Shown: positions 1 to 51,071 of the stretch, piece by piece
Numbering within the stretch: the stretch's first letter is position 1
Layout: each line of letters starts with the position of its first letter
IMG/VR virus record: IMGVR_UViG_3300007734_000720
Coordinates: 1-51,071 of that record
Length of the DNA: 51,071 nucleotides
Strand: one strand, 5' to 3'
DNA from: a virus
Position numbers and translations under genes: made by a program
The notes under the pieces: generated by a model
What the model saw: only the letters and a program-made list of their open reading frames with translations
Database searches by the model: none
Told to the model about the DNA's origin: nothing

Positions 1-3000
1 AGGTCGGGAAAAAACTTGCGAACATTACTAGAAGCAAACTGCCCAACCTGTTGACCAGCAGCATTATTCACACGGCCAGACTTCTCCAAAGTATAAATAG
101 AGTTCTGAAGTCCTGCCATAAGACGCTGCTCAACTTCAGTATTGCCAAGAACTGCTACGGCTGCTTCGTACTCTGCCTGCAATTGAATTTGTCTTTGTGC
201 AATATTTTCCAAATGTGCAAAACCTGGACCACGAGTACCAAAAGTGCGAAGCATCTCGATACCCTCGTCAAGAGTCTTGATGCCCTGATTATAGGAACGA
301 GCAGCAGAAGATGTGCCAGCAACACGAGTACGAACAGTAGTACGACCAGAAGGAACTGGTCTGGATTCATTGTAGTACTTACCATCAATCTTACTCTTGA
401 CACGAGAAGTCTTATTGACACGAACTGTGGGGTCAAAAGCAACACCACGTTGCGTACTATTAATCATGTCCTGGACTTCTAACAAACGGTCTTCAAGTTT
501 CTTAATCGCAACAGGGTCATGTGGTTGCACTAAACCCTTAACAGAATCAAACTGAGCCTGCAAATCCGTTACAAGATTCTGCGCCTTCGTATTCGCAGAA
601 CGTGCAGCAGTACGAGCCTTCTTGTTTGACGCATTAGATGCGTCAACAGTAGTAGATATAGATTCCAAATCAGATTGCAAACGAGCAATAGCCTCTTCAC
701 TAGCAGTCATGGGTCTTGGGGGTGCGTCAACAGTCAAAGACTCAGGAAGCCGTGGAGCAAGACCAAGTAAATCGGGAGAATCCACAGTCTCAATAACACC
801 ACCAAAAGTATTAGCTTGCTCGCTAGTAAAACCATACTCAGATGTAGAACGAGCCCACTGTTCGTCACCGTACTCAACAGTCTTCAACCATCGAGCAGCA
901 GAAGATTCATCACCAGGCTTCTGATATATAGCAAAGTAACCAAGTGCTTCTCTATTGGCCTTCGTAGCCAACTCGTCACCCTGAACAAATGTTGCCTTCA
1001 TATCATCAGAAGTAATAGGACGCCAACGAACCTCAACCCATTTATCAGTAGGACTTAACTGTTGTGCACGAGCATTTCTCGCCGGCAATTTCATGCGACT
1101 CATGTCCTCTTTACGAAGATACAAACGACCAGACGCAGTACCATCGTCGTATCGACGATAGGTGCCAACATTAGAGGGTCGCACATCAGGTTCCATAACA
1201 ACTTGATTAGTAACAGAATCTATAACGTTCTTGCCATCCTGCTTCTTTGGCTTCATCCTAAGCTCAATAGACACAGGCAAACCATTAGAAGATGCAGCCT
1301 TGCGCTGAATACCAAGAGCATCTTCACGAACCTTAATCATCTGCCTAATACCATCAGACTTAATCTCAATAGTCTCAACACCCATACTGCGCATCTGTTT
1401 AAGAGTCTCAATCTCATGCAACAACTGTTCACGGGACTTTTGCTCAAAAGGAGTGTGAACAATCACATTATCAACATCATCAGCAAAACGCTTTGAGTCA
1501 TTTAAAACAACTTGAAACTTATAACTCAGAGCTTCGTCAGCCTTAGTACCAGTAAACTCATAACCAAGCCTTGCTCGAAGTTTATCTAAACTCCTGAAGT
1601 CAGCAGGAGCCTCGGGGCCAACACTAACAACATCGTTAATGGCAGCATCAACCTCGGTACCAAAACTCTTACGCTCGGCATCAATAGAAGCAGACAATTC
1701 TTCTGAACCAGTTTCCTTAAGTTTGACACGAGCAGCAGATAAATTAGAGAAAGCATCATCAAGAACAATAGGTGTGTAAACTGCATCTACAGTTGCTTGT
1801 CTAACCTCACCACGCAGGTTCGCTTGCTCTGCCTTGAGTGCATCAATATTGCCCGCAATAACCTTTTGAGCATCAGCAATCTGAACAGGAGTAGCAGACT
1901 TAACACCATCAGCAAGAACAGCAGCACCAAGTTCTTCTTGTCTCTTAAGAAGAACACGTTCACCAGAACTGCCCCAAAACTTTTCAATAATACTACGATT
2001 AGCAGACGCAGTATCAAAATTAGCAATAAACTTGCCACTGAGCGCATCTTGCTCCCTAAGATAATCAACCAGATACTGCAAAGAACGTTCATGAGATATT
2101 TTGTCAACACCATCACGAAGCAACATCTCAGGATTAGTAATGCGAAGAACGGCATCAGTATGAGCCCAATCAGTAATAGAAGAAACAATCTGACCAGCAT
2201 CTTTGTGTTGCACAAAGATGTTCCTCCAAAACTTAGAAGAAGAAAAATACGACGCCAAAGAAACATCCCCACCAAGAGATTGTGCAGCCCGCAAAGTAGG
2301 TGGGGACACACGACCACCAAAAGTCCAATCAACATTGTGTCCATTCAATTCAGAAAGAGTAATCAAAGAACTACTACGATTCTGAGCAGATTTGGCCAAA
2401 GCATATTCAGGAGACTGCATCAAAATATTAAGTTCATTCTGTGCCTCAGCAGCCGGAATAACACGCTCAACAGGCTTCTTGCCTACAGACTTCACAACGG
2501 GACGAACACGAATACTCTCATTCAAACGCACAGCAAGGTCGTTGGAAATCTTTTCCAAATCAGCAATCTGCATGTCAACACGAACAGCGTCATCAACATA
2601 CTTACCAAAGTCACGACCTTGAGAAATCAAAGCAACATTCTTTCTAAAAATATCCTGCGTAATCGAATCACCCAAATCAACACCGTAATAGGAAAACACT
2701 TCTCGCAAATGTGCTAACTCAATTGATGTCTTTTGTTGTGCAACCAAAACACGAACCTTCAACAAAGCCTCTGTGTAATCAGAAACACCCGTAGTGCCAT
2801 TCTTAACCAAATCAAGAGCAATCTGATAATCATCAGCAAGCTTGGCAGCACGAGCTGCCAAGCGAGGAGAACCAGAAGCACGACCAGCAGCAGCCTTAGA
2901 AGCCTTCTCTAAGGCAGAAACCTCGGCAGTTGTGGGAATACGCTGAGCAGGACGATTAGCCTGCAACTTAACATCATTAAGTATTTCATCAATCTTTTTA

Positions 3001-5582
3001 GCCATGCCCGGAAAACGTTCCTTAAGATGAACACGCAAAGACTCCACAACAGGGGACAAAGTAGCCATGTCACGAGAACCAGTCTCACCCAAACGAGCTA
3101 CAACACTATCAATCTGTTCCAAACTATGTACAGCCTTAGTTGGGACAATGGGTTGCCCGACACCCAACTTCCTAACAACATTAACCACTTCAGCATAAAG
3201 ACCAGATGTTTGCAAAGGAGAAGAATTGGCAAGAGGAGCAAGATATGCAGAAACCTCCATGAGTTGTTCCTGTGAACGTGCATGAAAAGCAGCGTCTTCT
3301 GTGTACTTCTCAAACTTTGTAAGAAAATCAGTAACAGCCTGATTATGCTCAGGTGATGACTCAACAGCACGAAGAGCAAGACCTTCTTCAGAAAGGTCTT
3401 TAAAACGCTTCTGCAAATTACCAGACTCTACAGCATGTTTTGCATAAACAGTAAAACCATCTGTGTCCGGCAACATGCCAGCAATAACACCATCAGCACG
3501 TACCATCTCGGCATGCTTCATAGCAGCATCAGCCATCGCTGTATTCAAATGACCCAACAACTCTGCAACATCTGCTTCACTCACGGCAGGATTCTTAAGT
3601 GCCATCAAGGCAGCATCCATGCTGCCGTACTTCAACTCAAGTTGTGACTTCAAAACATCAAGACTGTCTCGCAAACCTGAATGCAAATTCTTAATAGAAG
3701 TCAAAACCTGTTCAAATGCATGAGCAGAATTCTTGTGCATTTGCTTCAAATACTCAGGAGCAATACCAAAATAACTTTCAAAAAGTTTCACAAACTCAGG
3801 AGTCTTTTTAAACTCATTCATCATCGCCACGTTCGACATCATGTTGGCATGACCTCGAATATAAGCAGGAACAATATTCTTCATGTCGGTATCAAAAGCA
3901 TCAAAGACAGGACGACCCTCACTGCGTAACCAAGTATTGACAATCTCATTAAGATTGTCAATCGTCAAATCTTCCTTCTTTAGAATTGTGCCAAAGAATG
4001 GAGAACCTTCCTTCAAACCACGCTGCCTAAAATTACCAACAATATGCAATGCACTACCATCATCCGGCAACAAACCTGCCATAGCAGGGTCAGCCCTAAC
4101 TTCATCCATCAATTGAACAAACTGCTCAGTAGAGTTGTGCGGCAAATAACCTTTCTGATAACCAATAACATGGTCAGGAACAACAGTCTTCCAAGCTTCA
4201 TCGGTAATACCATGAAGGTCTTCCATAACAGTACGAAACTTTTGAGCCAAATCTAAATGCTCGGAAGAAAGACCAAGTTGCGCAGCCTTATCAATCATGG
4301 CCTGACCACTCTCAACATTGTCCAACAAATGTCGAACGGGATTATTCTCAGGCTTCATAACCTCTTCACGCAAAGAACCAAAACGTTGCACAGCAGCAAA
4401 GTCTGCTTCAGAAAAACCAATACGACGAATATCATCAGCATTCAAAATAACTCGTGCAAGCTGTGCTTCAGCATCACTCAAACTTCCATTCGCCAAAGCA
4501 ACACGGTATTTCTTGATAGTGCCTTCACCAAAATACTCAATAGCCCCAACACCACGAGGCGTTATAGCAGCATGCAATGACTTAATACCACTAGTATTTA
4601 CAAACCCAAGGCGAGTAGCGGTGATACCACGCTCAAGAAACTTACCAACAATATCGCTACCAGGAACCTTAACCCGACTACCAAAATAATAAACACCAGG
4701 TCCCCTAATACCAAGCTCTTTAGAAATAATCTCAGGAAGAGCTTGCTTGCCTTGCGCTGCAATATTCTTATAGGCAGATGCTATTTCTGCTTCAGAAAAA
4801 TTAGCAAGACCACTCTTAGTCATCCACTCCATGCGTTGCTGCGTAAATACAGCAAGCTTCTCTCTACCCTCACGACCAATAACAGATTTAGCAGCTGCAC
4901 GTCCAGAACCTTTAACACCAAAAACAGCCTTACGAGCAGATGTCTCAAACAAGTCATCACCCAACTTTGTGACACCAATCTTTGCCAACTGCTCTGCAGT
5001 AGCGTTCTCAACCCCACCTTCAATAAGGTGTGCAAGAGATGCGCCAGAAGTTTTAATAGTACCCTTAGCAAGAATTGTTCCACCCAAGGTAGCCCAAGTC
5101 AAAGGGTCTAAAGCCACATCACCAACTAAACCAACAATACGACCAGCCCAACCCTTCATCGGGAATGCCTTGCCAAAACCGTAATCAAACTCTTTGGTCT
5201 GATTTAAAAAATCAGAAAACGAAGCCTTCGTATTGGAGTCACTATCAACTTGGTCCACAATCTCACGGATACCAGAAATCACAGCACGACGTGGTGTATC
5301 AAGAATCTGCAATGGCATCAGCAAGTGCTTCAACGCACTTGCACCGACACCAGGCTTAGGCAGTCCAGGCAACTTGTTCTTTATGTAAGGGTTTGCATCC
5401 AACTGCAAAGACAAACTCGAAGTCACACCCTGTTGTGACAATGTTGGAACCTGTGTAAACCAAGAGGTATCAAGCTTCTTGGATACAGACGGCTTACCAA
5501 TACCACGAGACACTGGGTCTTTTGCGGCAATTGCATTCAATTGCGCAACAATGTCTACCGGCTTATTTTGCGAATTAGCCAC
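1..5582 (-). CDS. Giant virion protein, left copy, 3' end missing (1,860 codons present)
   Basis: One reading frame stays open from a GTG at 5582 to the left edge of the window, and its translation follows the 2243-residue protein at 38320-45051 to about residue 1856 of that homologue; the last 387 or so residues are cut off. The GTG is chosen because it overlaps the stop of the upstream gene by 8 bases exactly as the ATG does in the right copy. The protein is mostly alpha-helical by eye, rich in Ala, Lys and Glu, with no recognised enzyme motif. In a short-tailed phage a protein of this size, encoded last in the late operon, is usually an internal or ejected virion protein; that role is an inference from size and place. 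Confidence 0.75.
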   Translation of the reverse strand, partial: MANSQNKPVDIVAQLNAIAAKDPVSRGIGKPSVSKKLDTSWFTQVPTLSQQGVTSSLSLQLDANPYIKNKLPGLPKPGVGASALKHLLMPLQILDTPRRAVISGIREIVDQVDSDSNTKASFSDFLNQTKEFDYGFGKAFPMKGWAGRIVGLVGDVALDPLTWATLGGTILAKGTIKTSGASLAHLIEGGVENATAEQLAKIGVTKLGDDLFETSARKAVFGVKGSGRAAAKSVIGREGREKLAVFTQQRMEWMTKSGLANFSEAEIASAYKNIAAQGKQALPEIISKELGIRGPGVYYFGSRVKVPGSDIVGKFLERGITATRLGFVNTSGIKSLHAAITPRGVGAIEYFGEGTIKKYRVALANGSLSDAEAQLARVILNADDIRRIGFSEADFAAVQRFGSLREEVMKPENNPVRHLLDNVESGQAMIDKAAQLGLSSEHLDLAQKFRTVMEDLHGITDEAWKTVVPDHVIGYQKGYLPHNSTEQFVQLMDEVRADPAMAGLLPDDGSALHIVGNFRQRGLKEGSPFFGTILKKEDLTIDNLNEIVNTWLRSEGRPVFDAFDTDMKNIVPAYIRGHANMMSNVAMMNEFKKTPEFVKLFESYFGIAPEYLKQMHKNSAHAFEQVLTSIKNLHSGLRDSLDVLKSQLELKYGSMDAALMALKNPAVSEADVAELLGHLNTAMADAAMKHAEMVRADGVIAGMLPDTDGFTVYAKHAVESGNLQKRFKDLSEEGLALRAVESSPEHNQAVTDFLTKFEKYTEDAAFHARSQEQLMEVSAYLAPLANSSPLQTSGLYAEVVNVVRKLGVGQPIVPTKAVHSLEQIDSVVARLGETGSRDMATLSPVVESLRVHLKERFPGMAKKIDEILNDVKLQANRPAQRIPTTAEVSALEKASKAAAGRASGSPRLAARAAKLADDYQIALDLVKNGTTGVSDYTEALLKVRVLVAQQKTSIELAHLREVFSYYGVDLGDSITQDIFRKNVALISQGRDFGKYVDDAVRVDMQIADLEKISNDLAVRLNESIRVRPVVKSVGKKPVERVIPAAEAQNELNILMQSPEYALAKSAQNRSSSLITLSELNGHNVDWTFGGRVSPPTLRAAQSLGGDVSLASYFSSSKFWRNIFVQHKDAGQIVSSITDWAHTDAVLRITNPEMLLRDGVDKISHERSLQYLVDYLREQDALSGKFIANFDTASANRSIIEKFWGSSGERVLLKRQEELGAAVLADGVKSATPVQIADAQKVIAGNIDALKAEQANLRGEVRQATVDAVYTPIVLDDAFSNLSAARVKLKETGSEELSASIDAERKSFGTEVDAAINDVVSVGPEAPADFRSLDKLRARLGYEFTGTKADEALSYKFQVVLNDSKRFADDVDNVIVHTPFEQKSREQLLHEIETLKQMRSMGVETIEIKSDGIRQMIKVREDALGIQRKAASSNGLPVSIELRMKPKKQDGKNVIDSVTNQVVMEPDVRPSNVGTYRRYDDGTASGRLYLRKEDMSRMKLPARNARAQQLSPTDKWVEVRWRPITSDDMKATFVQGDELATKANREALGYFAIYQKPGDESSAARWLKTVEYGDEQWARSTSEYGFTSEQANTFGGVIETVDSPDLLGLAPRLPESLTVDAPPRPMTASEEAIARLQSDLESISTTVDASNASNKKARTAARSANTKAQNLVTDLQAQFDSVKGLVQPHDPVAIKKLEDRLLEVQDMINSTQRGVAFDPTVRVNKTSRVKSKIDGKYYNESRPVPSGRTTVRTRVAGTSSAARSYNQGIKTLDEGIEMLRTFGTRGPGFAHLENIAQRQIQLQAEYEAAVAVLGNTEVEQRLMAGLQNSIYTLEKSGRVNNAAGQQVGQFASSNVRKFFPD

Positions 5583-6576
5583 TCTTCGTTGAACGCTTCA
5601 ACATAGCATTTCTCATGATGTCGGTCTTCAAAGGAGTAGAACCCTGTTGCTGCAAAGAAGAAAGTATTTGAGAAGCAAGGTCAAATGCTTGTTGCTGTGT
5701 ATTAGCACCACTGCCCTCTTTGCGGTCTGCATAAGCATTAATAGCATTGGCACGTGAACGATTCTCAGAACTAAGACGCTCGTCTTTAATATCCGCACCC
5801 TTTAAGGCAAGAAAATCCTTTGCTGCCTGGTCCTTGGCCCTACCAACAGGGGCACCAGGCATTTGAATTCTAGAATTCAGCAATTTCATAAACCAATTAC
5901 GCTGAGATTGTTCATTCGCATGTTGTTTCTCTTTACCCATAACATCCTGAATTGCTTTGTTCTCCAAATACTTCTTCTTGTCAACATCACTCGTAAGAAA
6001 AACATCACCAAATTTAGCAGCAATATTCTGACGCCTAGTAGCGTCAGAAGAAAGCTGAGCGGGAAGATTAGCAGTAAGGTCAGCAAATTGCTGAGGAGCA
6101 TACTGCATGGCTTCAGCACCAAACTTCAAAGTACCATCTGAGTTCATGTCAGTATAATTCTCATTAGCACCACGCATACCAGCCTTCTGAAACACATCCT
6201 GTTGCATACTTTGGTCAAGCATTGCCTTCTGAACAACCTGATGTTCATCAGCCAAAGTATTGACAAAAGATTTCCAATCTTCAGGACTCATGCCAGATTG
6301 TGGTTGCAAATCTTTTGCATTCCACAACTGCCAGGCAGGAGTGCCAGACTTAATTCGAGCAGCAGCAATAGCATGAGGAGATGAAGAACCCAAAGAAACG
6401 GCAGACGCAGTCGTAGGGGCATTGCGCTGATACAACTGGTCAAGAGTAAAAGAAGGTGCAGACTGAAAAGTACCATTAAGATACTGCATGACAGGGTCCA
6501 TCGTGTTCGACGAAAAGTCAGACCCACCCTTGCTAGCAATCATTGCTGCAATCAAATCGGAATACGGGTCAGCCAT
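5575..6576 (-). CDS. Putative virion protein, 333 aa (left copy)
   Basis: No family recognised. The N-terminal 185 or so residues and the C-terminal 60 or so match the 413-residue protein at 45044-46285, including the shared start MADPYSD, the segment MQYLNG and the end LKRSTK. The middle (about 190-280) does not resemble that protein and is about 80 residues shorter, so the central domain has been replaced or deleted. It is Gln- and Ser-rich and has no signal peptide or membrane segment. It sits between the 404-residue protein and the giant protein and its stop overlaps the giant gene's start, so it is probably an internal virion component. The start at 6576 is preceded by AAAAGGA. Confidence 0.7.
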   Translation of the reverse strand: MADPYSDLIAAMIASKGGSDFSSNTMDPVMQYLNGTFQSAPSFTLDQLYQRNAPTTASAVSLGSSSPHAIAAARIKSGTPAWQLWNAKDLQPQSGMSPEDWKSFVNTLADEHQVVQKAMLDQSMQQDVFQKAGMRGANENYTDMNSDGTLKFGAEAMQYAPQQFADLTANLPAQLSSDATRRQNIAAKFGDVFLTSDVDKKKYLENKAIQDVMGKEKQHANEQSQRNWFMKLLNSRIQMPGAPVGRAKDQAAKDFLALKGADIKDERLSSENRSRANAINAYADRKEGSGANTQQQAFDLASQILSSLQQQGSTPLKTDIMRNAMLKRSTKSG

Positions 6577-6597
6577 ACTAATTAGTCCTTTTGTTCC

Positions 6598-7812
6598 CTA
6601 GAACGCGCCAGCCAAAGCGGGAAATTTCTTCTTAGCTGCAGCCATAGTTGTAAACTTATAATTTGGATTCAGGTCTGCCAAAGCAGCCTTAAAGTTTGGA
6701 TAATTATCTGGTGCCGCAGCAACCTGCTCTGCACGAGATGTAGCACTACCCGCAACAACCGGTTGAGCATTTGCACCAGCACCAGCAGTAGAACCATCAA
6801 CTGCACCACCAGCAGCAATAATAGCTTCCTCAAGAGCAGTCTTCTTCTCACCAACACCCTGTTCAACACCATAACGTGCCTGGTTAATCTGGTCCATCAA
6901 TTGATTCATTGCACTTGCTCGTGCGGTATCAGCATTGGCTTGATATGCAGCACGTTGAGAACCCAATCCAGTTGTTGCATAATTCTGCGCCATTTGTGAC
7001 ACATCAAGATTCGACCGATTATTTGACAACTGATTGGCAGACATCAATTGTTGCAACTGATTGTACGAATCAGCACCTTGCTGATTCGCCATCTGTGAAG
7101 CCTGAACCTGCTGATTCACGGGGTCATTGGAAACACCATAAGCACTCAAATAATTAGCCATAGCATTATTCACAGGACTTACCTGCTGTTGCAAGTTGGC
7201 GTAAGGATTACTCTGGTTAGCTGTCAAATACTTATTCAAATCACCATAACCAGTATTCACCATGCCCTGCGCCATGTCATAACCAGCATTAATATTACTA
7301 ATACCAGTATTGTAATTGTCCCAAATAGAAGCCTGACCTTGTGTATTCTGGTCATTGATAAGACCAAGCAACGTGTCAGCGTTGCCACGATACCCACCAG
7401 AAGCAAGACGACCCTGTAAACCCTGCAAAGCACGAAGTTGAGTATCAGTAGTATTCTTCGCAGCAGCCTGCTCAGCGTTCCACTTGGCCCAATCAAGAGA
7501 ACTGTCCTTGCTACCAGAACCCCCAGAACCACCACCCTGTAGCATCTTCGTCAAACCAGCAATACCACCATAAGCAACAAAAGGGTCTGCCTGTACAGGA
7601 GGCTTAATAGATGGCTGATTATATCTATTAGCTAAATTATAAGCATCATTCTGTGCCTTAGTACCAGAACTATAATCGTATGGTATTTGTCCAAGAGCAG
7701 CAGTACCAACCAAACTCTCAACACGGTCACGTCGGTCTGCCGTACGAGGAGCATTCTGTATCTTAGCAGAAGCACCATTTACCCAATCGTAAGTATTTAC
7801 ACCTGTTGCCAT
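6598..7812 (-). CDS. Ala/Gln/Asn-rich putative internal virion protein, 404 aa (left copy)
   Basis: Unrecognised. The protein is low in charge and rich in Ala, Gln, Asn and Gly, with long stretches such as residues 190-260 containing many Gln/Asn pairs, and a Lys-rich C-terminus (AAAKKKFPAL). Such composition is common in proteins that line the ejection path or head core of short-tailed phages, but that is analogy only. It matches 46307-47632, which has about 22 extra N-terminal residues. Its start codon overlaps the stop of the upstream 145-residue gene by one base (TAATG), implying coupled translation. No enzyme motif, signal peptide or membrane helix was seen. Confidence 0.7.
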   Translation of the reverse strand: MATGVNTYDWVNGASAKIQNAPRTADRRDRVESLVGTAALGQIPYDYSSGTKAQNDAYNLANRYNQPSIKPPVQADPFVAYGGIAGLTKMLQGGGSGGSGSKDSSLDWAKWNAEQAAAKNTTDTQLRALQGLQGRLASGGYRGNADTLLGLINDQNTQGQASIWDNYNTGISNINAGYDMAQGMVNTGYGDLNKYLTANQSNPYANLQQQVSPVNNAMANYLSAYGVSNDPVNQQVQASQMANQQGADSYNQLQQLMSANQLSNNRSNLDVSQMAQNYATTGLGSQRAAYQANADTARASAMNQLMDQINQARYGVEQGVGEKKTALEEAIIAAGGAVDGSTAGAGANAQPVVAGSATSRAEQVAAAPDNYPNFKAALADLNPNYKFTTMAAAKKKFPALAGAF

Positions 7813-8249
7813 TATGCGTACGCTCCTGCTCTGTATTGCATTATCTGTCCTGCATCCTCAGCAATTTGCTGAGCCTTCTGCTGTGCAAGCACACCCTGGT
7901 CTGCTTTTAGTTGCGCTTGTCGCTCACCCAAATCACCTTGATAAAAAGCATTACCAGTGTCAAGCGCACCCTGCGCTTGACCAGTCTTATCAACACGGTC
8001 TTTGGCAAAGTCCTGCATTGCACTAGCAAATGCACCGCTCTTGACGTTTGCAGTATTACGGCCACTACGACCATAACCAGCAACCAACTGTGGTGCCTGC
8101 CTGTCGTACTGTGCGTTTGCATCAGCAATCGCACGACGACCAGTCTGATTCATTATCTGATTGTCATACAAAGCACGACTACTCTGTGTATTAAAACCAC
8201 TAATCAGAGCCTGCAAACGAGCTGCGTATTCTGCTGGATTAAATGCCAT
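7812..8249 (-). CDS. Putative small virion protein, 145 aa (left copy)
   Basis: Unrecognised small helical protein, rich in Ala, Gln and Arg; residues from about 90 on look amphipathic and could form a coiled coil. It is strongly conserved in the right copy (47629-48066), with identical length and few substitutions, more so than its 404-residue neighbour. It overlaps by one base with genes on both sides (TAATG at 8249 and 7812), so it belongs to a translationally coupled string of virion genes. A head-tail or internal core role is plausible from position alone. Confidence 0.7.
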   Translation of the reverse strand: MAFNPAEYAARLQALISGFNTQSSRALYDNQIMNQTGRRAIADANAQYDRQAPQLVAGYGRSGRNTANVKSGAFASAMQDFAKDRVDKTGQAQGALDTGNAFYQGDLGERQAQLKADQGVLAQQKAQQIAEDAGQIMQYRAGAYA

Positions 8250-8425
8250 TAGAAATTACCTTTGTATCGAGTATCTTTATTAGGAATAGGACGTTGCTTC
8301 AACTGCTCTACATCTTTACGCAAAGAATCAATAGCCTGAATCAACGAAGACACAATCACACGAATAGCAACAGCATCCGAAGAATTAAGTGTCGTTACAG
8401 CAGGAATTGATAGTGGTTGGCTCAT
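8249..8425 (-). CDS. Small conserved protein, 58 aa (left copy)
   Basis: A short frame starting MSQPLSIPAV and ending YKGNF. It overlaps the upstream gene by ATGA and the downstream gene by TAATG. The right copy (48066-48242) encodes a protein of the same length with only scattered substitutions, mostly at the two ends, so the frame is under selection and is real. The middle (about 20-45, with IRVIVSSLIQAIDSLRKDVEQL) has heptad-like hydrophobic spacing and may form a short coiled coil. Function unknown; probably a minor virion or assembly protein. Confidence 0.75.
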   Translation of the reverse strand: MSQPLSIPAVTTLNSSDAVAIRVIVSSLIQAIDSLRKDVEQLKQRPIPNKDTRYKGNF

Positions 8426-8703
8426 CCGAAAATCTGTCCCCCAAGCACAATCTGGTCGGTTACGGCAAGACCACTGGGTACATCAGCCGAATCAAGTTTT
8501 GCATAAGCAACAACACCATCAGTAATTTTGATTGCGGTAATCGCATTGGTAGCCAAAGCGGCTGTAGGAATAGCACCAGGAGTAAAACCTGTGCCTGCTT
8601 GTAGTGCGTCAACAAAGTTTTTTACATCAGTAAAGTTTGTGTTGACTTGTGATGCTTGCGCAATCGCAGCATCAACAAAAGTATTTGTAATAGTAATAGC
8701 CAT
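8422..8703 (-). CDS. Putative tail-associated protein, 93 aa (left copy)
   Basis: Starts MAITITNTFVDAAIAQASQV and contains FVDALQAGTGF followed by alternating small and hydrophobic residues, a pattern often seen in phage fibre or tail-spike N-terminal segments that carry repeated 'ITAIKITDG' type beta strands. The right copy (48239-48478) is 79 residues long: the first 60 residues are alike while the C-terminal part is shortened and different, which suits a surface-exposed end. It overlaps its upstream neighbour (tail hub gene) by one base. A fibre or fibre-linker role is a tentative guess. Confidence 0.65.
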   Translation of the reverse strand: MAITITNTFVDAAIAQASQVNTNFTDVKNFVDALQAGTGFTPGAIPTAALATNAITAIKITDGVVAYAKLDSADVPSGLAVTDQIVLGGQIFG

Positions 8704-10310
8704 TATCCAGTGACCTTTCGATTATTATATTTATAAGCAATACTGTCAATGCCCCAGTAACCACCAGTGGGTCCAGTAAACAATAATTGTACAGAACGAG
8801 CCAATCCAAGATTGGAGCCACGACGAACCTCTGCACCCGCTGCAACAACACCCCAAGTACCAGTTCCCCAACGCATTGTTCCCCAAACACCACCACTTGA
8901 AGATGGTGGCAAAACAATATCAATACTTTTGCGTTGATTACCAACAGCCTCTTCAAAATTATGAAAAACACGTATATTTAAAGTTCTTTGAGTATTAACT
9001 TGTTTTAAAACAAAGTCTGGTCTACGAAACATTTTTTTCATAGAATAACTATTACCATCAACCCAACCAGTTCGATAAGTTGATGCAAAGTTTGTTTCTA
9101 CAGTTGCAAGCAAATCTGTTTCGGAAGTAAAAACATCAACACGCACAACACGAGGTATGTAAGAGTGCATCATCAATGGGTTAACTCCGCCGGCTGTTGT
9201 AATAAAATCTGTTCCACCAACAAGACCATATCCATCTCCAGATGAATGTTTAACCCAAGAACCATTGGTGGAAATAGATTGGTCGTAAACAAAATTTATG
9301 GTAGCGGTAGAAGGTGATGTGATAGTCGAATAAGGCATACTTAGCCAAACACGACGATTAACATAAGAAACAGTTATTTTAGATGTATAAGCATCACTAA
9401 TGTATCCAAGTGGATACATTGACTTAAGATTTTGAAACAAATCCACAACAGTGTTTCCATTGTAAAAAAACAATCCCTTAGTGTGTGTATAGAAATATAC
9501 ACCGTTTTCTGAAGTTGCAATTTTTGTAGAACCATCACAACCCAAAACAGAAGACAACTCAACAACATTATGGTCAGTTGAATCGTATCCAAATAGAACA
9601 TAAATGGCTTGTGGCTTAAACACAACAAGATGTCCAGCAACAACAGACAAACCAGTTATACCATCACCACCACCATTAAAATCAATATAGTCAGATTGCA
9701 ACCAATCTGATGGTAAACCTTCATGCGACCAACGCAAACGATTTGGATAAGATGTTCCATCTTCTTTTGTATTTGCAACAAACATTTTGTTTGTATGTTG
9801 AATTGTGTGTTCCGCTTTAGGAAAATATCCACCAACAGGGCTTGCATAAGCCTGCCACGTCGGACCACTTGCGGTCAACGCAGTAGCATAAGTGTCAGTA
9901 ACCTTCCACTTATACGAAGCAGTAGCAGCAGAACCAGTGACCATATACATCGTGTCGCCCCACTGGGCAAACTCGATGCCATTACCGCCAGAAGCCACAA
10001 CAGGTTGAGCAGCACCAAAATTGAGTTGAGTAAAATTAGACCCAGTAGAAGTATGCACAGAAGTTTCTGTGCTCAACATCAAATACTGACTGGTTCCCTT
10101 GAACCAAGACAAACGTTTCGGACTCCATGTGCCTGTAACTGCAGTGGAATTAATTTCACGATAAGCACCACGAGTAAACAAACCACCACGAGGGTCAACC
10201 TCCATGTTCAACATATCTGGAGATTCGTTATCCGCCAATTGAAATTGGTCAGCACGAAGATTTAAACCACCAGTAAAATCGTTTCGTCTTTCAACAAGAA
10301 TTTGCGGCAT
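8703..10310 (-). CDS. Tail hub / DNA-stabilisation-like protein, 535 aa (left copy)
   Basis: The N-terminus (FTGGLNLRADQFQLADNESPDMLN, given here in part) has the 'GGLN...L...E.....N...' pattern typical of large beta-rich tail proteins of short-tailed phages (P22 gp10-like or T7 tail-tube-B-like). The rest is almost all beta strand with repeated W, G and Y residues, suggesting a beta-propeller-like hub. It follows the adaptor gene directly, the expected order for a podovirus tail. The right copy (48478-50085) has the same length. Family assignment is by pattern and position, so the exact homologue is uncertain, but a structural tail role is likely. Confidence 0.75.
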   Translation of the reverse strand: MPQILVERRNDFTGGLNLRADQFQLADNESPDMLNMEVDPRGGLFTRGAYREINSTAVTGTWSPKRLSWFKGTSQYLMLSTETSVHTSTGSNFTQLNFGAAQPVVASGGNGIEFAQWGDTMYMVTGSAATASYKWKVTDTYATALTASGPTWQAYASPVGGYFPKAEHTIQHTNKMFVANTKEDGTSYPNRLRWSHEGLPSDWLQSDYIDFNGGGDGITGLSVVAGHLVVFKPQAIYVLFGYDSTDHNVVELSSVLGCDGSTKIATSENGVYFYTHTKGLFFYNGNTVVDLFQNLKSMYPLGYISDAYTSKITVSYVNRRVWLSMPYSTITSPSTATINFVYDQSISTNGSWVKHSSGDGYGLVGGTDFITTAGGVNPLMMHSYIPRVVRVDVFTSETDLLATVETNFASTYRTGWVDGNSYSMKKMFRRPDFVLKQVNTQRTLNIRVFHNFEEAVGNQRKSIDIVLPPSSSGGVWGTMRWGTGTWGVVAAGAEVRRGSNLGLARSVQLLFTGPTGGYWGIDSIAYKYNNRKVTG

Positions 10311-10312
10311 GA

Positions 10313-11011
10313 TTAATAATTCTTAAGAGTTCTACCAAGAGTTTGCAACCAACGTTGCAAAGTCGGATACTGTCGTCCGCCGGACATCACAACAGGTTGT
10401 GCACTTGATGCTTTCATCAAGTCACGTCGTGCAAACGCAACACCTTCTTCAAATGATTTCATATACATGTTGGAAAGGTCAGAGTCTTCTTGGCGTTGAT
10501 ATACACGGGCAAGCACAAAATAGGGGAGAATGGCATGAAACCATTCGTCAAGGTCAATATCCTCAGTTATGTCGGTCAACCAGGTATAAACAGGATTACG
10601 AAATGCTCGCACGGTCATGGGATAAACAATGTTCGGCTTAGCCCACAACTGTATCTTCTTGTCCCAAAAACTATAAAAGTATGGACGAGCAGCAACATCC
10701 AAATTTCCCAACCAAACCATTTCGGCCTGGTTGTAATCAATCAAATGAAGACGAGCACCTTGAGCCGAAGTATCTACAATAGAAATAATTTCTCGAATAT
10801 CCCCAATTGTAGATATTGTGTATTCACGCTGATTAGCTACCGTGCTAAATGTATATGTTTCTTGCAATATAGGCCAACGACGTTCCAACGCATAAATGCG
10901 TTGAAATCCTTCACGAGCAAACTGGTCAATAACAGCATCAGACAAATCGGTTTCATCAAGGTCGGACATATCCCTAACCTGTGAACGCAATGTCGTAAGC
11001 GTTATTGCCAT
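10313..11011 (-). CDS. Head-tail adaptor (connector) protein, 232 aa (left copy)
   Basis: The N-terminal 70 residues (TLRSQVRDMSDLDETDLSD..., then INQFAREGFQRIYALERRW-like helix) match the pattern of phage adaptor proteins such as P22 gp4 or T7 gp11-type connectors: a helix pair followed by a beta domain. The later part holds conserved aromatic stretches (RPYFYSFWDK, EWFHAILPYFVLARVYQRQ). It lies immediately before the tail hub gene and is nearly identical in layout to 50085-50774, which lacks the last three residues. Such proteins form a ring under the portal. I am fairly sure of the role, less of the exact family. Confidence 0.75.
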   Translation of the reverse strand: MAITLTTLRSQVRDMSDLDETDLSDAVIDQFAREGFQRIYALERRWPILQETYTFSTVANQREYTISTIGDIREIISIVDTSAQGARLHLIDYNQAEMVWLGNLDVAARPYFYSFWDKKIQLWAKPNIVYPMTVRAFRNPVYTWLTDITEDIDLDEWFHAILPYFVLARVYQRQEDSDLSNMYMKSFEEGVAFARRDLMKASSAQPVVMSGGRQYPTLQRWLQTLGRTLKNY

Positions 11012-11226
11012 TAAGCCTCACCCTTATTTCTTAAATGTCCAATACAAAAATCTGTCCCACGGGCCTTTGGGCCCTCACACGTGTCATCCTTGGCTATGCA
11101 ACGATTACGCCCAATATAAGGGCCTGATGGAGCAGCAAGGCGTGCGCCTTCTGCATGGGCAAGACGGGAGTGCTTAGTAGTTGGCTCCCCGTATAAAGTA
11201 TGAGCAAGTTTCGCCGATTGGTTCAT
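11011..11226 (-). CDS. Small zinc-binding-type protein, 71 aa (left copy)
   Basis: The C-terminal half has C43-x6-C50-x10-C61-x2-H64, spacing expected for a single zinc site; the N-terminal half is basic and polar. The right copy (50774-50989) differs at only four of 71 residues, all in the C-terminal half, and its first 104 coding bases are identical. It shares TAATG overlap with the adaptor gene. Small zinc-finger proteins in head operons are known from actinophages without assigned role. Function unknown. Confidence 0.7.
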   Translation of the reverse strand: MNQSAKLAHTLYGEPTTKHSRLAHAEGARLAAPSGPYIGRNRCIAKDDTCEGPKARGTDFCIGHLRNKGEA

Positions 11227-11235
11227 ACCAATAGG
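11123..11235. other. 113-nt block identical between the two copies
   Basis: Bases 11123-11235 are identical to 50886-50998, whereas flanking sequence differs every 8-12 bases. The block covers the first 34-35 codons of the 71-residue gene, its start codon and 9 bases upstream. Both synonymous and non-synonymous sites are unchanged. It could hold an overlapping signal or be a recent recombination tract. Confidence 0.85.
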
Positions 11236-11251
11236 GCAAAATGTTACCTAC

Positions 11252-11707
11252 TTAATACTTTGAACCCTTAGCAGGTGCTTTCTTCTTTGGTGCATACTTA
11301 CCTGCTTGTGCAGATGAACTCTTGTTAGAACCCATTGCTTCTCCACCCTTGCCACGACCTGCAGCAGAACTTTTTGGCATTGTCTTACCAAAACCACCAG
11401 CAACAGTAGCACGACCACCGGACTTCGAACCCATACCTTCACGAGCAGCACCAGCACGGTCTACACGCTTCTTGGTACCAGTTGCACCTTGAATGGCACG
11501 ACCTGAACGATACGAACCACCAACTTTAAAATCGGGCATTGTTGATTTTGCTTTACCATTACCTGGCTTGGCACGACCAAGACCCACACGAGAAGCGGCT
11601 TCGCCACTTCCACGAACTCCTGGCATACTCTCTTTTGCACGACCACCAGTTTGACGTGATGCCGAAGATGACTTTGGATACTTCTTAGGTGTTGGTGTGT
11701 AAGCCAT
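11252..11707 (-). CDS. Highly basic Gly/Lys/Ser-rich protein, 151 aa
   Basis: A low-complexity protein dominated by Gly, Lys, Arg, Ser and Ala, with no hydrophobic core and only one tryptophan-free, disordered-looking chain; the C-terminus is a Lys/Ala tail (APKKKAPAKGSKY). Composition resembles histone-like or DNA-condensing tails, so binding to packaged DNA or to capsid is possible. It stands between the capsid cluster and the tail genes, downstream of the terminator at 11935-11985. The homologous C-terminus is the last, truncated gene of the window (51015-51071). No family recognised. Confidence 0.65.
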   Translation of the reverse strand: MAYTPTPKKYPKSSSASRQTGGRAKESMPGVRGSGEAASRVGLGRAKPGNGKAKSTMPDFKVGGSYRSGRAIQGATGTKKRVDRAGAAREGMGSKSGGRATVAGGFGKTMPKSSAAGRGKGGEAMGSNKSSSAQAGKYAPKKKAPAKGSKY

Positions 11708-11709
11708 AA

Positions 11710-11925
11710 TTATTTTCCGTATTCCATTCTTCGCTCAGATTTTCCTTCTGTGCGCTCGTGTTTTGGTGAATTGTTTTCAGATTTATCTGAGTTTGGACGA
11801 ACTTGATAATTCTTTTTTTGTACTGGTGGATTTGTGCTCTTACCATACAAACCTGGTGCCGTAACGGTTCCAGACTTCGGAGTTGCATCTGCGTGATTGT
11901 CTAACTGACGATACTTCTTTGGCAT
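11710..11925 (-). CDS. Small polar, charged protein, 71 aa
   Basis: Unrecognised. It is hydrophilic throughout, rich in Lys, Asn, Ser, Pro and Glu, with no hydrophobic segment, and likely disordered. A start at 11925 is preceded by AGGAGAATAAC on the coding strand, a good ribosome binding site. It ends two bases before the next start (11707), so both are probably one transcript. Its start lies just after the intrinsic terminator, which suggests lower expression than the capsid genes upstream. Confidence 0.6.
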   Translation of the reverse strand: MPKKYRQLDNHADATPKSGTVTAPGLYGKSTNPPVQKKNYQVRPNSDKSENNSPKHERTEGKSERRMEYGK

Positions 11926-11934
11926 GTTATTCTC

Positions 11935-11985
11935 CTAAAACTATAAAAACTGTGGTGTGGGGGACTGAAAAGCCACCCACGCCAC
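11935..11985 (-). terminator. Intrinsic terminator after the capsid/decoration genes
   Basis: On the minus strand a 10-bp stem (GTGGCGTGGG with CCCACACCAC, one G-U pair) and a 14-base loop are followed by AGTTTTTATAGTTTT. It lies 12 bases after the stop of the decoration gene. Partial termination here would let capsid and decoration proteins be made in excess over downstream tail genes. Confidence 0.75.
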
Positions 11986-11997
11986 AATCTAGATTAC

Positions 11998-12420
11998 TTA
12001 CTTACGGTAAATTGATACCGTATCTGCTGCAGTGAACACACCAAGGTATGTTGCAGAAGATGCTGCTGCAACCGCAAAAGTTGCTGCTGCACCAACAAGT
12101 GTTACACCCGATGCTGCTGCAGTCACAGTAATTGCGTGAGTTGCTGCTGCAACGTTAACAACAGTAAACTCAAACGAGGTTCCTACTGCTTCGTCGGTGA
12201 ATCCTGCACCCAACAATGCGCCTGTTGGCGTTGTCAATGTGCGTGCTGCTGTTGGTGTCATTGTGTAAACCACACGACCTGCACCAGCAAGTTGTGCTGC
12301 TGTTTGAACAGTTGCTGCATCGGTAGCGGCAACAACAGTTACCTTCTCACGAAGTGCAGCCCATGTCTCTACACGCTTGCGTGTGAGAGCACCATCTGTA
12401 TCATTTGCTAATAGTGGCAT
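11998..12420 (-). CDS. Putative capsid decoration protein, 140 aa
   Basis: Ala/Thr/Val-rich protein with about 40 N-terminal residues containing a charged helix (LTRKRVETWAALREKVTVV) followed by strongly beta-type sequence (TFTVVNVAAATHAITVTAA-like) to the end. It is encoded directly after the major capsid gene and before an intrinsic terminator, the usual place for decoration or head-fibre proteins, which need to be made in near-stoichiometric amounts. No exact family recognised. Good ribosome binding site (AAGGAGAAATATT before the ATG). Confidence 0.6.
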   Translation of the reverse strand: MPLLANDTDGALTRKRVETWAALREKVTVVAATDAATVQTAAQLAGAGRVVYTMTPTAARTLTTPTGALLGAGFTDEAVGTSFEFTVVNVAAATHAITVTAAASGVTLVGAAATFAVAAASSATYLGVFTAADTVSIYRK

Positions 12421-12451
12421 AATATTTCTCCTTGTTTTCTAGTTGTTGAAC

Positions 12452-13387
12452 TTAGGCTGTCTTAGCGGTCAGTTTGCCTTGCTTTGCACGGTTACGTACA
12501 GTCAAGTTGCCGTAGCACATGATGAGCGCATAGCGTGCATCTGTGTCTTCTGGCGAAATAAATGCGGTCTGTGAGAACCACTTGTCCGAGTGACCAACCA
12601 AAGTGATGTACTTGCTGTTAAGGAAGTAGAACACGCCAGCGGTGCAACCAGTGTCGTACATTACTGGAGCAGCCTTGAACAACAGGTTCTGGAATCCAGC
12701 ATCTGCGGTCTTGGTGTCCGTGTAACGGAGTGTTGGTTGAAGCAATGCTTCGTATTTTTCAAACAAAGTCTGAGTTGTCAACAGTGTGTCTGGGTGGTCA
12801 TTACCAACCGAAACGCTGTTATATGCAGTTGACATTTGAGCAAGAGTCAAAGCAGTTGCAGTGTTCTCTTCATATGACTTCCACCATGTGTAGGTGTTCG
12901 AGTCAATTCCGCCAACCGTGTTGCCGGACTCAACCAAGTTGCCAAGGCCGTTCCAGTTCTTTGAACTGTTTCCAGTTCCGTCAGCAAAAAACATCGTGTT
13001 GAAACCTTCACGCATGGACTCTTCAGCCTGCATGATTTTTGCTTCCAACAAGTTGATGATTTCAGCATCACCACTGTTCTTGGCTTCTTCAATACCTGAG
13101 ATTGAAATTGAACCAGCGTATTGACGCCATTCAAACTCTGCAGCAGAGATACCCGTTTGTGGAGTAAGCGCAATTGAGTCATAACCCGAGTACGAACCGA
13201 CAGTGTCGTTCAATCCGTAAATGAGTGGTTCAACAATTTTCGTACCGCCATTAAGCATACGAATGCGACCCTTTTCCATGAGGGTGTAAGTCAACGGACG
13301 TGCAGTAAATACGTTGTCCGTGAGGGTCTTGCGGTAATTTGCAAGGGTTGTTGTTAATAGATTGTCAAAGTTGCTATTCGCAGCCAT
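12452..13387 (-). CDS. Major capsid protein, 311 aa
   Basis: Length, place after the scaffold gene and sequence pattern fit an HK97-fold coat protein of podovirus type. The N-terminus (NVFTARPLTYTLMEKGRIRMLNGG) resembles the N-arm/E-loop region of this group, followed by 'SGIEEAKNSGDAEIINLLEAKI' which fits the spine helix, and a C-terminal A-domain with the usual DTGC...YFLNSKYI segment. The sequence is balanced and non-repetitive. It is followed by the decoration gene. AAGGAG stands 8 bases before the start codon. Confident as capsid; the subfamily is not fixed. Confidence 0.85.
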   Translation of the reverse strand: MAANSNFDNLLTTTLANYRKTLTDNVFTARPLTYTLMEKGRIRMLNGGTKIVEPLIYGLNDTVGSYSGYDSIALTPQTGISAAEFEWRQYAGSISISGIEEAKNSGDAEIINLLEAKIMQAEESMREGFNTMFFADGTGNSSKNWNGLGNLVESGNTVGGIDSNTYTWWKSYEENTATALTLAQMSTAYNSVSVGNDHPDTLLTTQTLFEKYEALLQPTLRYTDTKTADAGFQNLLFKAAPVMYDTGCTAGVFYFLNSKYITLVGHSDKWFSQTAFISPEDTDARYALIMCYGNLTVRNRAKQGKLTAKTA

Positions 13388-13411
13388 GTAATTTTCTCCT
13401 TAAGTTAAGCG

Positions 13412-14200
13412 TTAAGCATGTTGACGCTTTGCAGCCTCAAATGCTTCTCGCAATGATGTAATTGGTTTGGCAGAAACATCAGCACTTGACGACGTTGTGC
13501 CACCACTTACAACTCCCGCTTGACGTTTTGCACTAGTGCGGGTCTGTTCGTCAGAAGCCGCTTGAGAGCGAATTTGACGAATAGCTTTCGCATCTTCGTA
13601 CACCTTGTCAAACGAAATTTGCTTGTAGACAGCCTCCAAATTGGTTGAACCTAAAGCCAAAGCCCTAGAGACAACTTCGTTTGCATCGAAGTCCTCATAT
13701 TTCGCTTGCAGCGAAGCAACAGTACGTTCCAACTCGTCAGCAGCCTTTTGATGTTCAAAAGCCTGCACTCGTTGTTCTAACTGCCGGTATTGTTTCTCAA
13801 CCGGGTCTTGGAGTTCTTCTTCCTCTTTGGTCAAAGCTGTCTCGTCTAATCCGTAATGCTGTTTCAACAATTCCAAAGTACCCTTTGGGTCGTTTTGCAA
13901 GGCTTCTTGCAATGCGCCACCAAACTGTACTTGTCGCCGTTGCTCACTGAGTTCCTGTGTCTTGCGAGTATAATCCGCTTGACGCTGGTATCCAGAAAGC
14001 GCCTCTTTAAGTGGAACCTGAACTTCTTTTCCATCAACTTGTACGGAAACATATTTGTCCCCAAACTCATCAACAGGAAGCAATTCAATTTCACGCTCGC
14101 TGAGACTTTCAATTTCTTCAATTGCTAAAGCTGTTTGTCCTTCGCTTTCTAACTCAGGGACAACTTCCTGCACCGATTCATTGCTTACTACTTCACTCAT
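13412..14200 (-). CDS. Head scaffolding protein, 262 aa
   Basis: Acidic N-terminus (long Glu/Ser/Val stretch), then a conserved-looking segment (VSVQVDGKEVQVPLKEALSG, YQRQADYTRKTQELSEQRR) and a long central coiled-coil region rich in Glu/Gln (about 80-185), ending in a basic C-terminus (ITSLREAFEAAKRQHA) as in scaffolds that bind the coat protein. It lies between portal and capsid genes, where the scaffold is expected. The start at 14200 has GAAAGGACTCC upstream. Such proteins guide procapsid assembly and then leave. Confidence 0.8.
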   Translation of the reverse strand: MSEVVSNESVQEVVPELESEGQTALAIEEIESLSEREIELLPVDEFGDKYVSVQVDGKEVQVPLKEALSGYQRQADYTRKTQELSEQRRQVQFGGALQEALQNDPKGTLELLKQHYGLDETALTKEEEELQDPVEKQYRQLEQRVQAFEHQKAADELERTVASLQAKYEDFDANEVVSRALALGSTNLEAVYKQISFDKVYEDAKAIRQIRSQAASDEQTRTSAKRQAGVVSGGTTSSSADVSAKPITSLREAFEAAKRQHA

Positions 14201-14242
14201 GGAGTCCTTTCAAGGGGTTGCTCTATAGTTATATATTTATCG

Positions 14243-16114
14243 TTACATTTGTGGTGGCATGCCAGAAGGTGGTTGCTGACCACCCTGCATTTGTTGCATC
14301 AATTGCATCAATACCTCAGGAGGTAATGATGCAAGTTCAGGAGGCAATCCACCACCCATATCTTGTGGTGGCATACCTTGTGGCATTCCCTGTGGCATCA
14401 TCGGTGGCATCTGTGGAGGCATTCCTTGTGGTGGGATTCCTTGTGGTGGCATCTGCGGTTCAGGCGCAGGTGGAGCAGGTGGCTGTGGCGGTGGAGGTGG
14501 CACAATAAAAGAACCACCATCTTTAATACCAAAACCATAAGTCAAAAGATAACCAGCAAGTTTTGCCATATCAATAATGCCGGTATTAACAAACGGTGCC
14601 ATAGCGTCAACAACCTGAACGGCTTGTTGACGTCTCACAGTCTCATTCACAGGCTGAGTAGAACCACCCTCAACCTCAAAGTCAAACTCACCCTGCAAAT
14701 AGTCACGGTCGAAGTTCAGCCAAACCTGTTTAGCACCAGTTCCAGCAACACGAACAGCAGCCTCACCAGTCATGAACTCCTGAGCCAAAGCAACCAATCG
14801 ACGTGCAACCTCTGCAATCGCACGCTCAATCAAAGCAAGCTTGTCCGATGAACGAGCATTAGCAGCATCTTGAATAATGCCGGCTTCTGTCGCTGTGCGA
14901 CGAATCTCGGGCAAAGAACCACGCTGATATTCAGATACACCAGATACACGGTCAATATCACTAGAAATCAATTCAGACTGATTGTAAAACTCTGGTGGAC
15001 TAATAACCGCCGGCATCGGACCAACAACACTGCCAATACTCTCTTCCGAAATAACAGGAACCATGACGTTATCCTCGTCCGATTCAAGTGCAGACCTACC
15101 GTCGGCATCAAATGCCGACTCCTTGTACAGCCACTTACGAGAGAACCGTTTACGATGGTTCATCATCTGAGTACGAGTCTGATTCAATTCCATCTGCAAA
15201 GGCTCGATGGCTTCAAGTTCACCCATTGGATAAAAATAATCAGGTACTTCGTAGTTTGGAATCATAACAAAAGGATGTCCAAAAGAAAATGGAATATCAG
15301 TTGGATTCACAAGAAACTTCTCGCCACCATCACAGAACACAGACATCTTGCCTGAATCAATGTCATAGTATTCCCAAATCTCAACATAAGTATCTTCTGG
15401 CTCAACCGATGGTCGTGGTTTATCACGACCACGAACACCCTCTAATCCGTAACGAGAATAATGGCTAGGTTGTGCATCATTCCGAGCAACCGAATTGTAT
15501 CGCTTGTCCTTTTTGACATCAGACAGAGGTCGACGAATGCGTTGAGCAATCCAACGCATGTCAGACATCGATGTACAATCGGAATCCACAAAAACATCAA
15601 AGGGAGAAATACGCTCTACAAAAGGACGGTCTTCAGTAATAATCTGAGCAGACTCAGTTATTGACTCAGGACTCGCATCAGCAACTTCGTCAGAAACTTC
15701 GTGTTCAACATCCTTCTCAACAAAACGATAACCGGTCTTGACCCAACCATGACCACAAATCAATGTGTCCTTAACAGCACGACGAAACTCTTTCTGGCAC
15801 TCGTAATGTCTCCACCAATAGTTCACAATCGCTTCAGTCACAACTGCGTTCGGAGCCTGCTCCGACTTGCGAGCATTAACCGTAATCTTTGGGTAATTAA
15901 CGCTCACACCAGGAGCGATAACGTTGATGGTTGCAAAAGCAATGTTGACCAACAACTGGTCACTCTCTGACGACTTTACATAATGCTTACCACGGTACAT
16001 GTCAATCATACGACGCCAAAGGTCGTCGTATTTTTCTTCTTCTCGCCAACGACGTGATTGGTTAATCTTTTTGCGATAACGAGTAATCAGCTCTTGATTA
16101 GATGTCCTAGCCAT
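14243..16114 (-). CDS. Portal protein, 623 aa
   Basis: Long head-vertex protein with the pattern of podovirus portals: basic N-terminus with WRR repeats, LLVNIAFATINVIAPGV, a crown/wing region with conserved WVKTGY and FVDSDCTSMSDMRWIAQ, and a helical stem near QMELNQTRTQMMNHRKRF. The last 75 or so residues (from about 545) are very unusual: a run of prolines followed by repeats of the type P-P-Q-G-M and M-P-Q-G-M, flexible and rich in Met. TAATG overlaps the upstream Dps-like gene. It forms the DNA channel of the head and binds the terminase and adaptor. Confidence 0.85.
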   Translation of the reverse strand: MARTSNQELITRYRKKINQSRRWREEEKYDDLWRRMIDMYRGKHYVKSSESDQLLVNIAFATINVIAPGVSVNYPKITVNARKSEQAPNAVVTEAIVNYWWRHYECQKEFRRAVKDTLICGHGWVKTGYRFVEKDVEHEVSDEVADASPESITESAQIITEDRPFVERISPFDVFVDSDCTSMSDMRWIAQRIRRPLSDVKKDKRYNSVARNDAQPSHYSRYGLEGVRGRDKPRPSVEPEDTYVEIWEYYDIDSGKMSVFCDGGEKFLVNPTDIPFSFGHPFVMIPNYEVPDYFYPMGELEAIEPLQMELNQTRTQMMNHRKRFSRKWLYKESAFDADGRSALESDEDNVMVPVISEESIGSVVGPMPAVISPPEFYNQSELISSDIDRVSGVSEYQRGSLPEIRRTATEAGIIQDAANARSSDKLALIERAIAEVARRLVALAQEFMTGEAAVRVAGTGAKQVWLNFDRDYLQGEFDFEVEGGSTQPVNETVRRQQAVQVVDAMAPFVNTGIIDMAKLAGYLLTYGFGIKDGGSFIVPPPPPQPPAPPAPEPQMPPQGIPPQGMPPQMPPMMPQGMPQGMPPQDMGGGLPPELASLPPEVLMQLMQQMQGGQQPPSGMPPQM

Positions 16115-16566
16115 TACTTAACTCCCTTAATAGACGAACGTAATTGCCATCTCCATTTTTTATGCTGACTATCACGGTCAGCAAGAAAATTACAAATACC
16201 CTGCTCGTTGGCTTTTGTAGCTTCCTTAAATGCTTTATCAATCTGTTTAATCAAACCATCATTCATAGCAAACAAAGCAGTAGCCATATCCAAAGGATTA
16301 GGCTTAGCAGTGACAGGCTTAACAGATTGCAAGTCAGCAAAATGCTGCAAAGCAAAAGGAGCATAACAATCCAGTTTTCGTATATTCTCGGCAAGAGGGT
16401 CAATAGCAGAGTCAACATCAACGTAAATTGTTTCAAACAATTCGTGATACTGTGCAAAATCAGGTCCCTCAACATTCCAATGAAAACCATGAGCAGTAAA
16501 TTTCATTGCAACGGTGTCCGCAAGCAAAACTTTCAAACAATAATCAAGAGTGTACTTCTCAGCCAT
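16114..16566 (-). CDS. Dps-like ferritin with intact ferroxidase residues, 150 aa
   Basis: The segment HGFHWNVEGPDFAQYHELFE (29-45) and the following helix match the Dps family, which oxidises Fe(II) with peroxide and stores iron in 12-subunit shells, protecting DNA. The five ferroxidase ligands of Escherichia coli Dps (H51, H63, D67, D78, E82) map with identical spacing to H29, H41, E45, D56 and E60. Length 150 is usual for the four-helix bundle; the basic tail used for DNA binding is short (SSIKGVK at the C-terminus). It is coupled by TAATG to genes on either side, between a small membrane protein and the portal, so it is co-expressed with the head. Function in the virion or in the cell is unknown. 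Confidence 0.85.
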   Translation of the reverse strand: MAEKYTLDYCLKVLLADTVAMKFTAHGFHWNVEGPDFAQYHELFETIYVDVDSAIDPLAENIRKLDCYAPFALQHFADLQSVKPVTAKPNPLDMATALFAMNDGLIKQIDKAFKEATKANEQGICNFLADRDSQHKKWRWQLRSSIKGVK

Positions 16567-16802
16567 TAGTCCTCTTTCCCAACACTGTCTTTAACACCAT
16601 CATGCCAACCAATATGCCCATCAATTTTGCTAGCAACTTTGTCCACCTTATTACCAATGAGCCGTAATAAAATGCGCCCTTCATTGTGCTGGTCGGTATT
16701 TTCTTTTCGGAGTCGTTGTAGTACGACGACAACTGGTCCCATGAGGATTGCGACGACAATGGGAACCCAGACTGGTTCCACGTCACACCCACCGTTGCCC
16801 AA
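16566..16802 (-). CDS. Small single-pass membrane protein, 78 aa (DUF2746-like)
   Basis: One membrane segment (VWVPIVVAILMGPVVVVLQRL, about 11-31) is followed by a polar helix with the pattern RKENTDQHNEGR...IGNKVDKV..KIDGHIGWHDG. From memory this matches a family seen in mycobacteriophages (DUF2746), placed near structural or lysis genes. The annotated start is TTG at 16802, with AAAGG 9 bases upstream; a GTG at 16781 is an alternative. Overlaps the upstream gene by 20 bases and the Dps gene by one. Possible roles are membrane anchor or holin-related; not established. Confidence 0.65.
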   Translation of the reverse strand: MGNGGCDVEPVWVPIVVAILMGPVVVVLQRLRKENTDQHNEGRILLRLIGNKVDKVASKIDGHIGWHDGVKDSVGKED

Positions 16803-17010
16803 CTGGTTCAGCCTTTATGCCAGCTGACTCAGCTTGTCGCATCTGCTCACGCTGACGCTCAACAACAGTAGGTCCATGAAAGTCCTCTTTGCCATAAGTA
16901 AAACCCCACTTAATGCCTTTGATGTGGCACTTAAAACAAATAGAGCCCCTACGAGGGAGTTCTGCCTCCATAAAAGTTGATAGGCAGTCTAAACAGCGAA
17001 ATTCTTCCAT
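16783..17010 (-). CDS. Zinc-ribbon protein, 75 aa
   Basis: Two CxxC knuckles (C6/C9 and C25/C28) form a rubredoxin-like zinc ribbon in the first 30 residues; the remainder is a charged helix (VVERQREQMRQAESAG). No exact family recognised. It lies 21 bases after TerL and overlaps the following membrane-protein gene. Small zinc ribbons next to terminase genes are sometimes HNH-like partners of packaging, but no HNH motif is present. Confidence 0.65.
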   Translation of the reverse strand: MEEFRCLDCLSTFMEAELPRRGSICFKCHIKGIKWGFTYGKEDFHGPTVVERQREQMRQAESAGIKAEPVGQRWV

Positions 17011-17031
17011 AACTATTAAGACAATTCGTTA

Positions 17032-18624
17032 CTAAGTACTGGACGTCGTGTTAAAAGAACCAATTCGTGCATTCTGTGGCTTAATGTCTCGAATTATGTA
17101 CTTCTCCCACCAACCCATTGTGTTCTTCATTGGAGAATCCTCAGACCGATATTCAGGCAACCAAACGTATTTCAGCATCTGATTGGTAATCGCCAAAGAC
17201 ATCACCCGGTCATCATGTGGCGAACCATGCATCTTGCCATTGGCTTCACGCACAAACGTGCGTAATTCAGCCATCGTCTTACCATCGTACAAAGAAAGAC
17301 TCTCATCACGAATAGCGGCGTTAAGTTCGTCAATAGCCAAAGGCTTTGACACAGCCGTTGTTCTCCAACCCATCGTTTCACTAATCTGTGGATTCCGATG
17401 GTTCATCTTTCGCTGACGAAAGATGTTTCTATAGCCAGACCTTTGCAAACCCTTCAAGGTGGTCAAGCCGTGATTGTTTGATTCCACACCAATCAAAGCT
17501 CGATTGTAATAATACCCAATCTCTTTCAAAACCTCTTCGCCAAAAATGTCGGGGTCTACGTGCCCATGCCAGTGTGCAACAACCATGCCAGTGTCAGCAG
17601 AAATCACATGAGCAGCACTAAAGTCTCCATGCCCAAGACCTTCTGCAACGTCTGCTCCAATAACGTAAGTCTCGCCTCGTGCGGGATAATCCCAAATAGC
17701 TAAAGCTCCACCATCTTCGTAAAAGTCATAACTATTCCTACCAGGTGATGCCTTCAAGTATCCACGGTCAGGTTCAATCGGTTCAATAAGTCGTATGGCT
17801 TCAAGGTCAAAGACCGGACGACCAGAACGAATAAACGCTTCATCTGGGTCATCAGGATATTCCTGTGCCATCTGCCAATCAGGCAAATCTGCCTTCTTGG
17901 CGTCATACCATGCTTGGTCACGGTCTCCAGCAGACCAAGGAAAAAAGATTCCAGTAAACCGATTCGTTCCAGTTTGAGAGCCAACCCACAGTTCATGGAA
18001 TATATTCCCTTCACCGTTGGCTGTGCTAAGACAGTTAACACGTCCACCTACGTCGGCAATCGGTTCAATAGATGCCCAAGCTTCAGCAGCGTTAGGGATA
18101 AACGCCATCTCGTCAATGAACACTCGATATACAGATTCTCCACGAGCAGGGTCATTGCCAGAAGGCAATGACTCAATAGCGGAGTCATTGGCAAACACCA
18201 TCTTCAATTGGTTATCGGACAGCAGGTCAGGCCCACGTTGCCGAACCCAGTTCGGCATCATCTTGTAACCGTACTTGGTTTTCTGCAGCAACTTGGCTGC
18301 TTCACGCTCAGTGCGGGAAAGCATTACGGTAAATCGGTCAGACCAAAAGAACTGTTCCCAAAAGGTAAATGTGGCAGCCAGAGTGGAGAATCCAATCTGG
18401 CGAGCTTTCAAAACAATCGTGTATCGGTCATCAATCCAACAACGCACAGTTTCAATTTGTGCTTGACGCATTTCAAACTTGATACGACCACGCTCAGGAT
18501 GTCTGATGTGCCAATAGTTGGAGCAGAAATGGGAGAACGCAGCCACCAGTTCTTCGGTGGTTGCGTTCTCTGGACCTTTACACTTGCGCCATTCCTTCTC
18601 ATTGAGAAGGTCTGTGAGTTCCAT
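17032..18624 (-). CDS. Terminase large subunit, 530 aa
   Basis: The ATPase domain has a variant Walker A (ARQIGFST, 74-81), Walker B with catalytic acid (VFIDEM, 168-173) and a coupling motif (CLSTANG, 198-204). The C-terminal RNase H-like nuclease shows D325 (GADVAEG), D334, E381 (GVESNNHG) and D471/D472 (HDDRVMSLA). It packages DNA into the procapsid through the portal. The small subunit is not adjacent; it lies 5 kb upstream at 23538-23978, with fibre, surface and holin-like genes between. The stop and the next upstream gene's stop lie within one base of an overlap at 18624. Confidence 0.93.
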   Translation of the reverse strand: MELTDLLNEKEWRKCKGPENATTEELVAAFSHFCSNYWHIRHPERGRIKFEMRQAQIETVRCWIDDRYTIVLKARQIGFSTLAATFTFWEQFFWSDRFTVMLSRTEREAAKLLQKTKYGYKMMPNWVRQRGPDLLSDNQLKMVFANDSAIESLPSGNDPARGESVYRVFIDEMAFIPNAAEAWASIEPIADVGGRVNCLSTANGEGNIFHELWVGSQTGTNRFTGIFFPWSAGDRDQAWYDAKKADLPDWQMAQEYPDDPDEAFIRSGRPVFDLEAIRLIEPIEPDRGYLKASPGRNSYDFYEDGGALAIWDYPARGETYVIGADVAEGLGHGDFSAAHVISADTGMVVAHWHGHVDPDIFGEEVLKEIGYYYNRALIGVESNNHGLTTLKGLQRSGYRNIFRQRKMNHRNPQISETMGWRTTAVSKPLAIDELNAAIRDESLSLYDGKTMAELRTFVREANGKMHGSPHDDRVMSLAITNQMLKYVWLPEYRSEDSPMKNTMGWWEKYIIRDIKPQNARIGSFNTTSST

Positions 18625-18869
18625 TATGCTTTCTTTTTAGCAGCCTTCTTGACAGTCAAAGGCTTGCCCTGTGATGTCTTAGAACCGATGAACGATGCAA
18701 CAGTTGGGTCGCCAATCTTGGTGGAAGCCCATGACAATCCTGCAGCCACCAATGGCATCGCCATTGCTGTCAAAGCAGCATCAACATTGTACTTCACGCA
18801 CAAGTACACAACAATACCCAAAACACCACCCTTGGCGGTCTGGTCAACTGACTGATTATTATTTTTCAC
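18624..18869 (-). CDS. Holin-like small membrane protein, 81 aa
   Basis: One or two hydrophobic segments (GGVLGIVVYLCVKYNVDAAL and AMAMPLVAAGLSWASTKIG) and a strongly basic tail (KPLTVKKAAKKKA) give a class II/III holin-like profile. The GTG at 18869 is preferred over an upstream GTG at 18890 because GGAG stands 7 bases before it; it overlaps the upstream small gene's stop. Holins permeabilise the membrane at lysis. The lysis enzymes of this phage are encoded elsewhere (32099-32518, 37802-38320), so the assignment is tentative. Confidence 0.6.
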   Translation of the reverse strand: MKNNNQSVDQTAKGGVLGIVVYLCVKYNVDAALTAMAMPLVAAGLSWASTKIGDPTVASFIGSKTSQGKPLTVKKAAKKKA

Positions 18870-19029
18870 TGGTATCTCCAAAGATAGCACCGAGTAGGTG
18901 AATGGCTATTGCTACTAATGTGATTTGAATACCAAAGACCCTCGTAGAACCTGACAACGTAATCAGCACCATTCCAGTGCCGGCTAGAGTCCAGGTCAAA
19001 CCGTGGATTTCAGAAAGTATTTTCTTCAC
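18859..19029 (-). CDS. Small two-helix membrane protein, 56 aa
   Basis: The frame starts at GTG 19029 and ends at a TAA overlapping the next gene's GTG. It encodes a basic start (VKKILSEIHG) and two hydrophobic segments (LTWTLAGTGMVLITLSG and VFGIQITLVAIAIHLLGAIF) with a short polar end. The compact coupling with the next gene and lack of any competing frame suggest it is real. With the following 81-residue protein it could form a holin/antiholin or pinholin pair; that is inference. Confidence 0.55.
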   Translation of the reverse strand: MKKILSEIHGLTWTLAGTGMVLITLSGSTRVFGIQITLVAIAIHLLGAIFGDTSEK

Positions 19030-19046
19030 ACCTATAGTGCTGGCTG

Positions 19047-20519
19047 TTACTTCTGCTTTCGTTGTCCTACTGCAACGGTGGCTGCACCTGCAGCAACCGC
19101 TATAAGCGTCCTACGGCTGTGTACGGGGATATTCGAGCCTGTTGGGACGTAGTCACCCAAACCGTCATCAAAGATGTTTATGGTCTTTTCAAACGCCTTA
19201 CGCACGCTCACGGGAGCGGACTGGACCGCTTCAACCAAAGCATCCAGTTGAGTGTTATCTAATTCGGTTACATCAATAGTGGCAAAGATTTCCTCTGCTT
19301 GTTCTGAGGTGACAACCGCAAGCACATCTGGGTTGGATGCCAATTCTGTTGCTTGCTCTGGTGTTACTGCGGTAGCAAGAATTTGCTCAATTAGTGCTAC
19401 CGCTTCTTCAGGTTCTAAGTCTGCAATAGATTCCACAACCATGTCAAACTGTTCTTCAGTCAAAGACACATCTTCACTGGCATCTTCTAGGGCTTGGACA
19501 AGTTCAGGTGGTAGTTCCGCAATCAACTCAATTGGTAAGGTTGCAGGAGGCTCAGGCATTGTGTCTGATGGCAATTCAATTGTGTCAGGTGGTCCTGGCA
19601 GTTCACCGACAAACGGTAGCGTTTGCGGTGGCTCAATAGTAGGGTATGTGTCCACAGGGAATGGCATTGTGTCTACAATGTAGGGGGGTAGTTCTAATGT
19701 TTCTGGTGGAAATGTTTCAATCTCTGGTAGGACAGGCACTGTCTCTGGCGAGTCTGGTTCAACTATTTGTGGCAGAGGAACCGTTGCTGGCGGGTCTGGC
19801 ATTGTCGGCTCTGGTGGGTATGTGGAGATTGTTTGAAGTGTCGTAGTAGTTGAGAGGTCTGTCACAGGAACAGTCCCATAAGGTGCAATAGTAGAAGTGG
19901 TTGTCGTTGTAGTCGTGGAAGTTGTTGTGGTCCATGATGTTGTTGTCTCCTGAATAGTTGTTACTGGACTATCGGTTGTGGTCGTAACCGACACCTGGCT
20001 ATCGGTAGTGAAAGCCTCATCGGGCACAATCTCCCATCCCTGATTGTTGATGTTCCAAGCGAGCATTATGCACGTCGAGCCGCCATCTTCGTACATCCAC
20101 AAGTCAAGTGGTTGGCTGCCTGCACTAATGTCTATCTCGCCTGATGCCATCCATGAGCAACCCTGGTCGCTCCAGTTGCCCCAGTCGTTGCCGTCGATGT
20201 CAATGATGCCACCATCATCTGAAGCCAACCAAAACTCAATGGTGTCATGTTCGGGTATCTGAATGAAGCCTGTCATGTGAACCATGAACAAATCAACGGT
20301 GCAGTTCTCAAACGGTTCACCGTTATACGAACGGTTGATGTTATTTTCCACTTCACTACCGCAAACGGTATAGATGTCATCTGACCGTGTGGGAGGTACA
20401 GTATCTATTGCGTAATAAGTAGCCTGTAGCCCTACTATTGGTTCAGCGTTGGCTTGCGGCGCAAACAACGCCAAGATTGCTACTGGCGCAAATATTAGCC
20501 AACAAGAATAACGGCTCAT
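19047..20519 (-). CDS. Secreted, membrane-anchored PA14-domain protein, 490 aa
   Basis: The ATG at 20519 overlaps the upstream oxygenase gene by ATGA and is preferred over 20543. Residues 1-25 are a signal peptide ending in ANA before E26. Residues about 30-165 look like a PA14 domain (ATYYAIDTVPPTRSDDIYTV, MTGFIQIPEHDTIEFWLASD, DGGIIDIDGN), a beta module that often binds glycans. A Thr-rich linker (about 175-225, with a run of seven Thr) and a Pro-rich region lead to an acidic helical region and a C-terminal membrane segment (RRTLIAVAAGAATVAVG) with a basic tail. Such a protein would sit on the infected cell's surface, not in the virion. Possible roles are blocking of superinfection or cell clustering; neither is shown. 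Confidence 0.75.
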   Translation of the reverse strand: MSRYSCWLIFAPVAILALFAPQANAEPIVGLQATYYAIDTVPPTRSDDIYTVCGSEVENNINRSYNGEPFENCTVDLFMVHMTGFIQIPEHDTIEFWLASDDGGIIDIDGNDWGNWSDQGCSWMASGEIDISAGSQPLDLWMYEDGGSTCIMLAWNINNQGWEIVPDEAFTTDSQVSVTTTTDSPVTTIQETTTSWTTTTSTTTTTTTSTIAPYGTVPVTDLSTTTTLQTISTYPPEPTMPDPPATVPLPQIVEPDSPETVPVLPEIETFPPETLELPPYIVDTMPFPVDTYPTIEPPQTLPFVGELPGPPDTIELPSDTMPEPPATLPIELIAELPPELVQALEDASEDVSLTEEQFDMVVESIADLEPEEAVALIEQILATAVTPEQATELASNPDVLAVVTSEQAEEIFATIDVTELDNTQLDALVEAVQSAPVSVRKAFEKTINIFDDGLGDYVPTGSNIPVHSRRTLIAVAAGAATVAVGQRKQK

Positions 20520-21136
20520 ACAAAATTGTTGCCAACAACCCACACAACCAAAGACTTTCTTGTGCCCTTAATCATTGGTGTTACTCTATGGAAAATATAA
20601 GAAGGAAAAACAATTACAGAACCTTGTTTCATGTTTATTTTATTTGCCTTGTGTTCACCGTCTGTATTCAACTCAAAGTTCCCACCTTCAAAATTTGTTT
20701 CATCAGATAACAGAATAGACAAACTTAATTTTCTTGTTAAACAAACATCTGGAATATATTTTGTATCTTTAGATTTGTCACCAAAAATTAAATCTGTATG
20801 CCAATCATATTTGTCCTGTGTTTGTGAATAGTACTCTGCATACTGAATAGATTCGTAACCAATTAAGTTCATTCTAAAATATGATGAATTAACATATTCA
20901 ATAAAATGATTAATCTTTTCAAAAATCCAACTGTTTTCTTTTGTTGGAAACAAAAAATCATTTCTTGATTTTCTTACATCAATTGGATTTGATGCAAAAT
21001 TTACAGATGGTTTTACTTTAAGTGTTTTTCCGCACAAATCAATAATTTGTTGACACTCATCTTTTGTAAATACTGATTCTGAAAATACATGCGACCAAGA
21101 GTGCACATGATTTGTTAATCCTTGATTTAACAGCAC
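20516..21136 (-). CDS. 2OG-Fe(II) oxygenase (prolyl-hydroxylase-like), 206 aa
   Basis: Iron ligands H113-x-D115 (YDWHTD) and H183 (FPSYIFHRV), and R193 (KGTRKSLVVW) that would bind 2-oxoglutarate, lie in the usual jelly-roll order with LSLSILLSDETNFEGGNFEL between. This family hydroxylates protein or small-molecule substrates using O2 and 2-oxoglutarate, and relatives are frequent in cyanophages. The substrate is unknown; neighbouring fibre or PA14 proteins are candidates. The gene is visibly richer in A/T than its neighbours, which hints at transfer. It overlaps the next gene by four bases. Confidence 0.85.
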   Translation of the reverse strand: MLLNQGLTNHVHSWSHVFSESVFTKDECQQIIDLCGKTLKVKPSVNFASNPIDVRKSRNDFLFPTKENSWIFEKINHFIEYVNSSYFRMNLIGYESIQYAEYYSQTQDKYDWHTDLIFGDKSKDTKYIPDVCLTRKLSLSILLSDETNFEGGNFELNTDGEHKANKINMKQGSVIVFPSYIFHRVTPMIKGTRKSLVVWVVGNNFV

Positions 21137-21158
21137 AAGACGCTACCTTCCTTGTTTG

Positions 21159-21512
21159 TTAATCAGTATATAATACCCATTCTTGATTTATTTCGTTCCA
21201 CCAGTAATTACCATCAGGTTTTGATACTGGTGGTTCCCAATCATGGTTTTCGTTTAATATCCATGTAGGAAAAGGCTTTGTTTTTACAAATACATCTGAA
21301 ATAGAATCATAAGTAAATCCAGCATAAGGATATTGCTTTCGGAAATTATTGTTATACGAACATTGTTTCCACTGACCGTCAAAACCAAGGGAACCAATAA
21401 ACACTTGTCCAACTGGTTCACTTGCGGGAAAAGTTCCACCACCACAATTGTCGTTTGCAACAACAATTATGTTTGTTACAACATTATTTTCTATGAGTGC
21501 AAAATGTGCCAT
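21159..21512 (-). CDS. Cyanophage-type small protein of unknown function, 117 aa
   Basis: The pattern MAHFALIENNVVTNIIVVAND followed by a Trp-rich second half (GQWKQCSYNNNFRKQYPYAG...WILNENHDWEPP...NYWWNEINQEW) matches proteins common in cyanophages, usually near tail fibre genes. The second half resembles short W-containing repeats ('W...N..WEPP'). It is A/T-rich like the oxygenase gene beside it, and the two probably arrived together. TAATG overlap with the Gly-rich adhesin gene upstream suggests it may help fold or decorate a fibre. Confidence 0.65.
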   Translation of the reverse strand: MAHFALIENNVVTNIIVVANDNCGGGTFPASEPVGQVFIGSLGFDGQWKQCSYNNNFRKQYPYAGFTYDSISDVFVKTKPFPTWILNENHDWEPPVSKPDGNYWWNEINQEWVLYTD

Positions 21513-22315
21513 TACAGTATAAAACTTCCCGAACCAGTAAATCTATAAACATGATAACCGCCAGCATTTGAGTATGTTGCTCCGCTATTTGTAGTGGCTT
21601 GGTCATAAGTGTTTGACCAATACACCTCTACAGCACCACTACCGCCGCCACCTTGACCTCCACTAACCCCAGAAGCCCCACCTCCTCCACCATAACCAGT
21701 GTTTGCACCACCAGCACCACCACTAGCACCTGCGCCACCACCTGCATAATAAACAGTGTTGTTTACTCCGTATGCACCTGAACCACCACCTGAGCGACCA
21801 CCAGCACTACCTATTCCACCACCACCACCTGCGCCTCCTGGGCCACCAGAACCACCATTATTTCCAGTTACACCATCTCCAGAACCAGCACCACCACCCG
21901 AGCCACCACCGTCATACGAACCACCACCACCAGATGCTCCACCGTTTCCAGCGCCATTATTTGTTCCACCACTTCCACCACCACCAGAACTAGGTGCGCC
22001 AGTCAAGGTTGATGTTCCACCTGCTCCAGCAACACCTACTGTGTAAGTTGAGCCAGGTGTCATAACAACTCCAGAACCACTGCGATAGCCACCTGCACCA
22101 CCACCACCACCTGCGGAACTAGGTGCACCAGGAGGTGTTCCAGCACCGCCTGAACCTCCACCACCTACAACAACATACGAGTAACTTGGTGCGGGATTAG
22201 CGGCAGGAGTTCCAATCCACAAAGAATTTATGTTGCCACTAGACGAACGCCTAGAACGAGGTGCAAGCGTAGTGCTTAGAACTTTACCAGTTCTGTTACG
22301 AATCTGCTGTGGCAT
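21512..22315 (-). CDS. Glycine-rich adhesin-like protein, 267 aa
   Basis: After about 45 polar N-terminal residues (including RSRRSSSGNINSLWIGTP), a segment YVVVGGGGSGG begins a roughly 170-residue stretch made mainly of Gly, with Ser, Ala, Asn and Tyr, and the protein ends in a beta-type tail (YHVYRFTGSGSFIL). This is the composition of the glycine-rich receptor-recognising tips of tail fibres (as in T-even gp38-type adhesins), in which polyglycine helices pack in a sandwich. It lies with fibre-like genes in the tail region, so it may set host range. Low complexity makes the family call tentative. Confidence 0.6.
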   Translation of the reverse strand: MPQQIRNRTGKVLSTTLAPRSRRSSSGNINSLWIGTPAANPAPSYSYVVVGGGGSGGAGTPPGAPSSAGGGGGAGGYRSGSGVVMTPGSTYTVGVAGAGGTSTLTGAPSSGGGGSGGTNNGAGNGGASGGGGSYDGGGSGGGAGSGDGVTGNNGGSGGPGGAGGGGGIGSAGGRSGGGSGAYGVNNTVYYAGGGAGASGGAGGANTGYGGGGGASGVSGGQGGGGSGAVEVYWSNTYDQATTNSGATYSNAGGYHVYRFTGSGSFIL

Positions 22316-22317
22316 TG

Positions 22318-22692
22318 TTACGCCGTAATGCGGTTAACAAATCCAAAAATGCTAACAACACTGGCTGTACCAGCAAACGCTGTAATGACCTTCGGTGTTG
22401 TATTGCCTTGCAATGGAATACCAGCACAAATCAAATACATACCACTAGGTGAAAGTGCAAGTGAAGTCTGAATCTTGTCTTTTGCTGCAACGCCACCAAA
22501 CTCAATTGTCAAAGTAACAGCCGAAGAATGAGTGTTGTTTGCATACAACCAAACCTCATCAATTGTAGTAGCCACGTTTGCACCCGTATGAATGGTTGTG
22601 CCAAGTGTTGCGGTTGCAACAACAAGCGTACCCAGACCTGTGCCTGTAGTCATCGTTGTTGGTTGGAATGCTATCTTGCTAAATGTTGCCAT
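22318..22692 (-). CDS. Putative tail/virion protein, 124 aa
   Basis: Beta-rich sequence without recognised motifs: TTMTTGTGLGTLVVATATLG, TIDEVWLYANNTHSSAVTLTIEFGG and QTSLALSPSGMYLICAGIPLQGN are the strand-forming stretches. This pattern is common in small tail or neck proteins that form an immunoglobulin-like or jelly-roll fold. It is placed between the glycine-rich adhesin and the fibre-like 133-residue protein, two bases before the adhesin gene's start. Function unknown; structural role likely. Confidence 0.6.
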   Translation of the reverse strand: MATFSKIAFQPTTMTTGTGLGTLVVATATLGTTIHTGANVATTIDEVWLYANNTHSSAVTLTIEFGGVAAKDKIQTSLALSPSGMYLICAGIPLQGNTTPKVITAFAGTASVVSIFGFVNRITA

Positions 22693-22726
22693 ATCTATAT
22701 AACCTTTCGTTCCCTAGGTAGGGATA

Positions 22727-23128
22727 TTAACTAAAAACTATTCCAGACAAAACGTACTGGTCACCTTGTGGGTTGGCAAATGCTGTAGTAGCCACCTGTG
22801 TGCTGGAGGTGCCATCTGCAGCCGTAGGCGCAGCAGGAGTACCAGTAAAAGTAGGGCTAGCAAGCAATGCATAACCTGCAGCGTTAACCCAAGCCGTACC
22901 ATTCCACTTCAACAAATCACCCGTAGCAGCACTAGTAATGGTGACATCTGCAATGTCATCCAAGGCAGCCACATCAAAAACAGCCAAACCACCCAAATAT
23001 GTACCAAGATTCAACGCCGTAATCTTCTTGGTTGTAGGTGTACCCGTAGTGTCCACAACAATAGGGAAAATGTCGGCATCCACAACAGATGTGGTTGCCG
23101 TTAACGCAGTAATCTTCTTATCAGCCAT
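22727..23128 (-). CDS. Tail-fibre-like protein, 133 aa
   Basis: Starts MADKKITALTATTSVVDADIFPIVVD, the N-terminal pattern of many phage fibre proteins, then LKWNGTAWVNA (as in fibre repeats) and SPTFTGTPAAPTAADGTSSTQVATTAFA, which matches the 'PTFTGTP..PT......T.QVATT' motif of Phage_fiber_2-type repeats. The chain is short for a fibre, so it may be a fibre tip or connector whose rest is provided by the adjacent adhesin. It overlaps the upstream gene by 8 bases. Confidence 0.7.
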   Translation of the reverse strand: MADKKITALTATTSVVDADIFPIVVDTTGTPTTKKITALNLGTYLGGLAVFDVAALDDIADVTITSAATGDLLKWNGTAWVNAAGYALLASPTFTGTPAAPTAADGTSSTQVATTAFANPQGDQYVLSGIVFS

Positions 23129-23417
23129 TACCTGTCTCCAATAAAATGTAGTCCTCTGTCTCTAAGAGCAAGTCGTCACCTAATTCTTGTTCCAAGTTAG
23201 AAATTAAAAAGTCGTGGTCTCCCCAAAACGTGTTAGCCAAGTCACCAAGCGTGTCGCCAGTAGCACCACCAGCAAGATACACGGTGCTTTGTAGTGTGCC
23301 TCGATACCCAAGTCCCTTGTCAGACCAGTAGGCATACAACAAGTCACCTAGTGTCTGTCCGGCTGTTGGGTAGAGCACAGCCAACTCACGAAACATTGCA
23401 TCGTTAGTCGTCGCCAT
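23121..23417 (-). CDS. Conserved-looking small late protein, 98 aa
   Basis: Two similar segments are visible: TLGDLLYAYWSDKGLGY (about 22-38) and TLGDLANTFWGDHDFL (about 56-71), each with the pattern TLGDL...(Y/F)W.D, so the protein contains an internal duplication. The C-terminus is very acidic (LEQELGDDLLLETEDYILLE). No family recognised. It sits between zinc-ribbon and fibre genes and overlaps both, indicating coupled expression. A minor virion or assembly role is a guess. Confidence 0.6.
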   Translation of the reverse strand: MATTNDAMFRELAVLYPTAGQTLGDLLYAYWSDKGLGYRGTLQSTVYLAGGATGDTLGDLANTFWGDHDFLISNLEQELGDDLLLETEDYILLETGNG

Positions 23418-23541
23418 AATCCCTCAATTCAAACGTCACCATCTTCTTTTCGTAGTCATCTACGCCACAAGTTGGACAAACCCAATTAGTTACCTGAGGA
23501 GGATACTCCTCACCACAATCAGGGCAGGTCAACAAAATCAA
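23404..23541 (-). CDS. Very small zinc-ribbon protein, 45 aa, TTG start
   Basis: Two CxxC knuckles (C6/C9, C22/C25) in 45 residues predict a minimal zinc ribbon, followed by a charged tail. The TTG at 23541 is chosen because GAAGG lies 7 bases upstream and because it overlaps the TerS stop by TTGA, a coupling arrangement. The stop overlaps the next gene by 14 bases. Its position after TerS suggests a packaging or transcriptional partner, but function is unknown. Confidence 0.6.
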   Translation of the reverse strand: MILLTCPDCGEEYPPQVTNWVCPTCGVDDYEKKMVTFELRDYGDD

Positions 23542-23978
23542 ACTACAGCCTTCAAATGATTACGATTAGCCTTCTCACGTTCTGCGATAGTGGCAATCAA
23601 CGAATCCAATTCGGCATCCGTCAAATCCACTGTCTTCTTATTAGAGCTAATCGTTACTGATGGCGGAGCCATCCGATTAGTCGCTTTCAAATACAGTTCA
23701 GCGGATTTGGTATCACCTTCCAGGGCCTTGTTGTACAGGTTGTCCAGAAGCTTCTGGGTTCGCTCTGGCGAACCCTGAATGTCATCTACCTGTGTCTTCC
23801 ATCGACTACGGAAAATGTCTTTCTTTTCCCACCTACGCATCGTTGATATATCAACTGTGTTCTCCAACGCATACTTGTTCTTAGAAGCTGGCACACGCTC
23901 CGACGGAGCGGTGCACAGCCAATCCAAATACTTCTCCTGCGCTGCAGTAAGGGTCATCTCTTCGTTTTGTTTCATCAT
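23538..23978 (-). CDS. Putative terminase small subunit, 146 aa
   Basis: An N-terminal helix-turn-helix-like region (LTAAQEKYLDWLCTAP, then DISTMRRWEKKDIFRSRW) followed by helices (LLDNLYNKALEGDTKSAELYL) matches the general layout of small terminases of the phBC6A51 type, which recognise the packaging site. It is the first gene of the leftward late block, though TerL is 5 kb away. No convincing ribosome binding site lies before 23978; a start at the second ATG (23975) or at MTLTAAQ is possible. It could instead be another DNA-binding regulator. Confidence 0.65.
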   Translation of the reverse strand: MMKQNEEMTLTAAQEKYLDWLCTAPSERVPASKNKYALENTVDISTMRRWEKKDIFRSRWKTQVDDIQGSPERTQKLLDNLYNKALEGDTKSAELYLKATNRMAPPSVTISSNKKTVDLTDAELDSLIATIAEREKANRNHLKAVV

Positions 23979-24165
23979 CTAAAGGTGCGTTTGTTACACC
24001 ACTGTGAGTGGTTATGTACTCACTGTGAGTTAGGTAACGAACAAATGTAACAGTACCAGGGGGGAGCGGAACACCGTGAGCGACCCAAGAGCGGAACACC
24101 CAGAGCTACTAGAAGAGAAACGCAATCACCTTCGGTGATTGCTGAATACACAAGGTAGGAAAGCA
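23979..24165. promoter_or_regulatory. Divergent control region with operator-like palindromes and direct repeats
   Basis: This 187-bp gap separates the leftward late and rightward early blocks. It holds two palindromes sharing the core CACTGTGAGT: ACCACTgtgAGTGGT (23998-24012) and ACTCACtGTGAGT (24018-24030). A direct repeat GAGCGGAACACC occurs at 24064-24075 and 24089-24100. GTTAC/GTAAC half-sites flank the palindromes. No consensus promoter is obvious on either strand. The spacing of about 20 bp between palindrome centres would put two repressor dimers on one face of the helix. Confidence 0.6.
24122..24142. other. Perfect 9-bp hairpin (GCAATCACC/GGTGATTGC)
   Basis: A 9-bp stem with loop TTC lies 24 bases before the start codon at 24166, so it would sit in the 5' leader of the rightward transcript. 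There is no T-tract after it on the plus strand. On the minus strand it is followed by GTTTCTCTTCT, weakly terminator-like. Confidence 0.6.
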
Positions 24166-24483
24166 ATGGCAACAAGCAAAAAAGACTCACGAATCACACG
24201 GGCAGGAGTAGCCGGTTTCAACAAACCCAAAGCAACTCCAGGACACCCAACCAAATCCCACATTGTTGTGGCTAAATCTGCTGGTCAAATAAAAACTATT
24301 CGTTTTGGTCAACAAGGTGTCAAAACCAACCAAACCGCAGGACAACGAGAAGCCTTCAAATCTCGCCACGCCAAAAACATTTCCAAAGGACCAATGAGTG
24401 CCGCCTACTGGGCAAACAAAGTTAAATGGTCTTCATCAAAAACAGCCCAACCAAACAACAAAAAATGGGTTAAAGGTTCATGA
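24166..24483 (+). CDS. DUF6321-like protein, 105 aa
   Basis: The pattern KKDSRITRAGVAGFNKPK, HPTKSHIVVAKSAGQIKTIRFGQQG and KSRHAKNISKGPMSAAYWANKVKW corresponds, from memory, to a family common in cyanophages and other aquatic phages (DUF6321). It is basic and small. The ATG at 24166 is used because AGGAAAGCA precedes it; the longer frame upstream would begin with a weak TTG inside the hairpin. It overlaps the next gene by ATGA. It may be a virion or packaging-related protein despite its rightward strand; function unknown. Confidence 0.75.
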   Translation: MATSKKDSRITRAGVAGFNKPKATPGHPTKSHIVVAKSAGQIKTIRFGQQGVKTNQTAGQREAFKSRHAKNISKGPMSAAYWANKVKWSSSKTAQPNNKKWVKGS

Positions 24484-24875
24484 CATACACCAACCCCTCG
24501 CTTCGAAACAAAATCAAAAACCGAGTAATGGCAGGAACCCAAGGTGGCAACGCAGGACAATGGTCTGCCCGCAAAGCCCAACTAGTAGCACAAAAATACA
24601 AGGCTGCAGGTGGCGGATACTCTGGTGCAAAGACCAGCAAACAAGAATCCCTGTCCAAATGGACTAAAGAAAAGTGGACAACCAAGTCAGGTAAACCATC
24701 CACCCAAGGACCCAAAGCAACAGGTGAACGCTACCTACCAAAGAAAGCTATTGAAAGCTTGTCATCTGCTGAATACGCTAAGACCACTGCTGCCAAACGT
24801 AAAGGCACCAAGTCAGGTCAACAGTTCGTCAAGCAACCAACAAAGATTGCAAACAAGACCAAAAACTACAGATAG
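24480..24875 (+). CDS. DUF5872-like basic protein, 131 aa
   Basis: MTYTNPSLRNKIKNRVMAGT, GGNAGQWSARKAQLVAQKYK, GGGYSGAKTSKQESLSKWTKEKW and RYLPKKAIESLSS match a family (DUF5872, from memory) found in aquatic phages and also in some giant viruses of eukaryotes. The chain is strongly basic (Lys-rich) with W pairs, suggesting nucleic-acid contact. It is encoded together with the DUF6321-like gene, first in the rightward block. The function has not been established to my knowledge. Confidence 0.75.
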   Translation: MTYTNPSLRNKIKNRVMAGTQGGNAGQWSARKAQLVAQKYKAAGGGYSGAKTSKQESLSKWTKEKWTTKSGKPSTQGPKATGERYLPKKAIESLSSAEYAKTTAAKRKGTKSGQQFVKQPTKIANKTKNYR

Positions 24876-25242
24876 TTTTCATATTATTTTTAGTTAAGGT
24901 ACCCTATTGTTTAGGTACCCCCCCTATGTTTTGGTAATCACGCTCTCGCCCTGAGCAGATACCATCCTTTTACTAGAGTACCCCCACCCCCCCCCTACTC
25001 CCCCCCTTGTGTGCTCACACCAGCATCGCCTTGCGACGCTTGGTGTCCCGAGCCCTGTGCCCCCCACTGCGACTCAGAGAGAGCCTCTCGTCCGTAGTAC
25101 TCGGGTAAACCACTCTAAGTGGTCGCCCCTATCCTCTAGTGCCAACACCAGACCCTAGACCTACTGATAAACCATAATTTCTCTCTACCGCTTCGCGAGA
25201 GAAATTATTCACTGATTAGAACCCAAACCGAAAGAAGGGCTT
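24876..25242. other. 367-bp non-coding region with C-tract and hairpins (candidate origin)
   Basis: No coding frame is convincing here. Contents: paired GGTACC motifs (24898-24903 and 24914-24919) just before a C7 run; a C-rich tract at 24981-25006 with runs of 5, 9 and 7 C (G-quadruplex-forming on the minus strand); an imperfect hairpin at 25017-25046 (ACACC...GGTGT); CCCGAG/CTCGGG arms at 25047-25105; and ACCACTctaAGTGGT (25109-25123), whose arms equal those of the operator-like palindrome at 23998. It is one of two gaps above 300 bp and is a candidate replication origin or packaging site. Confidence 0.6.
25174..25208. other. Perfect 12-bp hairpin before the DUF4326 gene
   Basis: Arms ATAATTTCTCTC and GAGAGAAATTAT enclose an 11-base loop containing CGCTTCGC. 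It sits 34 bases upstream of the start codon at 25243 and has no U-tract after it, so it is not a standard terminator. Confidence 0.75.
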
Positions 25243-25503
25243 ATGGCTTCTGTGGTAAATAAAAGAAATGTACCCACTGGTGTTGCCAGCGTGTACATAG
25301 GTCGCCCCAGTAAGTGGGGCAACCCGTTCCCCTTGTATGGGGAACAGTTTAGAGATGAAGTTATTGCTCAATATGAGCAATACCTTCTGAATTCACCAGA
25401 ATTGCTAGCGCAATTAGGTGAATTGAAAGGGCAAGATTTGGTGTGCTGGTGTGCGCCAAAAGCCTGCCATGGTGACATCCTTCTACGCCTTGCCAACGAA
25501 TGA
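25243..25503 (+). CDS. DUF4326-like protein, 86 aa
   Basis: VYIGRPSKWGNPF near residue 20 and CWCAPKACHGDILLRLAN near the C-terminus are the hallmarks of the DUF4326 family, common in phages and bacteria and of unknown biochemical function. Length is normal for the family. Ribosome binding site AGAAGG lies 6 bases before the ATG. The gene is isolated between structured non-coding stretches; a 7-bp stem (TGCCAAC/GTTGGCA) spans its stop codon. Confidence 0.8.
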   Translation: MASVVNKRNVPTGVASVYIGRPSKWGNPFPLYGEQFRDEVIAQYEQYLLNSPELLAQLGELKGQDLVCWCAPKACHGDILLRLANE

Positions 25504-25531
25504 GTTGGCAGGGCTAGAAGTTGTAAGTGTT

Positions 25532-25605
25532 AGAGAGTGGTTGTGTGACTGCGTTCCACCCGCAATATGTCAGTTCCTGTTCCGTCGGGGCTGAGACCAC
25601 TCTCT
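25532..25605. other. 74-nt structured element closed by a 10-bp stem
   Basis: AGAGAGTGGT (25532-25541) pairs perfectly with ACCACTCTCT (25596-25605), enclosing 54 bases. The length is tRNA-like, but there is no T-arm consensus and no anticodon arm, so it is not a tRNA. The stem again uses the AGTGGT/ACCACT arms seen at 23998 and 25109. It lies between two small genes and could be a small RNA or a protein-binding leader. Confidence 0.55.
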
Positions 25606-25660
25606 TTCAAGTTCCATAAACAAAACAAACCGTGGTGAAAGCCACAGAAAGGGGTCAGTC

Positions 25661-25834
25661 ATGAGTGCTTTGAATAGCCATGATGACGACTTCATCAATG
25701 AATGTGCCGAACACTTCCATAAACAGGCTAACGCCTCGTTTATGGACGACTTGTCATCGCTTGCCGATGACAACCCAGAAAACATGGTGATATTGGTCAG
25801 GTTCATACTTGACCCAACATCCCAACTGTTCTAA
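25661..25834 (+). CDS. Small acidic protein, 57 aa
   Basis: The frame starts at ATG 25661 with AAAGGGG 7 bases upstream and ends with TAA at 25834. It encodes an acidic, helical protein starting MSALNSHDDDFINE with a second half LSSLADDNPENMVILVRF. No homologue recognised. The strong ribosome binding site, the leader before it and the hairpin after it support a real gene. Confidence 0.65.
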   Translation: MSALNSHDDDFINECAEHFHKQANASFMDDLSSLADDNPENMVILVRFILDPTSQLF

Positions 25835-25854
25835 CCAACACGGTTAGTTGAGAG

Positions 25855-25910
25855 CACACAAACCCTGAACCCCTTGCGGGGTTTGTGTGTTCAATTACCC
25901 ACCGTGGGTA
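25855..25910. other. Tandem intergenic hairpins
   Basis: CACACAAACCC (25855-25865) pairs with GGGTTTGTGTG (25879-25889), 11 bp, with the loop TGAACCCCTTGCG. It is followed by the palindrome TACCCAccgTGGGTA (25896-25910). A further CTAACC/GGTTAG stem lies just before. No T-tract follows. Both stand between the 57-residue gene and the gene at 25936. Confidence 0.75.
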
Positions 25911-25935
25911 GATATGAATAACTAAGGAGAGTTCA

Positions 25936-26154
25936 ATGCGTGGATTACCAACATATTGTGAACAGCGTGGGTTGCTGGTTGAGTTATGGTTCTCGTCACC
26001 AAACGGTGACAGTTCCGACAGTCACATCGTACAAATGTGCTGTGAGACAACTCAACAGGCTTCCGACTTGTGCGCAACTTGGAATATCATCATCAAGAAT
26101 GTCAACGAAGTTGTTGTTGCGGGAACAATTCGTCCCCTCATCAGGCTTTCATAA
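25936..26154 (+). CDS. Small protein of unknown function, 72 aa
   Basis: MRGLPTYCEQRGLLVELWF begins the protein; it has five cysteines, of which C40/C41 adjoin, and ends in a beta-type segment (IIIKNVNEVVVAGTIRPLI). No family recognised. AAGGAG lies 6 bases before ATG, which decides this frame over the overlapping longer frame at 25940-26302 that has no such site. It is coupled to the following membrane protein by TAATG. Confidence 0.65.
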   Translation: MRGLPTYCEQRGLLVELWFSSPNGDSSDSHIVQMCCETTQQASDLCATWNIIIKNVNEVVVAGTIRPLIRLS

Positions 26155-26315
26155 TGATTGTCACCAACTTTTGGGGCGTGTTTACTGTGTTACTCGCCTC
26201 TCATCTAGTCGCTGTACTCTTCGCCTGCGTGGCAGGCTACGAGTACGGACTAGACCATCCAGAACCAGAAACCGATACAGATGTCCCGTGGAAATTTGTT
26301 GACGGGATTAGATAA
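26154..26315 (+). CDS. Small single-pass membrane protein, 53 aa
   Basis: The start overlaps the upstream stop (TAATG at 26152-26156). A hydrophobic segment (TNFWGVFTVLLASHLVAVLFACVAG, about 4-28) is followed by an acidic tail (YEYGLDHPEPETDTDVPW). The length and coupling favour a real gene. It could act at the host membrane early in infection, for example in superinfection exclusion, but there is no direct sign of that. Confidence 0.65.
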   Translation: MIVTNFWGVFTVLLASHLVAVLFACVAGYEYGLDHPEPETDTDVPWKFVDGIR

Positions 26316-26324
26316 CAAACATGT

Positions 26325-26364
26325 GTTTCACTTGCTCGCCCGTTTCCGTGCGAGCAAGTGAAAC
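26325..26364. other. Perfect 15-bp intergenic hairpin
   Basis: GTTTCACTTGCTCGC (26325-26339) and GCGAGCAAGTGAAAC (26350-26364) form a perfect stem with a 10-base loop. It begins 10 bases after the stop of the membrane-protein gene. The following bases (CCTCTAACG) are not a T-tract. Confidence 0.85.
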
Positions 26365-26383
26365 CCTCTAACGAAAGGTAAGT

Positions 26384-26644
26384 ATGAGTGACTTTGAGCC
26401 AAGCCACCAGTCGAAGCATCCTGCGGGACGCTTCTATGGTGGAGTATCAAGGACAGTTCAAAATGAAATTGATGGGTTTGATGACACAGACCCAGAGCAA
26501 GTGCTCATTCGTCAAGACGATGAGCGTGATAACAGGTTCTTCATCAACACGCTTGATGATGTAGCCACGCCTTGCTACGAGCAAGACGATGACTACACAG
26601 ATGACCGTTTCCCTGAAATCAAACGCAGACTAACGGCAGAATGA
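26384..26644 (+). CDS. Small acidic protein, 86 aa
   Basis: Acidic (many Asp and Glu; DDDYTDDRF near the end) and hydrophilic with no membrane segment, containing PAGRFYGGVSRTVQNEIDGF and VLIRQDDERDNRFFINTLDD. GAAAGG lies upstream of ATG 26384. No family recognised. Acidic small early proteins of phages often mimic DNA or bind host enzymes, but nothing here shows a target. Confidence 0.6.
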   Translation: MSDFEPSHQSKHPAGRFYGGVSRTVQNEIDGFDDTDPEQVLIRQDDERDNRFFINTLDDVATPCYEQDDDYTDDRFPEIKRRLTAE

Positions 26645-26701
26645 TTTCTCGTTGGTCTCGCCCCCCTGCTTCGCGTGGGTGCGAGCCCACCGAGAGAAAA
26701 T
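26643..26701. other. Imperfect long hairpin with conserved tip CCCCCTGCTTCGCGTGG
   Basis: Arms ATTTCTCGTTGGTCTCGC and GCGAGCCCACCGAGAGAAAAT fold with a few mismatches. The apical core (26662-26678) differs from that of the hairpin at 27455-27503 by one base. A run of A follows (26702 onwards), not T, so it is not a usual plus-strand terminator. It starts at the stop of the 86-residue gene. Confidence 0.65.
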
Positions 26702-26745
26702 AAAAAAAAAACAAAAACAAAGTCCAACAGGACAGAAAGGTCGTC

Positions 26746-27207
26746 ATGACCACATCAACAAAGACCAAGACGGCGAAGGCACCAGCCACGACCGTCACCA
26801 CCCCAGAGACAGTGACATTGACAGTCGCATCTGTTGACAACGGAGCCAAGAACGGCAAGTTCGTACGCTTCGTAGCCAACCAACGCAACATTCAGTGGCA
26901 GGTGTACATGACCGACGCAAAAGTCATGGCGCACAAAATCAACGAAGGTTCCAAGTTGACCGTCCTCGCATCGTCAATCAAAATTGCCGACGCATACGAC
27001 ACAGTCAACAAGCGTCCAATGCTTGACGAGAATGGTCTCACATTCCCGTCACCAGTCGTCTATGGCTGGGTCAACGCAGAAGGCGAAACCGTTGAGTACG
27101 CATACGGCAAGGGAACGCTTGACATCGGCATCAAGATTGTCAAGAACGAGACCAACCCGAACATCGGCGAAGCACAGGCTAAATCAGCCTTTGACCCGCT
27201 GGCATAG
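26746..27207 (+). CDS. Unknown early protein, possible OB-type fold, 153 aa
   Basis: A Thr/Lys-rich disordered N-terminus (about 20 residues) is followed by beta-rich sequence (VTLTVASVDNGAKNGKFVRF, QWQVYMTDAKVMAHKI, KLTVLASSIKIADAY, GTLDIGIKIV). This reads like a small beta-barrel and could be a single-stranded DNA-binding protein, which the phage otherwise seems to lack; there is no motif to prove it. AGAAAGG stands 5 bases before ATG. The gene is flanked by hairpins. Confidence 0.6.
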   Translation: MTTSTKTKTAKAPATTVTTPETVTLTVASVDNGAKNGKFVRFVANQRNIQWQVYMTDAKVMAHKINEGSKLTVLASSIKIADAYDTVNKRPMLDENGLTFPSPVVYGWVNAEGETVEYAYGKGTLDIGIKIVKNETNPNIGEAQAKSAFDPLA

Positions 27208-27519
27208 TCCAAGTCCACCCGAACCCACTTGTCCCCTCCGGGGCCAAGTGGGTTCATTACCACGCTAGGAGCATCGTGCTACCGCACTATTTCGCAAGCG
27301 AAATTGCCCCTTATCCAATCATTTCGGCAAAGCCGAAATCGTCAGGTCAAACCACAACCATGAACCACATGAACTTATTCTCGACCCCTCCGGGGCCAAG
27401 AGTAAGTTCATTTACTGCTACACAAATGAAAAGCAATCGGATGGGGCAGAAATTGGGTGCGTTTCTTGCGCCCCCTGCTCCGCGTGGCGCAAGAAACACC
27501 CCCCAACAAAGGAGTAATA
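27208..27519. other. 312-bp non-coding region with five hairpins
   Basis: Hairpins: 27221-27255 (GAACCCACTTG arms, 11 bp, tip CCCCTCCGGGGC); 27289-27304 (ATTTCGC/GCGAAAT); 27321-27339 (ATTTCGGC aaa GCCGAAAT); 27369-27411 (ATGAACTTATTCT arms with one G-U, tip CCCCTCCGGGGC); 27455-27503 (GTTTCTTGCGCC/GGCGCAAGAAAC, tip CCCCCTGCTCCGCGTGG). The 16-base core CCCCTCCGGGGCCAAG is identical at 27233-27248 and 27385-27400. None has a T-tract. A GTG-started frame at 27276-27536 runs through these stems and looks spurious. Confidence 0.75.
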
Positions 27520-27762
27520 ATGAAAAAAAATGTTGAGTATTACGTTGGGTATTACAAAAAAGAAAAAATGGCTTGGTTGGATTTTTTAGAACTCTTTACT
27601 GATGAACTTACCTTGCAAGATTTGCGTTGGGTGTGGTTGTATATTGACAGATTTGACAACATCATCAAGAGATTACAAAATCCAAATTGTATGCACGAAA
27701 AACAAATAGAACAAAAATTAGACAGAGCACTTGCTAGACAAGTTCTCATCTACGGAAGATAG
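27520..27762 (+). CDS. Small helical protein, 80 aa
   Basis: The start at 27520 has AAAGGAG about 6 bases upstream; the longer frame from 27457 would run through a hairpin and lacks a site. The protein is A/T-rich in DNA, contains MKKNVEYYVGYYKKEKMAWLDFLELF and a helical second half (LWYIDRF-like, KRLQNPNCMHEKQIEQKLDRALARQ). No family recognised. Its base composition is unlike the genes either side, which may reflect separate acquisition. Confidence 0.6.
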   Translation: MKKNVEYYVGYYKKEKMAWLDFLELFTDELTLQDLRWVWLYIDRFDNIIKRLQNPNCMHEKQIEQKLDRALARQVLIYGR

Positions 27763-27771
27763 GAAAAACTC

Positions 27772-28020
27772 ATGAACGGCAATGTAATCATGCTAACCAA
27801 CAACGGTTCTGTCACATCAATTCGTATTGCAACGGCATGGACTGATGACCATGACCCTATTGTAATTGATATTCCATTCAAAACACATGACGAAGCATTT
27901 TTTTACTTCAATGCTTTGTCAAACTTGTTCGAGTTACCAAACTCAATTGTTTGGTCAGATGGTGTAGCAATAAGAGAAACCAACAAACGACACACAAGGA
28001 GCAGTAATGCCACTAAATAA
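27772..28020 (+). CDS. Small protein of unknown function, 82 aa
   Basis: Unrecognised. Beta-type first half (NGNVIMLTNNGSVTSIRIATAW, DPIVIDIPFKTHDEAFFYFNALSNLF) and a polar C-terminus (NKRHTRSSNATK). It overlaps the amidoligase gene by 14 bases, so it may be its translational leader and a functional partner. GGAAAAACTC precedes ATG 27772. Confidence 0.55.
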   Translation: MNGNVIMLTNNGSVTSIRIATAWTDDHDPIVIDIPFKTHDEAFFYFNALSNLFELPNSIVWSDGVAIRETNKRHTRSSNATK

Positions 28021-29113
28021 CGAAGAAGAAGAACAGATACTCTGTTACTCAAGCGGGTGCACAAACGCAGGTGAATTCACCAACGAATACACAGACGAAT
28101 ACTACTGTGAAGCTCACAACGAAATGGTCATCGACCATTACCACGAATCAAATGATGACCACAGTGATGACTACGGTGACGATGATGACAACGAAAGTGA
28201 TGAACGCACAATCCACAGCTACGGCTATCATCCACGAGCATCATTCATGCGTTCGGATGGAACACACTCAATGTATGTTACATACTTGGACCCAAGCATG
28301 CCAGGAGAAGTGCGCTCAAACAAAAGAACAACATTCACAATGGGTTTCGAACTCGAAACACAATATGTTGGTGACAACGCATTCGGCAGAGAGATACCAA
28401 TAGAGTTGCTCAACGATGTGAACTCATCACATGAATCAGACATCTACCTCAAAGAAGATGGCTCTGTATACAACGGCTTTGAGATTGTGTCACACCCAGG
28501 TGAACTTGACTACTTCATGAATCACTTCAAATGGAAAGGCATCGAAAACCTTGCCCGCAAAGGCTTTCAAGCATGGAAACGTCCATGTTGTGGATTACAC
28601 GTGCACGTAGCCAAATCAGCATTCGCTGACACATCACACAAATTCAAGTTCATTGCATTTGTGTACAAGAACAGACCAGAAATGGTTCAACTTGCTGGTC
28701 GTGAGAGTCACGACTACGCAAGTTATGACATCAAGCGTTTCCTCAACAGCCACAGGGACTGGGTGGATGACAACGGCAAAATCATCCGACACACAAACCT
28801 AATGAAAATGGCTAAAGGTGAAGACTGTAACAACTCACGCAGTGTTGCTGTCAATATTCAAAACGAAAAAACAATCGAATTACGATTGTTCAAACCTTCA
28901 CTAAAAACAGAAACAGTCAGAGTGGCACTCCAATTCTGTGACGCACTATTCAATTACACAGAAGTAATCAGCACTTACGACATTCTACAAAAGAATGCTT
29001 TGACATTCCCAGAGTTTCGTAAATGGGTGACAGCCAACAACGAGAAATACAAAGTTCTCGACACACGCATATCAGAAAGAGTCAAAGTCAAATCAACAGG
29101 AAGAGACGTATAA
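28007..29113 (+). CDS. Putative amidoligase with N-terminal zinc-binding module, 368 aa
   Basis: Motifs match the Amidoligase_2 family (glutamine-synthetase-like fold, ATP-dependent amide bond formation): GFELET at 113-118, KEDGSVYNGFEIVSHP at 149-164, CGLHVHV at 195-201 and VNIQNEKTIELRLF at 282-295, in family order. Before this catalytic region lies a cysteine cluster C13-x4-C18-x15-C34-x2-H37 and a very acidic linker (residues 47-67, almost all Asp, Glu, Ser, Asn, His). It is one base from the glutamine amidotransferase gene, so ammonia may be delivered from glutamine to the ligase. AAGGAG precedes ATG 28007. Substrate unknown: peptide, cell-wall or protein. Confidence 0.85.
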   Translation: MPLNNEEEEQILCYSSGCTNAGEFTNEYTDEYYCEAHNEMVIDHYHESNDDHSDDYGDDDDNESDERTIHSYGYHPRASFMRSDGTHSMYVTYLDPSMPGEVRSNKRTTFTMGFELETQYVGDNAFGREIPIELLNDVNSSHESDIYLKEDGSVYNGFEIVSHPGELDYFMNHFKWKGIENLARKGFQAWKRPCCGLHVHVAKSAFADTSHKFKFIAFVYKNRPEMVQLAGRESHDYASYDIKRFLNSHRDWVDDNGKIIRHTNLMKMAKGEDCNNSRSVAVNIQNEKTIELRLFKPSLKTETVRVALQFCDALFNYTEVISTYDILQKNALTFPEFRKWVTANNEKYKVLDTRISERVKVKSTGRDV

Positions 29114-29114
29114 C

Positions 29115-30122
29115 ATGTGTCTACTCACATTCATGCCGTCCGACGTTACACCGGACATGTCACGGTTCAAAGAAGCAGCACTCAACAATGGTGATGGCTT
29201 CGGATTCGCAATTTTAGAGTCAAAAGGCTTTATAAAAGCGCATTCTATGAACTTCAACGAAGTTGCCAACAAATTCGTTGACGCTCGTGACAAGCACAAA
29301 GGTCCAGCCATATTCCACTTCAGATGGGCTACACATGGTACGGAAACAGTTGACAACTGTCATCCGTTCCTACTCGGTGATGACCCAACATCCGTTGTTG
29401 GTCACAACGGAATACTTGACGTGCAAATTCCCAAAGATGACAAACGCAGTGACACCAAAATATTCGCAGAAGACATAATGCCAGCAATCGGTGGCATCAC
29501 ATCTCTGGATGATGAAAAGTACTTCAACACAATGGAAACATGGGCAGGTGGCAACAAACTAGTCTTCCTCACCCACAATGATGACGCCAAGTTCAATTGG
29601 TACATCCTCAATGCACATCTAGGTCATTGGGACCAAGACATGTGGTGGTCAAACACATCATACAAAAAGTATGCGCCAATTGCCAGCACATACCAAGCAA
29701 CCCACTCATTGTGGGATGATGACGATTACGGCTACGAATCGTACAACAACTATCGTTGGGATTACGCAGACAGACGATACGTATCAATACATGACAACAA
29801 ACCACTTGAAATCGTCGAGTACGACGACGAAGCAGAACTATGGCAAGAAGACATTGAAGAAATAGCAATGGAAAAGTTCAAAGTGTTCATGACATACATT
29901 GACGAAGAAAGCAGTCTTGTCGAATGCTACACATGTGCTGTCGCATACACAGTTGACGATGAAATGTGGCCAACAGAATGCCCAAACTGTGATGCATGTC
30001 TACATTGTGGACACTACGGCGGATGCAACTGTTGGCTAGGTCTAGATGATTTCTTTCATCTAGCAGGTTTCCCATTACCACGTAAAAATTTATACACAAC
30101 ACAAAAGGAGATAGCAAAATGA
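29115..30122 (+). CDS. Class II glutamine amidotransferase with C-terminal zinc knuckles, 335 aa
   Basis: N-terminal MCLLTF supplies the nucleophile Cys2; HFRWATHG (68-75), NCHPF (81-85) and VGHNGIL (95-101) are the glutamine-binding and oxyanion motifs of the Ntn-type glutaminase fold. The domain covers roughly residues 1-200. The C-terminal 65 residues carry eight cysteines (C271, C274, C289, C292, C295, C298, C304, C306), enough for two zinc sites, linked by an acidic Tyr-rich segment. Such domains release ammonia from glutamine for a partner, here most simply the adjacent amidoligase. No synthase domain is fused. The next gene overlaps it by four bases. Confidence 0.88.
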   Translation: MCLLTFMPSDVTPDMSRFKEAALNNGDGFGFAILESKGFIKAHSMNFNEVANKFVDARDKHKGPAIFHFRWATHGTETVDNCHPFLLGDDPTSVVGHNGILDVQIPKDDKRSDTKIFAEDIMPAIGGITSLDDEKYFNTMETWAGGNKLVFLTHNDDAKFNWYILNAHLGHWDQDMWWSNTSYKKYAPIASTYQATHSLWDDDDYGYESYNNYRWDYADRRYVSIHDNKPLEIVEYDDEAELWQEDIEEIAMEKFKVFMTYIDEESSLVECYTCAVAYTVDDEMWPTECPNCDACLHCGHYGGCNCWLGLDDFFHLAGFPLPRKNLYTTQKEIAK

Positions 30123-30637
30123 CAACCATCAGACTCATCCCACAAGTAATGGAGTTTGATGTAGCAATCGATGCTGCATCAATGCCATCACTATTCAATC
30201 AATCGTTGGAAACAACAATCTGTGAAAAAATTGATGAGCATGTATCCAACCGAATACCAACAGCAGAAACTGTCGCAGAACAACTTGAAGGTTCAAGAGA
30301 CTTCCTACGACGCATGCGTGACTGGGTTATCGAATCAATGGACCACAATGAAATCGCAAGACAAATTGGTAATGACATCAGCGTAAGCGACATCATCGAA
30401 TCATTGGACATCAACAGCGAAACAATCCTCGGCAACCCAACATTCCTGCGTCAAATGACGGAATACACAAGATTCCGTTCTCTCGTTCAAAACGCTGTCA
30501 ACAACCTACATGAAACAATGAGCGTAGAACAAATCATTGAAGACAAAATCAATACAATGTCTGTCAACATCGCAAACGAAGTTGCCGACAAAGTCATGAC
30601 AGTAATCATCAACAGGTTCAGCAACAGAGATGTCTGA
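30119..30637 (+). CDS. Helical protein of unknown function, 172 aa
   Basis: Nearly all helix: FDVAIDAASMPSLFNQSLE, SRDFLRRMRDWVIESMDHNEIARQIGNDI, SVSDIIESLDINSETIL and MSVEQIIEDKINTMSVNIANEV. The pattern of short amphipathic helices recurs, so it may be a repeat-type or oligomeric protein. No family recognised. AAAGGAG precedes ATG and it overlaps the amidotransferase (ATGA), so it is probably made with the amidoligase pair and could be its regulator or substrate; that is inference. Confidence 0.6.
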   Translation: MTTIRLIPQVMEFDVAIDAASMPSLFNQSLETTICEKIDEHVSNRIPTAETVAEQLEGSRDFLRRMRDWVIESMDHNEIARQIGNDISVSDIIESLDINSETILGNPTFLRQMTEYTRFRSLVQNAVNNLHETMSVEQIIEDKINTMSVNIANEVADKVMTVIINRFSNRDV

Positions 30638-30893
30638 TACAAGCTGGATGATTGGAGCAATGTGCTACGGAAAACCAACACGATGGTGGTTCCCACAACA
30701 CAGAGACAAAGCAGATGATGTGTACAACTTCAGAGTGGCAAAACGCATCTGCAGCACATGCTCAGTAAAACAGCAATGCCTGGAATATGGCATAGCAACC
30801 AATTCATTCGGAGTGTGGGGTGGGATTACCCTACAAGGAAGGCATGACAGATATGGCTCAAGAGATAAAACACTGGATATGTCAAATGTGTAA
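30630..30893 (+). CDS. WhiB-family iron-sulfur transcription regulator, 87 aa
   Basis: The four [4Fe-4S] ligands C12, C41-x2-C44 and C50 (CxxC-x5-C) and the GVWGG turn (61-65) followed by a basic segment are all present. WhiB proteins are confined to Actinobacteria and their phages, so this gene points to the host. In cells they bind sigma factor region 4 and sense redox state or nitric oxide; phage versions can repress host WhiB targets. Overlaps the upstream gene by 8 bases. The C-terminal DNA-binding tail is short (RHDRYGSRDK). Confidence 0.92.
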   Translation: MSDTSWMIGAMCYGKPTRWWFPQHRDKADDVYNFRVAKRICSTCSVKQQCLEYGIATNSFGVWGGITLQGRHDRYGSRDKTLDMSNV

Positions 30894-30981
30894 AAAAGTA
30901 ATTACCACTTACGTTCCATTACGCAATACCCCAACATGTACAAATAAACATAAACCAACTGAAATGGAGAAATACAAATGA
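30844..30981 (+). CDS. Very small zinc-ribbon protein, 45 aa
   Basis: The frame starts at ATG 30844 inside the end of the whiB gene, with AAGG about 5 bases upstream, and ends at a TGA that overlaps the next start (ATGA). It encodes C13-x2-C16 and C32-x3-H36, likely one zinc site, in a basic background. Too short to assign a family. Coupling on both sides and the cysteine pattern support it; an alternative start is ATG at 30853. Confidence 0.5.
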   Translation: MTDMAQEIKHWICQMCKKVITTYVPLRNTPTCTNKHKPTEMEKYK

Positions 30982-31466
30982 CAACAAGCAAAGCATTCAA
31001 AATGATTGATGATGAAATCGCCAAAAAAATGCCAACAGGTGATGATGGCTTCAATCTAGAAAAAGCAGGATTGTATGGCATCCACGAATTCGCAGATGGT
31101 GGTGCAATCGCAATCAAAGAATCAGACAACGGAGACGTATACGAATTGCTCAGCAACCTCAACAACGTCGTCAAGCTCATCCCTTATGACGGATTCGGTA
31201 TCGTCACAGTCGGTTGGGCAGCACCAATTGCAAAAGACCTAGATGATTTCGACGGACCACCAAGTAAACACCCAGAAAAAAGACGAGTTCGTTTGTTCTG
31301 CTACTGCAATGCACAAGGTGAAGTCTCTTCATCAATCCGATTCAAAGACGATGATGAAGTTACCTACGATGAAAACCAAGCAACAGGTAGTCTCAAGGAA
31401 GCAATGACTGTCATGTTCAAAGACAAAAAAGACGCAACCAAAGCGTTCAAAGCATTCCAAGACTAA
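30978..31466 (+). CDS. Protein of unknown function, 162 aa
   Basis: Unrecognised. It contains a beta-rich central part (GLYGIHEFADGGAIAIKESDNGDVYELL, VVKLIPYDGFGIVTVGWAAPI, RVRLFCYCNAQGEVSSSIRFKDDDEVTYDEN) and a Lys/Asp helix at the end (DKKDATKAFKAFQD). GGAG precedes the ATG. The layout suggests a small regulatory or metabolic partner. It is coupled to neighbours by ATGA and TAATG. Confidence 0.6.
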   Translation: MTTSKAFKMIDDEIAKKMPTGDDGFNLEKAGLYGIHEFADGGAIAIKESDNGDVYELLSNLNNVVKLIPYDGFGIVTVGWAAPIAKDLDDFDGPPSKHPEKRRVRLFCYCNAQGEVSSSIRFKDDDEVTYDENQATGSLKEAMTVMFKDKKDATKAFKAFQD

Positions 31467-31678
31467 TGCATACAGCAACGCAAGAAGACTTACGACTATT
31501 CGTAAACTGGTTAGCCGGACATGGTATGCCAACCGTAGACACCTACAGTTGGTTAGTCCGTTGCGAAGACTGGGTCAGGTCACACATTGAAGAAGACAAA
31601 AACTCAATTGAATGGATTATTCCATTTCCAAAAGGAGACACAAATGCAGGTGAAAGAAGCAATAGCAGCACTGTATAA
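31466..31678 (+). CDS. Small protein of unknown function, 70 aa
   Basis: Unrecognised, helical (TATQEDLRLFVNWLAGHGM, TYSWLVRCEDWVRSHIEED), with several Trp. TAATG couples it to the upstream gene. Its last 35 bases overlap the next gene. No motif allows a function. Confidence 0.55.
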   Translation: MHTATQEDLRLFVNWLAGHGMPTVDTYSWLVRCEDWVRSHIEEDKNSIEWIIPFPKGDTNAGERSNSSTV

Positions 31679-31892
31679 ACTAAATGATGATGAAGAAATA
31701 TGTATGTACTGGCAAGCAAGGCCAGACAACATCAATATATACGCATGGGCATGGATTTGTGAAGAGTTCCCACTTGAAATATCACGTGAGTTCAATAACA
31801 TATTCTGTGACACAATCATGTCACTAAACGAGTTATACCCTTATGATGTAAGGGTTGCGTCGGGGGATGTGGTATTCGTTGAGAAAAAATGA
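31644..31892 (+). CDS. Small protein of unknown function, 82 aa
   Basis: ATG 31644 is preceded by AAAAGGAG with 7-base spacing, so it is preferred to the longer frame from 31587. Starts MQVKEAIAALYKLNDDEEICMYWQARPDN. The pattern 'YKLNDDEEI' near the N-terminus resembles small proteins in phage early regions, without known function. Contains WAWICEEFPLEIS and ends with a beta strand. Confidence 0.55.
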   Translation: MQVKEAIAALYKLNDDEEICMYWQARPDNINIYAWAWICEEFPLEISREFNNIFCDTIMSLNELYPYDVRVASGDVVFVEKK

Positions 31893-32145
31893 ACCAACCC
31901 TTGATGTAACGATTACGCTTACAGAGTTAAGAGCAGTCGTCAAATCCCTATCAATCGGGACAGACCAACTAGCCAAAAAAATAAATCGCCTGGGCGATGA
32001 CAAACGAGCAGATGATGTATACGCCGAGTTTGCTGACTTGATGTCAGCAAAGAAAGAGATGGAAGAAGTCTTACTGGCAGCACTACAAGGAGAATCACTT
32101 GATAATCAAAACAATTATGGCCATGGCCATACTGCTAGGGAGTAA
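31867..32145 (+). CDS. Small helical protein, 92 aa
   Basis: Starts with MWYSLRKNEPTLDVTITLTEL, then a long amphipathic helix (QLAKKINRLGDDKRADDVYAEFADLMSAKKEMEEVLLAAL). The start is uncertain: ATG 31867 is chosen, TTG 31855 and TTG 31879 are possible. It overlaps its neighbours by 26 and 47 bases. No family recognised. Confidence 0.5.
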   Translation: MWYSLRKNEPTLDVTITLTELRAVVKSLSIGTDQLAKKINRLGDDKRADDVYAEFADLMSAKKEMEEVLLAALQGESLDNQNNYGHGHTARE

Positions 32146-32518
32146 CACCCCAAAGGAACCAAGACCAATAGTCAACTATCCACAAGCACCGCAAACAGCC
32201 AAGTGCCCGCAGTTCTGGGAAACAGCTCTACAAGTCGGGTGGAAATGGAAAGACCTGGCAGTCTTAGATAAAATCATGTTTCGAGAATCTAGATGTAATC
32301 CTCTAGCCTTCAACTCAACGGACCCAATGGGTGGCTCAAGAGGGCTTGTACAAATAAATGGCTTCTGGACACCCTGGCTCAAAGAACGAGGCGTCCTAAG
32401 CCCTCCTAAAGCGTCTGAAGGGCTGTTCAATCCCGCAGTCAACCTTCTCTCTGCACTACACATCTACAACTATGGCGTTGACAAATACGGTGACGGATGG
32501 GGACCTTGGGGTACTTGA
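32099..32518 (+). CDS. Lytic transglycosylase-like protein, 139 aa, TTG start
   Basis: The segment IMFRESRCNPLAFN with likely catalytic E63 (in FRESRC), GGSRGLVQINGFW and the helix NLLSALHIYNYG match SLT-type lytic transglycosylases that cut the glycan of peptidoglycan. The TTG at 32099 has AAGGAG 6 bases upstream. The N-terminus (MIIKTIMAMAILLGSN) is a short hydrophobic segment that could act as a signal or signal-anchor. It sits at the end of an early gene run, before the promoter at 32515, rather than in the late operon with the M15-type peptidase at 37802. Confidence 0.8.
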   Translation: MIIKTIMAMAILLGSNTPKEPRPIVNYPQAPQTAKCPQFWETALQVGWKWKDLAVLDKIMFRESRCNPLAFNSTDPMGGSRGLVQINGFWTPWLKERGVLSPPKASEGLFNPAVNLLSALHIYNYGVDKYGDGWGPWGT

Positions 32519-32542
32519 CAGAATCCACAAAATTGATATAAT
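32515..32542 (+). promoter_or_regulatory. Consensus sigma-70-type promoter
   Basis: TTGACA (32515-32520), 16-base spacer, TATAAT (32537-32542). It is the best match to the consensus I found in the window and lies at the end of the transglycosylase gene, 63 bases upstream of the replication block. A hairpin follows in the leader. Confidence 0.85.
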
Positions 32543-32567
32543 GCCCTTACAGGTACAAGCCACTGTA

Positions 32568-32588
32568 GCACCACCCGTCGGGTGGTGC
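32568..32588. other. Leader hairpin of the replication operon
   Basis: GCACCACCC gtc GGGTGGTGC, perfect 9-bp stem, 26 bases after the -10 box and 16 bases before ATG 32605. The leader then shows AAGGAG about 6 bases before the start. No T-tract follows. Confidence 0.75.
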
Positions 32589-32604
32589 GCAACAAGGAGA
32601 ACCA

Positions 32605-33438
32605 ATGAGAATCGAAGATAACAAAATCTTCATCCGCCAGTCTTGGCTGGGTGATGCGCTAATGTGCCCCGAACGTGCAAGACTTTCAGCCTTACACCCC
32701 GAGTCTCGCAAAGAAAACGACTCTGCCATGATGGGCACTGCCTGTCACACTGGCATTGAAGCTGTGCTCAATGAAGAAGTCACAGCCCAACACATGGGAG
32801 ACCATGCTGTGGAATCATTCCGTTGGAAAGAAAAAGAGTTGATTGAAGCAGGCAAAGCAATCAACATCACTAACACCAATCCGTCTCACTGGAACACACA
32901 CATTCGTTCAATGTGTGATGCATGGTTGCGAGATATCTATCCCAATGTGCCACTCGGTGGCACATCAGAATTCAAGTTCTCTACTCAAGTAGGAATGATT
33001 GGTGCCTACGAACTTCACTTCGAAGGAACTATGGATTACTTTCATCAAGAAAGTATTTGGGATTGGAAAACTGCTGCACGTAAATATTACCAAGCAGAAA
33101 AACAATCACAAAATATCCAATCATCTATTTACACCAAAGCAGCATATGAAATGGGGCTAATTGATTACCCAGCCACATTCAAGTTTGGTGTCATGATTCG
33201 CAATGCGTCCAGTACCGGACAAATTGTGAGTGTCAACAGAACAGAAGCCCATGGCAACTGGATTGTTGAACAAGCAACAGCATTAGCACAGATGGTGCTA
33301 ATGTACAACAATGACCCATCGGGTGGTCGATGGCTTGCCAATGACCAACACTTTCTCTGTTCGCAGAGATGGTGCCCAGTGTGGGATAAATGCAAGGGGG
33401 GCTACGTAGGCTCCGATAACGCCGAGGAGGCAGAGTAA
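32605..33438 (+). CDS. Cas4/RecB-like PD-(D/E)XK nuclease, 277 aa
   Basis: H48 (ACHTGIEAVL), D144 (EGTMDYF), D153-x-K155 (IWDWK) and a glutamine motif (SQNIQSSIYTKA) give the PD-(D/E)XK core. Four cysteines (C21 and C252, C257, C263) are placed as for an iron-sulfur cluster bridging the two ends, as in Cas4 and AddB-type nucleases. It would act as a recombination or DNA-end-processing exonuclease. It is first in the operon and TAATG-linked to the next gene. No CRISPR array is nearby, so a CRISPR role is not implied. Confidence 0.85.
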   Translation: MRIEDNKIFIRQSWLGDALMCPERARLSALHPESRKENDSAMMGTACHTGIEAVLNEEVTAQHMGDHAVESFRWKEKELIEAGKAINITNTNPSHWNTHIRSMCDAWLRDIYPNVPLGGTSEFKFSTQVGMIGAYELHFEGTMDYFHQESIWDWKTAARKYYQAEKQSQNIQSSIYTKAAYEMGLIDYPATFKFGVMIRNASSTGQIVSVNRTEAHGNWIVEQATALAQMVLMYNNDPSGGRWLANDQHFLCSQRWCPVWDKCKGGYVGSDNAEEAE

Positions 33439-33860
33439 TGGATAAAGATAAAGCCATAATCACTCAAGTCTGTGCAAAGATTGCAGCAGACTTGACAGAC
33501 AAAACAAAAGAGATGGATGCTCGTCTAAGCGAGTATGCAGTACTCTTCTCAACCATCAAAGACATTGTGTTCGACGAAATCTTCGGTGACACATCAGCAG
33601 CACAAGAAGTGCCAACGAACAACGTTGTCCAAATGGTTCAGTCATCATTCGCAGGAAGCGAAGCAGTTTCCTCGGGTGGGACGGTAAGCATCAAAGGCAC
33701 CACGCACGGTCCAGTACCTGAATGGCTCATCAAAGCCTGCAAGCGTGACGGTGTTACAGAAGTATGGGACAACCGTGACGGTTTGGCAGAAAACCCAAAG
33801 CGTCCTTCGTTCCGTGCAACAAGTGGAGAAAAGTCCTACTGGCCACCACGAGGTAAGTAA
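33438..33860 (+). CDS. Unknown replication-operon protein, 140 aa
   Basis: N-terminal helix (KDKAIITQVCAKIAADLTDKTKEMDARLSEY), a Ser/Gly-rich middle and a conserved-looking end (PVPEWLIKACKRDGVTEVWDNRDGL...FRATSGEKSYWPPRGK). The C-terminal half, with its basic and aromatic residues, resembles small actinophage proteins with possible nucleic-acid binding; I do not recognise the family. It lies between the nuclease and the helicase with TAATG at both ends, so a recombination or replication accessory role is likely. Confidence 0.6.
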   Translation: MDKDKAIITQVCAKIAADLTDKTKEMDARLSEYAVLFSTIKDIVFDEIFGDTSAAQEVPTNNVVQMVQSSFAGSEAVSSGGTVSIKGTTHGPVPEWLIKACKRDGVTEVWDNRDGLAENPKRPSFRATSGEKSYWPPRGK

Positions 33861-34894
33861 TGAAAATGTCCGCAGAAGAAATTGCTGCGGGCTGGGAAAT
33901 GGTGGGGAGACACAATGTCTCCCCACTTTCCGAACACCGAATGTACACACCACTAGGTGAGTCAGTTGACTCGTTTGTCAGATGGGCTCAATCCCCACAA
34001 GAACGTATCAATCTCGGTATTGCCCGCATAGATACAGAGATGAGAGGAATTGCACCTGGAGAAATCGCCATGGTGCTTGGGTTCGCACACGGTGGCAAGA
34101 CATTATTATTACTTCACATGCTGTGCAATAACCGCGACAAGCATGTCGCGCTCTTCATCCCAGACGAACCAAGAGAACTTGTTCTCATCAAGCTCACCTG
34201 CATCACACACAACATTGACGCCAGAGTTCTTGAACAACGCATCGCAGACCATGACGAAGAAGCAATAGAACTACTACACAAGACAGCCAACGAAGACTAC
34301 CCAAACCTCGCAGTCTTTGACCAATCACTTACAGCAGGTGACATGGAGCGTGGCTACAACGAACTGTGTGATGTCTGGAATCAAGCACCAGAACTTGTTG
34401 TTGTGGACTTCTTGGACCTCATCCAAGCAGGTGAAACTGTGCCCGACAAGGCCAACTTCCTCAAAGGTTTCGGACGCAAACACGATGTACCGCTGCTTGT
34501 GTTACACCAAACCTCACGACATGCAGGTGCTGATGGTAAAAAACCAACCATGAGTTCGGGTGCATTCGGTGGTGAGCAACAAGCCACAGCAATCCTTGGT
34601 GTTCGTAGGCGCAAGTATGAAATACAAACAGAGATTAACGAACTCATCGAGAAGCTCAACAAAGGTGGCTCCGAACGCTCACAAGAGCGTTTGGAGTTCT
34701 TGCGTTACGAAGCAAAAATACATGAACACACAGTCACAGTCAACCTACTCAAAAACAAACGACCCGCCGGTCAACTTGTTGATGATGTGGATTTCGAACT
34801 CAACGCCATGACTGGTCGCATTCGTGAACTCAACGGTGAACTACCAAGACAATACAAACAGATGGGACTTGAATATGAACATCCCTATGACTGA
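33860..34894 (+). CDS. DnaB-like replicative helicase (RecA fold), 344 aa
   Basis: Walker A GFAHGGKT (74-81), Walker B LVVVDFLDLI (D183) and HQTSR (216-220) followed by a glycine/serine segment (SSGAFGGEQQ) match the DnaB/RecA C-terminal helicase domain. The N-terminal domain that binds primase is short (about 60 residues), so it resembles phage single-domain helicases. It precedes an AEP-type primase, so the two would form the replisome. Initiation and polymerisation would rely on host proteins, since no phage polymerase is visible. Confidence 0.82.
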   Translation: MKMSAEEIAAGWEMVGRHNVSPLSEHRMYTPLGESVDSFVRWAQSPQERINLGIARIDTEMRGIAPGEIAMVLGFAHGGKTLLLLHMLCNNRDKHVALFIPDEPRELVLIKLTCITHNIDARVLEQRIADHDEEAIELLHKTANEDYPNLAVFDQSLTAGDMERGYNELCDVWNQAPELVVVDFLDLIQAGETVPDKANFLKGFGRKHDVPLLVLHQTSRHAGADGKKPTMSSGAFGGEQQATAILGVRRRKYEIQTEINELIEKLNKGGSERSQERLEFLRYEAKIHEHTVTVNLLKNKRPAGQLVDDVDFELNAMTGRIRELNGELPRQYKQMGLEYEHPYD

Positions 34895-35783
34895 TGCCAT
34901 CGAAGAGTTCATGGAACTCTTCCAAGGTCGCACAGATGCATACGGCACCTGGGAAGGTGGTTCAGTAAAAGAACCAACAAACTATAAAACGTTCGCACGT
35001 CATCTATATGACGAAGAGTTCGTCGGTATCTACCCACTCAAAGATGACCACACCGTCAGGTGGGGTTGTTCTGACATTGATGTTGACAACATAGACCTCG
35101 CAAGAAATCTACAGTACGCACTTCAAGCACAAAAGATTCCAGCGTTCGTAGAAAAAACTGTCAGGGGATTCCATGTCTGGGTGTTCGCATCAGAATGGGT
35201 ATCTGCTGCAATCATGCGCAGAGCCTTCTTGGCAGCGCACGAAGCAATCAATCTAATTGCTAAAGAAGTAAACCCCAAGCAAGAACAAGCCAAAGATGTA
35301 GGTAATTACGTAAGACTACCATACCCAGGAGCAATGGTGACAACACCAACAGCACGATACATGATTGATGACAATGACCAACCAATTGAAATTGGAACAT
35401 TCATATCAGAAGCACTAGACAATCGAGTAACAGCCGACATGCTCAGACCACTAGCAGAAATGCACAGACCAAGAACAAAAACCACAATGGAAAACCTAGA
35501 TGTATCTGCATCGGTGGAAGAAGCACTCAGACATTGCTCAAGATATTCCAAACATCTATGGTTCAATGGACCACTAGAACGTCAAGACAGGTCAAACACA
35601 CTGTGTCAACTTGCCCACACAATGAACCAGTACAATGTTCCCATCAACTTCGCATACATCGTGCTCGTTGATGCAGACAAACGGTGGGGCAAATTCCACC
35701 TACGTGAAGACTGCGTAGAACAATTAGTAAAGATAATCGAAGACACCTACGGCGAAGACAACAGAACGGCATTCAGACCATGA
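34875..35783 (+). CDS. Archaeo-eukaryotic-type primase (AEP), 302 aa
   Basis: Metal-binding DxD (WGCSDIDVD, D67/D69), the GFHVW motif (98-102) with the catalytic histidine, and GNYVRLPYPG (143-152) are typical of AEP primases, which make RNA or DNA primers. The C-terminal third is helical with no zinc site seen. The start at ATG 34875 overlaps the helicase gene by 20 bases; ATG 34887 is an alternative. AEP primase beside a DnaB-like helicase is an arrangement known from phages and plasmids. Confidence 0.8.
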   Translation: MNIPMTDAIEEFMELFQGRTDAYGTWEGGSVKEPTNYKTFARHLYDEEFVGIYPLKDDHTVRWGCSDIDVDNIDLARNLQYALQAQKIPAFVEKTVRGFHVWVFASEWVSAAIMRRAFLAAHEAINLIAKEVNPKQEQAKDVGNYVRLPYPGAMVTTPTARYMIDDNDQPIEIGTFISEALDNRVTADMLRPLAEMHRPRTKTTMENLDVSASVEEALRHCSRYSKHLWFNGPLERQDRSNTLCQLAHTMNQYNVPINFAYIVLVDADKRWGKFHLREDCVEQLVKIIEDTYGEDNRTAFRP

Positions 35784-36142
35784 AACAATATAAGTTCAAT
35801 CAAATATTCGCAGTCCGTCCCCGTGTAAAAGGCAGACCAAGAGTCACTAAAACTGGTCATGCTTACACACCTGCCACTACTCGTGAGTACGAAAACAAAA
35901 TCAAAGCAATGTATACCGGACCACTCTTCGAGAAAGGTCTGCTATCTGTAAAACTTCGCTTCACAGTTGATGGAATAGAAGTCCAAATAGAACCAGTCAT
36001 GCATAATCCACTCGTAGAAGGCACCCTCAGCAAACTCACAGGAGACCTAGATAATTATGCCAAAGCAGTACTTGACGCCCTAAATGGTGTAGCGTACACA
36101 GATGACAAACAAATCGTTTGTCTGTATGTGGAGAAAGCATGA
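35780..36142 (+). CDS. rusA: RusA-family Holliday junction resolvase, 120 aa
   Basis: GRPRVTKTGHAYTP near the N-terminus and GDLDNYAKAVLDALNGVAYTDDKQIV (88-113) with the metal-binding acids D89, D91, D99 and D108/D109 are the RusA signatures. Such enzymes cut four-way junctions formed during recombination or replication, and their length of about 120 residues is matched. ATGA overlap with the primase gene and with the following zinc-binding gene places it in the replication operon. Confidence 0.92.
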   Translation: MKQYKFNQIFAVRPRVKGRPRVTKTGHAYTPATTREYENKIKAMYTGPLFEKGLLSVKLRFTVDGIEVQIEPVMHNPLVEGTLSKLTGDLDNYAKAVLDALNGVAYTDDKQIVCLYVEKA

Positions 36143-36315
36143 TTTACTCAATCAAATGCCGACAATGTGCGGTAACAATCAAACACGACCCATTCAATCT
36201 AAGAAGTTGTAACTGCGACCCCGACGCAACGTCGTGGGTCGCCATCGCTAAAGATGGTAGGCTCATAAAAATGTCAGGCTCAAACATAGAGATATTGGAT
36301 GAAACACGAGAATGA
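36139..36315 (+). CDS. Small zinc-binding protein, 58 aa
   Basis: C7-x2-C10 and C24-x-C26 (CRQC...SCNC) form a likely zinc site, followed by a beta part (ATSWVAIAKDGRLIKMSG). Similar small proteins (DUF7695-like, from memory) occur in phages. The ATG at 36139 has GGAG 5 bases upstream and overlaps the RusA stop. Function unknown. Confidence 0.65.
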   Translation: MIYSIKCRQCAVTIKHDPFNLRSCNCDPDATSWVAIAKDGRLIKMSGSNIEILDETRE

Positions 36316-36755
36316 AAGACAACCGATGGGACATTCCAGCAACACAACAATACAACTTCAAGAATGATTTACAGTTCGGCAAAAAAGGTGAGCAAATAAC
36401 TAAAGACTTTCTTGAAGCAATATCCAAAGGTTCCTTTGAAGTAAAAACTGACCGTTATCGCAATGGTCGGATGGTTGTAGAAACACAACAAAACCCCCGT
36501 GACACAGGCTGGAAACCATCAGGTGTAGATGTCACACTCGCTGACTGGTGGGTTTATGTATACGCACTTGACGGAAGCCTTATGGTCATTAAGGTGGAAC
36601 GATTAAAGAGATATATACAGACATTATCCGGCAAACGTCTAAAGACGTTTGCCCCAATGTCCAACAATCCAACCAAGGGGTTTCTCCTACTACCAGAAGA
36701 AGTAATGAATATGATGACCAATCCAATCTACGATATGCCAGGTGCCGAGCAATAA
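36312..36755 (+). CDS. PD-(D/E)XK-type endonuclease, 147 aa
   Basis: FGKKGEQITKDFLEAISKGSFEVKTDRYRNGRMVVETQQ gives E27, the EVK core (E43-x-K45), D47 and E57, as in PD-(D/E)XK nucleases including Holliday junction resolvases and restriction-type enzymes. The rest includes a WWVYVYALDG strand. As a second nuclease in the operon it may process recombination intermediates, or degrade host DNA. It overlaps the sigma-like gene by 14 bases. Confidence 0.7.
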   Translation: MKDNRWDIPATQQYNFKNDLQFGKKGEQITKDFLEAISKGSFEVKTDRYRNGRMVVETQQNPRDTGWKPSGVDVTLADWWVYVYALDGSLMVIKVERLKRYIQTLSGKRLKTFAPMSNNPTKGFLLLPEEVMNMMTNPIYDMPGAEQ

Positions 36756-37131
36756 GGAAGTCCCTCTTACTCCATACCACGAAGTAACTATCCGTGGTCC
36801 TAGGAGGCCAGAAACGCCCACCGAGGCGTTGATGCAGGCTGCCCCAGGTGAAAACATCAGAGAGTCGGTAGAAGAACTACAGCCCTTCCGTGAAGCTGTT
36901 GCCAGTTGTATTGACCAACTCAATGAACAAGACAGATTTATTATTGACGCAGTAAATACAGAAATGATTTCGTTAGAAGAACTAGGTGAAAGATTGGGGG
37001 TAACTAAAACTCATGCTTGGAGACTAAGAAACTCCGCAATGGATAACCTTAAAAAAATTATGTTACAGGACCCCACGGTGCTAGAAAGATTAAGAAACAA
37101 TGATGAGACGACAGATTACGGTGGGATTTGA
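36742..37131 (+). CDS. Sigma-70 region 4-like regulator, 129 aa
   Basis: Residues about 56-106 (CIDQLNEQDRFIIDAVNTE, LEELGERLGVTKTHAWRLRNSAMDNLKKI) match the helix-turn-helix of sigma-70 region 4, which recognises the -35 box. Only region 4 is present: there is no region 2, so it cannot act alone as a full sigma factor. It may redirect host RNA polymerase, as anti-sigma or middle-promoter activators of other phages do. The N-terminal 50 residues are polar and unrecognised. Its presence with WhiB is notable because WhiB binds sigma region 4. Confidence 0.8.
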   Translation: MPSNKEVPLTPYHEVTIRGPRRPETPTEALMQAAPGENIRESVEELQPFREAVASCIDQLNEQDRFIIDAVNTEMISLEELGERLGVTKTHAWRLRNSAMDNLKKIMLQDPTVLERLRNNDETTDYGGI

Positions 37132-37297
37132 TAATGAAATTGACGTACATGAAGTGGCGCAAGTACTTAAAAAGTTCTTTGGCGAAACACTCGTCGGTCA
37201 AGGAATACTCGAAAACGGACTCCCTCAAGGATGTCTTTACATCACCAACCCAAAACGAAAGAAGAAGTATGTCGAACGACCACAACTGGATTCATGA
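37100..37297 (+). CDS. Small protein of unknown function, 65 aa
   Basis: Unrecognised small protein (MMRRQITVGFDNEIDVHEVAQVLKKFFG...) that overlaps genes on both sides by 32 and 29 bases. Pattern of a beta strand, helix and basic tail (NPKRKKKYVERPQLDS). The start could be either of two adjacent ATGs (37100, 37103). Support is mostly the tight packing; treat as tentative. Confidence 0.45.
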   Translation: MMRRQITVGFDNEIDVHEVAQVLKKFFGETLVGQGILENGLPQGCLYITNPKRKKKYVERPQLDS

Positions 37298-37562
37298 CAT
37301 CATCCCTCGCAGTCAAATAGATGCAATGAATAAAAACGGGGATGCAATGATTGACAACATGAAAAATGGTGTCAATCTTATGATTAGTGCGTCTAATCAA
37401 TCAGCCATAGAACTATGCAAAGCATGGGAACTCACAAGAAACGGAGATGAAGATGGCTTCGGAGCCATCGCATATTTCATCAATGGTCTAGTGTCAGCCC
37501 TAGAAATGTATCTAGAAGATGAGAACATCAACCCATACGGGGAACAAAATGAAACCGATTAA
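37269..37562 (+). CDS. Helical protein of unknown function, 97 aa
   Basis: From ATG 37269 with AAAGAAG upstream: MSNDHNWIHDIIPRSQIDAMNKNGDAMIDNM, then LMISASNQSAIELCKAWEL and DGFGAIAYFINGLVSALEMYLEDENIN. The longer frame starting 37128 overlaps the upstream gene more and is less likely. Mostly helix, no membrane segment certain. No family recognised. Confidence 0.55.
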   Translation: MSNDHNWIHDIIPRSQIDAMNKNGDAMIDNMKNGVNLMISASNQSAIELCKAWELTRNGDEDGFGAIAYFINGLVSALEMYLEDENINPYGEQNETD

Positions 37563-37872
37563 GTGCAACTGGGACTTAGTCAGCCTTCACTGGCTAGACG
37601 CTTTCGATGGAGAAAACGGCTGGACAGAAACAAAAGACTACAAACCATACAGACGTACCGTCGTTACAGTCGGGTGGCTTTGGCCCAACTGCCTAGAAGG
37701 ACACGTCACGCTTGTGACTTCCTACTTCCCAGATGAAGTGCCCAACCTAAAAACAGTTGGTATGCCAACACACATTCCTAACGGAATGATTATCAGTCAA
37801 ACTATTCTGAAGCAGGCTTCAATTCTTCTGCCACCGGAAGAACTAACTTTGCAAAAGCCTCCCGCACTTTAG
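37549..37872 (+). CDS. Conserved phage protein of unknown function, 107 aa
   Basis: The pattern SLHWLDAFDGENGW, TVVTVGWLWPN, CLEGHVTLVTSY and IPNGMIIS resembles a family of small phage proteins ('W-D...GW...VGW') of unknown function. ATG 37549 has GGGGAAC upstream and is preferred to 37519. Last gene of the rightward block; its 3' end overlaps that of the leftward peptidase gene by 71 bases, so the two transcripts converge without a terminator between. Confidence 0.6.
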   Translation: MKPIKCNWDLVSLHWLDAFDGENGWTETKDYKPYRRTVVTVGWLWPNCLEGHVTLVTSYFPDEVPNLKTVGMPTHIPNGMIISQTILKQASILLPPEELTLQKPPAL

Positions 37873-38320
37873 CAGGACTATCCGCCATCTCTGGCGAAAT
37901 TTCCGCATGGAGCCAATCGCCCTTGGGGGCTCCGTGAATTGTTTCCTTCTTGTAGTTTGACCAAGCATCTCTGTCGCACATCCATGCACGTCCCCACGGT
38001 GCGGGAAAATAATCAAACAATGCTTCCAGACCCAACAAGTCTGCGTTCTCCACCAACAACTTACACATTCTCACAGCCTCTCGGCGTCCATTAGGGACGC
38101 CTTTGCCCTTGCCCATGTTGCGGTAAGAAAAATCCACAGCCCTACCTGTTGCGTGAACGCTCATAGAAGTTTCAGAACCCCTCATCATCCTCACACCAAA
38201 ATCGCCGTTATTCCAAAAAGCACCATTACCAAGTTTAATTACTTCTTCAATAAACACTTTCATACCTGGGCGCAAGCCTTTGGCTGCGCCATCTTTGTTC
38301 CCCGTGTATTGCCGTTTCAT
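37802..38320 (-). CDS. M15-type D-Ala-D-Ala peptidase (likely endolysin), 172 aa
   Basis: SVHATGRAVDFS with H56 and D63, and DWLHAEIS with H138 and E140, form the zinc site and catalytic base of M15/VanY-like peptidases, which cut peptidoglycan cross-bridges or stems. No signal peptide. It is the last gene of the leftward late block and one base from the giant gene, so it is co-expressed with virion proteins; it could be a free endolysin or part of the ejected machinery. It would complement the transglycosylase at 32099. The length is short for a modular endolysin and lacks a cell-wall binding domain. Confidence 0.82.
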   Translation of the reverse strand: MKRQYTGNKDGAAKGLRPGMKVFIEEVIKLGNGAFWNNGDFGVRMMRGSETSMSVHATGRAVDFSYRNMGKGKGVPNGRREAVRMCKLLVENADLLGLEALFDYFPAPWGRAWMCDRDAWSNYKKETIHGAPKGDWLHAEISPEMADSPAKVREAFAKLVLPVAEELKPASE

Positions 38321-41300
38321 TATTTCTCCTTGGTTTGATATGTACGAACTGGTGAACCCACAAAAGACAACCAGGCATTCTTAGCAGCATCTCCCTCGCT
38401 ACCAATCAGCCTGTCACCCATCTGTACTGGTGGCACAAATCCCTTCAATATATGAATGAGTCGTTCCTTTGGGTCATCCAAAGTATTGCCAGTAAACACA
38501 GACTTACCCAAAAACTGCTCCAACGGAATCTTCAACAATGGGTTCATGTTGTTGGTATACCGAAGAGGACTAAACAACTCACCCAACTGTTGTGGCGTCC
38601 TAGTAAAACCTAAGTCCGGAGCAAGATAAAGATTGTCACCAAATGGCAATTTAATACCACCAATCTCTCGTACAAATGGGGATGGGTATTCAGATGGTTC
38701 GTAATTAGGGTCACGCATGTTTCTCATAATCGAACGGTAAATCTGATACGGCTTGGGATTCAACCATTGGTTCTGCAATTCAAATATCAAGTTGCGTGAC
38801 GTCCAAAGCCAAAATGGAACAACCTGTCGCATAACCTCATCAACTTGACTCAAGTCCTCATAGTCAAAAAACGCACGTTTAGTTCTGGCTTGTGCCATAC
38901 CAACATCCATTCCGCTCTTGGCGGAATCAAATCCAAGAACAAATCGACTGTAGTTGTCAGACTCTTGACCCCACTTGGCATTGAATCGCACAAGCTTGTT
39001 ATCCCACAAACGTGAACCACCAACAGCATCCTTAAAGTCTTCAGTAAAAATTCCACCTCCAGAGCCAAACATTGACTTTCGTGCAGTGCGCAGCACTTCA
39101 CGAACTTCAAAAGGCTTAGTTAAAACCCAATCCTCAAACTGCATTCCAGCCCTAGAAGACTTCATCCAATCAATGTACAAGGGGGTGGCTTCCATCATGT
39201 TCTTAAACTCAGCACCCATGAACACAAGTTTCACAGCGTTGGCCAATCCGTTACGCACGTGAAAACCAGGAGTCATAGTCGCATAAGCCTTAAAAAACTT
39301 TGTGTAACTACCTACATATTTGTGCATCTGCCTCAAATATTCAGGGTCATCAAATCGCTTCGCTCTATTCCACAATTCAGCAAACTCAGGTGAACCAGCA
39401 AGACCAGGATAAATACCATAATCACCTTTAACGCCCTCAGCACCATAAATACCCTTACTTAAATACTGCCAACCTTCTTCAAGGTCAGGAAAGAACTTAC
39501 GAACATTACTAGAAGCAAACTGACCAACCTGTTGACCAGCTGCATTATTAACACGACCAGACTTCTCCAAAGTATAAATAGAGTTCTGCAATCCCGCCAT
39601 AAGACGCTGCTCAACTTCAGTATTACCAAGAACAGCTACAGCAGCCTCGTACTCTGCCTGCAATTGAATTTGCCTTTGTGCAATATTCTCCAAATGAGAA
39701 AACCCAGGACCACGAGTGCCAAAAGTACGAAGCATCTCAATACCTTCATCTAAAGTCTTAACACCCTGATTATAAGAACGAGCAGAAAAAGATGTACCAG
39801 CAACACGAGTACGCACAGTAGTGCGACCAGAAGGAACAGGCCTTGATTGATTGTAGTACTTACCATCAATCTTGCTCTTAACACGAGAAGTCTTATTCAC
39901 ACGAACTGTGGGGTCAAAAGCAACGCCACGTTGCGTACTATTAATCATGTCCCGGACTTCCAACAAACGGTCTTCAAGTTTCTTAATAGCAACAGGGTCA
40001 TGTGGTTGTACCAAACCCTTAACGGAATCAAACTGAGCCTGCAAATCAGTTACAAGGTTTTGAGCCTTGGTATTCGCAGAACGTGCAGCAGCACGAGCCT
40101 TCTCCGTTGACGCATTAGATGCGTCAACAGTAACAGAAATAGATTCCAAGTCAGACTGCAAACGAGCAATAGCCTCTTCACTAGCAGTCATCGGCTTTGG
40201 GGGTGGAACAACAGTCAAAGACTCGGGAAGACGTGGAACAAGACCCAACAGGTCTGGAGAATCAACAGTCTGAATAACACCACCAAAATTGTTAGCAACC
40301 TCACTAGTAAAACCATACTCAGATGTAGAACGAGCCCACTGTTCATCACCGTACTCAACAGTCTTCAACCAACGAACAGGAGAAGTCTCATCAAAAGGAT
40401 TCTGATACACAGCAAGATAACCGAGTGCCTCCCTATTAGCCTTAGTAGCCGCAGCATCATTGACCACAAACGTTGCCTTCATATCGTCAGGAGTAATAGG
40501 ACGCCATCGAACCTCCACCCAACGACCGTTAGTCTGTCGAGCGCGAGCAAATCGTGCTCGCGGGTTCATAAGAGTCATGTCTTCTTTACGTAAAAATAAA
40601 CGACCAGAAGAAGTACCATCGTCGTATCGACGATAAGTACCAACATCAGAGGGTCGAACATCAGGGACCATAACAACCTGATTAGTCGCGGGGTCTATAA
40701 CATTCTGACCCTTAACCTTCTTTGGCTTCATCCTAAGTTCAAGAGAAACAGGCAAACCATTCGAAGATGCAGACTTCCGCTGAATACCAAGAGCATCCTC
40801 ACGAACCCTAATCATCTGCCTAATACCATCGGACTTAATCTCAGTAGTCTCAACACCCATACTTCGCATTTGTTTAAGGGTCTCAATCTCGTGCAACAAC
40901 TGCTCACGCGACTTTTGCTCAAAAGGAGTATGAACAATTATATTGTCAACATCATCAGCAAAACGTTTTGCATTTGCCAATTCAACTTGAAACTTGTAAC
41001 TCACTGCTTCATCGGGATTCGTGCCAGTAAACTCATATCCAAGTCTGGCTCGAAGTTTGTCTAAACCTCTAGAATCAACAGGGCCTTCAGGACCCACAAC
41101 AACAACATCATTGATGGCAGCATCAACCTCGGTACCAAAACTCCGACGTTCCGTCTCAACCGATGCAGCCAACTCCTCTAAATTATTTTTCTTAAGTTCG
41201 GCCTGAATAATAGACAATTTAGAAAAAGCATCATCAAGAACGGTAGGTGTGTAAACAGCATCTACGGTTGCTTGTCTAACCTCACCACGCAAGTTCGCTT

Positions 41301-44300
41301 GCTCCGACTTAAGTACATCAATATTTCCTACAATAACCTTTTGAGCATCAGCAATCTGAACAGGAGTAGCAGACTTAACACCATTACCAAGAACAGCAGC
41401 AGCAAGTTCTTCTTGTCTCTTAAGAAGAATACGTTCGCCAGAACTACCCCAAAACTTTTCAATAATACTCCGATTAGCAGATGCAGTATCATGACTCGCA
41501 ATCAAAACACCACTAAGAGCATCTTGCTGTCGAAGATAATCAACCAAATAATGCAAAGAACGCTCGTAAGATATTTTGTCAACACCATCACGAACCAGCA
41601 TCTCAGGATTAGTAATACGCAAAACTGCTTCCGTATGCGCCCAATCAGTAATAGAGGTAACAATCTGACCAACCTCTTCATGTTGAACAAAAATGTTTCT
41701 CCAAAACTTAGCCGAAGGAATCGTCAAAGGAACATCTCCACCAAGAGACTGCGCAGCACGCAAAGTAGGTGGAGCCACGCGACCGCCAAAAGTCCAATCA
41801 ACATTGTGTCCATTTAATTCGGAAAGGATAATCAAAGAAGCACTACGATTATGAGCAGACTTAGCCAAAGAATACTCAGGAGACTGCATCAAAATATTAA
41901 GGTCATTCTGTGCCTGAGCAACAGGAATAACAGGCTCAGGAAGCCTCTTGCCAACAGGTGTAGGAACAGAACGCACACGAACACTCTCATTCAAACGCAC
42001 AGCCAAATCATTGGAAATCTTTTCCAAATCAGCAATCTCCATCTCAACGCGAACGCCATCATCAACATACTTACCAAAATCACGACCTTTAGAAATCAAA
42101 GTAACATTCTTCTTAAAAATATCCTGCGTAATCGAATCACCCAAATCAACTCCATAGTAAGCAAACACTTCTCGCAAGTGTGCTAACTCAATTGATGTCT
42201 TTTGTTGTGCAACCAAAACACGAACCTTCAACAAAGACTCTGTATAATCGGAAGAACGAGTAATACTATTCTTAACCAAGTCAAGAGCAATCTGATAATC
42301 ATCAGAAAGCTTGGCAGCACGAGCTGCCAAACGAGGGGAAACAGAAGCACGAGCTGCAGCGGCCTTAGAAGCCTTCTCTAAAGCAGAAACCTCAGCAGTA
42401 GTAGGAACACGCTGAGCAGGACGCTTGGCAGTAGCCACAACATCATTGAGTATCTCATCAATCTTGTCAGCCATGCCCGGAAAACGTTCCTTCAAGTGAA
42501 CACGCAAAGACTCAACCACAGGAGACAAGGTAGCAATGTCACGAGAACCAGTCTCACCCAAACGAGCCACAACACTGTCAATCTGTTCCAAACTATGTAC
42601 AGCCTTTGTCGGAATGACAGGTTGACCAACACCCAACTTCCTGACAACATTAATAACTTCTGCGTAAAGACTATCTTTCGACAAAGCAGAAAAATTAGCA
42701 AGAGGAGAAAGATATGCAGAAACATCCATAAGTTGTTCCTGTGAACGTGCATGAAAAGCAGCGTCCTCTGTGTACTTCTCAAACTTCGTAAGAAACTCAG
42801 CAACAGCCTGATTGTGCTCAGGTGATGACTCAGCAGCACGAAGAGCAAGACCTTCTTCGGAAAGGTCTTTGAAACGCTTCTGTAAATTACCAGACTCAAC
42901 AGCATGTTTAGCGTAAACAGTAAAACCATCTGTGTCTGGCAACATGCCAGCAATAACACCATCAGCACGTACCATTTCAGCATGCTTCATCGCGGCATCA
43001 GCCATCGCTGTATTCAGATAACCCAACAGCTCAGCAACATCTGCTTCACTCACAGCGGGATTCTTGAGTGCAATCAAAGCAGCATCCATACTGCCATACT
43101 TCAATTCAAGCTGTGACTTCAAAACATCAAGAGCTTCTCGTAAACCAGAATGCAAATTCTGAATAGCAGTCAAAACCGCCTCAAACGCATGAGCAGAATT
43201 CTTGTGCATCTGTTTTATATATTCAGGTGCAATACCAAAATAACCTTCAACTAATTTCACAAACTCAGGAGTCTTTTTAAACTCATTCATCATGGCAACA
43301 TTAGACATCATGTTTGCATGACCACGAATATAAGCAGGAACAATATTCCTCATGTCAGTATCAAAAGCATCAAAAACAGGACGACCCTGACTACGCAACC
43401 AAGTATTGACAATTTCATTCAAATTGTCAATAGTCAAATCTTCTTGTCTAAGAATTGTATTAAAGAATGAAGAACCCTCCTTTAAACCACGTTGCCTAAA
43501 GTTACCAACAATGTGCAATGCGCTGCCATCATCCGGCAACAAACCAGCCATAGCGGGATTAGTCCTAACTTCGTCCATCAACTCAACAAACTGCGGAGTA
43601 GAGTTATGCGGTAAATAACCTTTCTGATAACCAATAACATGGTCGGGAACAACAGTCTGCCATGCTTCATCAGTAACCTGATGAAGCTCTTCCATAACAG
43701 TACGAAACCGTTGAGCCAAATCCAAATGCTCAGGAGAAAGACCAAGTTGCGCAGCCTTGTCAATCATCGCCTGACCACTCTCAACATTGTCTAACAAATG
43801 TCGAACAGGGTTATTCTCTGGCTTCATAACCTCTTCACGCAACTGACCCAAACGCTGAACAGCTGCAAAATCTGCTTCGGAAAAACCAATACGACGAATA
43901 TCATCGGCATTCAAAATAACTCGTGCAAGCTGTGCCTGCTCATCTGACAAAGAACCATTAGCCAAAGCAACACGATACTTCTTAATAGTACCTTCACCAA
44001 AGTACTCAATAGCACCAACACCACGAGGTGTTATCGCACGATGCAAAGCATCAATACCCTTAGTCTGAACAAAACCAAGACGAGTACGAGTGATACCACG
44101 CTCAAGAAACTTACCAACTACATCACTACCGGGAACTTTAACACGACTCCCAAAATAATAAACACCAGGTCCCTTAATACCAAGTTCCTTGGCAATAATG
44201 TCTGGAACATTTTGTTTACCCTGCAAAGCAATATTGCGATACGCAGATGCTATTTCTTCTTTGGAAAAATTAGCAAGACCAGTCTTGGTCATCCATTCCA

Positions 44301-45051
44301 TACGTTGCTGCGTAAAAACAGCAAGCTTCTCTCTACCCTCACGACCAATAACACTCTTTGCAGCAGCACGACCAGAACCCTTAACACCAAACAAAGCCCT
44401 GCGAGCAGAAGTCTCATAAAGGTCTTCACCCAACTTAGTAACACCAACCTTGGCTAACTGTTCAGCAGAAGCCTTCTCAACACCACCCTCAATCAAATGA
44501 GAAAGTTGAGAACCAGACAATCTAATAGTACCTTTAGCGGCAATTGTGCCACCCAAAGTAGCCCAAGTCAAAGGGTCTAATGCAACATCTCCAACTAAAC
44601 CAACAATACGACCAGCCCAACCCTTCATTGGAAACGCCTTGCCAAAACCATAATCAAACTGTTTTGTCTGATTCAAAAAATCCCCAAACGAAGCTTTCGT
44701 ATTAGGGTCACTATCCATTGTGTCAACAATTTCACGAATACCAGAAATCACAGCACGACGTGGTGTATCAAGAATCTGTAAAGGCATAAGCAAATGCTTT
44801 AACGCACTTGCATCAGCACTAGGCTTGGGTAAAGATGGCAAAGACTTCTTTATGTAAGGATTAGCATCCAATTGTGCAAGCAAATTAGATGTCTGACCTT
44901 GAGACGCAAGAGGAGAACTCTTGGTCAACCAAGAAACGTCGGGCTGCACAGCAGCACGACGCTTAACAGACAACTGAGACACTGGGTCTTTTGCAGCAAT
45001 TGCATCCAATTGTGCAACAATGTCAATCGGCTTTCCTGCAGGGTTAGCCAT
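38320..45051 (-). CDS. Giant virion protein, 2243 aa (right copy, complete)
   Basis: Complete homologue of 1-5582 with an ATG start that overlaps the 413-residue gene by 8 bases. By eye it contains long helical and coiled-coil regions (about 700-1300), a GYLPHN motif in the first quarter (QKGYLPHN), a beta-type region near 1450-1700, and a C-terminal part with YATMTPGFHVRNGLANAVKLVF, WASTSR-like aromatic stretches and a proline-rich end. The GFHxRN and GYLPH motifs recur in very large phage virion proteins that are injected with the DNA. No lytic or protease motif was recognised. At 2243 residues it takes 6.7 kb of a roughly 39.5-kb genome. Confidence 0.8.
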   Translation of the reverse strand: MANPAGKPIDIVAQLDAIAAKDPVSQLSVKRRAAVQPDVSWLTKSSPLASQGQTSNLLAQLDANPYIKKSLPSLPKPSADASALKHLLMPLQILDTPRRAVISGIREIVDTMDSDPNTKASFGDFLNQTKQFDYGFGKAFPMKGWAGRIVGLVGDVALDPLTWATLGGTIAAKGTIRLSGSQLSHLIEGGVEKASAEQLAKVGVTKLGEDLYETSARRALFGVKGSGRAAAKSVIGREGREKLAVFTQQRMEWMTKTGLANFSKEEIASAYRNIALQGKQNVPDIIAKELGIKGPGVYYFGSRVKVPGSDVVGKFLERGITRTRLGFVQTKGIDALHRAITPRGVGAIEYFGEGTIKKYRVALANGSLSDEQAQLARVILNADDIRRIGFSEADFAAVQRLGQLREEVMKPENNPVRHLLDNVESGQAMIDKAAQLGLSPEHLDLAQRFRTVMEELHQVTDEAWQTVVPDHVIGYQKGYLPHNSTPQFVELMDEVRTNPAMAGLLPDDGSALHIVGNFRQRGLKEGSSFFNTILRQEDLTIDNLNEIVNTWLRSQGRPVFDAFDTDMRNIVPAYIRGHANMMSNVAMMNEFKKTPEFVKLVEGYFGIAPEYIKQMHKNSAHAFEAVLTAIQNLHSGLREALDVLKSQLELKYGSMDAALIALKNPAVSEADVAELLGYLNTAMADAAMKHAEMVRADGVIAGMLPDTDGFTVYAKHAVESGNLQKRFKDLSEEGLALRAAESSPEHNQAVAEFLTKFEKYTEDAAFHARSQEQLMDVSAYLSPLANFSALSKDSLYAEVINVVRKLGVGQPVIPTKAVHSLEQIDSVVARLGETGSRDIATLSPVVESLRVHLKERFPGMADKIDEILNDVVATAKRPAQRVPTTAEVSALEKASKAAAARASVSPRLAARAAKLSDDYQIALDLVKNSITRSSDYTESLLKVRVLVAQQKTSIELAHLREVFAYYGVDLGDSITQDIFKKNVTLISKGRDFGKYVDDGVRVEMEIADLEKISNDLAVRLNESVRVRSVPTPVGKRLPEPVIPVAQAQNDLNILMQSPEYSLAKSAHNRSASLIILSELNGHNVDWTFGGRVAPPTLRAAQSLGGDVPLTIPSAKFWRNIFVQHEEVGQIVTSITDWAHTEAVLRITNPEMLVRDGVDKISYERSLHYLVDYLRQQDALSGVLIASHDTASANRSIIEKFWGSSGERILLKRQEELAAAVLGNGVKSATPVQIADAQKVIVGNIDVLKSEQANLRGEVRQATVDAVYTPTVLDDAFSKLSIIQAELKKNNLEELAASVETERRSFGTEVDAAINDVVVVGPEGPVDSRGLDKLRARLGYEFTGTNPDEAVSYKFQVELANAKRFADDVDNIIVHTPFEQKSREQLLHEIETLKQMRSMGVETTEIKSDGIRQMIRVREDALGIQRKSASSNGLPVSLELRMKPKKVKGQNVIDPATNQVVMVPDVRPSDVGTYRRYDDGTSSGRLFLRKEDMTLMNPRARFARARQTNGRWVEVRWRPITPDDMKATFVVNDAAATKANREALGYLAVYQNPFDETSPVRWLKTVEYGDEQWARSTSEYGFTSEVANNFGGVIQTVDSPDLLGLVPRLPESLTVVPPPKPMTASEEAIARLQSDLESISVTVDASNASTEKARAAARSANTKAQNLVTDLQAQFDSVKGLVQPHDPVAIKKLEDRLLEVRDMINSTQRGVAFDPTVRVNKTSRVKSKIDGKYYNQSRPVPSGRTTVRTRVAGTSFSARSYNQGVKTLDEGIEMLRTFGTRGPGFSHLENIAQRQIQLQAEYEAAVAVLGNTEVEQRLMAGLQNSIYTLEKSGRVNNAAGQQVGQFASSNVRKFFPDLEEGWQYLSKGIYGAEGVKGDYGIYPGLAGSPEFAELWNRAKRFDDPEYLRQMHKYVGSYTKFFKAYATMTPGFHVRNGLANAVKLVFMGAEFKNMMEATPLYIDWMKSSRAGMQFEDWVLTKPFEVREVLRTARKSMFGSGGGIFTEDFKDAVGGSRLWDNKLVRFNAKWGQESDNYSRFVLGFDSAKSGMDVGMAQARTKRAFFDYEDLSQVDEVMRQVVPFWLWTSRNLIFELQNQWLNPKPYQIYRSIMRNMRDPNYEPSEYPSPFVREIGGIKLPFGDNLYLAPDLGFTRTPQQLGELFSPLRYTNNMNPLLKIPLEQFLGKSVFTGNTLDDPKERLIHILKGFVPPVQMGDRLIGSEGDAAKNAWLSFVGSPVRTYQTKEK

Positions 45052-46285
45052 GCTTTGTTGAACGCTTCAACATAGCGTTTTTCATGATGTCAGTCTTCAA
45101 AGGAGTAACACCCTGCTGTGCCAAAGAAGCAAGAACTTGTGCAGCAAGTTCTGCTGCTTGACGCTGTGTAGTAACAGCACTGCCCTGTTTGCGGTCCATA
45201 TAAGCATTAATAGCGTTCGCATCCGAACGCCCAATAGCACTCGCCATCTTGTTCTCCATAGGAGCAGAACCTTGCAACTTAAGCAACTGCTGAGCGTCCT
45301 GCATAGCAGCACTACTCTGGTTACGAGGATTATTGGCACCAATAGAAGTTGCAACCCTATCCACCAATGGCTTAAAACCAAGCCATTGACTGAAAGGACG
45401 ACGAACAAGACTTTCCAACATAACAGTCGCAATATCGGGATTATCCGAACCCTTAGCAAATGGATTAAAAGTACTCCAAGTCGGCTTAGAACCGTTGAAC
45501 CAAGGAACACTCTTACCGTTAGCGTAAGAATAATTATCCCCAGCACCGCGAACCTTGGGATTCTCATACGAAACAACCATCTTGTCGGTCAATGGGTCAC
45601 GAGACCAAATCTGCTTACCCTTAACCTTTTCACGCTCCGTACTATCGCGTTTAGCCAAAGACTCATTATAAAGCATATTCAAAATCTTATCCTTATCAGT
45701 CTCAACAACAGGAGCACCATACTTTGCATCAACAGACTTGCGTCTAGCAACATCACTGGCAAGTTGAGCAGGAAGATTAGCAAGCAATTGGTCAAACTGC
45801 TTAGGAGCAAACTGATAAGCATCCGAAGCATAAGTCTGAGTACCATCTGGATTCATGTCAGTGTAAGAAGCATTGGCACCACGCATACCAGCCTTCTGAA
45901 ATACATCTTGTTGCAGACTCTGGTCAAGCATTGCTTTCTTAACGGTCTGTTGCTCAGTAGCCAAATCGTTGATAAACGATTTCCATTCTTCAGGACTCAT
46001 ACCTGACTGTTGTTGCAAGTTCTTGTCACGCCACAACTCCCAAGGAGCCTGACCCGACTTGATGCGAGCAGCAGCAATAGCATGGGGAGAAGTCTCACCA
46101 AGCGCAGCAGCAGACATAAAAGTAGGAGCAGTGCGCTCATACAATTGATTAATGTCAAACTGCGGAGCCTGCTGATAAGAACCATTCAAATATTGCATAA
46201 CAGGGTCCATCGTGTTCGATGAAAAGTCAGAACCGCCCTTGCTAGCAATCAATGCAGCAATCATGTCGCTATACGGGTCAGCCAT
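45044..46285 (-). CDS. Putative virion protein, 413 aa (right copy, variant middle)
   Basis: Shares N- and C-terminal regions with 5575-6576 (for instance SDFSSNTMDPVMQYLNG, KAMLDQSLQQDVFQKAGMRGA, RSTK), but residues about 190-360 (including IWSRDPLTDKMVVSYENP, GDNYSYANGKSVPWFNG, SQWLGFKPL) have no counterpart in the left copy. It is 80 residues longer. This is the clearest gene-level difference between the copies and suggests exchange of a central module. Stop overlaps the giant gene start. Confidence 0.72.
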   Translation of the reverse strand: MADPYSDMIAALIASKGGSDFSSNTMDPVMQYLNGSYQQAPQFDINQLYERTAPTFMSAAALGETSPHAIAAARIKSGQAPWELWRDKNLQQQSGMSPEEWKSFINDLATEQQTVKKAMLDQSLQQDVFQKAGMRGANASYTDMNPDGTQTYASDAYQFAPKQFDQLLANLPAQLASDVARRKSVDAKYGAPVVETDKDKILNMLYNESLAKRDSTEREKVKGKQIWSRDPLTDKMVVSYENPKVRGAGDNYSYANGKSVPWFNGSKPTWSTFNPFAKGSDNPDIATVMLESLVRRPFSQWLGFKPLVDRVATSIGANNPRNQSSAAMQDAQQLLKLQGSAPMENKMASAIGRSDANAINAYMDRKQGSAVTTQRQAAELAAQVLASLAQQGVTPLKTDIMKNAMLKRSTKHG

Positions 46286-46306
46286 ACTAATTAGTCCTTT
46301 TGTTAC

Positions 46307-47632
46307 TTAAAACGCTTTAGCCAAAGCAGGAAATTTCTTTTTAGCTGCAGCCATTGTTGTGAACTTATAATTAGGATTTAAATCTGCCAAAGCAGTCTTA
46401 AAATTAGGATAATTGTCAGGTGCTGCAGCAATCTGCTGTGCACGAGCAGAAGCACTACCCTCAACAGGCTTTTGACCATTATCCCCAGAACCAGCAGCAG
46501 CAGGACCAGTATCAACACGTCCTGTATCTGGATTGACATCCGCAGCGGTAGCACTAGTACTACCACCAGCAGCAATAATAGCTTCCTCAAGTGCATTCTT
46601 TCGAGTACCAACATCCTGCTCAACACCATAACGAGCAGTATTAATCTGGTCCATCAACTGATTCATAGCACTTCTACGTGCAGCATCAGCATTCGCCTGA
46701 TAACCAGCACGTTGTGAACCCAAACCAGTGGTTGCGTAATTCTGTGCCATCTGTGACAAACCAAGATTCGACTGATTGTTTGACAACTGATTAGCAGACA
46801 TCAACTGTTGCAACTGATTAAACGAATCAGCACCTTGCTGATTCGCCATCTGTGAAGCCTGAACCTGCTGATTAACGGGGTCATTGGAAACACCATAAGC
46901 ACTCAAATAATTAGCCATAGCGTTATTCACAGGACTTGACTGCTGTTGAATATTCGCATAAGGGTTAATTTGATTAGCGCCAAGATAACTATTCAAATCA
47001 CCATAACCACTATTAACCATTCCCTGAGCAGTGTCATATCCAGCATTAATGTCACTAATACCAGTATTATAATTATCCCAAATCGCAGCCTGACCCTGTG
47101 TGTTGTTGTTGTCAATCAAACCCAACAAAGTGTCAGCGTTACCACGATATCCACCAGAAGCCAAACGACCCTGCAAACCCTGCAAAGCACGAAGTTGAGT
47201 GTCAGTAGTATTCTTCGCAGCAGACTGCTCAGCGTTCCACTTAGCCCAATCCAAAGCAGTATCCTTAGAAGAAGTACCACTAGTGCCACCACCCTGAAGC
47301 GCCTTGACAAAACCAGCAAGACCACCATAAGCAGCATAAGGGTCTACAGCACCAGCCTGTGGTCCAGCCTGATTGTACATATTAGCTTTGTCATAAGCAT
47401 AATTCTGTGCTGTTGTACCAGCTTCATAATTGTATGGAGTTTGACCAGCAGCGGCGGTTGTAACCAAACTACCAACTCGTCCAGCACGGTCAGCAGTCCT
47501 AGGACGATTTTCCGGCCGAGCAGAAGCACCATTTACCCAATCATAAGTACTAACACCCAATGTCGGAGGAACAGATGCAACAACCTTATTGCCCTTTTTG
47601 GCCGCGTTATTCGTAATACTATCTGCACTCAT
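46307..47632 (-). CDS. Ala/Gln/Asn-rich internal virion protein, 441 aa (right copy)
   Basis: Same family as 6598-7812, with about 22 extra N-terminal residues (MSADSITNNAAKKGNKVV...) before the shared NTYDWVNGASA-like start, and a longer variable segment near residues 360-400 (TAADVNPDTGRVDTGPAAAG). The rest is close. Its ATG overlaps the 145-residue gene's stop by ATGA, whereas the left copy uses TAATG, so the start itself moved between copies. Function unknown. Confidence 0.7.
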   Translation of the reverse strand: MSADSITNNAAKKGNKVVASVPPTLGVSTYDWVNGASARPENRPRTADRAGRVGSLVTTAAAGQTPYNYEAGTTAQNYAYDKANMYNQAGPQAGAVDPYAAYGGLAGFVKALQGGGTSGTSSKDTALDWAKWNAEQSAAKNTTDTQLRALQGLQGRLASGGYRGNADTLLGLIDNNNTQGQAAIWDNYNTGISDINAGYDTAQGMVNSGYGDLNSYLGANQINPYANIQQQSSPVNNAMANYLSAYGVSNDPVNQQVQASQMANQQGADSFNQLQQLMSANQLSNNQSNLGLSQMAQNYATTGLGSQRAGYQANADAARRSAMNQLMDQINTARYGVEQDVGTRKNALEEAIIAAGGSTSATAADVNPDTGRVDTGPAAAGSGDNGQKPVEGSASARAQQIAAAPDNYPNFKTALADLNPNYKFTTMAAAKKKFPALAKAF

Positions 47633-48066
47633 GCATATGCTCCTGCTCTGTATTGCATTATCTGTCCTGCATCCTCAGCAATCTGCTGAGCCTTCTGCTG
47701 CTGTATAACAGTCTTGTCAGCAGCAAGCTGAGCCTGACGCTCACCCAAATCACTCTGATAAAAAGCATTGCTAGTGTCAAGCGCACCTTGCGCTTGACCG
47801 GTTTTGTCAACACGGTCTTTAGCAAAATCCTGCATTGCAGAAGCAAAAGCACCACTCTTCACATTCGCAGTATTACGTCCACTACGACCATAACCAGCCA
47901 CCAACTGTGGAGCTTGTTTATCATACTGCGCACCAACATCAACCATTGCACGACGTGCATTCTGATTCAATATCTGATTGTCGTATAAAGCACGACTACT
48001 CTGAGTATTAAACCCACTAATCAAAGCCTGCAACTTAGCTGCGTATTCTGCTGGATTAAATGCCAT
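47629..48066 (-). CDS. Putative small virion protein, 145 aa (right copy)
   Basis: Same length as 7812-8249, with most residues conserved (MAFNPAEYAAKLQALISGFN, KDRVDKTGQAQGALDT). The differences are clustered in the region QIMNQTGRRAIADANAQ versus QILNQNARRAMVDVGAQ and near LKADQGVLAQQ. Overlaps its neighbours as in the left copy. Unknown function. Confidence 0.7.
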   Translation of the reverse strand: MAFNPAEYAAKLQALISGFNTQSSRALYDNQILNQNARRAMVDVGAQYDKQAPQLVAGYGRSGRNTANVKSGAFASAMQDFAKDRVDKTGQAQGALDTSNAFYQSDLGERQAQLAADKTVIQQQKAQQIAEDAGQIMQYRAGAYA

Positions 48067-48242
48067 TAGAAATTACCTTTGTACAAATTGTTTGTTTTGG
48101 GAATAGGACGACTCTTCAATTGCTCAATATCTTTACGCATAGAATCAATTGCCTGAATCAATGCAGAAACAATCACACGAATAGCAACAGCATCCGAAGA
48201 ATTGAGTGTCGTTACAGCAGGAATTGATAGTGGTTCCATCAT
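48066..48242 (-). CDS. Small conserved protein, 58 aa (right copy)
   Basis: Starts MMEPLSIPAV and ends LYKGNF, with the same length as 8249-8425. The first ATG (48242) is used by analogy; the second (48239) is one codon later. Overlaps ATGA upstream and TAATG downstream. That both copies keep this frame is the main evidence that it is a gene. Confidence 0.75.
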   Translation of the reverse strand: MMEPLSIPAVTTLNSSDAVAIRVIVSALIQAIDSMRKDIEQLKSRPIPKTNNLYKGNF

Positions 48243-48478
48243 GAGAATATCGATGTCCCCAAAACAATCTGGTCACTGTCACCAGTCACAGGACTAGCCA
48301 ACTTAATAGAAGTAATTGCACCATCGGCAATAGCAGCAGTCTGAATTGCTCCAGCAGTAAAATTTGTGCCTGCTTGTAATGCATCAACAAAGTTTTTAAC
48401 AGCAGTAAAGTTGCCGTTAGCCTCAGAGGCTTCAGCAATGGTTGCATCAACAAATGTATTTGGAATAGTTAGAGCCAT
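48239..48478 (-). CDS. Putative tail-associated protein, 79 aa (right copy)
   Basis: Homologue of 8422-8703, alike over the first 60 residues (MALTIPNTFVDATIAEASEA..., NFVDALQAGTNFTAGAIQTAA) then different and 14 residues shorter (SPVTGDSDQIVLGTSIF). The end DQIVLG is shared, so an internal stretch was lost or gained. Variation at this place would fit an exposed tail part. Confidence 0.62.
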   Translation of the reverse strand: MALTIPNTFVDATIAEASEANGNFTAVKNFVDALQAGTNFTAGAIQTAAIADGAITSIKLASPVTGDSDQIVLGTSIFS

Positions 48479-50085
48479 TATCCAGTAACCTTTCGATTGT
48501 TATATTTATAGGCAATACTGTCAATGCCCCATTCGCCACCAGTCGGACCGGTAAACAACAATTGCACACATCGTGCCAATCCAAGATTAGCTCCACGACG
48601 AACCTCAGCACCTTGAGCAATTACACCCCAAGTACCACTTCCCCAAAGCATTGTTCCCCACTGTCCACCGCTAGCAGAAGCAGGAAGAACAATATCAATA
48701 CTCTTACGTTCGTTGCCAGTCGCTTCTTCAAAATTATGAAACACTTTAATGTTTAATGTGCGCTGCGTGTCCACCTGCTTAAGAACAAAATCTGGTCTAC
48801 GCCACATCTTCTTCATTGAGTAATTGTTTCCATCAACCCAACCCGTGCGATAATACGTTGCAAAATTTGCTTCTGTTTGGCTAATAAAATCTGTCTCAGA
48901 AGAAAACACTTCTACCTCCAACACTCTTGGGAGTGTTGGATGTGCAAGCACGGGTACGCTTACGCCAGCAGTTGTTTTGAAATCTGCTCCACCCACAAGA
49001 CCATAATCATCTGCAGATGACAACCTATTCCAAGAACCATTCCGACCAATACTCGGGTCGTAAACCAAATTGGTAGTTACCTCTGTGGCAGCGACACCAG
49101 TCGAATAAGGGACAGCAAGCCACACCCTGCGATTAACGTAAGACACACTTATCTTGCTACTATAGTTATTGTTAATGTATCCAAGTGGATACATAGCCTT
49201 AAGGTTCTGAAACAAGTCAACAACCGTGTTTCCGTTATAGTAAAATAATCCTTTGAACCCAACATAAAAATACACACCCTGTTCAGAAGATGCAATATGG
49301 GTTGGAAAGTCTACACCAAGGTTGGTTGATAATTCAACAACCTGATGGTCAGTTGAGTCATAGCCAAACAAAACATAGATTGCCTGTGGCTTAAATACAA
49401 CCAAATGTCCAGCAACAACAGCAAGACCAGTAATACCGTCACCACCACCATTAAAATCAAGATAGTCAGCAAAAAGCCAATCCTCTGGCAAACCTTCATG
49501 AGACCAACGCAAACGGTTTGGATAAGATGTTCCATCTTCTTTTGTGTTTGCAACAAACATTTTGTTTGTATGCTGAATAACATGTTCTGCTTTAGGAAAA
49601 TATCCACCTACAGGACTTACATAAGCCTGCCAGGTTGGTGCACTTACAGTCAATGCAGTAGCATAAGTGTCAGTAACCTTCCACTTATATGTTGCAACAC
49701 CAGTCTTGCCAGTTGTCATATACATCGTGTCACCCCATTGAGCCAACGATGAACCACTTGTGCTTGCAGACACAATAGGTGTACCAGAACCAAAATCTAA
49801 ACGGGTAAAGTTTGTACCCGTACCTTGATACACGGATGTTTCCGTAGTTAACATCAAATACTGTGACGAGCCCTTAAACCATGTAAGACGCTTTGGAGCC
49901 CAGGTACCCGACACAGCCGTTGAGTTAATCTCCCTAAACGCTCCACGACTAAACAAACCGCCACGAGGGTCAATCTCAACATTCAACATGTCGGGAGATT
50001 CATTCTTAGACAACTGAAACTGGTCTGCCCTAAGGTTCAGACCACCAGTAAAATCGTCGTATCGTTCAATAACTAATTGTGGCAT
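48478..50085 (-). CDS. Tail hub protein, 535 aa (right copy)
   Basis: Same length as 8703-10310 and clearly alike, with the ATG at 50085 in TAATG overlap with the adaptor gene; the 545-residue reading from 50115 adds 10 residues inside the upstream gene. Most differences are conservative or at beta-turn-like positions (for example VSYVNRRVWLAVPYSTGV). Structural role as in the left copy. Confidence 0.75.
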   Translation of the reverse strand: MPQLVIERYDDFTGGLNLRADQFQLSKNESPDMLNVEIDPRGGLFSRGAFREINSTAVSGTWAPKRLTWFKGSSQYLMLTTETSVYQGTGTNFTRLDFGSGTPIVSASTSGSSLAQWGDTMYMTTGKTGVATYKWKVTDTYATALTVSAPTWQAYVSPVGGYFPKAEHVIQHTNKMFVANTKEDGTSYPNRLRWSHEGLPEDWLFADYLDFNGGGDGITGLAVVAGHLVVFKPQAIYVLFGYDSTDHQVVELSTNLGVDFPTHIASSEQGVYFYVGFKGLFYYNGNTVVDLFQNLKAMYPLGYINNNYSSKISVSYVNRRVWLAVPYSTGVAATEVTTNLVYDPSIGRNGSWNRLSSADDYGLVGGADFKTTAGVSVPVLAHPTLPRVLEVEVFSSETDFISQTEANFATYYRTGWVDGNNYSMKKMWRRPDFVLKQVDTQRTLNIKVFHNFEEATGNERKSIDIVLPASASGGQWGTMLWGSGTWGVIAQGAEVRRGANLGLARCVQLLFTGPTGGEWGIDSIAYKYNNRKVTG

Positions 50086-50774
50086 TACAGCGTCCTGCCA
50101 AGAGTCTGTAACCAACGCTTCATCGTTGGGTACTGTCGTCCACCGGACATCACAACAGGCTGTGCACTCGATGCCTTCATCAAGTCACGGCGAGCAAATG
50201 CAACACCCTCTTCAAAAGACTTCATATACATGTTCGCAAGCTCAGAGTCCTCTTGACGCTGATACACACGAGCAAGAACAAAATACGGCAAAATAGCATG
50301 GAACCATTCATCAAGGTCGATGTTCTCGGTAATGTCGCTCAACCAGGTATAAACGGGATTACGAAAAGCACGAACGGTCATTGGATACACAATGTCCGGT
50401 TTAGCCCACAACCATATCTGTTTGTCCCAAAAACTATAAAAGTATGGTCGGCTGGCAACATCCAAGTTGCCCAACCAAATGCTCTCAGCATCGTTGTAAT
50501 CAATTAAGGTAAGTCTTGCACCCTGAGTTGATGTGTCCACAACAGAGATGATTTCTCGAATATCCCCGATTGTAGATATTGTGTACTGACGCTGATTAGC
50601 AACCGTGTTAAATGTGTATGTTTCTTGCAGAATCGGCCAACGGCGTTCCAACGCATAAATGCGTTGAAAGCCTTCACGGGCAAACTGGTCAATAACAGCG
50701 TTAGACAAATCGTTTTCATCAAGGTCAGCCATATCTCTGACCTGTGAACGCAATGTTGTAAGCGTTATTGCCAT
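50085..50774 (-). CDS. Head-tail adaptor protein, 229 aa (right copy)
   Basis: Almost the same as 10313-11011: MAITLTTLRSQVRDMADLDENDLSN..., differing at scattered residues and lacking the last three (KNY). The change at the end comes with the tail hub start being pulled into overlap. Structural role as above. Confidence 0.75.
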   Translation of the reverse strand: MAITLTTLRSQVRDMADLDENDLSNAVIDQFAREGFQRIYALERRWPILQETYTFNTVANQRQYTISTIGDIREIISVVDTSTQGARLTLIDYNDAESIWLGNLDVASRPYFYSFWDKQIWLWAKPDIVYPMTVRAFRNPVYTWLSDITENIDLDEWFHAILPYFVLARVYQRQEDSELANMYMKSFEEGVAFARRDLMKASSAQPVVMSGGRQYPTMKRWLQTLGRTL

Positions 50775-50989
50775 TAAGCCTGACCCCTATTTCTTAGATG
50801 TCCGATACAGAAATCTGTCCCACGGGCTTTAGGACCCTCACATGTATCATCGTTGGCTGTGCAACGGTTACGCCCGATGTACGGACCTGATGGAGCAGCA
50901 AGGCGTGCGCCTTCTGCATGGGCAAGACGGGAGTGCTTAGTAGTTGGCTCCCCGTATAAAGTATGAGCAAGTTTCGCCGATTGGTTCAT
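50774..50989 (-). CDS. Small zinc-binding-type protein, 71 aa (right copy)
   Basis: Identical to 11011-11226 for the first 34 codons and differing at only four residues after that (I44T, K46N, K68R, E70Q). The zinc-type pattern C43, C50, C61, H64 is intact. Far more conserved than its neighbours. Confidence 0.72.
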   Translation of the reverse strand: MNQSAKLAHTLYGEPTTKHSRLAHAEGARLAAPSGPYIGRNRCTANDDTCEGPKARGTDFCIGHLRNRGQA

Positions 50990-51014
50990 ACCAATAGGCG
51001 GAATTGTTACCTAC

Positions 51015-51071
51015 TTAATACTTTGAACCCCTCAAAGGTGTTTTCTTTTTTGGTGCAAACTTACCTGCTTG
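51015..51071 (-). CDS. Basic Gly/Lys-rich protein, C-terminal fragment (cut by window)
   Basis: Only the last 18 codons are present, reading QAGKFAPKKKTPLRGSKY and stop. They match the C-terminus of 11252-11707 with a few substitutions. The gene continues beyond the right edge. Confidence 0.7.
   Translation of the reverse strand, partial: QAGKFAPKKKTPLRGSKY

Follow-up and report, generated by a model that had tools for sequence, protein, structure and literature searches.

An adjacent amidoligase and class II glutamine amidotransferase encoded by a virus: a candidate two-protein amidotransferase with cysteine-rich modules

What reaction would two enzymes encoded side by side in a viral genome carry out together, and on which acceptor? 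The question is raised by a virus record of 51,071 bases, analysed here over its whole length (the window), in which an amidoligase gene (28007-29113) is followed on the same, forward strand by a gene for a class II glutamine amidotransferase (GATase; 29115-30122). The window has a leftward block of head and packaging genes (portal, major head protein, terminase) and a rightward block at about 24-37 kb that codes for a DnaB-like helicase, a PD-(D/E)XK exonuclease, an AEP-type primase, RusA, and a sigma-like protein; the two genes lie in this rightward block, together with the DNA-replication genes and among short genes, much as the earlier note had placed them. Judging from the WhiB protein that the window encodes, the host is probably actinobacterial.

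The pair makes up the second and third members of a string of five open reading frames (27772-28020, 28007-29113, 29115-30122, 30119-30637, and 30630-30893) that overlap or nearly touch. The amidoligase stop codon TAA occupies 29111-29113 and the GATase ATG starts at 29115, leaving 29114 as the only spacer and bearing out the one-base separation that had been reported for the two genes. A putative ribosome-binding site, AAGGAG (27996-28001), lies 5 nt ahead of the amidoligase ATG, while a ribosome-binding-site-like AGGAAGAG within the 3' end of the amidoligase gene (29098-29105) lies 9 nt ahead of the GATase ATG, and the fourth frame is preceded by a sequence of the same kind. Because the frames overlap or nearly touch and carry these signals, the string from 27772 to 30893 looks like one translationally coupled unit. 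The fourth frame (30119-30637), a 172-aa gene with no assigned function, overlaps the GATase stop by 4 nt at its start; its homologues occur near the pair in 27 of the 64 non-redundant viral loci, and it is a possible third member of the system in the lineage of the window. The last gene of the string codes for a WhiB-like regulator (30630-30893; PF02467, E 4e-13), homologues of which accompany the pair in 41 of the same 64 loci, spread over the two main phage branches of the amidoligase tree.

The surroundings of the string include several further features. A DUF4326 protein (PF14216, E 9e-24) is encoded at 25243-25503, and a role in processing ADP-ribose products has been proposed for this family (PMC9503650). 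A role in DNA modification was considered for the pair and set aside, as no supporting neighbour was present among the genes scanned and the nearby DUF4326 protein is tied to ADP-ribose processing instead. An SLT/lysozyme-like protein is encoded within the replication block (32099-32518) and has homologues near the pair in 28 of the 64 viral loci; a perfect 12/12 consensus sigma-70 promoter (TTGACA-16-TATAAT, extended TG) at 32515-32542 stands directly before the exonuclease gene at 32605; the primase beside the DnaB-like helicase is of the AEP-TOTE/PrimPol type (34824-35783); and a reading frame of 2243 aa without an assigned role, which exceeds all others in the record by a wide margin, occupies 38320-45051 on the reverse strand.

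The 368-aa product of the first gene is an Amidoligase_2 protein with a predicted glutamine-synthetase-like fold, an identity that had been proposed from its motifs and is retained here. Specifically, it scores 25.7 bits against PF12224, above the gathering cut-off of 22 (25.6 bits in a six-frame search of the genome), and the motifs GFELET, CGLHVHV, and TIELRLF are present at residues 113-118, 195-201, and 289-295, respectively. An AlphaFold2 model built from 25 relatives (pLDDT 82.5, pTM 0.81) has YbdK as its closest solved structure (Foldseek E 8e-7), followed by many glutamine synthetases; with VIA-align, YbdK and the Salmonella homologue 1tt4 reach Z 11.6 (rmsd 4.0-4.1 over ~220 residues), glutamine synthetases and their relatives Z 9.7-10.9, and a plant glutamate-cysteine ligase is also among the nearest folds. 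A PDB sequence search with the single amidoligase returned chance matches alone, and hhalign paired CGLHVHV with the GQHVHVG of YbdK at low probability, with no significant sequence link to YbdK beyond the HVHV motif, so that this relationship rests on the fold. Nine residues are invariant among 25-28 relatives (alignments A1 and A3), namely E115, E117, D151, E159, H198, H200, N283, E291, and R293, and they probably correspond to the positions known in glutamine synthetase as ExE, His, and ExR. Among them, E115-x-E117 (28349-28357) would be the metal/ATP site of the glutamine-synthetase type, H198-x-H200 (28598-28606) belongs to CGLHVHV, and E291-x-R293 within TIELR (28877-28885) is the putative ExR. 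On the strength of fold and residues, the protein would be expected to form amide bonds in an ATP-dependent manner.

The 335-aa product of the second gene is a class II (Ntn) glutamine amidotransferase with Cys2 as the predicted nucleophile, in keeping with the earlier reading, and the motifs HFRWATHG and VGHNGIL on which that reading was built are present at residues 68-75 and 95-101. Its best NCBIfam matches are GlmS profiles (E 2e-7), with PurF next, and it also matches phrog_25883 (E 2e-38) and the GlmS glutaminase structure 1xff (E 3e-5). The assignment is at the level of the superfamily only, as the score of 21.1 bits against Pfam GATase_4 (PF13230) just misses the cut-off of 23, and the match to the whole-enzyme GlmS profile of NCBIfam (29.8 bits against a cut-off of 418) fails and is limited to the glutaminase core. 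The confidence of the AlphaFold2 model is likewise confined to the Ntn core in the first ~185 residues, which matches GlmS (Z 12.9, rmsd 3.5 over 170 residues), EgtC (Z 12.0), and PurF (Z 11.9). All 23 aligned relatives start with M1-C2, and C2, R70, T73, H74, G75, N98, G99, and D113 are invariant; four of these residues (R70, N98, G99, and D113) align with R73, N98, G99, and D123 of the GlmS glutamine site. A glutaminase that feeds its partner would be in line with these features. The profile search with PF12224 and the class II GATase families, which the earlier note had put forward as a check, thus yields family matches for both proteins, with folds and catalytic residues as expected.

Beyond their catalytic domains, both proteins carry cysteine-rich modules that had not formed part of the earlier description. 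The amidoligase begins with a zinc-finger-like segment at residues 13-37 (C-x4-C-x15-C-x2-H; 28043-28117), in which C13, C18, and C34 are invariant in 25 relatives and which gives a weak LIM-domain match (E 0.27); two C-x2-C pairs occupy this position in many relatives and several occupy it in more distant ones, among 64 pairs. The GATase ends with an eight-cysteine tail at residues 271-307 (29925-30035), a probable double zinc ribbon in the order CxxC, CxxC, CxxC, CxC (C271, 274, 289, 292, 295, 298, 304, and 306), whose cysteines are invariant in the 20 rows of alignment A4 and conserved to 90% or more in the 23 relatives of alignment A2. Finger and tail may both bind metal. The tail, similarly spaced, is found again in phage GATases further removed from that of the window and in GATases encoded on actinobacterial chromosomes. 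Clostridial GATases are without it, and at two clostridial loci (L064 and L108) the N-termini of the amidoligases are CxxC-rich when read by eye; in phiEco32 and LUZ24 the amidoligase lacks the N-terminal finger and CxxC motifs are found at the C-terminus of the GATase instead. The modules are therefore carried by different partners in different lineages, a distribution that is suggestive only, and that would fit a single complex in which they may serve assembly or substrate capture.

The constancy of the arrangement is an argument for a joint function. In a GATase-seeded search, an amidoligase stands directly upstream in 45 of 45 viral contigs; a broader GATase profile search finds it upstream at 79 of 80 loci, the exception being a contig that starts inside the gene; and in the viral loci of the first three scans the amidoligase has the GATase behind it in 122 of 123 cases, the remaining one being cut by the contig end. 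These three counts come from overlapping sets. The link between amidoligases and class II GATases in phages, to which the earlier note had pointed, is supported. On bacterial genome contigs, mainly of actinobacteria and clostridia, the GATase is found downstream within ~0.4 kb at all 72 usable loci, a count from which 3 loci truncated at contig ends and 5 giant reading frames are left out. Over 64 non-redundant viral pairs, the intergenic distance ranges from -20 to +84 nt, and in most actinobacterial pairs the genes overlap by 13 nt. Since the GATase follows the amidoligase at nearly every viral and usable bacterial locus, the pair is a real unit.

Protein distances of amidoligase and GATase correlate with r 0.91 over 60 pairs, and in subsets the pair value (0.87-0.93) exceeds that of the amidoligase with five neighbouring genes (0.64-0.88), in one case narrowly; for the exonuclease, the GATase value is nearly equal (0.868 against 0.873). 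The correlation is a modest argument for the unit, given that neighbouring genes correlate too. Both genes appear to be under purifying selection because dN/dS is low in both (~0.07-0.19 in comparisons with close relatives, for which dS is near saturation or beyond it).

A neighbouring GATase is nonetheless not obligatory in all relatives, since some of them occur with no GATase detected. The Clostridioides phage AR1086-1 carries a relative of the amidoligase (L053 3740-4852) with no GATase within flanks of ~4 kb, and five Pseudonocardia loci (L063, 1-12588; L061; L114; L123; L134) contain one or two amidoligase domains inside frames of ~3000-4500 aa, mostly running off both ends of the fetched stretch, which are possibly giant multidomain proteins and with which no GATase was detected. 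The gene after the amidoligase of AR1086-1 looks like a nucleotidyltransferase. No fused amidoligase-GATase protein was present in the set of reading frames searched, and the PADLOC defence models gave no match for the pair.

Variations on the arrangement were observed in passing. Three amidoligase-GATase pairs stand in tandem in Nocardia vaccinii (L066 1797-9026) and two in Nocardia thailandica (L097 5356-9482), and in several related phages a second, shorter amidoligase lies upstream (L008 3134-3940, L016 3632-4447, L017 3617-4423, L023 3145-3957, and L031 3742-4392), without the N-terminal finger and with motifs of the GFELE, G-x-HIH, and E-x-R type retained. A contig binned as Lokiarchaeota (L069) also carries the pair, next to reading frames that resemble SSB and a replicative helicase by eye; the use of this occurrence as an argument against a cell-wall target was dropped, as the contig may be a misbinned phage.

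The reading that best accommodates these results, to which a probability of roughly 0.6 is given, is that the two proteins form one glutamine-dependent amidotransferase that amidates a carboxylate. The N-terminal cysteine of the GATase (Cys2, exposed upon removal of Met1) would hydrolyse glutamine to glutamate and ammonia, the amidoligase with its glutamine-synthetase fold would activate the carboxylate with ATP as an acyl phosphate, and the attack of ammonia on the acyl phosphate would yield a primary amide. This reading is supported by both predicted folds, by the conservation of the residues, by the strictness with which the genes are paired, and by purifying selection; complex formation, ammonia transfer, and the use of ATP are predicted parts of it. 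The literature provided no experiment on any member of the pair family. As counterpoint, the Ntn core of the GATase also resembles EgtC, an enzyme that cleaves a gamma-glutamyl bond and does not feed a ligase.

If the pair amidates a carboxylate, three classes of acceptor share the probability at roughly one third each: the host envelope, a carboxylate on a protein or peptide, and a small metabolite. At the envelope, the acceptors would perhaps be carboxylates of cell-wall peptides, modified for superinfection exclusion; for a small molecule, nothing specific speaks in its favour. The proposals on the target overlap in their confidence with the two-protein amidotransferase and are not mutually exclusive with it.

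The first of them, which can be held tentatively, sees in the pair a relative, or a reduced version, of the cell-wall cassette of seven genes carried by the phages phiEco32, LUZ24, and RIO-1, modifying the envelope with fewer genes. The same order of amidoligase and GATase is found in LUZ24 (gp18-gp19) and phiEco32 (gp84-gp83), and the cassette has been termed peptidoglycan-modifying, as a hypothesis (PMC5498523, PMC6256558), with an envelope-type role proposed in print for the larger cassette and for the pair (PMC5498523, PMC6256558, PMC10580990). The frequent WhiB neighbour of the pair (41 of 64 loci) points in the same direction, as the WhiB protein of phage TM4 has been linked to superinfection exclusion (PMC8612146), although this argument is weak because WhiB is a general mark of actinophages (PMC10202952). 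Against the proposal, similarity is weak (18.6 bits to the phiEco32 amidoligase and 1.7 to that of LUZ24), the cell-wall role of the cassette is itself a hypothesis in the literature, and the record, possibly a fragment, gives no match to the COOH-NH2 ligase (PF14395) or to the GGACT gamma-glutamyl cyclotransferase (PF06094). The cell-wall prediction was built on a cassette that includes both of these genes, and the present results do not distinguish between host peptidoglycan, a host protein, and a small molecule, the three acceptors suggested in the earlier note.

A doubtful proposal, by analogy with the logic of GatCAB, is that the pair may modify a macromolecule, such as a host or phage protein or an RNA-bound substrate, recognised by the cysteine modules. 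Zinc-finger-like modules on both proteins, and on different partners across lineages, would suit such recognition; on the other hand, the modules may merely hold the complex together, and clostridial GATases do without the tail.

The resemblance to EgtC leads to a different reaction, a pathway that makes and breaks gamma-glutamyl bonds. Gamma-glutamylcysteine ligase joins an acid to an amine, and in ergothioneine synthesis EgtA and EgtC make and break a gamma-glutamyl intermediate. Correspondingly, the amidoligase would join glutamate or another acid to an amine and the Ntn protein would later cleave the gamma-glutamyl intermediate. YbdK and the plant glutamate-cysteine ligase are among the closest folds to the amidoligase, the Ntn core ties between EgtC and GlmS (Z 12.0 and 12.9), the larger phage cassette includes a gamma-glutamyl cyclotransferase, and a GATase-like protein of phage C75C1 is annotated as a cyclotransferase. 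This pathway is nevertheless unlikely, in that the best NCBIfam sequence matches of the GATase are to GlmS and then PurF, its RWATHG motif and aligned residues are of the GlmS type, and the window contains no GGACT cyclotransferase. The protein of phage C75C1 (L054 4001-4897), whose annotation is gamma-glutamyl cyclotransferase and whose C-terminal part looks cyclotransferase-like by eye, is possibly a natural GATase-cyclotransferase fusion.

More speculative, and improbable at present, is the idea that the pair is a mobile amidating machine of two proteins, directed by its cysteine modules towards a macromolecule such as a host protein and not towards the cell wall; it would represent a viral system of post-translational amidation that phages have in common with bacterial genomes, and giant Pseudonocardia proteins would have incorporated the amidoligase domain as well. 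Passive metabolic cargo, such as for nitrogen or glutamine metabolism, with no dedicated acceptor in the conflict of phage and host, would fit the report of the pair as auxiliary metabolic genes in OM43 phages (PMC10580990), but is very improbable in view of the strict pairing and the retention across large sequence distances and on bacterial contigs, which speak for a specific reaction.

The two-protein amidotransferase remains the preferred reading. The pairing is unusually regular in these phages, yet no report testing what the pair modifies was found in the literature consulted, where the substrate is a guess. Amidation of cell-wall peptides, if true, would explain how such phages shield their host from competitors, and amidation of a protein would be a novel route by which a virus alters its host. 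The pair is compact and Marvin-type mycobacteriophages have been isolated, so that a laboratory strain can be used to address the question. The present analysis adds the zinc-finger-like N-terminus of the amidoligase, the conserved eight-cysteine tail of the GATase, the occurrence of such modules on differing partners, the wide spread of the pair, and the frequent proximity of a WhiB gene (41 of 64 non-redundant viral loci).

The gene pair as such is not new, as its order is shared with Marvin, with the OM43 phages, and with the core of the LUZ24/phiEco32 cassette. Mycobacteriophage Marvin (cluster S) carries the same two genes, gp105 and gp106, in the same order and on the same strand as the window; the window amidoligase is matched at 31.5% identity over 67% of its length and the GATase at 42% over 55%, and the Marvin GATase has the eight-cysteine tail as well; it differs by a gap of 79 nt, against 1 in the window, and by an amidoligase of 453 aa as annotated. 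The Marvin pair occupies the right end of its 65-kb genome, and both products are annotated merely as glutamine amidotransferase domain proteins. In the OM43 phages MEP401 and MEP402, with a marine Methylophilales host, the pair is adjacent, a short distance upstream of primase and helicase, and has been named as PF12224 and GATase (PMC10580990); the amidoligase has ~548 aa and the GATase lacks the cysteine tail. The seven-gene cassette of LUZ24, phiEco32, RIO-1, and PA11, which citing papers attribute to Iyer et al. 2009, has amidoligase then GATase as its core in LUZ24 and phiEco32, in the order seen here, and the window carries these core genes only; the Pfam scan, which covered early genes, gave no match to a RimK-type ATP-grasp ligase.

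Among cellular enzymes, the glutaminase domains of GlmS and PurF share with the window GATase the Ntn fold, Cys2, and the equivalents of R70, N98, G99, and D113, whereas the window protein has a cysteine tail in place of a sugar isomerase or phosphoribosyl domain. YbdK, the glutamate-cysteine ligases, and glutamine synthetase have the fold and the ELE, HVH, and EVR-type motifs in common with the window amidoligase, which differs from this group by an identity of only 10-15%, an extra N-terminal finger, and a partner GATase. In GatCAB, an amidase subunit supplies the ammonia used by another subunit, the one that activates Glu-tRNA; the amidase, GatA, is of an unrelated type, and the likeness to the pair is one of logic only, namely an amidase with a carboxylate-activating subunit. 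Set against these known systems, the cysteine modules may be new, and so may the distribution of the pair over bacterial contigs.
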